DNA of 47,872 nucleotides, taken from an uncultured Planctomycetales bacterium. Its GTDB lineage: Bacteria > Planctomycetota > Planctomycetia > Pirellulales > Thermoguttaceae. Below the pieces are notes generated by a model. It had not been told where the DNA came from. It was given only the letters and a program-made list of their open reading frames with translations, and made no database searches. The stretch spans positions 1-47,872 of the forward strand of contig CAMZEO010000006.1 of NCBI GenBank assembly GCA_947305735.1, read 5' to 3'. The position numbers and the translations under genes were made by a program. Below, in pieces: positions 1 through 47,872 of the stretch (the first letter of the stretch is position 1; each line of letters starts with the position of its first letter).

Positions 1-229
1 ATTCGCCGAACTCGAGCCAGATTTTGCCGACGCCGATCGTCGCGTCGATCATGTCGGGGTCGAGCTTTAACGCGCGTTTGAACTTCTCGAAGGCGTCGTC
101 GTATTCGCCCTCGTCGAAGGCTTCCCGAGCCGACGCGCAGAGCGTTTCGGCAAGTTCGCGCTTGTTTTTCGACGTTTCCAACGAAACGTTTCCCGACTTG
201 CGCTTACGGCGTTCAGAAGCGTCGGACAT
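1..229 (-). CDS. TPR-repeat protein, N-terminal part (runs off the window)
   Basis: This is not in the ORF track because it leaves the window at base 1. Reading down from an ATG at 229 gives about 76 residues: a basic N-terminus (ERRKRKSG) and then helices typical of tetratricopeptide repeats (AREAFDEGEYDDAFEKFKRA, followed by LKLDPDMIDATIGVGKIW). The alternation of small and aromatic residues matches the TPR consensus. There is no signal peptide, so a cytoplasmic scaffold role is likely. It lies 182 bp downstream of gyrB on the same strand. The partner and the full length cannot be seen. Confidence 0.75.
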   Translation of the reverse strand, partial: MSDASERRKRKSGNVSLETSKNKRELAETLCASAREAFDEGEYDDAFEKFKRALKLDPDMIDATIGVGKIWLEFGE

Positions 230-411
230 TTTTAATCTCGCGGAATTGAAACCAACCTAACCAGGGAGTCGTCTAGTCTAACGACAACGTCGATCCATTG
301 TTGCCGATAGAGCCGTCGAACAAATGTTGACGGAAAGAACGCGTCGTCGCGAAAACGCGACGTGGCAAACAACGGCGTCGCCGCTCCGGATTCGCGCGGC
401 GACGTCGGCGA

Positions 412-3036
412 TCAGACGTCGAGATTTTTGACGTCGAGCGCGAATTTTTCGATAAACTCGCGTCGAGGCTCGACTTGTTCGCCCATTAACACGCGGAACA
501 AATCGTCGGCGGCTTCGACGTCGTCCATCGTCACCTGAACCAGAGTTCGGTTGTTCGGGTCGAGAGTCGTTTCGCGAAGCTCCTCGGGATCCATTTCGCC
601 AAGCCCCTTAAATCGGGTGATTTGCCATCCTTTTTCGCCCGCTTCTCGAATAGCGCCGAGCATTTCGCGCAAGTCTTCGACGCCGGTTTCGTTTTCGCCT
701 CGGAGAATTCCGTAACGCGATCCTTCGACGCCGGTGCGCTGGATCGGATAGAGCGCGTCGATTTCGAACCCGTGTTTCGTTCGAAGCTCGGCGAGCTGCT
801 TGTTTAGCGAACGCAACTCGTCGAGCTCGTCGACGCGAAGTTTTTCGTCGATTTGATCGCCTTCCTCAAAGAACCGGTCGTTCGAGCCGTTGAGCGCGTC
901 GGTTATCGAACCTTTAAGCTCGTCGACAGTTTTGCCCGTCTCGTTTTCGAGAGTCGTGAGATACGCGTTGAGTTCGGTTCGGTCGAAAAACCAGTTCTCC
1001 TGCTTGCGCCAAACGACGTGATAGATCGGAAGCCGCGCGGTTTCGGGTTCCCGTCGTTCGGCGAGCGCTCGCAAATTATACCCTCGTTTCTCGAGCGCCT
1101 GAATCGACTCTTCCATTCTGCTCAAGAGTCGGCAAAGCCCTTCCATTTCTTCCTCTTTAATCAAACGCCCGTCGCGAGGATCAAGTTGGGCGTTTTTTAT
1201 GCCGGTTTCGAGCAACTCGCGTTTCATTTCGTCTTCGGTCTGCACGTAGCGCGCCGGTCCCTTTCCGCCTTTTTTACGCACGCGGAAAAGAGGAGGCTGA
1301 GCGACGTACACGAAACCGGCTCGAACCATGTCGTACATTTGTCGGTAAAAAAACGTTAAAAGAAGGGTTCTGATGTGCGAACCGTCGACGTCGGCGTCCG
1401 TCATGATGACGATTTTGCCGTAGCGTCGTTTGGTAAGATCCATGCTGCCCTCGCCGCCGAATCCGCAACCGAACGCCACGATCATGCTGCGCACTTCCTC
1501 GTTTTTCAAGACGCGGACGTCCTGCGCTTTATAAGCGTTGATGACTTTCCCGCGCAACGGAAGAATCGCCTGAAATTCGCGAATGCGCCCCCCTTCCGCC
1601 GAGCCGCCCGCCGAATTGCCCTCGACCAGGTACAGTTCGCAACGATCGACGTCGCGACTCGTGCAGTCGCGCAACTTTCCGGGCATTCCGCCGCCGTTCA
1701 GAACGTTTTTTCGATCCTTTACCAACTGCCGCGCGCGCTTGGCGGCCTCGCGCGCTTCGAGCGCGAGGACGGCGCGTTTGACGATCATTCTGGCGTTGGC
1801 GGGATGTTCGTCCAAATATCTCGTCATCGCGTCGCCAAAGACGCTTTGCACGATTCCCGCGACCTCGGTGTTCCCAAGTTTCGTTTTCGTCTGACCTTCA
1901 AATTTCGGCTCGGGAACTCGGCAGGAAACGACGACCGTCAATCCTTCGCGGAAATCGTCTCCGTTCGGAACGTTCTTGCCGAAAAGGTTCTGAGACACGC
2001 CGTACGCGTTGAGCGTTTTGGTAAGCGCGGCGCGGAAACCCGCGACATGCGAGCCTCCTTCGTGCGTGTGAACGTTATTGACGTAAGTGCGGATCGTTTC
2101 GGCGTCGCTGTCGGTGTACTGGAGCGCGATCTCCACCGTTACGTCGTCGCGCCCGCCGCGAACGTAGATCACGTCGTTGTGAACCGGTTGATACGATTTG
2201 TTCAGGAATCGAACGAAGTCGGCGACGCCGTTTTCGCAGTGGAAATTCTCGCCGCGTCCGTCGCGCTCGTCGAAAAACCTGATACGAATATTAGGGTTCA
2301 AAAACGCCAGATCGCGCAGACGATTGTACAGAATACTGTAGGAAAATTTCGTGTCGGGAAAGATTTCCGGATCCGGCTTGAACGTCGTTTTCGTGCCGTG
2401 TTTTTCGGATTTTACGCCCTTGGCGACCGGCGCGAGCGGAACGCCGCGCTCGTATTCCTGGAAAAACTGAAAACCGTCGCGGCACACCTCGACGTTGCAC
2501 CACTCGGAAAGAAAATTGACGACGGTGACGCCGACGCCGTGCAACCCGCCGGACGTCTGGTACGCGCCCTTGTTGAACTTGCCGCCAAACTTCAATTTCG
2601 TCATCACGCCTTCGAGCGTCGAAACCTGAAGCTCGGGGTGAACGTCGACCGGAATTCCGCGCCCGTCGTCTTGCACGGTGACGGAACCGTTGCGGTTGAC
2701 GACGACTGAAATCTCGGTCGCGAATCCGGCTAACGCCTCGTCGAGCGAGTTGTCGACGACTTCGTTCACCAAATGGTGAAGCCCCTGAGAAGCGACGTCG
2801 CCAATGTACATCGAAGGACGAAGACGAACGTGTTCAAGGTCGGAAAGACCGATAATATCTTCGGAATTGTACGACTCTTTGACCTGGCGCTCGTCGCGAA
2901 AACCGTCGTCGATCGCGACGACGGCCAATTCGGACTCCATCGTCCGAGCGCTCGGCTCGACCTGCGTTTCGGGGATTTGCGTTTGTTCCAATTCGGGGTT
3001 TTCGCCCGGATTGACGTTGACGTCGTCGCTGGACAT
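412..3036 (-). CDS. gyrB: DNA gyrase subunit B
   Basis: ATPase subunit of the type II topoisomerase that introduces negative supercoils. The 874-residue product shows the GHKL ATPase motifs in order (NEVVDNSLDEALAG, DDGRGIP, GGLHGVGV), the transducer, and the TOPRIM domain (EGNSAGGSA and TDADVDGSHIRTLL). The C-terminal block RFKGLGEMDPEELRETT is gyrase-type. The track ORF starts at 3174, but I chose the ATG at 3036 because a GGAG ribosome-binding site precedes it and the upstream part is unlike GyrB; this leaves an acidic 50-residue N-terminal tail. It follows dciA by 163 bp. The TOPRIM motif reads EGN where EGD is usual (see findings). ParE is less likely given the C-terminus and length. Confidence 0.97.
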   Translation of the reverse strand: MSSDDVNVNPGENPELEQTQIPETQVEPSARTMESELAVVAIDDGFRDERQVKESYNSEDIIGLSDLEHVRLRPSMYIGDVASQGLHHLVNEVVDNSLDEALAGFATEISVVVNRNGSVTVQDDGRGIPVDVHPELQVSTLEGVMTKLKFGGKFNKGAYQTSGGLHGVGVTVVNFLSEWCNVEVCRDGFQFFQEYERGVPLAPVAKGVKSEKHGTKTTFKPDPEIFPDTKFSYSILYNRLRDLAFLNPNIRIRFFDERDGRGENFHCENGVADFVRFLNKSYQPVHNDVIYVRGGRDDVTVEIALQYTDSDAETIRTYVNNVHTHEGGSHVAGFRAALTKTLNAYGVSQNLFGKNVPNGDDFREGLTVVVSCRVPEPKFEGQTKTKLGNTEVAGIVQSVFGDAMTRYLDEHPANARMIVKRAVLALEAREAAKRARQLVKDRKNVLNGGGMPGKLRDCTSRDVDRCELYLVEGNSAGGSAEGGRIREFQAILPLRGKVINAYKAQDVRVLKNEEVRSMIVAFGCGFGGEGSMDLTKRRYGKIVIMTDADVDGSHIRTLLLTFFYRQMYDMVRAGFVYVAQPPLFRVRKKGGKGPARYVQTEDEMKRELLETGIKNAQLDPRDGRLIKEEEMEGLCRLLSRMEESIQALEKRGYNLRALAERREPETARLPIYHVVWRKQENWFFDRTELNAYLTTLENETGKTVDELKGSITDALNGSNDRFFEEGDQIDEKLRVDELDELRSLNKQLAELRTKHGFEIDALYPIQRTGVEGSRYGILRGENETGVEDLREMLGAIREAGEKGWQITRFKGLGEMDPEELRETTLDPNNRTLVQVTMDDVEAADDLFRVLMGEQVEPRREFIEKFALDVKNLDV

Positions 3037-3199
3037 AATTGCTCCATACATATGTAAAAGGCGCGTCGGTCGATAGGTTTCTCGTCGTTGAAAACGACCG
3101 GACGAGCGATCGACGCGATCCGACGTTCTCAACGCCGCGCGAAAGCCCGACGCCGTCGACGAGACGCGGAACAACCTTTCCGCGCCCCGATTTGAATCT

Positions 3200-3703
3200 T
3201 TATCTTACGACCAACTTTATCCTTTCGAGATTGTCGTCGGGAAGAAGCCGACGCAACTCGTCGAGGATGGAGTCCAGATAAAACTGCAACTCCTGATAAA
3301 GCAGGTTCGAGGCGATTTCCACGCGAATCGTTCCCCCTCGAAACGAAACGAGGCGCGCGTATTTCAGGTAGAAATCCAACTTGCTCGCGACGCGATCGCC
3401 GCAAGGATCGGCTTCGTCGAATTTCGAACGCGAATCGTCGCCGAAAACGGCCTGCAACGCGTCGCGCCAGGCGTTTTGAAAGCGCTCGACGGTCAACTTG
3501 CGTCCAAGTCCGTACTTCGAGATCACCGAAGGAAGGATCGCCCCAAATTTCGTCGCGCGAAGCGGTCTCTCTTCGTCGAGAAACTGAAATCCCAGCGGAT
3601 GGGGAGGAGTCGCGAAAGGATCCGCGTTGTTAAAAGAGCGCGTTTTCGATTTTTTTGCGCGTTTTGATCCGCGGGGGTTATTGGGAAAACTCGATTTCTT
3701 CAT
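3200..3703 (-). CDS. dciA: DUF721 protein, DciA-like
   Basis: A basic protein of about 167 residues. The N-terminus is Lys/Arg-rich and probably disordered. A C-terminal DUF721 region follows, with the ...VERFQNAWRDALQ... helix and a final strand-helix ending RGGTIRVEIASNLLYQELQFY. DUF721 proteins include DciA, which works with the replicative helicase, and they often sit next to gyrB as here. I prefer the ATG at 3703 (MKKSSFP) over the upstream ATG at 3721; neither has a clear ribosome-binding site, so the start is uncertain. A good promoter lies about 95 bp upstream. The helicase-loading role is inferred from family and neighbourhood. Confidence 0.8.
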   Translation of the reverse strand: MKKSSFPNNPRGSKRAKKSKTRSFNNADPFATPPHPLGFQFLDEERPLRATKFGAILPSVISKYGLGRKLTVERFQNAWRDALQAVFGDDSRSKFDEADPCGDRVASKLDFYLKYARLVSFRGGTIRVEIASNLLYQELQFYLDSILDELRRLLPDDNLERIKLVVR

Positions 3704-4007
3704 TATACTGTCAGGTCGCATGAAGTTTGTCGAAAAAACGCTCGGCGCGAGGGACGAAAAACGACGCGCGTTTTCACGCCCTCGACGACGCTCGACATTA
3801 TATCAAAACCGTTGTTTTTTTCAAGGGTTGAAGATTCCTTCGTGCTCGTTTTTTTCCGATATTTCCGCGTTTTTTCGCATAAAATCACCGTCTGAAACCG
3901 GAGTCCGGTTCAAGCGCGAAAAACCGTCTGGAAGAGCGGCGAATCGTCGTAGCGGCGCGTCGTCGTTTTCGCGCTCGTTTCATCGTCGCAATCCAAAGGA
4001 GCATTTG
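3704..4007. other. Divergent intergenic region, dciA / miaA
   Basis: About 300 bp between the divergent dciA and miaA starts. It holds the minus-strand promoter listed separately. The plus-strand frame of miaA stays open through it (track start 3627), but the translated sequence is not MiaA-like. I see no convincing plus-strand promoter. Confidence 0.5.
3797..3824 (-). promoter_or_regulatory. Sigma-70-type promoter for dciA-gyrB
   Basis: On the minus strand TTGAAA (3824-3819) and TATAAT (3802-3797) are separated by 16 bp. The -35 has 5 of 6 consensus bases and the -10 is perfect. It points at dciA with a predicted leader of roughly 85 nt. Confidence 0.6.
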
Positions 4008-4997
4008 ATGTCGCCGTCGTTCGCGCTCGAATCCCGACGCTCGCCGTTCGCTTCGTCCTTTTTTCTCACGGGCGCGACCGCAAGCGGCAAAACGTCTCTG
4101 GGAATTGAACTGGCGCGAAGAATCGGCGCGGAAATCGTTTCGCTCGACTCGATGGCGATCTATCGCAAAATGGACGTCGGCACGGCGAAACCGACGCTTG
4201 AAGAGCGTCAAGGCGTTCCTCATCACATGATCGACGTCGTCGATCCGGACGAAGAGTTTTCCGTCGTCGAGTATATGCGCATGGCGGCGCGAATCGTCGG
4301 CGAAATCGAGACTCGCGGCAACGTCCCGCTTTTTGTCGGCGGCTCGCCTCTATATCTGAAAACGATCCTCTTCGGCGTCTTCGACGCGCCGGGCGGCGAT
4401 CCCGAACTGCGCGCCGAACTGCGCGCTTTTGCGGAGCGAGAGGGCGCGAAAGCGCTCTGGAAGCGTCTCGAAGACGTCGATCCTAACGCGGCTGGAAAAC
4501 TGCACCCCAACGACGTGAAACGCGTCGTGAGGGCGTTGGAAGTCTATCGATTGACCGGCAAGCCGATCTCCGAGTTGCAGACGCAATTTTCCGCGCCGCC
4601 GCTATTCGAGCCGGGACAAATCTTCATCTTGACCAGAGAACGACGGACGCTTTACGAAAGAATCGACAGGCGCGTCGACGCAATGCTCGATCGCGGCTTT
4701 TTAGATGAAACGCGCGCGCTCTTTGAAGGAGAGTCAAAACCGGGTCCGACGGCGTCGAAAGCCGTCGGGTACCGCGAGCTTCTCGCCGTCCTGCATGGAG
4801 AACTGACGCTCGACGAAGCGGTCGAAACGATCAAACGTCTTACGCGCAACTTTGCGAAACGTCAAGAGACCTGGTTCCGATCGCTGACAAATCAGGGGGC
4901 GCGGAGAATTTGCGCGGAAAACAAAACGCGCGAAGAATTGCTCGACGAACTCGAGCGGGAAATTGAAAAAATTCGACGCGAGAGCGAAATCCTCTAG
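4008..4997 (+). CDS. miaA: tRNA dimethylallyltransferase
   Basis: Transfers a dimethylallyl group from DMAPP to N6 of A37 in tRNAs reading codons that start with U. The P-loop GATASGKT is at residues 22-29, followed by the DSMAIYRKMDVGTAKPT substrate region, a GGSPLYLK motif (GGTGLYL in many relatives), and the C-terminal signature KAVGYREL...RLTRNFAKRQETWFR. The 329-residue length is normal. The track ORF begins at 3627; I start at 4008, where AAAGGAG sits 6 bases upstream, and the preceding 127 residues are low-complexity and unlike MiaA. It converges on a lipoprotein gene and shares a GC-rich hairpin with it just past the stop. Confidence 0.96.
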   Translation: MSPSFALESRRSPFASSFFLTGATASGKTSLGIELARRIGAEIVSLDSMAIYRKMDVGTAKPTLEERQGVPHHMIDVVDPDEEFSVVEYMRMAARIVGEIETRGNVPLFVGGSPLYLKTILFGVFDAPGGDPELRAELRAFAEREGAKALWKRLEDVDPNAAGKLHPNDVKRVVRALEVYRLTGKPISELQTQFSAPPLFEPGQIFILTRERRTLYERIDRRVDAMLDRGFLDETRALFEGESKPGPTASKAVGYRELLAVLHGELTLDEAVETIKRLTRNFAKRQETWFRSLTNQGARRICAENKTREELLDELEREIEKIRRESEIL

Positions 4998-5019
4998 GCG
5001 GCGCGAAAAGAACGCCGCC
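4997..5019. terminator. GC hairpin between convergent miaA and lipoprotein gene
   Basis: GGCGGCG (4997-5003) pairs with CGCCGCC (5013-5019), starting at the last base of the miaA stop codon. There is no clear T-run on either side, so it may only block read-through weakly or protect 3' ends. Confidence 0.35.
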
Positions 5020-5032
5020 TGGACGAGGACGT

Positions 5033-5584
5033 TTATAAGTCGGCGATATATTCGGTTTTCCGATTCGTGTCCAAATTAAATAGCGAAAGCCGATAAACGG
5101 TTTTCACGATCGTTTTGCTCTCCTCGTCGTCGGGATCGACCGGCTCTTCGCGATCTTCGACGTATCCGGCGAGGATGTAGTCGAAAGGCTCGCCGAGAGC
5201 CTCGGCAAATTTTTCGCGGGACTGGGGCATGAAGATTTCGGAACGTTTGATTTTCGCCTTTTTGAACGCGGCTTGCATTTTGTCTTCGTCGATCGTTTGG
5301 AAATCCTTGGATTTCCCAAGTTTGACGCGCGTCTCGACGGAGACCTCTTTGGATCCGTCGCCAAGAACGCCGATAAAACAAACCGTCGGTTTTTTCCCTT
5401 CGTTGAGAGCGGAAAGGCGCGCGATCTCTTCGCCGACCTGACGCGTCGTTTTCGCGACGGCGGGCTCGTAAGCCGACGAATCGATTTTTTTGGGTCGACC
5501 AAACGAGGCGCAACCGGGCGCGACGGCGGACAGGACGAAAAACGCGACTAAAAACAAACGACGCGAAAGACTGGATGAATTCAT
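5033..5584 (-). CDS. Predicted outer-membrane lipoprotein of unknown function
   Basis: A 183-residue protein with a classic lipoprotein signal: positive N-terminus, hydrophobic stretch LFLVAFFVLSAVA, then a lipobox ending APGC near residue 25. A ribosome-binding site (AAGGA) precedes the ATG. The mature part alternates strands and helices (TVCFIGVLGDG ... DFQTIDEDKMQAAFKKAKI ... FDYILAGYVEDRE ... KTVYRLSLFNLDTN). This order resembles the LpoB/CsgG-like fold of periplasmic lipoproteins that assist wall synthases or secretion pores. That fold guess is inference from pattern only; I do not recognise the family. It is divergent from an FtsQ-like gene, which would fit an envelope role. Confidence 0.75.
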   Translation of the reverse strand: MNSSSLSRRLFLVAFFVLSAVAPGCASFGRPKKIDSSAYEPAVAKTTRQVGEEIARLSALNEGKKPTVCFIGVLGDGSKEVSVETRVKLGKSKDFQTIDEDKMQAAFKKAKIKRSEIFMPQSREKFAEALGEPFDYILAGYVEDREEPVDPDDEESKTIVKTVYRLSLFNLDTNRKTEYIADL

Positions 5585-5701
5585 AACGACTTCCTTACGG
5601 GCAAACCAACCGACTCGCGTCGGCGCAAACTCGCGCTATCGTAACTATTTTAACAAAGCAAGGCAAGAGCGATTTGACTCTCGCTTTTTGGAGACTCCTT
5701 G

Positions 5702-6679
5702 ATGGGCGTTTGGAGCGCGCTGGGAACTTGTTTTGGCGGTCGTAAGCAACGCCTTTTCATCGGTCAATTCGTGATTTTTCTCCTCCTGTGCGGAGCGCTC
5801 GCGAGCCTATGGGTTTCGCTGCGATCCCAAATTATCGGACAAGACGTCTACACGATTGAACCGCGAAACGTGCGCGTGTGGAATCCGCCCGTATGGGTTC
5901 CGCGCGATTTCGTCGCGGAAGCGCTGGATAATCTACCCCCGGAAATTAAAGCGGACAAACTCAACTCGCTCGATCCGCGACTCGTCGAAGTCGTCGTTCG
6001 CGCGTTCTCGGATCATCCGTGGGTCGATAAGGTGGAGTCGGTCGTCGTGTCGTACCCCGCCTCAATCGATCTAAAAATACGTTTCAGAAAACCCGTCGCC
6101 TTCGTCGACGCCTCGACGGAAGGATTAAAAGAGTTCGTCGAGCTTTTGGAAAAGAGGTTTCCCGACGACGATTTTGTAAAAACCCTGAGATTTGAAAAAT
6201 CGCTCGACGCGCCGACGCGGGAAACAAGGAAAGTCGACGAAGAATTGGTCGACGCGTTCGGACGAGAGCTGAGGACGGATTATTTTGACGAGCGCCCGCT
6301 CGCAAAAAGACTGTTCGTTACCATTCTGACCTACGGTCCTCAACGCGAAAATATCGACCAGGCCGCGCAGTTTGCCGATTTTTTGGAAAAAAGCGGAGCC
6401 GCGCGAGAATTCCAAATATCCCAAATTCACGCGCTTAAAACGCTTGGAGAAAAAGAACCGGTTTTCTTCCTGACGACTCGAACGGGGCAGACCGTCAAAT
6501 GGGGGTATTATTCGCGCCCCAAAAACGGTATGGACGAACGCGCGTACGACGGAGCGCGAACGAACAAGAACTCGCGAGAAGAACGAGAAGCCGTCGACAA
6601 ATATCAGGAGAAAAAAATCGAACGCTGGAGAAGAAAGGACGGAGGCGTTTCGCTCGATCTCTCGGAAACCGAAAACTGA
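5702..6679 (+). CDS. FtsQ/DivIB-like POTRA membrane protein
   Basis: A 325-residue single-pass protein. A basic cytoplasmic tip is followed by a transmembrane helix at about residues 18-40. An extracytoplasmic part then has a POTRA-like segment with the HPWVDKVESVVVSYPASIDLKIRFRKPVAFVD pattern seen in FtsQ (quoted only to show the strand-turn-strand order). The remainder, rich in Asp, Glu and Arg, is not recognisable and ends in a charged Lys/Arg/Glu tail. I start at the ATG at 5702, not the TTG at 5699, because GGAG lies 8 bases upstream. FtsQ proteins link the cytoplasmic division ring to wall synthesis. Here the gene lies outside any division and cell-wall cluster, so the role is inferred. 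Confidence 0.6.
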   Translation: MGVWSALGTCFGGRKQRLFIGQFVIFLLLCGALASLWVSLRSQIIGQDVYTIEPRNVRVWNPPVWVPRDFVAEALDNLPPEIKADKLNSLDPRLVEVVVRAFSDHPWVDKVESVVVSYPASIDLKIRFRKPVAFVDASTEGLKEFVELLEKRFPDDDFVKTLRFEKSLDAPTRETRKVDEELVDAFGRELRTDYFDERPLAKRLFVTILTYGPQRENIDQAAQFADFLEKSGAAREFQISQIHALKTLGEKEPVFFLTTRTGQTVKWGYYSRPKNGMDERAYDGARTNKNSREEREAVDKYQEKKIERWRRKDGGVSLDLSETEN

Positions 6680-6794
6680 AAACGCGCGCGAAAGAACCGA
6701 CGCGCGTTCAAAGAACTTCGCTCAATTCAAACGCCGCGCGACGCGACAAAATCGCAATCCCCGCGTCCGCGCGAACGTTGAACGCCGTCGACGT

Positions 6795-7085
6795 TCATTC
6801 GTCGAAGGAATCAAACATACGCATGAGGGCGACTTCAAGCTTTTCGTCGGAATAATAGGTTCCGGCGGCAATTTCCGCGCGGACGCGATTAACCAACTCG
6901 ATGCGAACTTCGTTCGGGTTCATCGTCGACTCGCCGACTCTGCTGGCGTCTTGTCGCGTCCTAATTTCCATTTCGTCGCGTTCGACCGATTTCGGTTGCG
7001 CGTTCGAGCCGTTGTTGCGCTTAATCGAAGAAACCTGATTAGCGGCGGAGACTCCGTTCAATCCATTAACGCTGCTGATACTCAT
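6795..7085 (-). CDS. flgM: Anti-sigma-28 factor FlgM family
   Basis: A 96-residue protein with a disordered, Asn/Ser-rich first half. The C-terminal half (NPNEVRIELVNRVRAEIAAG, then TYYSDEKLEVALMRMF) matches the sigma-binding helices of FlgM. FlgM holds the flagellar sigma factor FliA inactive until the hook is complete and FlgM is exported. A clear AGGAG lies 8 bases before the ATG. No flagellar gene is near, so it stands alone here. A 19-bp palindrome lies about 95 bp upstream and may be a control site. Confidence 0.8.
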   Translation of the reverse strand: MSISSVNGLNGVSAANQVSSIKRNNGSNAQPKSVERDEMEIRTRQDASRVGESTMNPNEVRIELVNRVRAEIAAGTYYSDEKLEVALMRMFDSFDE

Positions 7086-7178
7086 TTTCTATTCTCCTGA
7101 AAAAGTTATCCAGAAGTTGCTTCTCGCGTCCGTCCCGACCTTCGCGAAACTTGACGCGAGCGATAGTTGCAAATGTAA

Positions 7179-7197
7179 AACGTTGAAATTCAACGTT
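7179..7197. promoter_or_regulatory. Perfect 9-bp-arm palindrome upstream of flgM
   Basis: AACGTTGAA and TTCAACGTT flank a single A. The symmetry and size fit a dimeric repressor or activator site. It lies 94-112 bp upstream of the flgM start codon. No regulator can be named. Confidence 0.45.
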
Positions 7198-7300
7198 AAA
7201 CTCCGTTTCCCCCGTCGGCTTCTCCGCTTAAATTCGCTTGACGGTCGCGGCGAACTTTCGCGAAACACCCGCCTCGGCGAACCGCGTTAAGCGACGCGTC

Positions 7301-7350
7301 TCAGGGGCGCAAGGAGAAGAAGAGCTTTTCGCGCTTGCGTTCTCCCCTGA
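7301..7350. repeat. 50-nt hairpin of unknown role
   Basis: TCAGGGG (7301-7307) pairs with CCCCTGA (7344-7350), and inside it CGCAAG pairs with CTTGCG, leaving a small bulge. There is no T-run on either side, so it is not an ordinary terminator. Confidence 0.45.
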
Positions 7351-7587
7351 CAGGATTATCGACGCGACAACCGCCTAACTTAAGTAAACTTCGTTTGAAG
7401 TCGCGTCTTTTGCCGTCTTTCCGGCGCTTCCAACAGGGACGATCGGCGAAAATTCTCCAGTCGTCGCATTCGTCGTTTTCGACGTCGCGCGCCTAATTAA
7501 CGGGCTTACTCCTTAGTATGCGTTTTTTCCAAGAAGACGTCAAGATCAATCTAAAAAAAAGAAAAAATTTTTCAGAAATGTCAGACA

Positions 7588-7615
7588 AAGAAGAAAGCCG
7601 GGATTTTTCACCCGG
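7588..7615 (-). terminator. Terminator after accC
   Basis: On the minus strand CCGGG and CCCGG enclose an 8-nt A/T-rich loop and are followed by a CTTTCTTCTTT tail. It lies 24 bp past the accC stop and would end the accB-accC transcript. Confidence 0.55.
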
Positions 7616-7638
7616 TCAAAAATGCGAAAAAACAGGCG

Positions 7639-8982
7639 TTAACTCATAAAACAGCGTTCGATGAACCCGACGTCGGGAACGTTCTTAGCAAATTCCTCGC
7701 TCTTCAAAATTTTCAAGAGCATGGGAATCGACGTCTTAATTCCCTCGATTTTGAACTCTTCAAGCGCGCGGATCATCGAGGCGATCCCTTCTTCGCGCGT
7801 CGCTCGCTGCACGAGCAACTTGCCGATCATCGAATCGTAATGGGCGCTGACGACATAGCCGGGATAAGCGTGCGAATCGAAACGAACGCCAAACCCGCCG
7901 GGAACGATCAACTGTTCGATCTTGCCGGGACAGGGACGGAAATTGTGGTCGACGTCTTCCGCGTTGATGCGACATTCCATCGCGAATCCGCGATGAACGA
8001 CGTCTTTTTGTTCAATCGAAAGCCTTTCTCCGGCGGCGAGACGAATCTGTTGCTGAATCAAGTCGACGCCCGTCGCCATTTCCGTCACCGGATGCTCGAC
8101 CTGAATTCGAGCGTTCATCTCGATGAAATAGTATTGACCGCTCTTGTCCACGATGAATTCAACGGTCCCCGCGTTGGAATAACGCGCTTCTTTCGCGATA
8201 AGAACGGCGGATTCGCACAACGCTTTGCGCGTTTTTAGCGTCAATTTCGGCGCGGGCGTAAGCTCGATGAGTTTCTGTCGACGACGCTGGAGCGAGCAGT
8301 CCCGTTCCCAAAGATGAACGACGTTCCCGTAATTGTCCGCGAGAAGTTGCGCTTCGACGTGCCGAGGGTTTTCAATGAACTTTTCAATGTAAACGTCGGG
8401 ATTGCCAAACGCCGCGGCGGCCTCTTGAGCGGCGTCCTGCAAAGAGCGCTTAAGTTGCGCCGCGTCGTTCGCCTGACGTATGCCGCGACCGCCGCCGCCG
8501 GCCGTCGCCTTGACCAGCACTGGATACCCGATCTTCTCGGCCGCGGCCAGCGCCTGAGATTCAGACTCGACGATTCCGTCGCTGCCGGGCACGACGGGAA
8601 CGCCGCATTTTTTCGCGATCGCGCGCGCGGCGTTTTTATCGCCGAGACGTTCCATCGCTTCGACGCTCGGCCCGATAAATTCGTATCCGCTCGCGCGGCA
8701 CTTCTCGGCAAACTGGGAATTCTCCGAAAGAAAACCGTAACCGGGGTGAATCGCGTCGACTTCGCATTTCTCGGCCGCGCTTATAATCCGGTCGACTTTC
8801 AAATAGCTCTTGTCGGAACGCGCGGGCCCGATGCAGACGGCGCGATCCGCCAATTCCAGATAGCGCGATCCGCGATCCGCCTCGCTGTACGCGACGACCG
8901 ATTCGACGCCCAACTCCTTACACGCGCGAATAACGCGCAACGCTATTTCGCCGCGATTGGCTATTAAAATTCTTTTGAACAT
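7639..8982 (-). CDS. accC: Acetyl-CoA carboxylase, biotin carboxylase subunit
   Basis: Carboxylates the biotin of AccB using ATP and bicarbonate, the first half-reaction of malonyl-CoA synthesis. The 447-residue product starts [21 protein letters not shown], the invariant biotin carboxylase N-terminus. It has the glycine-rich ATP-grasp loop [12 protein letters not shown], the [12 protein letters not shown] motif, and the catalytic [14 protein letters not shown]-type segment (here [15 protein letters not shown]). The length is normal. It follows accB by 29 bp and is the last gene of the run before a terminator. The ribosome-binding site is weak (GGAAG close to the ATG), so translation may be coupled to accB. 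Confidence 0.98.
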
Positions 8983-9011
8983 CTTCCGTAAAAACCGCTA
9001 TTCCATCCAAA

Positions 9012-9491
9012 TCAACCGCGAACGTCGACTTTAAACAACGGGGTTCCGTACTCCACCATGTCGCCGTTTTTCACGAGAACTTCGGCGATCTTGCCCGAAA
9101 GCTCCGCCTGAACTTCGTTAAAAACCTTCATCGCCTCGATAATGCAAACGGTCTTTTCAGGCGAAACGACGTCGCCGACTTTAACGAAAGGCGGCTTGTT
9201 CGTTTGAGGACTCGCGTAAAACGTCCCGACCATCGGCGAAGCGATCGTCTTAATGAACGCCGAATCGTCGGACGCGGGCTCGGAGGAAGGCGCCGGAACT
9301 TCGGAGACCGGCGCGACGGGAGCCGCAGGCGCCGACGTCGCGACGTTCCCCGAACTTGGAACGCCGCGCGTCAATTTCAAACGCCGACCGTTGTTTTCAA
9401 GATCGAGCTCACATACGCCGTTGTCCTTCATAAGTTCGACAAGACTGCGAATTCCGTCAAGGTCAAATACGTCGACGCTATTTTGAGACAT
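9012..9491 (-). CDS. accB: Biotin carboxyl carrier protein of acetyl-CoA carboxylase
   Basis: Carries the biotin that shuttles CO2 between biotin carboxylase and carboxyltransferase. The 159-residue protein has an N-terminal helical part, a Pro/Ala-rich linker (about residues 50-75) and a biotinyl domain ending the chain. The biotinylated lysine is K122 in EAMKVFNEV. The thumb segment typical of AccB (ASPMVGTFYASP) is present. GGGGAG precedes the ATG by 7 bases. It is followed at 29 bp by accC; the carboxyltransferase genes are not in the window. Confidence 0.97.
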   Translation of the reverse strand: MSQNSVDVFDLDGIRSLVELMKDNGVCELDLENNGRRLKLTRGVPSSGNVATSAPAAPVAPVSEVPAPSSEPASDDSAFIKTIASPMVGTFYASPQTNKPPFVKVGDVVSPEKTVCIIEAMKVFNEVQAELSGKIAEVLVKNGDMVEYGTPLFKVDVRG

Positions 9492-9554
9492 GGAAGTCTC
9501 CCCGCTTTCTCTAATTGGTGATAAGGCTGTCCGAAATCGGCAAACGGCGCCGAC

Positions 9555-10481
9555 TCATTTCCGTCTCGCGTGAATAAACCGGTCGACGCGCGCGAAATCG
9601 CGACGAATTTCCACGTCAATCCAGCGCCCGTCGGCTTTCATCTCGTCGGCGACAAGACCGACGGTCGTCGGACTCAATTCCATAAACAATCCGCCTCCGC
9701 TTTTAAGACGATCGGGCGCCTGGCGCGCGAGCCGAACGGGTAATTCCGCCCCAGTCGGACCTCCAAGCAAAGCCAGTTTCGGCTCGAAATTCTTTACGCT
9801 CGGCTCTAAATCGTCGTACTCCGACTCGGAAACGTAAGGGGGATTCGAGGCGATTATATCAAATCGCCTTTCCTCTGGCAAGTCCAACGGAACGGAATCC
9901 AGCAGGTTCCCTTCAAGAAACTCGATTTTATCGGCGACCTTGTGTTTTTCGGCGTTCTTTTTCGCGACGTCCAAGGCGGACGCGGAAACGTCGATCGCGA
10001 CGAGACGCGATTTCGCGACGTATTTGGCGAGCGCGACCGCGATGCAACCGCTCCCGACGCCGACGTCGCAAATCGACCAAACTCGGCGCTCGAGCGACTC
10101 GTCGTCCGACTCTGCGGAAGCGGTTTTATCGGCTTTTTTAATGTGTTCGATCGTTTCCAAAACCAACTGTTCCGTTTCCGGACGGGGAATCAACACGTTC
10201 AGATCGACGGTAAAATCAAGGGAATAGAACTCTTTTTTCCCGACAAGATAGGCGACCGGTTCGCCAAGACTTCGACGACGAACAAGATCGCGAAACTGGG
10301 AGCGAACGCTCTCGTCCGGCTTTTCGTCGTAACGAACAAAAAGATCGACGCGCGTCGTTTTTAACGCGAACGCGAGCAGGACTTCGGCGTCCAGGCGCGG
10401 CGAATCGATCCCTTTCTTGCTAAAAAAGGAGGTCGTCCACTCCAAAAGGTTCTTAATCGACCATTCTTCCGCTTGCGACAT
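9555..10481 (-). CDS. prmC: Release factor glutamine methyltransferase
   Basis: N5-methylates the glutamine of the GGQ motif in release factors, using S-adenosylmethionine. The 308-residue product has the helical N-terminal domain, the region LIPRPETE typical of PrmC, an AdoMet loop (DVGVGSGCIAVALAK), and the catalytic NPPY in ASNPPYVSESEYDDL. A GAGG ribosome-binding site precedes the ATG. It lies 49 bp downstream of prfA, its substrate's gene, and 63 bp upstream of accB, so the four genes probably form one operon. Confidence 0.96.
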   Translation of the reverse strand: MSQAEEWSIKNLLEWTTSFFSKKGIDSPRLDAEVLLAFALKTTRVDLFVRYDEKPDESVRSQFRDLVRRRSLGEPVAYLVGKKEFYSLDFTVDLNVLIPRPETEQLVLETIEHIKKADKTASAESDDESLERRVWSICDVGVGSGCIAVALAKYVAKSRLVAIDVSASALDVAKKNAEKHKVADKIEFLEGNLLDSVPLDLPEERRFDIIASNPPYVSESEYDDLEPSVKNFEPKLALLGGPTGAELPVRLARQAPDRLKSGGGLFMELSPTTVGLVADEMKADGRWIDVEIRRDFARVDRFIHARRK

Positions 10482-10530
10482 GACGTCCTCGATCCCGCTA
10501 TGAAGGATTCTATCAATTCATTCGATCGAC

Positions 10531-11604
10531 TCATTCGATCGTTCCGAAAGAGCTTCGCAATTCCTGACGCTCGTAATCAAGCAACGCGTCGACGACGGGA
10601 GAAAGGTCGCCCGCCAAAATGACGTCGAGCTTGTACAGCGTCAAGCCGATTCGGTGGTCGGTGACGCGATTTTCCGGGAAATTGTAAGTGCGGATTCGTT
10701 CGCTTCGATCGCCGCTGCCCAATTTGCTCATGCGTTCCTGGGAACGTTTCGCCTGTTCCTGAGAACGTTTGAGTTCGTACAGGCGCGTTTTCAAAACGCG
10801 AAGAGCTTTCGCGAGATTCTTAATCTGGCTCTTTTCGTCCTGGCAGCTGACGACCAAACCCGTTTCGTAGTGAGTGAGCCGAATCGCGGACGCCGTTTTG
10901 TTGACGTGTTGTCCGCCGGGACCGCTCGCGCAGAATCGATCGATTCGATAATCGCTCTCTTTGAGTTCGATCTCGACGTCTTCAGGCTCCGCCATGACCG
11001 CGACGGTCGCCGCCGACGTGTGAATTCTGCCTTTCGCTTCCGTTTCCGGCACGCGCTGAACGCGATGTCCGCCGCTCTCGAATTGCAATTCGCGATAGCA
11101 CCCTTCGCCGTCGACGCCAAGCGTGATTTCTTTGAAACCGCCCATTTCCGAGGCGCTCATCGACATTATCTCGACCTTCCAGCGCTTCGACTCGCAGTAA
11201 TGGCGGTACATCTCAAAAAGATCGCGCGCGAAGAGCGCCGCTTCCTCGCCCCCCGTGCCCGCGTGAATTTCCATAATGCAACGCGAGCGGTTCGCGTCTT
11301 CCCCGCCGATCGTCATGTCGAGAAGTTCGTTCCAATGTTGCTCGCGTTCTTCGCGCAGATCGGGCAATTCCGCCTCGGCGAGTTCGCGCATCTCCGGATC
11401 GTCGCCTTCGAGCAGGTTCTTGGCCTCTTCAATCTCTTCGTTCAGCTTTTTAAACCGACGATATTTCACGCATAACTTCGCCAACGAGCCATGTTCGCGC
11501 GCGACCGCCGCCAACCGATTGGAATCGGCGAGGATCTCGGGATCGTTCATTTGACGCTCAAGTTCTTCGAAACGAGCCAGTTTTTCGTCTAGTAGCTTAC
11601 GCAT
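10531..11604 (-). CDS. prfA: Peptide chain release factor 1
   Basis: Reads UAA and UAG stop codons and triggers release of the finished protein. The 357-residue product has the GGQ motif at residues 230-232 ([16 protein letters not shown]). It also has the release-factor-1 specificity motif PxT, here PET at 186-188 in [14 protein letters not shown]. That motif and the conserved THYETGLVV segment separate it from RF2. The next gene downstream, prmC, modifies the GGQ glutamine. A terminator separates it from the upstream rpmE, so it should have its own promoter in the 80-bp gap, which I could not place. Confidence 0.97.
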
Positions 11605-11687
11605 GGATATTCTCGCGGCAAAACAATGAAACGATCAGGCGAAAACGGAAGTCTCCGACAAAAGACCCGACCTGCAAGACAATAACG

Positions 11688-11727
11688 AAAAAAAGCGGCT
11701 CCCCAGGACATGCCTAAGAATCCGCTT
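11688..11727 (-). terminator. Terminator after rpmE
   Basis: On the minus strand AAGCGG...CCGCTT pair, the stem continues inward with one mismatch to about 15 bp closing a CATGT loop, and a run of T follows. It separates rpmE from prfA. Confidence 0.75.
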
Positions 11728-11791
11728 GTAATTCAGCGTCGCCCGACGCGCGGGAAAAGCCCGAAGGCTCCCGGAGTTCGCAGACTTCGAA

Positions 11792-12007
11792 TCAGGCCTT
11801 CTTGCCGTATTTGCCGCCAAACTTATTCTTGAACTTTTCGATACGCCCGGCGGTGTCGACGAACTTGACGCGACCGGTGTAAAAAGGATGGCACACGTTG
11901 CAAATATCGACTTTAAGCTCCGGCTTCGTGCTGCGCGTCATGAACGTGTTGCCGCAACCGCAGGTAACTTTGGTTTCCATGTACTTCGGATGAATATTCT
12001 CTTTCAT
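11792..12007 (-). CDS. rpmE: Ribosomal protein bL31, zinc-binding form
   Basis: A 71-residue large-subunit protein that bridges the two ribosomal subunits. It starts MKENIHPKY and has the zinc-binding cysteines C16, C18, C37 and C40 (CGC ... CNVC), so it is the zinc-containing type, not the zinc-free paralogue. HPFYTG is the family signature. GGAG lies upstream of the ATG. It is a single-gene unit: a near-consensus promoter lies about 190 bp upstream, giving an unusually long leader, and a strong terminator follows. Confidence 0.97.
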
Positions 12008-12192
12008 CGGACAATCTCCACATTTGTGACGGTGAAGACGCTCGCCCTTACGCCGCTCTCATGCGGCTCGCGCGGAAGCGTCGCGCTTGAAACGCGCGTT
12101 CCATAAGGCGCAAACGACGACAAACGTCGGTGTTTTGGGTGTTTTCCGTGAGGACGCGACGACGCGGCGCCGAGCGACCAGTCGTCAATCGT
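12008..12192 (-). promoter_or_regulatory. Long structured leader of rpmE
   Basis: The predicted 5' untranslated region can form several small hairpins, for example CGACG/CGTCG near 12114-12128 and GCCGC/GCGGC near 12052-12067. In other bacteria the bL31 leader is a binding site for autoregulation, so such a role is plausible here but not shown. Confidence 0.4.
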
Positions 12193-12198
12193 CGCGTC

Positions 12199-12226
12199 AT
12201 TATAACCTTTTTTTTCACGTTGGCAA
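12199..12226 (-). promoter_or_regulatory. Near-consensus promoter for rpmE
   Basis: On the minus strand TTGCCA (12226-12221) and TATAAT (12204-12199) are 16 bp apart. The predicted start is about 185 nt before the rpmE ATG. Confidence 0.7.
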
Positions 12227-12297
12227 GGGGAGAATGCAAAAATTCCACGCTTTACCGGAGCCGCAAAACGCGTCGCGTCGTTTAACCGATTTCTCGA

Positions 12298-13098
12298 TCA
12301 CAAGTCAAGGACGTCGAACATGTCGTACAATTTGCCGGGCTTGCTTCGAACCAGGAATTTCGCCGCCTGCAAAGCGCCCGCCGCGTAGCTGTCGCGACTC
12401 GACGACTTGACGGTCAACTCGAGCGTTTCGCCCAGCATTCCGAAGAGAATCGTATGTTGTCCGGGATCGTCGCCTGTTCGAATCGCGTGATAAGCGATTT
12501 CGTCGTGAGGACGAGGACCGACGACGCCCTCGCGCCCGCAACGGAACGCGTCGATTCCCATCTCTTTGGCGACGAGAGCGCCAAATTTGAGCGCGGTTCC
12601 GCTGGGCGCGTCGACCTTATAACGGTGATGCCGTTCGATAATCTCGACGTCCGCGTCGGAATCCTTCAACGCGCGCGCCGCGATCTGCGAAAGTTTCATC
12701 GTCAAATTGACGGCCGGACTCATGCTCGGCGAACGGAGAACCGGCAGAGTTTTCGCGGCTTCTTCGAGTTTGGCGACTTGCTCGTCGGAAATGCCCGTCG
12801 AGCAGTAAATTAACGGGATATTCCGACTCGTGCAGAGCGTCAAGACGGCGTCGAACGCGCGCGCCGAGGAAAAGTCGATCAAGACGTCCGGCTGAACGTC
12901 GTTCGGTAATTCCGACGTCAACGCGACGCCGATCGCGCCGACTCCGGCGTGTTCGCCCGCGTCCTTGCCGACTGAGGGACAATCGGGCGCGTCCAGAGCC
13001 GCGACAATTTGGAAATCAGAATCGGCGACCGAGCGAGCGACAAGCGTCTTTCCCATCTTGCCGGCGGCGCCAAATAACGCTGTTTTAATCATTTGCAT
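12298..13098 (-). CDS. dapB: 4-hydroxy-tetrahydrodipicolinate reductase
   Basis: NAD(P)H-dependent step of the lysine/diaminopimelate pathway. The 266-residue product has the N-terminal nucleotide-binding loop (LFGAAGKMGKTL), the central DVLIDFSS and STGIS segments, and the substrate-binding signature EIIERHHRYKVDAPSGTALK. The length is normal. AAAGGA precedes the first ATG at 13098, so I keep that start over the ATG two codons later. Diaminopimelate supports both lysine and peptidoglycan, which fits the modern view that planctomycetes do make peptidoglycan. The gene lies alone between a LysR gene and rpmE. Confidence 0.97.
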   Translation of the reverse strand: MQMIKTALFGAAGKMGKTLVARSVADSDFQIVAALDAPDCPSVGKDAGEHAGVGAIGVALTSELPNDVQPDVLIDFSSARAFDAVLTLCTSRNIPLIYCSTGISDEQVAKLEEAAKTLPVLRSPSMSPAVNLTMKLSQIAARALKDSDADVEIIERHHRYKVDAPSGTALKFGALVAKEMGIDAFRCGREGVVGPRPHDEIAYHAIRTGDDPGQHTILFGMLGETLELTVKSSSRDSYAAGALQAAKFLVRSKPGKLYDMFDVLDL

Positions 13099-13164
13099 GG
13101 AGTCCTTTGCGTAATAGCGAATCCGTCCCTTAAATAACGCGTAATCGAAAGCGCGTCTCGTTTT

Positions 13165-14151
13165 CTAAGTCGCGTCGCGCTTCTTCTCTTGTGAATCGAT
13201 TGTCGAGGAACCTGTTTTTAAGCCGTCGGTTTCCTCCTCGCAAACGTCGGAACCGGCGGCGTTCGATTTTACCAACGCTCCGCCGAGCATTTCGATAAAC
13301 CTCGTCATAGCGGCGGTAAAAATTTTACGACGACGATAGATAACGCCGATAGGCCGCGATATTTTTGGAGCTTCGAGAGGTATCGCCGACAATTTTTTGG
13401 CCGCGAGATCGTCAAGCGCCGACGGAGCGGGCAAAATAGAGACGCCCATCCCGACTTCGATCGCCTGTTTGATCGTTTCAATATTGTCGAATTCGGTGAC
13501 GACGTTCACGCGGACGTTGTGTTGACGCATATATTTGTCCGTTTCGCGCCGTATCGGCAAATCATGATCGAAGGCGACGTAATCGAAACCTTCGAGCCTT
13601 TCGATCGGAATCGAGCGCTCCTTGGACAACGGATGTTTGTAAGGAGTGACGACGATCATCTCCTCGGAACGCAACGGGATGACGTTAAGTTCCGACGAAG
13701 CAGTCGGATAAGAAACGACTCCGACGTCCGCTTCCGAATCCAGCACCGCCTGATAAACTTTGTCGGGATGAAGAAACTCAAGCCTGATCTTCGTTTTCGG
13801 CTCCTCGGTCATAAAGTCGCGCATGCACTTGCTCATGTCGTGCAAGCCGACCGAATAAATCGCGGCGACGCGAATCGTCGCGTTTCCCTGCGTTTTCGAC
13901 GCTTGAACGCGAGAAACGACCGATTCGTAAGTTTCCAATATCTCGTGAAAACCTTCGTAACAAATTTTCCCCTCGGGGGTGAGCGCGAAAGGACGCTTCG
14001 AACGATCGATAAGCAAAACGCCGAGACGTTGTTCCAAACGGTGAATCGATTGAGTCGCCGCCGACTGACTGACGTTGTTGGCTTCGGCGCCGCGAGAAAA
14101 ACTCTGATAGTGAACGACGTCGCAAAAAATCCTAAACGTTTCCGTGTTCAT
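13165..14151 (-). CDS. LysR-family transcriptional regulator
   Basis: A 328-residue regulator. The N-terminal winged helix-turn-helix (residues 1-60: FRIFCDVVHYQSFSRGAEANNVSQSAATQSIHRLE-type order, LGVLLIDR) is standard for the family. The C-terminal part has a periplasmic-binding-protein-like effector domain (EADVGVVSYP, VSILPAPSA). It is divergent from the cytochrome-nadB pair across a 349-bp gap, the usual place for a LysR target. The effector cannot be told from sequence; the C-terminal 35 residues are an extra polar tail. Confidence 0.9.
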   Translation of the reverse strand: MNTETFRIFCDVVHYQSFSRGAEANNVSQSAATQSIHRLEQRLGVLLIDRSKRPFALTPEGKICYEGFHEILETYESVVSRVQASKTQGNATIRVAAIYSVGLHDMSKCMRDFMTEEPKTKIRLEFLHPDKVYQAVLDSEADVGVVSYPTASSELNVIPLRSEEMIVVTPYKHPLSKERSIPIERLEGFDYVAFDHDLPIRRETDKYMRQHNVRVNVVTEFDNIETIKQAIEVGMGVSILPAPSALDDLAAKKLSAIPLEAPKISRPIGVIYRRRKIFTAAMTRFIEMLGGALVKSNAAGSDVCEEETDGLKTGSSTIDSQEKKRDAT

Positions 14152-14500
14152 TCGAGCTATACTTCCTTGCGTCTAAAGGACGCGCGACTTCGTTATATAT
14201 TATTATTTCTGTTTAATACGACTTTCTCGTCTATGAGATTATCTTATCACTAAATCGGAGTCGTTCAAGGGAAATATGGAAACGTTTTGTTTTTTTTGGC
14301 GTTCCAGTCGTTGACCGCGCGACAAACGCCCCCGCCGGACGCGGAAACAAGCGATAATTTGTCTACGCCTACTTTATGCGCCAATGAAACGCGTTATACT
14401 CTAGGAAATTCGGTCGCGACAGACGGGAAACGAACGTCGGCGAAGAACGATTCTCCGGCGGCGTTTGACCGAAATCACACGATTATTAGGAGAATTCAAT
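14152..14500. other. Divergent control region, LysR gene / cytochrome gene
   Basis: About 350 bp between divergent starts. The part next to the LysR gene is A/T-rich. A TATACT -10-like box at 14395-14400 faces the cytochrome gene but has no good -35, which would fit an activator-dependent promoter. I could not pick out one clear T-N11-A LysR site. Confidence 0.45.
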
Positions 14501-15325
14501 ATGGATAAACTGAATCGACGCGACGCGTTGCGTTTGGTCGGCGTCGGCATGGGAACAATATTCGCTTACGGAGCCGCGCGCGAAACGAACGCCGACGACG
14601 CTACCGCCTCGCCGGCGAAGGTCGAAGGAGCGGACGCGTGGAAATACGCGCTCGTCGATCCGGACAAAGTCGCGAAAGACGCTTATGAACAGTATCCCGT
14701 CGGACGATGCATGCATACGACGTTTATGGCGATCGTCAAGAACGTCGGCGAAGCGCTCGCCGCGTTCGATCCTCTCGCGAGCGCCGCCATGTTGAATTTT
14801 CCTTTCCACATGATGAAATACGGCGATTCCGGCGCGAACGGCTGGGGTTCTCTCTGCGGCTCGCTCAACGGGGCGATGGCCGCCGTCGCCCTTTTCTGCG
14901 CCGACTCGGCAAAACGCAAGGCGATTCTTGACGAACTCGGGAACTACTACGAAAGAACGATGCTCCCGATCTTCAAACCCGAAGGCGGCGAAGAAACGCC
15001 GCGATCGATTTCCAATTCCATTCTTTGCCACGTTTCCAGCGGCAAGTGGATTTCCGTCGCCAAAGTTCGCTCCGACTCGCCCGAACGAACGGAACGTTGT
15101 TCGCGTCTGTCTGCGGACGTGGCGAAAAAGACGGCGGAACTTCTCAATTTATACCTGTCAAGCGACGTTTCCGACGAGGCGAAGGCGGCGATTTTAACCA
15201 GGCGTCCGGAACCCGTCGCGACTTGCGTCAAGTGTCACAACAAGGGCGGCGAAACGTCCGACGTTATCGGCAAAATGACCTGCAACGAATGCCACCCCGA
15301 AAAATCCGTCGATCATCATCAATAA
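14501..15325 (+). CDS. Split-Soret-type dihaem cytochrome c, exported
   Basis: A 274-residue protein. The N-terminus NRRDALRL followed by a hydrophobic stretch looks like a Tat signal, so export folded is possible. Residues 60-200 carry scattered cysteines (C70, C119, C133, C176, C200) in the C_GCAxxG_C_C-type pattern of split-Soret cytochromes. Two c-type haem sites end the chain: CVKCH (242-246) and CNECH (261-265). Split-Soret cytochromes are dimeric electron carriers known from sulfate reducers. I start at 14501 because AGGAG lies just upstream; the track start at 14465 has none. It is 47 bp before nadB. Confidence 0.75.
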   Translation: MDKLNRRDALRLVGVGMGTIFAYGAARETNADDATASPAKVEGADAWKYALVDPDKVAKDAYEQYPVGRCMHTTFMAIVKNVGEALAAFDPLASAAMLNFPFHMMKYGDSGANGWGSLCGSLNGAMAAVALFCADSAKRKAILDELGNYYERTMLPIFKPEGGEETPRSISNSILCHVSSGKWISVAKVRSDSPERTERCSRLSADVAKKTAELLNLYLSSDVSDEAKAAILTRRPEPVATCVKCHNKGGETSDVIGKMTCNECHPEKSVDHHQ

Positions 15326-15372
15326 TCGGGGCTCCGGTCGACACGGTTGAATCAGTTTAAGGACGACCAAGT

Positions 15373-17022
15373 ATGTCAAACGCAACGACGAATCGAGAAA
15401 TCCGCCTTCATGGGGTCCCGCGCTATCTGGCGCCGTTTCACGCGAAATTGCACCCTCACTTCTTCACCGACGTTTTGGTCATAGGAGGCGGTCTTGCCGG
15501 ATTGACGGCGGCGCTGTCGGTCGACCCGTCCCAGAAAGTTCTGGTCGTGTGCAAGGCGGGACTGTCTCAGTCGAACAGTCTCAAAGCGCAGGGAGGAATC
15601 GCGACCGTATGGGACGCGCCCGACGACAAATTTGAGAACCACGTCAAAGACACGCTGATCGCGGGCGGCGCGCTGTGCGACAAAGAAGTCGTCGAATTCA
15701 TTGTTTCCCGCGGTCCCGACGAGGTTAAAAAACTCATCGGGTACGGCGCGAAATTCGATCGCGACGACCAGGGCAACATTCAACTCGGTCGCGAAGGAGG
15801 GCACGACCATTTTCGCGTTCTTCACGCGAACGGAGACTCCACCGGCGCCGAAATCATGCGCGCGATTACCGAGGAAGTTAAAAGGCGTCCGAATATCCGA
15901 ATTTGGGAAGACGCGTTCGCGCTCGATCTGCTCACTTACGACGGATTCTGCCGCGGAGCCGTCGTCTTTTGGGAAAAGGAACGCGAAACGGAACTCGTCT
16001 GGGCGAAACAGACGATTCTCGCGAGCGGAGGTCTCGGACAGCTCTATAGAGAGACGACTAATCCAAGCGTGGCGTGCGGCGACGGCGTCGCGATGGCGTT
16101 TCGGGCCGGCGCGGTTTGTCGCGATCTTGAATTCATCCAGTTTCACCCGACCGTTCTGTACATCGCCGGCGGAAGCCGAAGTTTGATCACCGAGGCGATG
16201 CGAGGCGAAGGAGCCAGACTCGTCGACAAAAACGGCTATCGGTTCATGCGCGATTACGACGAACGCGGGGAACTTGCGCCGCGCGACGTCGTCAGCAGAT
16301 CGATCGTTCAACAGATGAAGAAAACCAATTCGCCGAACGTCTATCTCGACCTTTCGCACAAGGATCGCGACTGGATTCTCAAACGCTTCCCCGGCATCGC
16401 GAAAATCTGCGCGGAATTTGGCGTCGACGTCACTAAGGATCGCATTCCTGTTCGGCCGGGCGCGCACTACGCCATGGGCGGCGTTCTCGTCGATCGGCGC
16501 AGTCGGACGACGATCAAAGGACTTTGGGCGGCCGGCGAGGCGAGCAGCACCGGTCTTCACGGGGCGAATCGGCTCGCTTCGAACAGCCTGCTCGAGGCGT
16601 TGGTCTACGGCGAACAGGCAGGCCGCCTCGCGGGCGAAATCGCGACTCAAACGACGGACGAATATCACGCGCTTCCTCTTGAAAACCCTCCCCTCCCGAA
16701 CGCGGGAATCGACGCCGTCGACGTCGCCGACGTGCGCAACTCGCTCAAGTCGACGATGCAACGTCTCTGCGGAGTCGTCCGCGCTGAGGTTGGGCTCAAA
16801 GAGGCGCTTCACAGCATTGAAGCCTGGTCGAAACTGCTCTTCAATAAGCAATTTGAAACGGTCGAAGCGTGGGAGACGCAAAATATGCTCGTCGTCGCGC
16901 GACTCGTCGTCGAGGGCGCGCTTCAAAGAAACGAAACTCGCGGAAGTCACAACAGAAGCGATTGCGAGCCGTTCGATCCGAACGTTCCCGCCGCGCACTC
17001 GCTCTTTATCAACGAGCGATAA
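15373..17022 (+). CDS. nadB: L-aspartate oxidase
   Basis: Oxidises L-aspartate to iminoaspartate, the first step of NAD synthesis; it can pass electrons to oxygen or fumarate. The 549-residue product has the FAD-binding VLVIGGGLAGLTAAL, the KAQGGIA loop, LGREGGHDHFRVLHA (NadB type, where fumarate reductases differ), QFHPT, and the C-terminal FAD block GLHGANRLASNSLLEALV. AAGGAC precedes the ATG. It lies 47 bp after the cytochrome gene and may be co-transcribed. nadA and nadC are not in the window. Fumarate reductase flavoprotein is the alternative but fits less well. Confidence 0.92.
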   Translation: MSNATTNREIRLHGVPRYLAPFHAKLHPHFFTDVLVIGGGLAGLTAALSVDPSQKVLVVCKAGLSQSNSLKAQGGIATVWDAPDDKFENHVKDTLIAGGALCDKEVVEFIVSRGPDEVKKLIGYGAKFDRDDQGNIQLGREGGHDHFRVLHANGDSTGAEIMRAITEEVKRRPNIRIWEDAFALDLLTYDGFCRGAVVFWEKERETELVWAKQTILASGGLGQLYRETTNPSVACGDGVAMAFRAGAVCRDLEFIQFHPTVLYIAGGSRSLITEAMRGEGARLVDKNGYRFMRDYDERGELAPRDVVSRSIVQQMKKTNSPNVYLDLSHKDRDWILKRFPGIAKICAEFGVDVTKDRIPVRPGAHYAMGGVLVDRRSRTTIKGLWAAGEASSTGLHGANRLASNSLLEALVYGEQAGRLAGEIATQTTDEYHALPLENPPLPNAGIDAVDVADVRNSLKSTMQRLCGVVRAEVGLKEALHSIEAWSKLLFNKQFETVEAWETQNMLVVARLVVEGALQRNETRGSHNRSDCEPFDPNVPAAHSLFINER

Positions 17023-17379
17023 CTTCGACGCCGCGCGTCGCGACGCTTCGACGGAAGTCGACGTCGGGCGCGCGAGGCGTCAACTCGTTCTCAGATCCTC
17101 GGTAAACGCCGATTTGGCAATTCCCGCCGCTTGCGCGCGCAAAATAGCGACGCTTCTCAAAACGGCGTTTAAAACTGACGCGTCCCTTTTCCGCGCGGCG
17201 TCGGACGGCTCCGCCCGACGCAAAACGTCTCTCGAAATATCAATTGCGCAAATTTTAACGATTCTATAAATTATTCTCAACATAACGTTCTTATCAGACG
17301 ATATTCGATAGGAGAGGCGTCTCTTTAGAGGTTGAGACGTTTCTCCTCGATAGAGTTCATGCCGTTCAAAGGAATCACC
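17023..17379. other. Gap between nadB and lipoprotein gene
   Basis: About 360 bp. It holds a GC hairpin near 17198-17221 (GCGTCGG/CCGACGC, no T-run), a possible weak -10 (TATAAA, 17265-17270), and a long hairpin just before the lipoprotein gene, listed separately. Confidence 0.5.
17310..17347 (+). promoter_or_regulatory. 14-bp hairpin in the lipoprotein leader
   Basis: AGGAGAGGCGTCTC (17310-17323) and GAGACGTTTCTCCT (17334-17347) pair fully in RNA if two G-U pairs are allowed, around a 10-nt loop. No T-run follows. It ends 32 nt before the start codon, so it lies in the leader and may stabilise or regulate the message. Confidence 0.5.
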
Positions 17380-18069
17380 ATGACCCATTGCCGACGCTTA
17401 GTCTATACGTTCGCGACGACGACGCTTTTGTCGTTCGCGCTGTTTTCAGCGTCCGGGTGCGCCGGCGCGCTCCTTATGCCCTTCTACCTGATCAATGGAA
17501 CGGACGCGCCCGCCGTCTATAAAAACGAGATGAAGGAGATTCCAAAAGGGTCGAAAATCGTAGTCGTTTGCCGCTCTAATTTGAATCTTTACGGGTCGTC
17601 CAATCCTGACGCCGACCTTGCGCAAAGCGTGACATACGTCGTGTCGACGGAAATGAAAGACAAAAAAAAGAAGAATATCCAATGGATTCCGTATTCGGAA
17701 GCGGAAGACCAATTTGACGAAGAAGAACTCAATTCACTGAGTTTTGAAAAGATCGGGCATAAGCTGAAGGCGGATTACGTCATCGGCGTCGAGATCGATT
17801 CGTTTGAAATCCACCACTCGACCCAGTTCTATCAGGGCAACGCCAAAGTTCTCGTTCGCATGGTTCGCGTCCGGGACGGCGAAACGATCGTTCGGGAATC
17901 GATGCCGAACTATGTCTACCCCGCCAATCCCGTGCCGAGTTCAGACTACGACGAAATAGAATTTCAGAAGATCTACACCGTCCGTCTGGCAAGAAATATC
18001 GCCAAGCTGTTTTGCCCGCACGACCCGCACTCGGAATACGCCACCGACGCGGATTTCGCGCGGAAATAA
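17380..18069 (+). CDS. Predicted lipoprotein of unknown function
   Basis: A 229-residue protein with a lipoprotein signal ending in SASGC (Cys near residue 25). I start at 17380, where AAAGGA is well spaced, not at the TTG of the track ORF (17332). The mature part includes IVVVCRSNLNLYG, a Lys-rich turn (KDKKKK), LKADYVIGVEIDSFEIHHS and GNAKVLVRMVRVRDGETIV. That order of strands, a helix and the DYVIGVEID strand recalls the CsgG/LpoB-like lipoprotein fold, as in the lipoprotein at 5033-5584, but direct identity is low. A strong hairpin terminator follows. Confidence 0.75.
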   Translation: MTHCRRLVYTFATTTLLSFALFSASGCAGALLMPFYLINGTDAPAVYKNEMKEIPKGSKIVVVCRSNLNLYGSSNPDADLAQSVTYVVSTEMKDKKKKNIQWIPYSEAEDQFDEEELNSLSFEKIGHKLKADYVIGVEIDSFEIHHSTQFYQGNAKVLVRMVRVRDGETIVRESMPNYVYPANPVPSSDYDEIEFQKIYTVRLARNIAKLFCPHDPHSEYATDADFARK

Positions 18070-18150
18070 TTTCTGGTTCGCTTTCGATCGGCTTTGATCG
18101 TCGACTCGACGACCAAATGCTAAAACGGGGAAAAGCGTCTTTTCCAATTT

Positions 18151-18195
18151 AAAACAGCCGCTCTGATTCCGCGCGGAATCGGGGCGGCTGTTTTT
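18151..18195 (+). terminator. Strong terminator, usable on both strands
   Basis: ACAGCCGC...GATTCC pairs with GGAATC...GCGGCTGT with two small mismatches around GCGC, followed by TTTTT on plus and AAAA upstream for minus. It ends the lipoprotein transcript. Confidence 0.8.
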
Positions 18196-18522
18196 CGTCA
18201 AGCGTCGCAACCGACGCGCGGACGGAAGAAGAACGCCAAAAGGCGACAACAATCCTGAAGCGTTCTTTTCCATTAGAAATAAAACTCCCTAAACGAGAAC
18301 CGACGCCGCCTGGCGTCGACGCGATTATCAATGTTTTCCGTAGAGAACGCTCGAAAAAACGTTTTCTCAGCCCCGTCGCGACGGCGGAGGCGGAAGAGAG
18401 TTCAGGCGACAAAGAACCGCCAACCATACCGTCTGGCAACGAAAAATGAACCGGTTTTTTTGAAAAGTTTGCTTAAAAATTGGCGAATTTCAAAACTTTT
18501 TGGAGTCAAACGCGTTTCATAC

Positions 18523-18551
18523 TTTACGCGCTGAAATTTTTTTTGTATAAT
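18523..18551 (+). promoter_or_regulatory. Promoter for the transthyretin-like lipoprotein pair
   Basis: TTTACG (18523-18528) and a perfect TATAAT (18546-18551) with a 17-bp, T-rich spacer. The predicted leader is about 185 nt. Confidence 0.6.
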
Positions 18552-18743
18552 CGGAGCAGTGATGACGTTTGGGTCGCGAGGAGCCGAAAAGGTATAGGTT
18601 TTGGCTACTACTTATCGAGATTATCCGGTTTCTCAGACGAGATCGTCTTGATTTCGCGTCCCGAGCCGTTTTTCTAACGCTTTTTTAAACGCGGGTCGCC
18701 CGCGACCGCGTTGGTTTTTATTAAACGCAAGGTAATCATTTCG

Positions 18744-19214
18744 ATGAAGAATAACGTTTCCAAATTATTGGCGCTTTTCAGCGTTCTGCTTCTGGTGGCG
18801 TGCGTCGGTTGCGGCGGGCGCTTTAAAGTAAAGGGCAAAGTCGTCTTTTCAGACGGTTCTCCGCTTACTTTTGGCACGGTCAACTTTACCAATAACGACG
18901 TAATCTGCAAAGGGCAGATCGAAAAAGACGGCACGTTTGAGATGCGCACGTTCAAGCCGGGCGACGGCGTCCCTCCGGGGACGTATAAAGTTTTCATCTC
19001 CGGCACGTCTCAATTTGTCGATTCTGGTAAGACGGTAAAGACGGGCAACGACGAAAATGCCGCCGAGTTTCACACGATCGGCGTCGCGAAGGATTTGATC
19101 CCAACCGCGTACTGCAATCCTGACCTAAGTCCCTTTGATCCTGTGACAGTCAAGGGCAACGTCAAAAACCTGGAACTTAAAATCGAGGCGGAAGCCCCGG
19201 CGGTTGAAAATTGA
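18744..19214 (+). CDS. Transthyretin-like domain lipoprotein 1
   Basis: A 156-residue lipoprotein: hydrophobic LLALFSVLLLVACVGC with the lipid-bearing Cys near residue 22, then one small beta-sandwich of the carboxypeptidase-regulatory/transthyretin type. Marks are KVKGKVVFSDGSPLTFGTVNF, DGTFEMRTF and PPGTYKVFISG. Such short lipoproteins are very numerous in planctomycetes and often sit beside DUF1559 genes, as here. The ATG at 18744 follows AAGGT; the TTG of the track start has no support. The function is unknown, probably a surface or envelope protein. Confidence 0.8.
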   Translation: MKNNVSKLLALFSVLLLVACVGCGGRFKVKGKVVFSDGSPLTFGTVNFTNNDVICKGQIEKDGTFEMRTFKPGDGVPPGTYKVFISGTSQFVDSGKTVKTGNDENAAEFHTIGVAKDLIPTAYCNPDLSPFDPVTVKGNVKNLELKIEAEAPAVEN

Positions 19215-19267
19215 CGAACGGTCGATCGTCTGAATCGTCATTCGCAAACTAAACACTCGGGTCTTTG

Positions 19268-19840
19268 ATGGGAAGAATTCGTTTATTATTGATCTCCGTA
19301 GTCGCGGCGCTGTTTTCGGTCGCGACAATCGGGTGCGACGGCAACGTTCATGTGTCGGGAAAGGTAACGTATCCCAACGGTCAGCCGCTTACGCGGGGCA
19401 AAGTCGTTTTTACCGACGATTTTTACATGGGTAAAAGCGACATTGACAAAAACGGCGAGTATTCGATCCATACGTTAAAACGAAACGACGGAATCAAAAA
19501 AGGCGTTTATCAGGTTTATATCTGCGGCGCTATGCGATTTGAACCGACCGAAGAAATAAAGGATTCTTTGCAGGGTTATCGCTTCGATAAAGGCGTCGAT
19601 TTGATCGACGATCAGCACACGAATCCAGACACTTCAGGATGGCGTTTTGAAGTCAAAAAAGACTGTAAAATCAACCTCACCGTCTACCCTCCCGGCGAGG
19701 TTCCGGAAGACCAGAGGACGGAGGAGGCGAAATATATGTTTGATTTGGAATATCGCAAAAAGGTTGATCGGGAAAAAATGAAAGAATTCCGAGACAATCA
19801 ATCCCGCAAACGCAGAACGGTAAACCCCAAATTACTATAG
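19268..19840 (+). CDS. Transthyretin-like domain lipoprotein 2
   Basis: A 190-residue paralogue of the preceding gene, 53 bp downstream. Signal LLLISVVAALFSVATIGC, then VHVSGKVTYPNGQPLTRGKVVF, NGEYSIHTLKRNDG and KKGVYQVYICG align with the matching parts of its neighbour (VKGKVVFSDGSPLTFGTVNF, DGTFEMRTFKPGDG). It differs by a longer charged C-terminus (about 40 residues, Lys/Arg/Glu-rich, ending RRTVNPKLL) that may bind the wall or another protein. The start is the ATG at 19268; the ribosome-binding site is weak, so translation may be coupled to the first gene. Confidence 0.8.
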   Translation: MGRIRLLLISVVAALFSVATIGCDGNVHVSGKVTYPNGQPLTRGKVVFTDDFYMGKSDIDKNGEYSIHTLKRNDGIKKGVYQVYICGAMRFEPTEEIKDSLQGYRFDKGVDLIDDQHTNPDTSGWRFEVKKDCKINLTVYPPGEVPEDQRTEEAKYMFDLEYRKKVDREKMKEFRDNQSRKRRTVNPKLL

Positions 19841-19856
19841 ACGTTTGTTATTGAAG

Positions 19857-19919
19857 GAGCGCGAATCGGCGTCTTTGCGGCGTTCGCCCATACCGACGGG
19901 GCGTTCGCGCTCTTGATTT
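19857..19919 (+). terminator. Possible terminator after the lipoprotein pair
   Basis: GAGCGCGAA (19857-19865) pairs with TTCGCGCTC (19904-19912), followed by TTGATTT. The loop is long, so termination may be partial. Confidence 0.4.
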
Positions 19920-20009
19920 CATAGGCTTTTTAATAGGTTTTCCGCAGGTTCGCGCGTCGAACCTCGATTTCATTTTTGTGTTAATGTCGTTCTCACGAAA
20001 GGACTATTT

Positions 20010-21152
20010 ATGACTCGTTCCACCACGAAACGCGGCTTTACGCTTGTCGAATTGCTCGTCGTTATCGCCATCATCGGCATTCTCATCGGATTGCTCCTTC
20101 CGGCGGTTCAGGCCGCGCGCGAAGCGGCGCGCCGTATGCAATGCACGAACAACCTCAAGCAGATCGGTCTTGCGATCCACAACTTCCATGACGTCCGCCA
20201 GGGTATTCCGCCTGCGGCGCACTCGTGGCACCGCATGACCATGTGGGCTTATCTTTATCCGTACAGCGAACAGCCCACGCTGTGGCAACTGCTCAACCGT
20301 AGCGACCCGGTCACCCTTGGTCAATATTTCTGGAACACCGGCGCCGGCTGGGGCGGCGTTACTCTGACGACCGAAGAGAAGAAGGGGTTCGCGGGCGTTC
20401 CTTACATGGTTTGTCCGTCCCGTCGTTCTTCTCCCGCCGCTTATGAATACGTCGTTACCGGAACGGGCGACACCTCCGCCGGTCCTCAAACCGACTATTG
20501 CATGATTGCGTCGACCGACTCTAACCCAGGATGGAACGGACGAGCCGACAGCGCCGGTAGCGACAACGGCGTCGACGGACACTACTATGTCCGCGTTTTC
20601 GCGACGACCATTTCTCATCAGGTGGACGCGAAGCAACGGTTTCAGAACGGTTTCTTCCGCGGCGCAAAGTTGCAGAACGAGAATAGCGAAGGGAACAAGT
20701 ATTCCAATCCCCGCGATACAATGAGTCGCGTTACCGACGGTTTGAGCAATCAGATTATCATCGGCGAAAAACACATCCCGATCGACGGCTTGAACGTCTG
20801 CAATACCACCGCGCCGGACACCAACAACTGGTCGCAATGCCACGACTGCTCGTACCTCTGCGGAGCCGAGTCCACCGGTTGCGGATACATTTTACGTTGC
20901 GTCACTAACTACTGGGACGCTAATAAGAAGACCCCGTACGTTAAGTGGATTTCAAGCGGTATTTCCGGTCCCTACGACGATCTCGCGGCAAATAACGCCC
21001 CGTCCATCAACTGCGGTCTGGGCAGCTGGCACGCTTCCGGTTGCAACGTTCTCAAGGCCGACGGTTCCGTCACGTTCCTGAGTTCGACCACGCCGCAACG
21101 AATCCTCGGCTACCTTGCCTCGGTCGACGACGGCAACACCGAGAGCAACTGA
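20010..21152 (+). CDS. DUF1559 prepilin-like protein
   Basis: A 380-residue member of the large planctomycete DUF1559 family. The N-terminus has a type IV prepilin cleavage and methylation motif ([21 protein letters not shown], quoted in part) and then [21 protein letters not shown]. The C-terminus has the H-X9-DG motif ([14 protein letters not shown]). About ten cysteines in between suggest disulfides outside the cytoplasm. AAAGGA precedes the ATG and a terminator follows the stop. These proteins are thought to be pilin-like surface or secretion proteins; the exact function is not established. Confidence 0.95.
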
Positions 21153-21198
21153 CCATAACCGCCGGGCGTTTTGTAAACGTCCGGTCGTTAAACGACGC

Positions 21199-21234
21199 GG
21201 CGCGATTCTCGTTTTTCGGGGGTCGCGCCTTTTT
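21199..21234 (+). terminator. Terminator after the DUF1559 gene
   Basis: GGCGCGA (21199-21205) pairs with TCGCGCC (21223-21229), followed by TTTTTG. Confidence 0.75.
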
Positions 21235-21415
21235 GTTAATTTCTAATCCCCGATTTGCGCCGACGCTCCAACGACAAGCCGCCTCAATCCGACGCGGCGG
21301 CGCTTTTGAGTCGACGAACCGGGATTCGCGCCGTTATTGACGCCTTATCTTCCGTTGAGCCGTCTTTTGCGTCCGCGACGGCTTCTCTTGCGGGACGATT
21401 AGGAAGGAACCGGAT

Positions 21416-22378
21416 CTATCCTTCGTTAAGCCAGATTTTGACGTCGACGGCCGCGACGTCAAAAAGAACGGCGATCCTTTCGACGTCCCACCCTTGCCGA
21501 TAAAGTTTCTTCGCCGTCGTCTTCTTTACGTTCATTTCTCCTCTGGCTTCCCCTTCGGCAATTCCTTCGGCAATTCCCTCGGCTTTTCCCTCGGCAATTC
21601 CCTCGGCTTTTCCCTCGGCGATAATACGATCCAGTAATTCGCACATATTTTTCGGCTCCTTATCGTAACCCTTCATAATTGTTTCGTATGCGAAACGAGC
21701 GTCTTTGACCGCGTAATCCAGAAAATAAACCAGCTCCCTTGGATGCGTAAAATTACCGAGCTGCAGTTCTCGCAGCTCTTCCAGTCCCCCGCCGTTGCGT
21801 TTGCAACGAAAGTATCCGGCGATAAATCGTATTTCTTCGGGGAACATTCGCAATTCCTCGTCCGACATGCCCGCGAAATCGACGACGCGAATTTCAAAGT
21901 CCGTGAAATGCGGACGCATTATTTTAGCGACCTCGTCGGACATGGTCGCGCGTTCGGACAACTTGCGACAGTTCCTCCAAAGATCGCCGCCAAAATATAG
22001 AACCGTCGTGAATACCGGCGCGACTCGATCGGATTCCGCGCCAAATTGTTCGTCGAGCGCCGCGTTGTCCAATTCGTCTCGATACGCGACGCCGTCGTAT
22101 CCAAAAACGCGGACGGGCATATTCCTGTCGATCGTCGATTGAACTTCAAACGCGAAAACGCATTCGCAACGAGCGTTCCTTACGAAATATTTGGCGACGT
22201 CTCTTCGCAATTCCCGCAATCGTCCGATCGATTCGTAGGCGGAATTCAGCGGCGCGTCGCGCAATTCGTCGGGAGCGACAAAGTCTTTGCCCTCGGCGAA
22301 TATCGCGTTGATTAACTTTGCGGCGACGTCGTTCCGGGCAATTAATGAAGTTTCAACACACGATTTTTCGGCGGTCAT
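21416..22378 (-). CDS. Rpn-family / PD-(D/E)XK nuclease-transposase-like protein
   Basis: A 320-residue protein of the Rpn (YhgA-like, PDDEXK) type. Marks are an N-terminal segment VAAKLINAIF, the ExQ motif in CVFAFEVQSTIDRNMPVRV (E and Q as in Rpn active sites), and the late segment LVYFLDYAVKD. The tail carries the low-complexity EGKAEGIAEG repeats seen in this family, coded by 12-bp DNA repeats. It ends in a small helix-turn-helix-like part (LYRQGWDVERIAVLFDVA). Rpn proteins are implicated in recombination-promoting DNA cleavage and phage defence in E. coli; the role here is unknown. It has its own promoter and GAGGG before the ATG. Confidence 0.8.
   Translation of the reverse strand: MTAEKSCVETSLIARNDVAAKLINAIFAEGKDFVAPDELRDAPLNSAYESIGRLRELRRDVAKYFVRNARCECVFAFEVQSTIDRNMPVRVFGYDGVAYRDELDNAALDEQFGAESDRVAPVFTTVLYFGGDLWRNCRKLSERATMSDEVAKIMRPHFTDFEIRVVDFAGMSDEELRMFPEEIRFIAGYFRCKRNGGGLEELRELQLGNFTHPRELVYFLDYAVKDARFAYETIMKGYDKEPKNMCELLDRIIAEGKAEGIAEGKAEGIAEGIAEGEARGEMNVKKTTAKKLYRQGWDVERIAVLFDVAAVDVKIWLNEG
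21545..21620. repeat. 12-bp tandem repeats inside the Rpn-like gene
   Basis: About six copies of a 12-bp unit, alternating GGCAATTCCCTC and GGCTTTTCCCTC forms. In the minus-strand frame they code for EGIA/EGKA units, so copy-number change keeps the frame. Confidence 0.85.
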
Positions 22379-22398
22379 AGGCGAACCCTCTCGCTTCT

Positions 22399-22427
22399 AT
22401 TATACCGCGATTTCGTCTGTTAAACAA
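22399..22427 (-). promoter_or_regulatory. Promoter for the Rpn-like gene
   Basis: On the minus strand TTGTTT (22427-22422) and TATAAT (22404-22399) with a 17-bp spacer. The leader would be only about 15 nt. Confidence 0.65.
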
Positions 22428-22641
22428 GAGTTTTTTCGTCGGATAAAGAACAAATTGCGATAAAGTCGGGCGTTCCGCGCGTCATTTGATCGCATATCCG
22501 CGACGTCTTACATTTCGCGTCAAAACAACTCCAATCCTCGCCTCTCATCCGTAAAGCGGAGACAAACCGGGGAGGTTTGACGGCGACTTCGGACGTCGCG
22601 CAAGGCGCTCGGTTCTTTTTCACAAGCTAAATAACGACGTC

Positions 22642-22679
22642 GACAATCGCGACTCCTTGACAAAAAACGAACGATTGTC
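22642..22679. promoter_or_regulatory. Operator-like inverted repeat around the hppA -35
   Basis: GACAATCG (22642-22649) and CGATTGTC (22672-22679) are perfect inverted copies with centres 30 bp apart. The right arm ends at the first base of the -10. The placement suits a repressor or a DNA loop. Confidence 0.45.
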
Positions 22680-22684
22680 ATAAT
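22657..22684 (+). promoter_or_regulatory. hppA promoter
   Basis: A perfect TTGACA (22657-22662) and CATAAT (22679-22684, 5 of 6) with a 16-bp spacer, about 140 nt before the hppA start. An inverted repeat flanks the -35 (listed separately). Confidence 0.7.
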
Positions 22685-22825
22685 CTAACGAGTTTGGGTA
22701 AACAATAATCCGCCGACGTCGCGGAACCGCGAGTTAGCGTCAATCGAACGCGAGCGACCGGAAAACGCGCTTGTCGGACGACGGTCATAACGATCTAAAA
22801 AATAAGACATAGGAGATTCTTCACG

Positions 22826-25636
22826 ATGAAGATTCGCAAGCATGTATTTAGCGGGGTCGTCTTCGCGCTCGCTCTGACGTCGAGCTTGGCGACGGCTTCT
22901 TCTTCCGTCTTCGCGGTTCCGCAAGACGCGCGACCCGCGGCGGCGACAGTCAATGCTGACGCGAGCGATCAAAGCGTCGGACAAACTATCGTTTCGAGCG
23001 AAAACGCGATCGACGCTTCAGGCAAAAACGCGGACGACGATCAAGTCAACGAAACCGGATCCAGGAAAGCGGCTCGTCTGGGGTTCTTCACTTCGCGTTT
23101 CGGGTATCTCTGGGTTCTCGCGCTTGCCGGCGCGATCGCCTCCCTTGTTTACGCCGTGAAATTCTTCAAAGCGATGATGAAGGAAGACGAAGGAACTCCG
23201 GAAATGGTCAAAATCGCGGCGGCGGTTCGCAAAGGCGCCAACGCGTATTTAAAACAGCAATATAAAATCGTGGCGATCTTTTTCGCCGTCATTTGGGCGT
23301 TTTTGATGTTCCTCGCGTGGGGCGTCGGCGTTCAAAACAAAATCGTGCCGTGGGCGTTTCTGACCGGAGGATTCTTCTCCGGTCTGGCCGGATGGTTCGG
23401 CATGAAAACGGCGACCTGGGCGTCTTCGCGCACGGCCGCGGGCGCGCAACGCTCGTTGAATCAAGGATTGCAAGTCGCGTTTCGTTCAGGCGCGGTCATG
23501 GGCTTGACGGTCGTCGGACTCGGATTGCTTGACGTCGTGCTGTGGTTTGGCGCTCTGTACTGGATCTTTCCGGCGTGCGGCTGGACGATGGATCTGACCG
23601 AAATCACCGTCGTCATGCTATGCTTCGGCATGGGCGCGTCGTCGCAAGCGCTCTTCGCGCGCGTCGGCGGCGGCATCTACACCAAAGCGGCGGACGTCGG
23701 AGCCGACCTTGTCGGCAAAGTCGAAGCGGGCATTCCCGAAGACGACCGTCGCAACCCCGCCACGATCGCGGACAACGTCGGCGACAACGTCGGCGACGTC
23801 GCCGGCATGGGAGCCGACTTGTACGAATCCTATTGCGGTTCGATTCTTTCGTCCGCCGCGCTTGGCGTCGCCGCCTACGCCGCCATGGGCGGGGATGAAA
23901 AGACCCAAATGTGCGCGTTGTTCTTTCCGATCATTCTCGCCGCGATCGGAATCGCGCTCTCAATCTTTGGCGTCTTCCTCGTAAAGACCGACGAAAGCGC
24001 CGACCAGGGCGCGCTCCTCAAAGCGCTCGGAAAAGGCGTTAATCTTCCTTCGCTTATTATCGCGGTTCTCTCGATTCTCGCCGCGCTCTTCATGCTTGAG
24101 GGGTCGGCTCGTTTCGCGGGTTTCTCTGTCGTCGTCGGGCTGTTCGCCGGATGGCTGATCGGAAAATGGACCGAATATCGCACCGCTTACGAATACAAAC
24201 CGACGCGCGCGATCGCCAACCAGGGCAAGACCGGCCCCGCGACCGTCATCATCGCCGGCATCGCCGAAGGCATGTACAGCGTCTGGGCGCCCGTCGTGAT
24301 CGTCGGGGTCGCCACGCTGTTGGCGTTCGGGTTCACGACCGGATTCGATTTCTCGAACGTTAAGACTTTCTCGCTCGGTCTTTACGGCGTCGGCGTCGCC
24401 GCCGTCGGCATGCTCTCGACGCTTGGCGTCACGCTCGCGACCGACGCTTACGGACCGATCGCGGACAACGCGGGCGGCAACGCGGAAATGGCGGGACTTC
24501 CCGAAGAAGTCCGCAAACGCACCGACGCTCTCGATTCGCTCGGCAATACGACCGCCGCGACCGGCAAAGGATTCGCGATCGGTTCCGCCGCGCTCACCGC
24601 GCTCGCGCTTCTGGCCGCTTATGTGGAAGAAGTCCGCGTCGGATTCGAGCGCTGGGGCGTTTCCGCGGTAAGCAAGATAGAAATGAATAAAGCGGCGGAA
24701 AACGGCTATTACAAAGTCGCCGACAACTTTGTCGTCTACTATCCGGGCGAAGAAGTCGTCGAAAAAGAAAAAGCGGCTTGTAAAACCGCCGGACGCGACT
24801 GGTTCCCGAAGACGTTCCTCGTTATGCCCGAACAGGCGAACAATCCGAACGAAGACATGCCGATCTTCCGAGGTTCCGACAAACTCTGGAAGGACTCGAA
24901 TAAAGCCTGGAAAGGGCTCCCGACCGACAAAGGTCCGGCGTTTATTACGCCGGAAATTGCCGCCGCGTGTCCGTTTGTTCCTGAAACCGTCGACGAAAAG
25001 ACCGACCTGGTCTCCGTCAAGTCCGCAAATATGATGGATTGGATGAAATTCTATTCGTGCAACTTGCTCAACCCGAAAGTTTTGGTCGGAATTTTCCTCG
25101 GCGCCATGACCGTCTTTGTCTTCGGCGCGTTGACGATGACGGCCGTCGGGCGCGCCGCGTCCGGAATGGTTGAAGAAGTGCGTCGTCAATTCCGCGAAAT
25201 CAAAGGGATTATGGAATATGAGGCGGAACCCGACTACGCGACGCCCGTCGCGATATCGACAAAAGCCGCTCAGCGCGAAATGATTATTCCGTCCCTGCTC
25301 GGGCTGGTCATGCCGATCGTCGTCGGATTGGTTCTCGGCGTTACCGGCGTGATCGGTCTGTTGGTCGGCGCGTTGACCGCCGGGTTCTGCGTCGCCGTCT
25401 ATATGGCGAACGCGGGCGGGGCCTGGGACAACGCCAAGAAGTACGTCGAATCGAATATCGATCCGTCCCTGGGCGGCAAGCGGTCGGAATGTCATAAGGC
25501 GACCGTCGTCGGCGACACCGTAGGCGATCCCTTCAAAGACACGACCGGACCTTCGCTCAATATTATCATCAAATTGATGAGCATGGTTTCCGTCGTCGCC
25601 GCCGGTTTCATCGTCGCCTTTGGAGGTTGGTTCTAG
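22826..25636 (+). CDS. hppA: Membrane-bound cation-pumping pyrophosphatase
   Basis: Couples hydrolysis of pyrophosphate to pumping of H+ or Na+ across the inner membrane. Catalytic blocks are DVGADLVGKVEAGIPEDD (290-307), DNVGDNVGDVAGMGADLYE, TDAYGPIADNAGGNAEMAGLP and the C-terminal VVGDTVGDPFKDTTGPS. A577 and G580 in GNTTAATGKG are the alanine/glycine pair of the K+-dependent subclass (K+-independent enzymes have Lys/Thr). At 936 residues it is far longer than the usual 660-720: there is an 80-residue N-terminal extension with a signal-like segment, and about 115 extra residues between residues 601 and 745. AGGAG precedes the ATG; a perfect terminator follows. H+ versus Na+ cannot be decided by eye. 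Confidence 0.95.
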   Translation: MKIRKHVFSGVVFALALTSSLATASSSVFAVPQDARPAAATVNADASDQSVGQTIVSSENAIDASGKNADDDQVNETGSRKAARLGFFTSRFGYLWVLALAGAIASLVYAVKFFKAMMKEDEGTPEMVKIAAAVRKGANAYLKQQYKIVAIFFAVIWAFLMFLAWGVGVQNKIVPWAFLTGGFFSGLAGWFGMKTATWASSRTAAGAQRSLNQGLQVAFRSGAVMGLTVVGLGLLDVVLWFGALYWIFPACGWTMDLTEITVVMLCFGMGASSQALFARVGGGIYTKAADVGADLVGKVEAGIPEDDRRNPATIADNVGDNVGDVAGMGADLYESYCGSILSSAALGVAAYAAMGGDEKTQMCALFFPIILAAIGIALSIFGVFLVKTDESADQGALLKALGKGVNLPSLIIAVLSILAALFMLEGSARFAGFSVVVGLFAGWLIGKWTEYRTAYEYKPTRAIANQGKTGPATVIIAGIAEGMYSVWAPVVIVGVATLLAFGFTTGFDFSNVKTFSLGLYGVGVAAVGMLSTLGVTLATDAYGPIADNAGGNAEMAGLPEEVRKRTDALDSLGNTTAATGKGFAIGSAALTALALLAAYVEEVRVGFERWGVSAVSKIEMNKAAENGYYKVADNFVVYYPGEEVVEKEKAACKTAGRDWFPKTFLVMPEQANNPNEDMPIFRGSDKLWKDSNKAWKGLPTDKGPAFITPEIAAACPFVPETVDEKTDLVSVKSANMMDWMKFYSCNLLNPKVLVGIFLGAMTVFVFGALTMTAVGRAASGMVEEVRRQFREIKGIMEYEAEPDYATPVAISTKAAQREMIIPSLLGLVMPIVVGLVLGVTGVIGLLVGALTAGFCVAVYMANAGGAWDNAKKYVESNIDPSLGGKRSECHKATVVGDTVGDPFKDTTGPSLNIIIKLMSMVSVVAAGFIVAFGGWF

Positions 25637-25715
25637 TCGGATCCTCCGCGCGACCGTTCGGCTCGTCGCGGAAGCAGACCGATTGAATAAAGTTCCTCCG
25701 CGTCGCGAAAGGCGC

Positions 25716-25750
25716 CGTCCCGATTCCGCGTTGAATCGGGACGTTTTTTT
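25716..25750 (+). terminator. hppA terminator
   Basis: CGTCCCGATTC and GAATCGGGACG form an 11-bp perfect stem with a 6-nt loop, followed by seven T. Confidence 0.9.
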
Positions 25751-25761
25751 CGTCGGCGCGA

Positions 25762-26013
25762 CTAACGCCTCGACCGCCTCCCGCTCGATATGAGAACGTC
25801 TCGGTCGACGACGAACGAAATCTCTAAAAACGCGCGACGCTCGAGGCTTCGCGCCGCGCGCTCCATTGGTCTAAAAAGTAAATTCTTTTTCGCGAATTCT
25901 TCAGCGAAGGAGCCCTTCGGCGCGCGAATCTCTGGATAACCGCGACCAACGAAAACGCTCGAGTCGATTTCCTCGACGCTTTGCGAACAACGGTCTGCGT
26001 CGACGACGAACAA
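25762..26013 (-). pseudogene. Remnant of a second BspA-type leucine-rich-repeat gene
   Basis: In the same frame as the LRR gene and 36 bp past its stop, the translation contains VEEIDSSVFVGRGYPEIRAP, followed by KGSFAEEFAKKN. This matches the last repeat of the upstream gene (QIEDDAFSGCGRLAIRAPGG, then STAERFAKEKG). There is no ATG (the track start is TTG) and no ribosome-binding site. It is best read as a decayed C-terminal piece of a tandem duplicate, or the lost tail of a longer protein. It could be chance, but the RAP-GS-AE-FAK match is specific. Confidence 0.45.
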
Positions 26014-26049
26014 CCAGAAACCGCGCTGCGGCGTATGTCGGCGGCGGGT

Positions 26050-26586
26050 TTATTGTCGACCGCGTCGGCGACGGTTTCCTCGCCTTTTCAACCGCCGCCG
26101 CGCGGTTTTACCGGACGAAGGTTTGTCGAGCGAATCGAAATAATAACCTTTTTCTTTCGCGAATCTTTCCGCAGTCGATCCGCCGGGCGCGCGAATCGCA
26201 AGGCGTCCGCAGCCTGAAAAGGCGTCGTCCTCGATTTGCGCCGATTCGTTCAAAATAGTAATTCTTAACGTTGAACGATTCGCAAACGCGCCTTTTCCGA
26301 TTTTGACGACGCTTTTCGGAAGGACGATTCTCGTCGGCGACGAACGATTGACGAAAGCCCCGTCTCCAATCGTTTCGACTCCTTTGGGAACGACAAACTC
26401 GACTATGCGTTCATAAACGGGTCGTTTCTCGTCCAAACGACTCAAGAATAGGTCGAGCGACGACTCGCCGTCTTCGTATCCCCAATACCTTTTGAAGACT
26501 TTCCCGTCGTCGCCGAGTTCAAAAGAGTGTTTTCCATCGCGCTCAATTCTGACCAAACGACAAAAATCGGAAAAACTATGCGACAT
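26050..26586 (-). CDS. Short BspA-type leucine-rich-repeat protein
   Basis: A 178-residue protein. The middle holds about three LRR_5/BspA repeats: VPKGVETIGDGAFVNRSSPTR, LPKSVVKIGKGAFANRSTLRIT and ESAQIEDDAFSGCGRLAI, each with the I-x-x-x-A-F core (cited as separate short pieces). The end is the usual capping segment APGGSTAERFAKEKG, then a very basic tail (RRRLKRRGNRRRRGRQ). There is no signal peptide, unlike the surface-exposed BspA proteins of gut bacteria, so it may act inside the cell or be a reduced copy. A GGGGG ribosome-binding site precedes the ATG. It is divergent from secA2. Confidence 0.7.
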   Translation of the reverse strand: MSHSFSDFCRLVRIERDGKHSFELGDDGKVFKRYWGYEDGESSLDLFLSRLDEKRPVYERIVEFVVPKGVETIGDGAFVNRSSPTRIVLPKSVVKIGKGAFANRSTLRITILNESAQIEDDAFSGCGRLAIRAPGGSTAERFAKEKGYYFDSLDKPSSGKTARRRLKRRGNRRRRGRQ

Positions 26587-26891
26587 AGACGTCCCCCTTG
26601 ACTTAACTCCTTAACGCGTCGGCATACATAAAGAATCGTATGACCGCGAAACAGGTTCTTATCCCCAAAACGCGAGCCATTGTACAATCAAAAAGCGAGT
26701 TTACAAGAGGAGTCGACGTCGACACAGTTCTTCGCGCGACATAATTTTTGCGGGGACTATCGAACGCGCCGAATCCCGTCGCGCGTCAAACCCGAGACTT
26801 GCAAAAGCGTCCGACGCCCCGCGTTTCCCTTAAAGCGTCTCTTTCAAACTCGAAAAGGCTCTTTGAAGGGGTTCGGTTAAACCGTTGAACT

Positions 26892-26921
26892 TCGCGATTG
26901 TTTACAATAAAACAACCGCGA
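26892..26921. repeat. Inverted repeat upstream of secA2
   Basis: TCGCG-A-TTGTTT pairs with AAACAA-C-CGCGA around ACAATA: 12-bp arms with one mismatch. No T-run follows, so an operator or RNA hairpin is more likely than a terminator. Confidence 0.4.
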
Positions 26922-27020
26922 GGACGGCTCTCGGCGATCCGCGTTTCTCAAAACGCGTCGACGCGTAGTTTTGTTCGGTCGTTTCGTCGCGATTGAACGC
27001 CGCTTTCGATGAAAAACAGG

Positions 27021-27048
27021 TTGACTTCAGGAATAAAACAGGTTAAAT
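27021..27048 (+). promoter_or_regulatory. Possible secA2 promoter
   Basis: TTGACT and TTAAAT with a 16-bp spacer; the -35 is 5 of 6 and the -10 is 4 of 6. The leader would be about 65 nt. Confidence 0.35.
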
Positions 27049-27122
27049 AAAGCAAGTTAAGCGTCGGGGAACGGCTTTGACGCAAACAGACGCGGCTTGC
27101 AGAAAAATTACGGAGCATTTCC

Positions 27123-29081
27123 TTGAGCGCGATACCATCAGGTTCAAAACGATTGGTCGACAGTTGCTTGCCCTTTACGACTTCGGGTCGGCTGGCCAAA
27201 TGGTCGTACGAATTGGAACGCGTCAACGCGCTCGAGCCGAAGTATCAAAAAATGACCGACGGCGAGTTGCGTAAAGAGAGTTTGTCGCTGCGCTACAGAG
27301 CCAGAAGCGGCGAGCCGCTCGCGAGGTTGTTGCCGGAGGCGTTCGCGCTCGTTCGCGAGGCGGGAAATCGCGCGATCGGCATGCGCCACTTTGACGTGCA
27401 GATTCTCGGCGGTATCGCGATGTTCAACAAGTCGATCGTCGAAATGCAGACGGGAGAAGGCAAGACGCTCACCGCGACGGCGCCGATGTATCTTCGCGCG
27501 CTCGCGGGCAAAGGCGCTCTTTTAGCGACCGTCAACGACTATCTGGCGGCTCGCGACGCCGAATTGATGGGACCGATCTACAAAACGCTCGGCATGAAAG
27601 TCGGCGTCATTCAGACGCAGCAGCAGACCGATTCGCGGCGCCAGGCGTATCAGTGCGACGTCACCTACGGCACCGCCAAAGAATTCGGGTTCGACTTCCT
27701 TCGCGATCGGTTGCTTCTGCGACGTATTCGCGAAGGTCAGACGGATCTGCTCGGCGCGATGCTCCGCGAACAGCGCGAAAAGGACGAGCAGCCGACTCAA
27801 CGAACCGAACCGTATTTCTGCCTGGTCGACGAGGCGGACTCGATTTTAATCGACGAAGCGAGCACGCCGCTGATCATCAGCGCGCTTCCGACCGAAGAGC
27901 AGAAACAGGAAGTGGAGGCGTACAAATGGGCCGCCGACTCGATCTACGAATTCATTGAAGACGAAGACTACACCTACGACCATGAAAAGCGCGAAGTCGA
28001 ACTGACGCGCGAAGGGCGTCAAAAAGCGCGACGGCTCAAAAAACCGGACGCAATGTCGACGACGGGGTTGTACCACGTCTACGAATACGTCAAGCGCGCG
28101 ATTAAAGTCGACCGGGAATTCCACTTGGATCAGCAGTACGTCGTTCGAGACGGGGAGATCGTCATCGTCGACGAATTCACGGGGCGTCTCGGCGAAGGGC
28201 GCAAATGGCGCGAGGGGATTCACCAGGCGGTCGAGGCGAAAGAGGGAGTCGAAATCACCGTGGCGACCGGCCAGGCGGCGCGCGTCACCGTCCAGGATTT
28301 CTTCTTGCGATTTGAATACCTCGCCGGAATGACGGGCACGGCGCGAACGTCAAAACGCGAATTATCCAAAATCTACAAATGTCATGTCGTTCCCGTCCCG
28401 ACCAACAAGCCGCCGCGACGCGTCAAACTCGAAACGCGCGTCTTCGCGACCGAACGCGCCAAGTGGAACGCGATCGTTCAGGAAATATCCGAGTTGCACT
28501 CGCTGGGTCGCCCCGTCCTCATCGGCACTCGAACGATCGACAAGTCGGAAATACTTTCGAGGTTGCTTCAGGAACGCAAGATGGAGCACAGCGTCCTAAA
28601 CGCGAACCGAATCGCCGAAGAAGCGGAAATCGTCGCGGACGCGGGGCATTGGGGCAAAGTCACCGTTTCGACCAATATGGCGGGGCGCGGCACCGACATT
28701 AAGCTCCCGCCGGAAGTCCTGGAAATCGGCGGACTCGACGTCATCTGCACCGAAGTTCACGAATCGGCGCGCATCGATCGTCAGCTCATCGGGCGTTGCG
28801 GTCGTCAGGGCGACCCCGGCTCTTACAGACAGTATCTCTCGCTTGAAGACGAAATTCTGGAAAAAGCGTACGGTCCCAAAAAAGCCGACAAAATCAAGGC
28901 GAAAGGGGAAGCGACTCCGGACGCCGAAATGCCGGAAAAAGAGAGGATGTTCTACCGCGCGCAGAAAAAAGTCGAGAAGAAGAACTACCGCAATCGAAAA
29001 ACGATGCTTTATTACGAAAAAGAACGCAAAAAGATGCAGCGCGGCATGGGGCAGGATCCCTACCTGGACACGCCCAATTGA
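27123..29081 (+). CDS. secA2: Accessory SecA ATPase (SecA2-like, short form)
   Basis: A 652-residue SecA relative. The motor is complete: RVNALEPKYQKMTDGELR, Walker A MQTGEGKT (108-115), DEADSILIDEASTPLI, the cross-linking domain, VPTNKPPRR, TNMAGRGTDI and GRCGRQGDPGS. It stops soon after the second motor fold with a Lys-rich tail, lacking a full helical scaffold, wing domain and the C-terminal zinc tail of housekeeping SecA (around 900 residues or more). Planctomycetes are known to carry a second short SecA. Translation starts at TTG: GGAG lies 7 bases upstream and no ATG fits. It probably exports a subset of proteins with SecYEG; substrates are unknown. Confidence 0.9.
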   Translation: MSAIPSGSKRLVDSCLPFTTSGRLAKWSYELERVNALEPKYQKMTDGELRKESLSLRYRARSGEPLARLLPEAFALVREAGNRAIGMRHFDVQILGGIAMFNKSIVEMQTGEGKTLTATAPMYLRALAGKGALLATVNDYLAARDAELMGPIYKTLGMKVGVIQTQQQTDSRRQAYQCDVTYGTAKEFGFDFLRDRLLLRRIREGQTDLLGAMLREQREKDEQPTQRTEPYFCLVDEADSILIDEASTPLIISALPTEEQKQEVEAYKWAADSIYEFIEDEDYTYDHEKREVELTREGRQKARRLKKPDAMSTTGLYHVYEYVKRAIKVDREFHLDQQYVVRDGEIVIVDEFTGRLGEGRKWREGIHQAVEAKEGVEITVATGQAARVTVQDFFLRFEYLAGMTGTARTSKRELSKIYKCHVVPVPTNKPPRRVKLETRVFATERAKWNAIVQEISELHSLGRPVLIGTRTIDKSEILSRLLQERKMEHSVLNANRIAEEAEIVADAGHWGKVTVSTNMAGRGTDIKLPPEVLEIGGLDVICTEVHESARIDRQLIGRCGRQGDPGSYRQYLSLEDEILEKAYGPKKADKIKAKGEATPDAEMPEKERMFYRAQKKVEKKNYRNRKTMLYYEKERKKMQRGMGQDPYLDTPN

Positions 29082-29200
29082 TCGAACGCCGCCATTCCGG
29101 GATCTGAAAAAGGTCTTTCGGCAAGGATTTCAAGCTCGACGTCGCGTCGAAACGTTTCGTTTTTCGGCGAACGTCGAGCGAACTCGTTTTTTCGGGGGGC

Positions 29201-29229
29201 TTTTCATCTCTTTCCCTCCGGGGTATAAT
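29201..29229 (+). promoter_or_regulatory. purA promoter
   Basis: TTTTCA (29201-29206), 17-bp spacer, perfect TATAAT (29224-29229). The predicted leader is about 115 nt. Confidence 0.6.
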
Positions 29230-29351
29230 GGCGTTTTTGATTGTCCGGCGTTTTTCGGGAATCCGACGCGATTTTTCGACAAAACGTCCGAGAAAAGACG
29301 CCGCGCGAAGGAGAATCGAACGTCGCGCGTTTTAGGAATAGAGGGTTGATT

Positions 29352-30650
29352 ATGGCCGCTACATGCGTTATCGGTTTGCAATGGGGCGACGAAGCCAAAG
29401 GTAAGATCGTCGACTTTTTGACCGCTCAAAACGAAATCGTCGTCCGCTATCAGGGTGGCGCGAACGCGGGTCATACCGTCGTTTTCGACGGCAAAAAATA
29501 CAAGTTGTCGTTGATTCCGAGCGGCATATTCCGTCCGGAAGTTCGCTCCTGCGTCGCCAGCGGCGTCGTGATCGACCCGGCCGCTATTCTTGGCGAAATC
29601 GATCGGCTGCGCGAATCGGGCGTCGAAATTGGGAAAAACCTCTTTATTAGCGATCGCGCGCACGTCATTTTCCCCTGGCACAAAGAAGAAGACAGGCTCA
29701 TGAACGATTCCGGCGTGCGTTCCGAGGCTATCGGCACGACCGGACGCGGAATCGGACCTTGCTATCGCGACAAGGTTGGTCGGTCGACGGCGGTGCGCGC
29801 GGGCGATTTGTATCGACCCGATTTCCCCGAAAAGATTCGCAAGATCGTCGCGCTCAAAAACGCTTATCTGCCCGGCATGGCGAAAAACGACGAAGTTCGC
29901 GCGACCGTCGAGCCGCTTGACGCCGAAAAGATTATCGCCGAATATTCGGAATACGCCGAGCGTCTGCGCCCGTTTGTCGGAGACGTCGTTTCGTTCCTGC
30001 TCGACGCGGTTGACGCCGATAAGAACGTTTTACTCGAAGGCGCGCAAGGCTCCCTGCTCGACGTCGACTACGGCACGTTCCCCTATGTGACGAGCAGCAA
30101 CAGCTCCGGCGTCGGCGTCACCGCGGGTTCCGGATTGCCCGCGACCTTTATCAAACGCGTCGTCGGGATTGTCAAGGCATATACGACGCGCGTTGGGGGC
30201 GGTCCCTTTCCAACGGAACTCCACGACGAAATCGGTCGGCGCATTCGCGATCGCGGACGCGAATACGGCACCGTGACGAAACGTCCCCGGCGTTGCGGTT
30301 GGTTCGACGCGGTCGCCGTCCGGTATACGAGCCGTCTCGCGGGCGCGACGGAGCTTTCCGTCATGTTGCTCGACGTGCTGAGCGGATTCGATGAAATCAA
30401 CGTTTGCGTCGCGTATGAACTCGACGGAAACCGAATCGATTATTTCCCAAGCGACGTCGACGATCTGGCGCGCGTCAAACCGATTTACGAGACGTTGCCC
30501 GGATGGTCGGAAGAAATTGATCAAGCGAAAAACTACGACGACCTTCCTGAAAACGCCAGGAAATATCTGGAGCGACTTTCGACGATTCTCAACAAGCCGA
30601 TTTCCTTTGTTTCCGTCGGACCGGGGCGCGAACAAACGATCGTAAGATGA
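29352..30650 (+). CDS. purA: Adenylosuccinate synthetase
   Basis: Joins IMP and aspartate with GTP to make adenylosuccinate on the way to AMP. The 432-residue product has the N-terminal GTP loop GLQWGDEAKGKIVDFLT (GDEGKGK in many bacteria, Ala replacing one Gly), the IMP-binding IGTTGRGIGPCYRDK, QGSLLDVDYGTFPYVT and TTKRPRRCGWFDAVAVR-type block (here VTKRPRRCGWFD). The length is normal. The track start at 29241 is too early; GAGGG lies 6 bases before the ATG at 29352. It has its own promoter, and another promoter follows its stop by about 35 bp. Confidence 0.97.
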   Translation: MAATCVIGLQWGDEAKGKIVDFLTAQNEIVVRYQGGANAGHTVVFDGKKYKLSLIPSGIFRPEVRSCVASGVVIDPAAILGEIDRLRESGVEIGKNLFISDRAHVIFPWHKEEDRLMNDSGVRSEAIGTTGRGIGPCYRDKVGRSTAVRAGDLYRPDFPEKIRKIVALKNAYLPGMAKNDEVRATVEPLDAEKIIAEYSEYAERLRPFVGDVVSFLLDAVDADKNVLLEGAQGSLLDVDYGTFPYVTSSNSSGVGVTAGSGLPATFIKRVVGIVKAYTTRVGGGPFPTELHDEIGRRIRDRGREYGTVTKRPRRCGWFDAVAVRYTSRLAGATELSVMLLDVLSGFDEINVCVAYELDGNRIDYFPSDVDDLARVKPIYETLPGWSEEIDQAKNYDDLPENARKYLERLSTILNKPISFVSVGPGREQTIVR

Positions 30651-30662
30651 CGACGCGGAAGG

Positions 30663-30691
30663 TTGCGTTCCGATTTTTAAAACGCTATAAT
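30663..30691 (+). promoter_or_regulatory. Promoter for the secreted ADP-ribosylglycohydrolase gene
   Basis: TTGCGT (30663-30668) and a perfect TATAAT (30686-30691), 17-bp spacer, about 55 nt of leader. Confidence 0.55.
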
Positions 30692-30752
30692 ACAGGGCGC
30701 GCGAACTATTCGGGTTTGCGCGCTTATTTTTTGCGTTTCGAGGAGAGGTTTC

Positions 30753-32552
30753 ATGAAAAGGATGATTTTTTGCGTCGCGCTTTGCGTCGCGACGTCGTTG
30801 GGCGGTCTTTCGTTGTCGAGCGTCCGATCCGAAGACGTTCAAATAGACGGCAAAACGTATCGGAAAATCTCGGTCGCGGAATACCGCGACAAGATGAAGG
30901 GCGGCTGGATTGGGCAGATCGCGGGCGTATGCTGGGGCGCGCCGACCGAATTTCGTTTCTGCAACCGCATAATACCCGAAGACGAGCTTCCGGTCTGGAA
31001 TCCGGAAATGATCAACGACGCTTTCGGTCAAGACGACCTTTACGTCGAGATGACGTTCCTTCGAACCATGGAGGAACATGGCCTCGACGTCTCGATTCGC
31101 CAGGCGGGAATCGATTTCGCGAACAGCGAGTATCCCCTATGGCACGCGAACGTTTGCGGACGCAAGAATCTGCGCGGCGGGATCGCGCCGCCGAATTCGA
31201 GTCGACCGGAATTCAGCCATTGCGCCGACGATATCGACTATCAAATCGAATCGGACTTCTCCGGTCTGATTTCTCCCGGCTTGCCGAACAACGCCGTGTT
31301 GATGGGCGAAAAATTCGGACGGCTGATGAACTACGGGGACGGCATGTACGCGGGCCAGTTTGTCGGCGCGATGTACGCCGAAGCGTTCTTTGAAACGGAC
31401 GTCGTCGAGATTATTAAGAGAGCCCTCGAATCGATTCCCGCCGAATCTCAATACGCGGAAATGGTTCGGGACGTTCTTCGTTGGAAAGAGGAATATCCGG
31501 ATCATTTCGAAGACTGCTGGCAAAAGATCAATGAAAAATATCACCAGAACCCGGAGTATCGGCAGTGGTCTTGCTCGGGCGTCGACAGCGATTTCAACAT
31601 CGACGTGAAAATCAACGGCGCGTACGTTCTCGTCGGTCTGCTCTACGGAAACGGCGATCTGGACGAAACGATCAAAATCGCGACGCGCTGCGGTCAGGAC
31701 TCCGACTGCAATCCGTCAAGCGCGGGAGGCGTGTTGTTCACGACGCTCGGATTTAACGCGCTTCCGGCGAGATTTTCCGAGAAACTTGACGAAACGAAAG
31801 TTTTCAACCATACGGCGTATAATTTCCCCGCGCTCCTGGACGTCTGCGAAAAGCTCGCGACGCAAGCGGTTGAAAAAGAAGGCGGGTTTGTTCGCGAAGA
31901 AAACGGCGAAAACTCCTACTATATTCCTAAGACGGAGATCAAGACGAGCGCGTTGACGTCGTGCGCCGCGCCGACCGACAAGCCGATCGAAGGCCCGGAA
32001 GCTATGTTCAGCGAAGAAGAATTGGCGAAGTTGAAGTTCCGAAGTTATTCGGACGACGGCGCCCTCGACAAGTTTTTCTTCGGGTTCCGAGCGTCCCATA
32101 TGGGGCCCGACATGAACCCCGGCTATCGCGAAGAATATCGCGGCAGGAGAAACGTCTTCATGACTCATCCGGAAAGTCGGGAAGTCGGCGCCGTTCTCTC
32201 GGGCAAGGCGACTGCGTTGCGAAAGGGCGGTTTGCGATTTTACGTTTCTCACCACCTGAGCGACGATCAAATCGGCGACTATGAACTAATTGTCAGAATC
32301 GACGGAAAAGAGGCGTTGCGAACTGTTGTTTCCAAAGATTCTGTCGGGGACGACGGCTGGCAGGAGATCGTCGTCAGGTTTGAACCGGATTTTGACGGAA
32401 ATCCGGCGGAAGAAAAGGAGTACTTTGTCGAGATTGTCAATCAACCGAACGGCTGGTCCTGGGAAGCGATGTTTATCGCCGACATGAGCTTTTTTGCGCC
32501 GTCTTTTGAGATCAAAAGCAAACAGTCTTCGTCGCCGTTCTATTTGTTATGA
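30753..32552 (+). CDS. Secreted ADP-ribosylglycohydrolase-fold protein
   Basis: A 599-residue protein with a signal peptide (residues 1 to about 26, ending SSVRSED), so it works outside the cytoplasm. Residues 40-370 follow the ADP-ribosylglycohydrolase (DraG) fold: GGWIGQIAGVCWGAPTEF, the metal-site segment FGQDDLYVEM (93-100) and CGQDSDCNPSSAGGVL, equivalent to the DSDT...G motif of DraG. Residues 440-590 look like a beta-sandwich (GLRFYVSHHL, YELIVRIDGKEAL, GWQEIVVRF), perhaps carbohydrate-binding. Secreted members in planctomycetes and Bacteroides may act on glycans or nucleosides and not on ADP-ribosylated proteins; that is inference. GAGGAG precedes the ATG and a terminator follows. Confidence 0.85.
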   Translation: MKRMIFCVALCVATSLGGLSLSSVRSEDVQIDGKTYRKISVAEYRDKMKGGWIGQIAGVCWGAPTEFRFCNRIIPEDELPVWNPEMINDAFGQDDLYVEMTFLRTMEEHGLDVSIRQAGIDFANSEYPLWHANVCGRKNLRGGIAPPNSSRPEFSHCADDIDYQIESDFSGLISPGLPNNAVLMGEKFGRLMNYGDGMYAGQFVGAMYAEAFFETDVVEIIKRALESIPAESQYAEMVRDVLRWKEEYPDHFEDCWQKINEKYHQNPEYRQWSCSGVDSDFNIDVKINGAYVLVGLLYGNGDLDETIKIATRCGQDSDCNPSSAGGVLFTTLGFNALPARFSEKLDETKVFNHTAYNFPALLDVCEKLATQAVEKEGGFVREENGENSYYIPKTEIKTSALTSCAAPTDKPIEGPEAMFSEEELAKLKFRSYSDDGALDKFFFGFRASHMGPDMNPGYREEYRGRRNVFMTHPESREVGAVLSGKATALRKGGLRFYVSHHLSDDQIGDYELIVRIDGKEALRTVVSKDSVGDDGWQEIVVRFEPDFDGNPAEEKEYFVEIVNQPNGWSWEAMFIADMSFFAPSFEIKSKQSSSPFYLL

Positions 32553-32612
32553 TTCCCTCTGACGTTCCGCGACGACAAAAGGGAGCTTAACTGATTAGGT
32601 TTATTCCATTTG

Positions 32613-32646
32613 GCGGGATTGAAACGATTATTCAATCCCGCTTTTT
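32613..32646 (+). terminator. Terminator after the ADP-ribosylglycohydrolase gene
   Basis: GCGGGATTGAA and TTCAATCCCGC form an 11-bp stem followed by TTTTT. Confidence 0.9.
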
Positions 32647-32810
32647 ATCATCAATGTTTGTTAAAATAGAGAAAATAGATAAATTTTCAAAAATTTTATT
32701 GAGTAGTCAAAATGACTTGAAATCTTTATTTTAAAAATCTTAGGTAAAGCGTTTCAATGAAAAATAGCTAATTTTAATTAAAAATAGATAATTTGCGCGT
32801 TGATTTATAA

Positions 32811-32838
32811 TTGACAATAGATTTTTGATTGTTATACT
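32811..32838 (+). promoter_or_regulatory. Near-perfect strong promoter for the Cys-rich protein
   Basis: TTGACA (32811-32816), 16-bp spacer, TATACT (32833-32838), preceded by a long A/T-rich stretch. It is the best promoter in the window. Confidence 0.8.
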
Positions 32839-32945
32839 TGTTGAAAACGTGGGGAATCGGTAGGATTTCCCGAGGATACATTCACAAGGCGACGTATTCT
32901 TCTAGAATAGCGGCGCCAACAAACCCCCCTGTTAGGAGTATTTCC

Positions 32946-33557
32946 ATGAATAAGTTTCTGAGCTTACTGGCGGCGTTGGCGATGGTCGTTTGCGCGTCCT
33001 ACTCGTTCGCTCAAGAAGAACCCGCGGCAGCCGAACCGGTCGCTGTTGAAGCCGCCGCTCCCGCCGCGCCTTGCGGTCCCGTTGCCGTCGCTCCTTGCGA
33101 GCCGGTCGCCCCTTGCGAAGCCGTCGCTCCTTGCGAAGCCGTCGCCGCTTGCGCTCCCGCGTGCGCCCCTTGTTGCACGCCCGTCCGCGACTTCTTTAAG
33201 CAACTCCGTTGCGTCCGCTTCTGCCGTCCTTGCTGCGCGCCCGCTTGCGGTCCCGCTCCTTGCGAAGCCGTTAAACCCTGCGAACCGGTCGCTCCTTGCG
33301 CTCCGGCCGCTTGCGAAGCCGTCGCTCCTTGCGAACCGGTCGCCGCTCCTTGCGCTCCGGTCTGCTGCAAGCCCTGCAAGCCGATTTGCAAGCCCCATTT
33401 CTGCAAACCCTGCTTCTGCAAGCCGATTTGCAAGCCGGTCTGCAAGCCCTGCTTCAAGGTTCCTTGCATTCGTTTCTGCCGTCCCTGCTGCAAGCCCGCT
33501 TGCGGTCCCGCTCCCTGCGCTCCGGTTGCTCCTTGCGCTCCGGCCGCCGCTTGCTGA
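32946..33557 (+). CDS. Secreted Cys/Pro/Ala-rich repeat protein
   Basis: A 203-residue protein with a Sec signal peptide (FLSLLAALAMVVCASYSFAQ). The mature chain of about 180 residues holds roughly 37 cysteines, mostly in PC, AC and KPC units such as APCEPVAPCEAV and KPICKPVCKPC. Two longer units are duplicated: CVRFCRPCCAPACGPAPC and CIRFCRPCCKPACGPAPC. The first part is Ala/Glu/Val-rich and the second Lys/Pro/Cys-rich and basic. I start at the ATG at 32946, with AGGAG upstream; the track start adds an unlikely leader. Heavy disulfide cross-linking outside the cell is likely, as in a structural wall or surface protein. No known family is recognised. Confidence 0.8.
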   Translation: MNKFLSLLAALAMVVCASYSFAQEEPAAAEPVAVEAAAPAAPCGPVAVAPCEPVAPCEAVAPCEAVAACAPACAPCCTPVRDFFKQLRCVRFCRPCCAPACGPAPCEAVKPCEPVAPCAPAACEAVAPCEPVAAPCAPVCCKPCKPICKPHFCKPCFCKPICKPVCKPCFKVPCIRFCRPCCKPACGPAPCAPVAPCAPAAAC

Positions 33558-33629
33558 TTATCGGCTCGGTTGACGAAACGTTTTAATTGTTCAAGCGCCG
33601 ATTGCGCCGTTTGAATGAGTTTGTGATAA

Positions 33630-33670
33630 AAAACGCGCTCAGGTTTGCGTTCTGAGCGCGTTTTCTGTTT
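33630..33670 (+). terminator. Terminator after the Cys-rich gene
   Basis: AAAACGCGCTCAG and CTGAGCGCGTTTT form a 13-bp perfect stem, with TTTTCTGTTT on plus and A's on the left side, so it could work both ways. Confidence 0.85.
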
Positions 33671-33796
33671 CTTGACGCGCGGCGGAATCGTTTTCAGCCT
33701 TTTACGATCCGTCCGCCGCTTATATATCGAAAGATTTGCCGTCGAAGTCGTCGGACGTTAGAAGCAAACCAATTAAACGCGACGCGCGACGAGCCT

Positions 33797-33831
33797 AAAA
33801 AAACCCCCGCGAACGAGAATTCGAGGGGGTT
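33797..33831 (-). terminator. serC terminator
   Basis: On the minus strand AACCCCC and GGGGGTT pair and are followed by a run of T. Confidence 0.75.
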
Positions 33832-33865
33832 GAAACGGTTTTGCGCGAGCGAACGTCCCGTTGTC

Positions 33866-34957
33866 TCACGCGTGTTTTTTTGCAAAGTCAAGCATGAAGT
33901 CGCGGAGTAAGACGACTCCTTCGCGCGGCATGGCGTTGTAGATAGACGCGCGTTCGCCTTTGACGCTGCGATGCCCCGCAAGATTGATCAAATTAACTTT
34001 CGCCGCTTCCTCTTGGAATAATTTGTCAAGTTCTTCAGTCGGCGCGCGGAACGAAACGTTCATGAACGAACGATATTCTTTATTTCCGTGAACGCGATAG
34101 AAACCGTCGGACGCGTCGATCGCGTCGTACAAAAGACCGGCCTTTTCAACGTTTCTTTCGTACATTTTCCGCAACCCGCCCTGCTCCTTAAGCCATTCGG
34201 TAACGAGCTTCATAATATAGATGCAGAAGGTCGGAGGGGTGTTGAGCATGGAATCTTTTTCGGCGAGCTTCTTATAGGAAAACATCGACGGCAGGTCGTC
34301 GCCGCCCATTTCCACGAAATCGTCGCGCATCACGACAAGCGTGACGCCCGCGGGTCCGGCGTTCTTTTGCGCGCACGCGTAGAGACAGCCGTATTTTTCC
34401 ATATCGACCGGGCGGCTGAATATCTCGCTTGACGCGTCGCAGACAAGGGGAACGCCGACTTTCGGCTCGCGGGGATATTGAATTCCTTCGATCGTTTCGT
34501 TCGCGCAGAAATAGCAGTACGCGGCGTCGTCGGTCAACTTGATTTCGTCGTCGGTCGGTTTGCGAACGTAGCCGTCTTCTTTGCCGTCCCAAACGATATT
34601 GACTTTGCCCTGCGTTTTCGCTTCCGACGCGGCTTTTTTACTCCAGTTGCCGGTAACGAGATAATTCCCGGATTTGTCGGTGTTCCGAATGAAATTCATC
34701 GGCAACATGGCAAATTGAGTTAACGCGCCGCCTTGAAGGAACATAATCTGGTAGTTTTCAGGAACGCCAAGCAATTCGCGAACGTTCGCTTTCGTCTGGG
34801 CGAGTATTTCGGCGAATTGTTTTGAACGATGACTGATTTCAAGAATAGAGGCGCCGCAACCGGGAAGACAGAGGAGTTCTTCTTGAGCTTTTTTCAAAAC
34901 CGGAACTGGGAGAACCGCGGGACCCGCGGAAAAATTATATTTTCGCTCTTCTGGCAT
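33866..34957 (-). CDS. serC: Phosphoserine aminotransferase
   Basis: PLP enzyme that makes 3-phosphoserine from 3-phosphohydroxypyruvate and glutamate (serine and possibly pyridoxal pathways). The 363-residue product starts with the family signature YNFSAGPAVLP, has FLQGGALTQFAMLPMN, the PLP-lysine K198 in CAQKNAGPAGVT, and the C-terminal GHRSVKGERASIYNAMP. AAAGGA precedes the ATG. It is transcribed away from tex across a 376-bp gap and ends in a terminator. Confidence 0.98.
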   Translation of the reverse strand: MPEERKYNFSAGPAVLPVPVLKKAQEELLCLPGCGASILEISHRSKQFAEILAQTKANVRELLGVPENYQIMFLQGGALTQFAMLPMNFIRNTDKSGNYLVTGNWSKKAASEAKTQGKVNIVWDGKEDGYVRKPTDDEIKLTDDAAYCYFCANETIEGIQYPREPKVGVPLVCDASSEIFSRPVDMEKYGCLYACAQKNAGPAGVTLVVMRDDFVEMGGDDLPSMFSYKKLAEKDSMLNTPPTFCIYIMKLVTEWLKEQGGLRKMYERNVEKAGLLYDAIDASDGFYRVHGNKEYRSFMNVSFRAPTEELDKLFQEEAAKVNLINLAGHRSVKGERASIYNAMPREGVVLLRDFMLDFAKKHA

Positions 34958-35333
34958 TACTAAATCCTTTCGACGAAATAAACGGCGAAACTACGGCGTT
35001 TTAACGGCGACGCGCGCCGAACCCGGCGTCGTTTCCGCCCGTTTGACAACGAAGCGTAAACGGACGATTCATTGTAGCGTAATTTTCGAGGTTTACTAGG
35101 GGGGCGGCGTTAGCGTTTTCTCGTTATGTTTTTTCAATCAATCGTTCTTTTTGCGTATTTCCTTAAAAAAACTTCCTTTCTCTTGACAAAAAGCGCATTT
35201 TCTTTTAGATTTCTAGAATAGCCCTTTTGTTTTTTGGGCTCGTTTGTTTCCGACGCGACGTCGGACTTATCAATCCGGTCGGTCGCCGCGTCGTCCGACC
35301 GCAGTCCCTGTTTTTGAAGACGGACGCAATAAA
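34958..35333. other. Divergent region, serC / tex
   Basis: About 375 bp. It contains the tex promoter at 35183-35211 and a TACAAT box at 35076-35071 on minus that could serve serC, without a good -35. The middle is A/T-rich. Confidence 0.5.
35183..35211 (+). promoter_or_regulatory. tex promoter
   Basis: A perfect TTGACA (35183-35188), 17-bp spacer, TAGATT (35206-35211, 4 of 6). The leader is about 115 nt. Confidence 0.6.
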
Positions 35334-38066
35334 ATGATCGAAGCGCTCTCAATCTCACCCGATTCGCTGGCGCGCGAACTTGGCTTGCCGCTCGAACAAG
35401 TCGAAGGAACGCTCGCTCTCCTAACCGAAGGTTATCCGGTTCCGTTTATCGCGCGGTTTCGTAAAGATCAAACGCGCAATCTTAGCGAAGAAAACGTCGC
35501 AAGAGTCGCCGTCGCTTATCAAAAGCTCCGTCAATTGTCCGATCGAAAGCTCTCTTTTTTGAAGACGATCGACGCGCAAGGGAAACTTACTCCCGAGCTT
35601 GAGGGTAAAATTCGCGAGGCGGCCGATTCTCGGCTTCTGGAAGACCTTTATCTCCCGTACAAATCCAAACGCGACGCCCTCGCGCAGGCGGCGCGCGACA
35701 AAGGGCTCGAACCGCTCGCGCTGGCCATTCTGAACGCGGAAGACGAAACGGCGAGTCTTTCCGAACTCGCGAACCCTTACGCGGACGCGGAAAAAGGCGT
35801 CGCCGACGCCGACGCCGCGCTGAAAGGCGCCGCCGATATTATCGCCGAACATTTTGCGGAAACGTTCGAACTTCGTCGCGCCGTCCGCGACGAGATCAAT
35901 CGCAACGGCAAACTAGTCGTTCAAAAGGCGGAAAAAGAGTCCGTCGAGCCCGACGCGGCGGCCGAAGCGGCGCCGTCGGTCGAAGCCGCCCCGACGCCCG
36001 AACCGGTCGTTTCCGAGCTGCCAGCGGAAGGTTCCGACGCTCCGTCTGTCTCCGCGGAACCGGAGAATCCCGAACAAACTCCCGAACAAAAAGTTAAAAC
36101 GGTCGAAAAGAAGAAGAAAAAGTCCTTGAAAGAAAGACGTCAAGAACAGCTTGCCAAACAATTCGCCAGTCTGTTCGGCGCGTCGTTTCCCATTCGCAAT
36201 TGCCCCGCTCACCGAGCGCTGGCGATTAATCGCGGCGAAGGTTGCAAGATTCTCGCCGTAACGCTGGACTTCGACGTCGACGCGCTCAAAAGGACCGCGC
36301 GCGAACTTCTCGTCGACAAAACGCGACCTTACGCGGAGTTTTTGGGCGCCTGCGTCGACGACGCGCTGACGCGTCTGGCGACGCCGGCCATTAAAAGCGA
36401 CGCCAGGCATGATTTGACCGAACGCGCCGAAGAAGAAGCGACGTTCGTTTGCGGTCGCAATCTTCGCAATCTTCTTTTGCAACGCCCCGTTGAAGGACGA
36501 AGGATTTTGGCGATCAATCCGGATCTTAGAGACGGTTGCAAACTTGTCGCGCTCGACGAAACGGGCGCGCCGCTAGGTTACGAGGTCGTCTTCTTGCAGG
36601 GTTCCGACGAGCGGATCGAGTTTGCGACGTCAAAAATGATCGAGATGATCGACAATTATCAACTCAGCGTCGTTGCGATCGGTTCGGGCATGGGGTCTCG
36701 GGAGGCGGAAGTCTTTGTCGCCGGATTGATCGAAAAGAATTACGCGGACAAAGACGTCGCGTATATCGTCGTCAACGAAGCTGGCGCGACCGCCTATTCG
36801 ACAAGTCAGGTCGCCAAGGACGAGTTGCCGGATTACGACGCGGGCGCGCGCGCCGCCGTTTCCATCGGGCGGCGCGTTCAAAACCCGTTGAACGAACTTG
36901 TGAAAATCGATCCCGAAAAACTGGGCGTCGGAATGTATCAACACGACGTTCGTCCAAGAGTTCTCAAAGACGCGTTGGAAACGGTTTTAACCGCCTGCGT
37001 CAGCAAGGCGGGGGTCGATCTTAACGCGGCGTCTCCGGCGGCGCTGCGATACGTGGCGGGATTAAATCAGCTAACCGCGAAACGCGTCTACGAACGTCGC
37101 GTCGAAAAAGGTCCGTACCAGAATATTGAACAGCTCAAAGAAATCCCGGGAATCAACGGCGCGTCGTTCGCGCATTGCGCGGGCTTCCTCAGAATCGCCG
37201 ACGGTTCCAACCCCCTCGACGCGACTTGGATTCATCCGGAGAATTACGAACTCGCGACTAAAATTCTTGAAAAGCTGGGCTTGAGTCCCGACGATTTGCG
37301 CGATCCCGCGAAGCGCGACGAAGTCGCCTCGAAAGTCGGCGCCGCCGACGCAAACGCGCTTGCCGAGGAATTTGCAGCGGGACCGCTCGCGGTCGCGGAT
37401 ATTCTTGAACAATTCTCGAAGCCGGGATCTGATCCGCGCGAAGCGCTTCATGGTCCAATTTTCAAAAAAGGCTCGATGAAGCTCGAAGATCTCAAGCCGG
37501 GTATGGAAATTGTCGGATCCATTGTAAACGTCGTTGATTTCGGCGTTTTTGTCGACGTCGGCGTCCACGAACTCGGCTTGGTTCACATAAGTCGACTGGG
37601 CGCGCCTCATGTTCGCGACGCGAGTCGGCTCTTTTTCGTGGGCGACGTGATGCGCGTGCGCGTTCTTGAAGTCGACGAAGCGCGTCGACGGATTTCGTTG
37701 GCCGCCGTCGAGCGCGGTCCGAAGGAACGTCGTTTTGAAGGCGGAAGACGACCGCGACGCGAAAACGAAGACGGCGCGGCGCGGCGCGAACGACGTCCGC
37801 GCCGCGACGACGATGACGCGGCAGAGCGCCGTCGCGAACGCCCTCGACGCGACGGAGGAAACCGAGACGATCGAGCGCCGCGATCGATGTCTTTTGGACC
37901 GAAGGAAAAAGAAATCACCCCGATTTCCGAAGAGATGAAGTCTGGAAAAGAACCGATGCGCAGTTTCAGCGACCTCGCGCAACTTTTCGGACGCATTCAG
38001 GCGAGCGAGGGGGACAAGAAAAAGAGCGGCGAAGGTAAGAAAAAGAACGGCGAGGAAAAGAGATAA
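35334..38066 (+). CDS. tex: Tex-family RNA-binding transcription accessory protein
   Basis: A 910-residue Tex protein. The N-terminal helical block (GYPVPFIARFRKDQT, LLEDLYLPYKSKR), the YqgF-like domain (VVAIGSGMGSREAEVF, NEAGATAYS), helix-hairpin-helix parts (GVDLNAASPAALRYVAGL, LKEIPGINGASFAHCAGFLRI) and the S1 domain (GMEIVGSIVNVVDFGVFVDVG) are all present. Tex is normally about 750-800 residues. The excess is an Ala/Pro/Glu-rich insertion at 202-265 and an Arg/Asp-rich tail from about 795. I start at 35334 (MIEALSIS), where Tex similarity begins; the ribosome-binding site is weak. It probably heads an operon reaching moxR. Confidence 0.93.
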   Translation: MIEALSISPDSLARELGLPLEQVEGTLALLTEGYPVPFIARFRKDQTRNLSEENVARVAVAYQKLRQLSDRKLSFLKTIDAQGKLTPELEGKIREAADSRLLEDLYLPYKSKRDALAQAARDKGLEPLALAILNAEDETASLSELANPYADAEKGVADADAALKGAADIIAEHFAETFELRRAVRDEINRNGKLVVQKAEKESVEPDAAAEAAPSVEAAPTPEPVVSELPAEGSDAPSVSAEPENPEQTPEQKVKTVEKKKKKSLKERRQEQLAKQFASLFGASFPIRNCPAHRALAINRGEGCKILAVTLDFDVDALKRTARELLVDKTRPYAEFLGACVDDALTRLATPAIKSDARHDLTERAEEEATFVCGRNLRNLLLQRPVEGRRILAINPDLRDGCKLVALDETGAPLGYEVVFLQGSDERIEFATSKMIEMIDNYQLSVVAIGSGMGSREAEVFVAGLIEKNYADKDVAYIVVNEAGATAYSTSQVAKDELPDYDAGARAAVSIGRRVQNPLNELVKIDPEKLGVGMYQHDVRPRVLKDALETVLTACVSKAGVDLNAASPAALRYVAGLNQLTAKRVYERRVEKGPYQNIEQLKEIPGINGASFAHCAGFLRIADGSNPLDATWIHPENYELATKILEKLGLSPDDLRDPAKRDEVASKVGAADANALAEEFAAGPLAVADILEQFSKPGSDPREALHGPIFKKGSMKLEDLKPGMEIVGSIVNVVDFGVFVDVGVHELGLVHISRLGAPHVRDASRLFFVGDVMRVRVLEVDEARRRISLAAVERGPKERRFEGGRRPRRENEDGAARRERRPRRDDDDAAERRRERPRRDGGNRDDRAPRSMSFGPKEKEITPISEEMKSGKEPMRSFSDLAQLFGRIQASEGDKKKSGEGKKKNGEEKR

Positions 38067-38205
38067 CCTTTTTCAAAATCCCGAACGTTCTTTTCAGACG
38101 CGTTTTTTTGCGCGGCGCGGCGTAGTTCGCGCCAATCGACGCGTCGTTTCGGAACCGATTAATCCGTCGTCGTATTTGCGATAGTTTTCGCGTTGAGAGT
38201 TGTTC

Positions 38206-39285
38206 GTGAAAGTTGCTCAGATCAGGGGAATCGCCGCCTACTTGCCGGAGGGACGATTAGACAACAAAGAGCTTGCGCGCGTCTTTTCCAACTGGACGGA
38301 GGAAAAGATCAAGCGCAAGATCGGAATAGTCGAGCGTCCTATCGCCGCCGAGGGAGAAACGGCCGTCGATCTTGGAGTCGCGGCGTGCGAGCGTCTGTTG
38401 AGCGTCGGCATAGTCGAACGCGACGAGATTGATTTCGTCGTCTTATGCACGCAGTCGCCCGATTATTTTCTCCCGACGTCCGCATGCTTAATTCAACGTC
38501 GGTTGGGACTCAAAACCAATTGCGGAGCTTTCGACATTAACCTTGGTTGCAGCGGATACGTTTACGGACTTGGCGTCTGCAAAGGATTGATCGAGTCGGG
38601 TCTCGCGCGGAAAGTTCTCTTTGTCACGGCGGAAACCTACTCGAAATATATCAACGAAAAAGACCGCGCGACGCGGCCTCTTTTCGGGGACGGCGCGACC
38701 GCCACGTTGCTCGAGGTCGCGGAACTGGACGTCGTTTCGAGCGACGTTCTGAGCGGAGCCTCGGCGATCGGCCCGTTTGAATACGGGACGGACGGATCCG
38801 GAGCCAACATGTTGATCGTCGAGGCGGGCGCGAGTCGAACGCCTTCGACTCCGGAAACGTCCGTCGCCTACGCCGATTCTCAGGCGGGTTATCGTTCTCG
38901 CGACCAGCTTTTCATGAACGGAGCGGGCATTTTTACCTTTTCGATCAACGTCGTTCCTCCGCTCGTTCGGCGTTGCGAAAAAATCGCTTCCGACGCCGAC
39001 GTCACGATCGACGCGTACGTCTTTCACCAGGCCAATCGGTTCATGCTTGATCGGCTTCGCGAGGAATGCGGCGATCTTGACGAAAGCAAGTACTTTAACA
39101 ATATCCTGACGCGCGGGAACACCGTTTCAAGCAGTATCCCGATCGCGGTGATCGACGCCGTTCGAGACGGCATGATTAAGCCGCGTTCATGCGCGTTGCT
39201 CGTCGGATTTGGCGTGGGATTGTCGTGGGGCGCGGGGTTCGTCCGCTTTCCGGATAATTTCCAAGTCGTTCCTCTGGAAGATTAA
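38206..39285 (+). CDS. Beta-ketoacyl-ACP synthase III-like (FabH family)
   Basis: Thiolase-fold condensing enzyme. The 359-residue product has the catalytic triad C115 (INLGCSGYVYGL), H274 (FHQANRFM) and N305 (GNTVSSSIPIA). FabH joins acetyl-CoA to malonyl-ACP to start fatty acids. This protein is about 30-40 residues longer than E. coli FabH, with the extra part near residues 180-235, as in FabH relatives of other pathways, so the true substrate is uncertain. I start at the GTG at 38206, spaced from GAGAG, not the TTG at 38200 that abuts it. It lies between tex and argH on the same strand. Confidence 0.85.
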   Translation: MKVAQIRGIAAYLPEGRLDNKELARVFSNWTEEKIKRKIGIVERPIAAEGETAVDLGVAACERLLSVGIVERDEIDFVVLCTQSPDYFLPTSACLIQRRLGLKTNCGAFDINLGCSGYVYGLGVCKGLIESGLARKVLFVTAETYSKYINEKDRATRPLFGDGATATLLEVAELDVVSSDVLSGASAIGPFEYGTDGSGANMLIVEAGASRTPSTPETSVAYADSQAGYRSRDQLFMNGAGIFTFSINVVPPLVRRCEKIASDADVTIDAYVFHQANRFMLDRLREECGDLDESKYFNNILTRGNTVSSSIPIAVIDAVRDGMIKPRSCALLVGFGVGLSWGAGFVRFPDNFQVVPLED

Positions 39286-39366
39286 AACGTCGGCGTCGCG
39301 AAAGCGGCGCTCGCGGACAGGCATTAACCGACATAACGATAAGATTTAAGTTCGAGCGGCAATAAG

Positions 39367-40764
39367 ATGACCGAAGATAGGGGCAAGCCCGCCAAAGCGT
39401 GGAGCGGCGTATTCACCGAAGCGACCGATTCTCGTATGGAGCGATTCAGCGAGAGCGTCAGCTTCGACAAGAGAATGTACGAACAGGATATTCGCGGCTC
39501 GATAGGGCACGCGCGCATGCTCGCCGACGTCGGTCTGCTTCAGCGCGAAGAGTTTGAATCGATCGAACGCGAATTGAACGCGATCAAGGATCGGATCGAA
39601 CAAGGCGATTTCGAGTTTTCGTTCGCGCTTGAAGATATTCATATGCACGTCGAAAAAGCGCTGATCGACAAACTTGGGGACGTCGGACGAAAATTGCATA
39701 CGGCTAGAAGCCGAAACGATCAAGTCTCGACCGATTTTCGACTTTGGATTCGCGACGCGATCGACAACCTCGACGTTCTGCTCGCCGAATTGCAAAAGGC
39801 GTTTGTCGGACGTTGCGACGGAGATTTCGACGTCGTCATTCCCGCCTACACGCACACGCAACGCGCGCAACCCGTTCTCGCGCCCCACGTCTGGCTCGCC
39901 TACGTCGAGAAACTCCAACGCGATCGCGAACGGCTCGCCGACTGCCGCAAACGCGTCAACGCGCTCAGTCTCGGTTCCGCCGCGTGCGCGGGAACGAGCT
40001 TGCCGATCGATCGAACAAAAACGGCGGAGTACCTTGGGTTCGAATCGATCGTCGCGAATAGCGTCGACGCGTCGAGCGACCGCGATTTCGCGACCGAATT
40101 CGCTTACGACATGACGCAAATCGCGATCCACCTGAGCGGCTGGGCGGAAGACTGGATTTGGCAGTCGACCGTCGAATTCGGATTCCTTAAGCTTCCGCAA
40201 TCGTTCTGCACCGGCTCGTCGATCATGCCGCAGAAAGTCAATCCGGACGTGCTGGAACTCATTCGCGGCAAAACGGCGCGCGTCGCGGGTAATTTGCAAT
40301 CGTTGCTCATGCTGACCAAGGGAATACCGCTCGCTTACAACCGCGATTTACAGGAAGACAAGGAGCCCGTCTTTGATTCCTACGACGCGGTTTCCGCGTC
40401 GTTGGCGCTGGCCGCGCCGATCGCCGCGCAAACGGTTCTTAATCGCGAAACAATCGCCGAACGGCTCGACAAAGGGTATCTCGACGCGACAAGTTTGATG
40501 GAATACCTCATCCGCAAGGGCGTTCCGCAACGATCGGCGCACGGAATCGTCGGTCGGCTCGTTCGTCGCGGGATTGAGTCCGGAAAAGCGTTGTCGGAAT
40601 TTCCGCTCGAAACATTCCGCGAAGCGTCCGAATTTGTCGACGAGAACGTCTACGACTATCTCGGCGCGGTCAACGCGGTCAAAGCAATGAAGAGCTACGG
40701 CTCGACCGCGCCGGATCAGGTGCGGTTCCAGATCGACGCGTGGAAGAAACGCCTCGGCTTGTGA
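39367..40764 (+). CDS. argH: Argininosuccinate lyase
   Basis: Last step of arginine synthesis: splits argininosuccinate into arginine and fumarate. The 465-residue product has [20 protein letters not shown], the [18 protein letters not shown] segment, THTQRAQPV, and the superfamily signature [20 protein letters not shown] around the catalytic serine. The length is normal. No clear ribosome-binding site is seen before the ATG, and the gene sits 81 bp after the FabH-like gene and 37 bp before the pseudouridine synthase gene, so co-transcription is likely. argG is not in the window. Confidence 0.97.
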
Positions 40765-40801
40765 TGATTCTTAATGTCGTTTTTAGTCAAACGGAACGCT
40801 T

Positions 40802-41929
40802 ATGTCCTTGAACAAACCCGACGAGACCGGCGAGCTTTTCGACCAAGACGAACTTGAATCGCTCGACGAGCTGGAGTCTTTCGACGCCGTCGGCCAATGG
40901 TCGCCCCCCGCCGAAAAACCCGGCGAGGTTGCCAAACGCGTCGTTTCGGACGCGGAATCGGGCTGGCGACTCGATTTGTTCCTGGTCTCGAAGTTTCCGC
41001 AATACAGCCGCGTCTTGATTCGCAAAGCGATTCAGGCGGAAGACGGCGTCGACGTCGACGGCGTTCACGGCAAGCCGTCGTTTCGTCTCAAGCCCGGTTC
41101 CATCGTTTCGTTTCGACTCGTCGAACCCCCGAGGGAATCTCCGATTCCCGAAGACATACCTCTCGACGTTCTCTACGAGGACGACGATTTGGCGGTCGTC
41201 AACAAGCCCGCCGACATGGTCGTTCATCCGTCGCGCGGACACTGGTCGGGCACGCTTGTCGGCGCTCTGGCGCATCGTTTCGCGGGTCAATTGAGTTCGA
41301 ACCGCGGTCCCGCGCGACCGGGCATAGTTCATCGACTCGATCGCGACACCAGCGGCGTTATTATCGTCGCGAAAAACGACGTCGCGCACGCGAATCTTGC
41401 CGCGCTCTTTGAAGAAAAACGCGTTCGGAAAGAATACCTGGCGATAACGCTCGGAGGTTTCAATTCGGATCGCGAAATTGTCGACCAGCCGATCGGTCTT
41501 CATCCAAAGTTTCGGACGCGCATGGCAATCGCGCCGGACGATCCCGACGCCAAGCCGGCGCAAACCTATTTTGAAATCGTCGAACGCTATCGCGGGTTCT
41601 CGCTGGTTCGCTGTCTGCCGAAGACTGGTCGAACGCACCAAATTCGCGTTCACCTGGGATATCTTGGCTGTCCGATTCTTTGCGACAAACTGTACGGCGG
41701 ACGTTCCGAAATTTCGCGCGACGAAATTGTCGGAACGATCGATCGTTCTCCCAAACGCAAAGGAGACGACGCGCCTAAACCGACGCCAATACTCGCGCGT
41801 CAGGCGTTGCACGCGCGGAAAATCACGTTTGAACATCCTTCGACGCGAGAGGTCATGACGATCGAAGCCCCGGTTCCCAAAGATATGCAAGACGTTGTCG
41901 ACGCGTTGCGCGAATTCCGCTCGCTATAA
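40802..41929 (+). CDS. rluD: RluD-family rRNA pseudouridine synthase
   Basis: Isomerises uridines in 23S rRNA. The 375-residue product has an acidic N-terminal tail, an S4 RNA-binding domain (about 52-110: WRLDLFLVSKFPQYSRVLIRK), the catalytic Asp in GIVHRLDRDTSGVIIVAK, and the late motif KTGRTHQIRVHLGYLGCPILCD. The insertion of about 25 residues near 305-325 (Lys/Pro-rich) is unusual but common in planctomycete relatives by my impression. RluD and RluC cannot be told apart by eye; rluD is the best guess. Confidence 0.88.
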   Translation: MSLNKPDETGELFDQDELESLDELESFDAVGQWSPPAEKPGEVAKRVVSDAESGWRLDLFLVSKFPQYSRVLIRKAIQAEDGVDVDGVHGKPSFRLKPGSIVSFRLVEPPRESPIPEDIPLDVLYEDDDLAVVNKPADMVVHPSRGHWSGTLVGALAHRFAGQLSSNRGPARPGIVHRLDRDTSGVIIVAKNDVAHANLAALFEEKRVRKEYLAITLGGFNSDREIVDQPIGLHPKFRTRMAIAPDDPDAKPAQTYFEIVERYRGFSLVRCLPKTGRTHQIRVHLGYLGCPILCDKLYGGRSEISRDEIVGTIDRSPKRKGDDAPKPTPILARQALHARKITFEHPSTREVMTIEAPVPKDMQDVVDALREFRSL

Positions 41930-41980
41930 ACGCGCGACCGTCGAAACGCTCGGTTTTATCCAATTCAACAGGAAAGATCA

Positions 41981-42886
41981 ATGTCCGATTCCGATCCGAA
42001 GCAAGGGTGGAAAACCCTATATCCCTTTGAATCGCGCTACTTGACGATTGGAGGATTTAAGTATCACTACATTGACGAAGGTCCGACCGATCCCGACGGA
42101 ATCGAGCGTCCCGCGTTGATTTGCGTTCACGGCAATCCGACATGGTCGTTTTTCTTCCGTTCGGTCGCGAACGCGTTTCGGGAAAAATACCGCGTGATCG
42201 CCGTCGATCACATCGGTTGCGGTCTCTCCGAAAAACCGAGCGTCAAAAAGTATCCGTATACGATCGCGCGACGCGCCGACGACTTAATCGAGCTTATCGA
42301 AAAACTGGAACTAAAAAATTGCGCGTTGGTCGCGCACGATTGGGGCGGCGCGATCGGAATGCGCGCGGCGACGCTGATTCCCGACGTTTTTTCGAAGATC
42401 GTCTTGATGAACACCGCCGCGTTTTTGCACGAGCGTTGTCCGCGGCGCATTCGGACGTTCCACATTCCGGTTCTCAATAAAATCCTCGCGCAGGGATTAA
42501 ACGTCTTCCCATTGGCGGCTTTGTCGATGGCGTCCGCGAAAGGACTTTCTCCTGAAGTAAAGGCTGGACTTATCGCGCCTTACGATTCATGGTCGAATCG
42601 AGTCGCCGTGCTCGAATTTGTCAAAGATATTCCGATTTCTCCGAAACACCGCAGTTACAAAACGTTCGTCGAGATGATGGAACGTCTTCCCCTCTTCAAA
42701 GACAAACCGGTCGCGCTCATTTGGGGCGTTCAAGACTGGTGTTTTCCTCCGGACGTGTTCATGGAAGAATTTTTGAAGTATTATCCGAACGCCTTCGCGC
42801 GCAAAATTGAAGATTCCGGACATTACCTTCTCGAGGATTCGCCCGACGAGGCGCTCGCCGCGTTGCGTGAATTTCTGGAACGATAA
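41981..42886 (+). CDS. Alpha/beta hydrolase, haloalkane-dehalogenase/OleB-like
   Basis: A 301-residue cytoplasmic alpha/beta hydrolase. The oxyanion segment HGNPTWSFFFR and the nucleophile elbow AHDWGGAIG (Asp nucleophile) are those of haloalkane dehalogenases and OleB beta-lactone decarboxylases. WGVQDWCFPP carries the likely acid and DSGHYLLEDSP the catalytic His. In the usual family call it would be haloalkane dehalogenase, but dehalogenation is rarely the real job. A FabH-like gene lies three genes upstream, as OleA would, though oleC and oleD are not in the window. It is 51 bp after the pseudouridine synthase gene. Confidence 0.85.
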   Translation: MSDSDPKQGWKTLYPFESRYLTIGGFKYHYIDEGPTDPDGIERPALICVHGNPTWSFFFRSVANAFREKYRVIAVDHIGCGLSEKPSVKKYPYTIARRADDLIELIEKLELKNCALVAHDWGGAIGMRAATLIPDVFSKIVLMNTAAFLHERCPRRIRTFHIPVLNKILAQGLNVFPLAALSMASAKGLSPEVKAGLIAPYDSWSNRVAVLEFVKDIPISPKHRSYKTFVEMMERLPLFKDKPVALIWGVQDWCFPPDVFMEEFLKYYPNAFARKIEDSGHYLLEDSPDEALAALREFLER

Positions 42887-42925
42887 TTATTACAGCGGCG
42901 CTCGAAACGAGCGCGGGAGTCGCGT

Positions 42926-43993
42926 ATGACGACCGAACAACAACCGAATAAAATAACGTCTCAGGATCGCCGCCAGAATTTCGGCGCGTTGCTTCAGGAA
43001 TTCGGTCAGACGCGTCTGGCGTTGGAAAACGAATTGGCGAAAGTCGTCGTCGGACAAAAGGAAGCGATCCGTCAGATTTTCGCGGCGATTTTCACGCGCG
43101 GTCATTGTCTCCTGGAAGGCGTTCCAGGTCTTGCGAAAACGCTGACCGTTTCGACGATCGCGAAGATTCTCGGAGTCGAATATCGGCGGATTCAATTCAC
43201 GCCCGACCTAACCCCGTCCGACATTACCGGCACGACCGTCCTTGAAGAAGACGCGACAAGAAAACGTTCGTTCCGATTTGTCGAGGGACCCGTTTTCACA
43301 AATATTCTTCTCGCCGACGAAGTCAATCGGACGCCGCCGAAAACGCAGTCGGCTCTGTTGCAGGCGATGCAGGAGCGCGAAGTCACGGTCGGCAACGAAA
43401 CCTACCGATTGCCCGACCCGTTTTTGGTCGTCGCGACGCAAAACCCCATCGATCAAGAAGGCACGTATCCTCTTCCGGAAGCGCAACTTGACCGATTCAT
43501 GTTCAATGTAAAAATCAATTATCCGACGCGCGAAGAGGAAGAAAAGATTCTCGCCGCGGCGACGCGCGGCGAACCGACGGAACCGGCGAAGTTACTTAAC
43601 CCCAAAATACTGCTAGGGATGCAGAAACTTGTGTCGTCCATCGCCGTAAGTCCTTACGTCATCCAATACGCGACGGCTCTCGTTCGAGCGACGCGTCCCT
43701 CGGACGAGAGCGCTCCTGAATTTGTTCGCGATCTGGTCGACTGGGGCGCCGGTCCTCGCGCGGGTCAGTACTTGATCAACGGGGGAAAGGCGTTCGCCGC
43801 CATGGACGGACGGTTCACAGTCTCCATCGAAGACGTCAAAGCCGCCGCCGTTCCCGTATTAAGAAAACGCGTCGGAGCTAATTTCCAGGCGCAAGCGGAA
43901 GGCATGACGACCGACAAGATCGTTTTGAAATTGCTCGAAACGGTTAAAACGCCGACTATTGAGAAGTACGAACCTCGCGCGCGTCGCGGATAA
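42926..43993 (+). CDS. moxR: MoxR-family AAA ATPase
   Basis: A 355-residue AAA+ ATPase. The Walker A is GVPGLAKT and the Walker B is LLADEVNRTPPKTQSALLQAM; VATQNPIDQEGTYPLPEAQLDRF is the MoxR sensor signature, with the C-terminal lid DWGAGPRAGQYLI. MoxR proteins act as chaperones for metal or partner insertion, normally with DUF58 and von Willebrand-factor proteins next door. Here neither follows: a terminator lies 80 bp downstream. A GGGAG ribosome-binding site precedes the ATG. The client is unknown. Confidence 0.95.
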   Translation: MTTEQQPNKITSQDRRQNFGALLQEFGQTRLALENELAKVVVGQKEAIRQIFAAIFTRGHCLLEGVPGLAKTLTVSTIAKILGVEYRRIQFTPDLTPSDITGTTVLEEDATRKRSFRFVEGPVFTNILLADEVNRTPPKTQSALLQAMQEREVTVGNETYRLPDPFLVVATQNPIDQEGTYPLPEAQLDRFMFNVKINYPTREEEEKILAAATRGEPTEPAKLLNPKILLGMQKLVSSIAVSPYVIQYATALVRATRPSDESAPEFVRDLVDWGAGPRAGQYLINGGKAFAAMDGRFTVSIEDVKAAAVPVLRKRVGANFQAQAEGMTTDKIVLKLLETVKTPTIEKYEPRARRG

Positions 43994-44074
43994 TCGTCAA
44001 AAGAAGTCGCCTTGGCGGACGATCCGAGAAAATTGGTCGGACGAAACGACGACGGCGAGCCGAAACAGTCGCAA

Positions 44075-44113
44075 GCGTTCTCTTAAGCGACGCGAGAGAA
44101 CGCCCTTTTCTAT
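44075..44113 (+). terminator. Terminator after moxR
   Basis: GCGTTCTCT (44075-44083) pairs with AGAGAACGC (44095-44103), followed by CCTTTTCTATTT. Confidence 0.7.
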
Positions 44114-44154
44114 TTAGAACAGCTTTATTTTGTTTGTTTTTTATGAAATAACTC

Positions 44155-44182
44155 TTGATTTTAGTCTTAGATCTTTTATATT
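44155..44182 (+). promoter_or_regulatory. Promoter for the GYF-like membrane protein gene
   Basis: TTGATT (44155-44160) and TATATT (44177-44182) with a 16-bp spacer. The leader is about 140 nt. Confidence 0.6.
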
Positions 44183-44326
44183 CTGCCTGTCAACGTTCGT
44201 TCCATACGATTTTGGAATCAACGATTTTTTGAAATGGAAACCCGAGACGAGTTTCTTGTCGATTCGGTTTAACGATTTGATTTGACTTTTGGCGACGTCG
44301 CGTCCCTCTTGAAGCTGGAGCTGAAA

Positions 44327-45298
44327 ATGCTGGTGTTTTACAACGGTAAAAAGTATAATTTTACGGCGCGGGAAATCATTGAACTCGTCAAGAACGGACG
44401 TTTTTCGCCAGACACGGAAGTTGAATACAAGGGGACGATTCACCGACTAAGGGAGTTTAAAGAAATCAAAAAATACTTCAAAAACGTCGATGAATCTCAA
44501 GTCGAGCCCGAGCATGACGACGGCGGCGCGACGGTAAACGAGACGTCCAAAGTCGCGCCAAGGGACGAAATTACGCCGCCCCCGCCGACCGAAAACGACG
44601 GCGCGCGAGACGTCGACGTTTTTCTTAACGTCGAAAAAGCCAAACGAAAAAAGATCGTTGTCGTCGTCGCGTCGTGTTTGGGCGTCGTCGCGCTCCTGAC
44701 CGGGATATTGGCGCTAATTTTGACTACGGGCGACAAGTCCTCTCGGCGTCCGAATTTAACGGCTAAATCCGACGTCGCCAACGGTACGAACGACGCGAAT
44801 AAAAAATCAAAACCTAAAATCAGTAAAAAAGCTTCGCTCTTCGAATTAAAAGATTCCGATGATTTTGCGGAAATCGTTAAAACAAGAGACGTCAAAGAGT
44901 TATCTGCGGCAGCGCATGATTTCATGTTGCTCGGAAGCATAACGTTAGATTCGTGTTGCGATTTAACATACGATACCTGGAACGACGCCATTGACAAAAG
45001 TCTCGATTTTAATCTCGCGCTTCGTTTACTCAATTTTGACGAAGATTTCCGTGAAAAAATCTCGGAAAGCAAAAAGAATCAGGAACGAGTCGCCGCCATT
45101 ATGAAAGCGCTCAAAGACAAACCTAGAAAAGATCAAAAACTATACGAATTACTTTTAGAACAGTATCAGGTATTCATAAAATACACGAGGCTCGCCACCG
45201 ACCCTTCCGGTTCGTTGCTCGAGTATGGAAGAAACTGCGTCCAAACGCGATCCGAATTTTCGGACAACGAACAAATGTTGAAGCTGTATCTGGAGTGA
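44327..45298 (+). CDS. Single-pass membrane protein with GYF_2-like N-terminus
   Basis: A 323-residue protein. Residues 1-50 (MLVFYNGKKYNFTAREIIEL, VKNGRFSPDTEVEYKG) resemble the GYF_2 domain, which starts with a short aromatic strand and a PVS-like helix and often precedes a transmembrane segment. Acidic Pro-rich linker 55-100, one membrane helix at about 110-133, a polar Lys/Asn linker, then a helical C-terminal domain (about 165-323) not recognised. I chose the ATG at 44327 because GGAG precedes it; the track start is a TTG. The codon use is less CpG-rich than its neighbours. The function is unknown; a protein-interaction role for the GYF part is inference. Confidence 0.65.
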   Translation: MLVFYNGKKYNFTAREIIELVKNGRFSPDTEVEYKGTIHRLREFKEIKKYFKNVDESQVEPEHDDGGATVNETSKVAPRDEITPPPPTENDGARDVDVFLNVEKAKRKKIVVVVASCLGVVALLTGILALILTTGDKSSRRPNLTAKSDVANGTNDANKKSKPKISKKASLFELKDSDDFAEIVKTRDVKELSAAAHDFMLLGSITLDSCCDLTYDTWNDAIDKSLDFNLALRLLNFDEDFREKISESKKNQERVAAIMKALKDKPRKDQKLYELLLEQYQVFIKYTRLATDPSGSLLEYGRNCVQTRSEFSDNEQMLKLYLE

Positions 45299-45448
45299 CG
45301 AACGTTTGAAGAACAGCCCGCAAATCTGAAGAAAACGCGTATTCCCGACGCCCGCGAACTACCGATCGCCCGCGTTCGTCGTCAAAGCAAAATCGGTTTT
45401 TATGAGAAAACGCGTTTCTCGTCGAGTTAAGAAAAAACCGCTATGGAT

Positions 45449-45486
45449 CGCGTCAAGTCTCGCAAGATCCCGCGAGACTTGACGCG
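45449..45486. terminator. 15-bp hairpin between convergent genes
   Basis: CGCGTCAAGTCTCGC and GCGAGACTTGACGCG form a perfect stem with an 8-nt loop. Plus tail is CGTTTTC; minus has a T-run about 12 nt away. It probably serves both converging transcripts. Confidence 0.6.
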
Positions 45487-45519
45487 CGTTTTCGGCGACT
45501 CCACCGCGCGGATCCGAGG

Positions 45520-46776
45520 TCAGTCGGCGGCGCCCTCGCGATCCCCCAAATACCGTTCCCAAGCCGCTTGCGCCAACTTCGCGCCGGCTTCGCGACATTC
45601 TTTCAACACTTCCGCCGTCGGACGTTGTTTCGCCTTAATCGGCTTTTCGGTCAGCGCGGGATACTTTAGCGTTTCAAGCGATTTCTGAATCATTTCGGGA
45701 CCTCCGATTCCCCAGCCGAAGGAGCCGAACGCCAACGCGGTCTTTTCTCGGAACTTCAGTCCCTGAAAATACGCGAGCGCGGCGGCCATAGCGGGCATGA
45801 CGCAGGCGTTAAGCGTCGCGCTGCCGAAAGCGACGGCGGCCGCGTCGAGCGCTTCGGCGGCGATTCGCGTCAGCGTGGTCTTGCGCGCGCGCATAAGCTG
45901 AACGTCGAGCGTCGGTTCGTTCGGATTCTCTTTCGCGAGCTTCCGACCGTATTCGGCCGCGCCGGCGTAGATTTCTTCCGCCATCAATTCCGTGCTTTGC
46001 CACATCGTGTCGTAGATAATCAGGACCTTCGGCGCGTATTTACCGGACGCCCACGCCGTATACGCTTTCATGAGTTCGGCGATGCGCGAGCGCCACATGA
46101 TCCCATGCGCGGGGGCGATCAGCTCGATATCGAGCGTCGCCGCCGTTTTGAGCGTCGCGAGAACCTGACGTCCGTAAGGCGCGACGATGTTCGCGTAGTA
46201 GCTCTTGGCTTCCTCGAGAATCTTCGCGAGATTGTATTCGTCGTCAAATCGTTCCGACGTCGCGATATGCTGTCCAAACGCGTCGTTTGAGAATAGTATC
46301 TTTTCCTCGGGCATATAGGCGACCGTCGATTCCGGCCAGTGAACCATCGGAACGTTCGCAAACGTCAGCGACCGCTTGCCCAACGACAGCGTTTCGCCGT
46401 TCTCGACGATCTGAAATTTCCACGAAGAAACGTCGAAGAACCCCGCGAGCGCGTCTTTGCATTTCGCGTTGCAGACGACGGTAGCGTTTGGACACGCCTC
46501 GACCATCGCCGGAAGCGAGCCCGCATGGTCAAGCTCCGCGTGGAGGCAGACCAAATAGTCGACTTTATCCAAGTCGACAAGCGAAGAGACGTTCCGTTTA
46601 AGTTGAGAGGCAAAAGGCGCTTTAACCGTGTCGACGAGCGCGACCTTTTTATCCCGAATCAGGTACGCGTTGTAGGTTGCGCCAAGACGCGTGTCGTAGC
46701 TGTGAAAATCGCGAACATTGTAGTCGACGTATCCGACCTGATCGACTCCGGGACGTAATTCCGTCGTTAAATTCAT
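45520..46776 (-). CDS. Flavodiiron protein (A-type flavoprotein)
   Basis: Reduces oxygen to water or nitric oxide to nitrous oxide in anaerobes. The 418-residue product has a metallo-beta-lactamase domain with a complete di-iron site: H79, E81, D83 and H84 (HAELDH), H146, D165 (FSNDAFGQH) and H224 (APAHGIMW). A flavodoxin domain follows (IIYDTMWQSTELMAEEIY). There is no rubredoxin fusion, so an external electron donor is needed. I start at 46776 (MNLTTELRPG) because AAGGAG precedes it; the long track extension is spurious. It lies 28 bp after the acyltransferase gene and may share its transcript. Confidence 0.93.
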   Translation of the reverse strand: MNLTTELRPGVDQVGYVDYNVRDFHSYDTRLGATYNAYLIRDKKVALVDTVKAPFASQLKRNVSSLVDLDKVDYLVCLHAELDHAGSLPAMVEACPNATVVCNAKCKDALAGFFDVSSWKFQIVENGETLSLGKRSLTFANVPMVHWPESTVAYMPEEKILFSNDAFGQHIATSERFDDEYNLAKILEEAKSYYANIVAPYGRQVLATLKTAATLDIELIAPAHGIMWRSRIAELMKAYTAWASGKYAPKVLIIYDTMWQSTELMAEEIYAGAAEYGRKLAKENPNEPTLDVQLMRARKTTLTRIAAEALDAAAVAFGSATLNACVMPAMAAALAYFQGLKFREKTALAFGSFGWGIGGPEMIQKSLETLKYPALTEKPIKAKQRPTAEVLKECREAGAKLAQAAWERYLGDREGAAD

Positions 46777-46804
46777 CGTAAAGAACTCCTTATCCATAAT
46801 TATT

Positions 46805-47872
46805 TTAAACGCGCAGGAACTTGCCTCGGCGCCAGAAATCCCATAGGATAACCCAAATGAGCGCGACGGCCAGAGAATGAATCGTAAATTGGTACCAGAC
46901 GCCAAGATACTGTTCGAGACCGAAGCAAACCCAGCCGACGATTTGATCGAAGTGAAGCAAGTGCGAAAGCATATACGCCGCGATCGCGTTCGTTCCGAAA
47001 ACAACTAGGAACGTTTTCAAGCCCGGTATCTTCCAGATATCGAAGACCGCGTAGCATAACGCCAATAACAACAAGCTGATTCCGGACGCGTGCAGAACCA
47101 TCGACGACGTCCAGATATGCTTAATGATCGGACAATAGAAGGGCGACGTTTCCGGAAGCGAATTCCAAAATCTGCCGAGTAGAAGACAAACTGCGCCAAA
47201 GACGACCAGAAGAGCGCACGCCTGCCACTGCGCGAGTCGGCGCCCGGCGACGTCCTCTTTAGGAAGCTTCTGGAGTTTTTCCCGCGTCGCATAGAGCAAG
47301 TCGCCGCCAAGCATACCCGATATCGCGGTCGCGACGAACGTCAGCGAACTGAATATCCACGCGTACTGATAGCCCGGCGCGAAGACGACTTCGCCCGCAT
47401 TGTTCACTTCCGCGCAGTCCATTGTTCTTCCGAGAACGCGGCAGTCGATCCAATAGGCGAGGTTCGTTCCTTCGGCGTAACTGCCGCCTCCGCATCCGCG
47501 CGCGGTAATCCAGTTCATCGTCCATTCGGTCAGCCCTTCGGTCTCGCCGGAACCGCCGACCTTGATATATTTCATTCCCGCCCAAAACGCGAGCAACAGG
47601 GCGACGAACAAGCCCCGTTGAGCCCATTTCGGGAGATAAAGATACGCGACGCAGGCGAATAAGTATCCGACCGCGATCGACTGAAGCGTGTTCGAGAACA
47701 ATCTGAATTTTTCCGGATCGAGCGTCAGAAGTTGCCCCTGAACCGCCATGCCGAAAATCCACAAAACAACGACGCGTCGGATAATGCGGAACCAAAGCCG
47801 CCGCCAGCGTTTGTCTTCGCCTTTGATATATCGCGAGAGGGAGAACGGAATCGCCGCGCCCGCCATGAACAC
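46805..47872 (-). CDS. DUF5009/NagX-like acyltransferase, 5'-truncated by the window end
   Basis: The first 355 visible residues of a multi-pass membrane protein; the apparent start is the codon at the window edge and the gene continues beyond it. FMAGAAIPFSLSRYIK is the typical early segment of heparan-alpha-glucosaminide N-acetyltransferase-like (HGSNAT/NagX, DUF5009) proteins. About seven hydrophobic helices follow, with a Cys/Gly-rich loop (ARGCGGGSYAEG, then a WIDCRVLG segment) and GTNAIAAYMLSHL near the end. Such proteins move acetyl groups to amino sugars at the membrane, which would help in recycling glycans. The exact substrate is unknown. Confidence 0.8.
   Translation of the reverse strand: MFMAGAAIPFSLSRYIKGEDKRWRRLWFRIIRRVVVLWIFGMAVQGQLLTLDPEKFRLFSNTLQSIAVGYLFACVAYLYLPKWAQRGLFVALLLAFWAGMKYIKVGGSGETEGLTEWTMNWITARGCGGGSYAEGTNLAYWIDCRVLGRTMDCAEVNNAGEVVFAPGYQYAWIFSSLTFVATAISGMLGGDLLYATREKLQKLPKEDVAGRRLAQWQACALLVVFGAVCLLLGRFWNSLPETSPFYCPIIKHIWTSSMVLHASGISLLLLALCYAVFDIWKIPGLKTFLVVFGTNAIAAYMLSHLLHFDQIVGWVCFGLEQYLGVWYQFTIHSLAVALIWVILWDFWRRGKFLRV

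Follow-up and report, generated by a model that had tools for sequence, protein, structure and literature searches.

Which kind of protein is encoded when one residue in five of a short exported chain is a cysteine, and how would a planctomycete from the gut use it? This question is raised by a locus in the window analysed here (the whole stretch of DNA, 47,872 nucleotides), which is one entire contig of a 4.39-Mb, 436-contig assembly, probably a metagenome bin. A first-pass annotation had proposed an abundant disulfide-linked wall or surface protein. Our analysis supports this interpretation in part and points to a predicted Cys/Pro-rich exported family, most likely structural. The family is new, genus-wide and probably highly expressed.

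Table 1. Features of the P0001 locus (window coordinates)
Feature	Position	Strand	Basis
A/T-rich block above the promoter, UP-element-like, with AAAAATAG motif	32641..32810	+	base composition; orthologs
Sigma-70-type promoter TTGACA-16-TATACT, TG before -10	32811..32838	+	TTGAC in 10/10 aligned orthologs, -10 nearly so
Leader hairpin H1, a few bases past the predicted transcription start	32849..32871	+	MFE folding in orthologs; covariation
Leader hairpin H2, GGCG/CGCC clamp, upstream of the Shine-Dalgarno (SD) sequence	32888..32917	+	folding; covariation; covariance model R1
SD sequence AGGAG	32934..32938	+	sequence; kept in orthologs
P0001, Cys/Pro-rich exported protein, 203 aa (ATG start, stop included)	32946..33557	+	ORF, composition, ortholog alignment, codon-position changes
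Signal peptide MNKFLSLLAALAMVVCASYSFA, residues 1-22	32946..33011	+	kept in orthologs; confident helix 2-22 in AlphaFold2 model
18-residue unit, copy one, CVRFCRPCCAPACGPAPC	33210..33263	+	repeat comparison
Basic CKP-repeat block, residues 140-173	33363..33464	+	charge tracks and repeat reading
18-residue unit, copy two, CIRFCRPCCKPACGPAPC	33465..33518	+	repeat comparison
Terminator-like hairpin, 14 pairs, then T-rich tail	33630..33664	+	sequence

A Cys/Pro-rich exported protein encoded at a conserved locus

The P0001 gene was compared with its closest ortholog. Codon positions 1, 2 and 3 carry 24, 20 and 69 differences, respectively. With changes concentrated at the third position, and with promoter, leader and locus kept in related species, the ORF is a real gene. 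Other phases of the same stretch also hold long frames, as would be expected if the region were non-coding and its open frames arose by chance from the repeats. The third-position excess in the P0001 frame and the conservation of signal peptide, SD sequence, promoter and locus contradict this reading, whose probability we regard as negligible. Position 32811, where the first-pass annotation had begun the unit, is the start of the promoter; the gene proper begins at 32946.

The signal peptide was typed by eye as type I, with no lipobox, and the cleavage site, between SFA and QEEP, was also assigned by eye. The resulting mature chain of 181 residues contains 37 Cys (20.4%), 39 Pro and 41 Ala; over the whole of P0001, Gly occurs 3 times and His just once. 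The earlier reading of an exported 203-residue protein with about 37 cysteines in a mature chain of about 180 residues is thus borne out. The same holds for its two duplicated 18-residue units: C[VI]RFCRPCC[AK]PACGPAPC is present twice, at residues 89-106 and 174-191. Elsewhere in the window, Cys reaches at most 8.6% in any stop-to-stop segment spanning 100 or more codons. The Cys-Pro spacers of the mature chain are mainly C-X3-C and C-X5-C. Acidic and basic blocks alternate along the chain, separated by short basic segments. The orthologs compared begin with acidic Cys-Pro blocks; a basic segment then leads into another acidic block, which precedes a basic block and an uncharged end. This charge pattern and the Cys spacing recur in five orthologs. 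AlphaFold2, run with five sequences, gave a mean pLDDT of 51 and a pTM of 0.20, with no fold in P0001 beyond the signal helix. The chain is best read as mostly disordered, with no folded domain. No wall-anchoring motif was seen in P0001.

The gene order ADP-ribosylglycohydrolase, P0001, serC, tex is kept in related species. The ADP-ribosylglycohydrolase gene adjoins the P0001 ortholog in nine related genomes, with serC and tex on the other side where the contig extends; purA is also among the neighbours. The flanking proteins are mostly 70-95% identical across relatives (tex less so), whereas the Cys protein is more variable, its length ranging from 203 to 268 aa via gain and loss of repeats. 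Several assemblies break within the Cys/Pro gene.

Two neighbouring genes of the window may be mentioned here. The ADP-ribosylglycohydrolase-like protein encoded directly upstream of the Cys/Pro gene (30753-32552, +) has an apparent signal peptide. A SecA-like protein of 609 aa, shorter than usual SecA (27252-29081, +; Pfam SecA_DEAD, SecA_PP_bind and P-loop_SecA), is encoded a short distance from the Cys/Pro gene, an arrangement kept across the genus, and could be an accessory SecA.

A conserved promoter and a two-hairpin leader

The promoter with its A/T-rich upstream block, as annotated at first pass, is clearly visible: GC content over 32641-32840 is 20.5%, as compared to 54.7% for the window, and an A-rich stretch above the -35 is also found in orthologs. 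The promoter is however not the strongest in the window, as had been claimed, but is tied with others, five sites scoring 11 of 12 consensus positions. What distinguishes it is its conservation upstream of orthologs rather than its consensus score.

Between promoter and gene, alignment of the upstream regions and MFE folding revealed a leader of about 100 nucleotides that contains a pair of hairpins in nearly every ortholog, G005 having a clear H1 but no clear H2. By MFE, H1 forms in all orthologs. The end of H2 lies 16 nucleotides from the SD sequence. For H1, 63 of 64 cells are paired, a result equalled in 1 of 20000 arm shuffles. For the variable part of H2, 34 of 35 cells are paired, equalled in 45 of 20000 shuffles. 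These figures are indicative, since the arms of seven or eight sequences were aligned by hand; H1 counts omit G006, H2 counts omit G004 and G005, one bulged G014 base was dropped and the shuffles ignore relatedness of the sequences. The leader of the window itself folds barely better than shuffled sequences (z -1.3), so that the case for the element rests on covariation.

Covariance model R1 matches upstream of the searched group A genes (the paralog group of the window gene, see below), weakly in G004 and G005. In the own genome it finds one confident site, the P0001 leader, the next match having an E-value of 0.087. With a confident match at just this one site of the own genome, the idea that the leader is part of a regulon was rejected. 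With the Rfam cut-off relaxed to E 5, no family overlapped the leader, and the paralog loci gave no gathering match. The two-hairpin leader, overlooked at first pass, is a conserved RNA element absent from Rfam.

Group B genes carry a different leader, and in several of them the SD sequence is preceded by a hairpin such as GGCGAAAGCC. A hairpin of the GNRA type is found in the group B leader of several relatives.

Distribution of the family

Two paralog groups were distinguished, A (the window type) and B. The own-genome group B copy (G000:C58:7806-8396, corresponding to L117 4792-5400) stands in conserved synteny. Its product, like P0001, is exported, Cys/Pro-rich and 203 aa long, with 36 Cys. 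Alignment of the group A and B profiles gave an E-value of 1.9e-25, to which shared composition contributes. Of the 20 genomes available for this genus of gut Thermoguttaceae, 16 were matched by the group A model. The group B model matched every one, although in some cases what it hit was a group A gene or a fragment; at least one family member is present in each of the 20 genomes.

In an order-wide search, 32 of 397 genomes matched. Of these, 18 belong to this genus, 8 to other Thermoguttaceae genera and 6 to other families. One further genus was matched using the single protein as query, and look-alikes occur in about seven other genera of Thermoguttaceae. The loci read within Thermoguttaceae share one design: the signal peptide is followed by spacers of the ACEPACEPAC type, and the Cys clusters are separated by basic segments such as CRPFAELRSKFRARL. 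Among the loci matched in other families of the order, those read were antisense repeats or unrelated frames, and these matches were rejected as unconvincing. A scan of genome contigs with the single protein gave nine loci. Three of them, in non-planctomycete records (Betaproteobacteria, Bacteroidetes, Alkanindiges), are weak or very short matches and were taken as composition or binning noise. Among the named relatives are bins of Thermoguttaceae recovered from the rumen of buffalo and the omasum of goats, plus further planctomycete records. On these searches, the Cys/Pro family is restricted to its lineage, with only weak or spurious matches past Thermoguttaceae. The first-pass annotation had held that a lack of relatives in other planctomycetes, together with low expression, would refute its proposal; the members found throughout the genus and the look-alikes in other genera remove half of that objection.

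Some loci depart from the usual arrangement. In G018, a shorter Cys-rich copy stands in tandem beside the group A gene (L049 8200-8640, -; 146 aa, 38 Cys), with CKPICCKP repeats and its own two-hairpin leader. In one subclade (L151-L156; G010, G015, G017, G009, G008, G019), the stretch read beside serC has neither the group A gene nor the ADP-ribosylglycohydrolase gene, and the type present in these genomes is B.

Predicted expression level

In order to estimate expression, a codon score was defined as the log ratio of codon frequency in 13 own-genome ribosomal-operon genes to that in window genes; it has only these 13 genes as its basis, and repeated codons are not independent. The score is 0.130 for P0001 and 0.129 for the group B paralog, within the range of the ribosomal genes (-0.022 to 0.161), whereas all other window genes tested score at most -0.008. 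Given this ribosomal-protein-like codon usage, both genes are likely to be highly expressed.

Relation to known cysteine-rich proteins

The family could not be named at first pass, and our searches agree: P0001 matched no Pfam family up to E 10, and NCBIfam and PDB sequence searches gave none. The idea of a Cys- and Pro-rich planctomycete wall, on which the first-pass annotation drew, is now tied to Cys-rich YTV-domain proteins, which were found in wall preparations (PMC8567305) and one of which is essential in Planctopirus limnophila (PMC10632474). P0001 shows no relation to YTV proteins. Membership of the YTV family (PF07639) was rejected, there being no Pfam match and no relation by BLASTP or hhalign. 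The YTV protein of the own genome is a separate gene (contig C2, L063 5818-7416), encoding 532 aa from the first ATG with 65 Cys; its codon score of -0.015 shows that it does not share the bias of P0001. P0001 and YTV proteins are alike in being exported, repeat-built, Cys-rich and planctomycete, and the short C-terminal Cys-Pro tail of the YTV proteins in this genus, such as CAPCQPACAPCASLGRIRAALGCQACDPC, resembles the spacer-plus-basic-segment design of P0001. In contrast, P0001 is without the YTV repeat, almost without Tyr, a third to half as long, and different in codon bias.

Other comparisons concern how such proteins may work rather than membership. The Cys-rich domains of cnidarian minicollagens, which belong to the nematocyst wall, also have C-X3-C spacing with Pro. 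The published minicollagen pattern CX3CX3CX3CX3CC (PMC4863159) is found exactly in the G007 ortholog (CKPICKPVCKPICKPVCC) and only in part in P0001. However, P0001 is bacterial, has many more Cys and, with its 3 Gly, has no Gly-X-Y collagen stretch; the likeness would be convergent at most. Metallothioneins have a high Cys share in common with P0001, which differs from them in being exported and much longer. In the same superphylum, chlamydial OmcA and OmcB are Cys-rich exported proteins cross-linked in the envelope. Unlike these, P0001 matches no Pfam family and has no aligned relative.

Possible nature of the cross-links and probable location of the protein

The disulfide linkage proposed at first pass is weakened by our results. 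Neither DsbB nor VKOR was detected in any of the 20 genus genomes, with models that do match in control genomes, and relatives come from the low-oxygen rumen and omasum. Most of the 20 genomes are 70-91% complete; nevertheless, as both oxidases are missing in all 20, their chance loss from the assemblies is unlikely. A literature search on Dsb in anaerobes gave nothing usable. Since the genus lacks these two known dedicated disulfide oxidases, the links may be either disulfides or metal-thiolates. Thiols may be fixed through other thiol-disulfide proteins, small oxidants or metal-thiolate bridges. Genomes of the genus nevertheless encode exported proteins with 30-65 cysteines.

We consider, with a probability somewhat above even, that P0001 is an exported structural protein of the cell envelope, abundant, largely unfolded and cross-linked through its cysteines. 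Its export, predicted abundance and conservation suggest an envelope location, as does the precedent of the Cys-rich YTV wall proteins. The rapid turnover of repeats while the locus stays fixed and the presence of paralogs throughout the genus fit the structural reading as a whole. The fact that the YTV gene, the known wall type, lacks the codon bias of P0001 counts against it. If P0001 were instead an exported, metallothionein-like protein for the extracytoplasmic binding of Zn, Cu, Fe or toxic metals, its 20% Cys and single His would fit, and in the anoxic gut habitat of the relatives, without DsbB or VKOR, its thiols may stay reduced. We find this unlikely: metallothioneins typically have C-X-C spacing, of which P0001 has a single instance and the five other orthologs counted have none; no metal transporter or regulator adjoins the gene, its neighbours being ADP-ribosylglycohydrolase, serC, tex and purA, and the codon bias suggests a constitutive bulk protein.

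The high Cys content and the anaerobic habitat could also suggest a periplasmic thiol store or redox buffer, but a store would have no obvious need for repeats in a set order, for charge blocks that are conserved or for the basic segments, and we consider this role very improbable. We also regard it as quite unlikely that P0001 is released from the cell to act as adhesin, holdfast or matrix protein outside the wall proper. An export signal without a membrane anchor agrees with release, and repeat turnover with lineage restriction is common among surface-exposed proteins; on the other hand, the gene is a single locus in strong synteny and Pfam detects no adhesive domain. Sequence alone does not separate such release from an envelope location.

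For a structural envelope protein, the simplest reading is that of a disordered polyampholyte: charge would drive its assembly, and the cysteines would afterwards fix it. Hairpins H1 and H2 would stabilise the mRNA or tune translation, and P0001 would be exported through Sec. Acidic blocks of one chain would pair with basic blocks of another. Cross-linking of the paired chains by their cysteines would then give an insoluble network, located in or on the envelope together with the YTV wall protein.

Implications

The cohesion of planctomycete cells is a long-standing question, much of whose answer is so far carried by one Cys-rich type, YTV. A second Cys/Pro-rich exported family, unrelated to YTV, genus-wide and with codon usage of the top-expressed type, would open this question to a direct test, by comparing proteomes obtained in the presence and absence of reductant. 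The absence of DsbB and VKOR would make the genus a test case for the cross-linking of extracellular thiol-rich polymers in anoxic habitats. Tentatively, anaerobic gut planctomycetes may possess, besides the YTV wall, a second protein armour of abundant disordered Cys-Pro polyampholytes, cross-linked without DsbB or VKOR, by metal-thiolate bridges or an unknown oxidation route, and its output may be set by a new double-hairpin mRNA leader.
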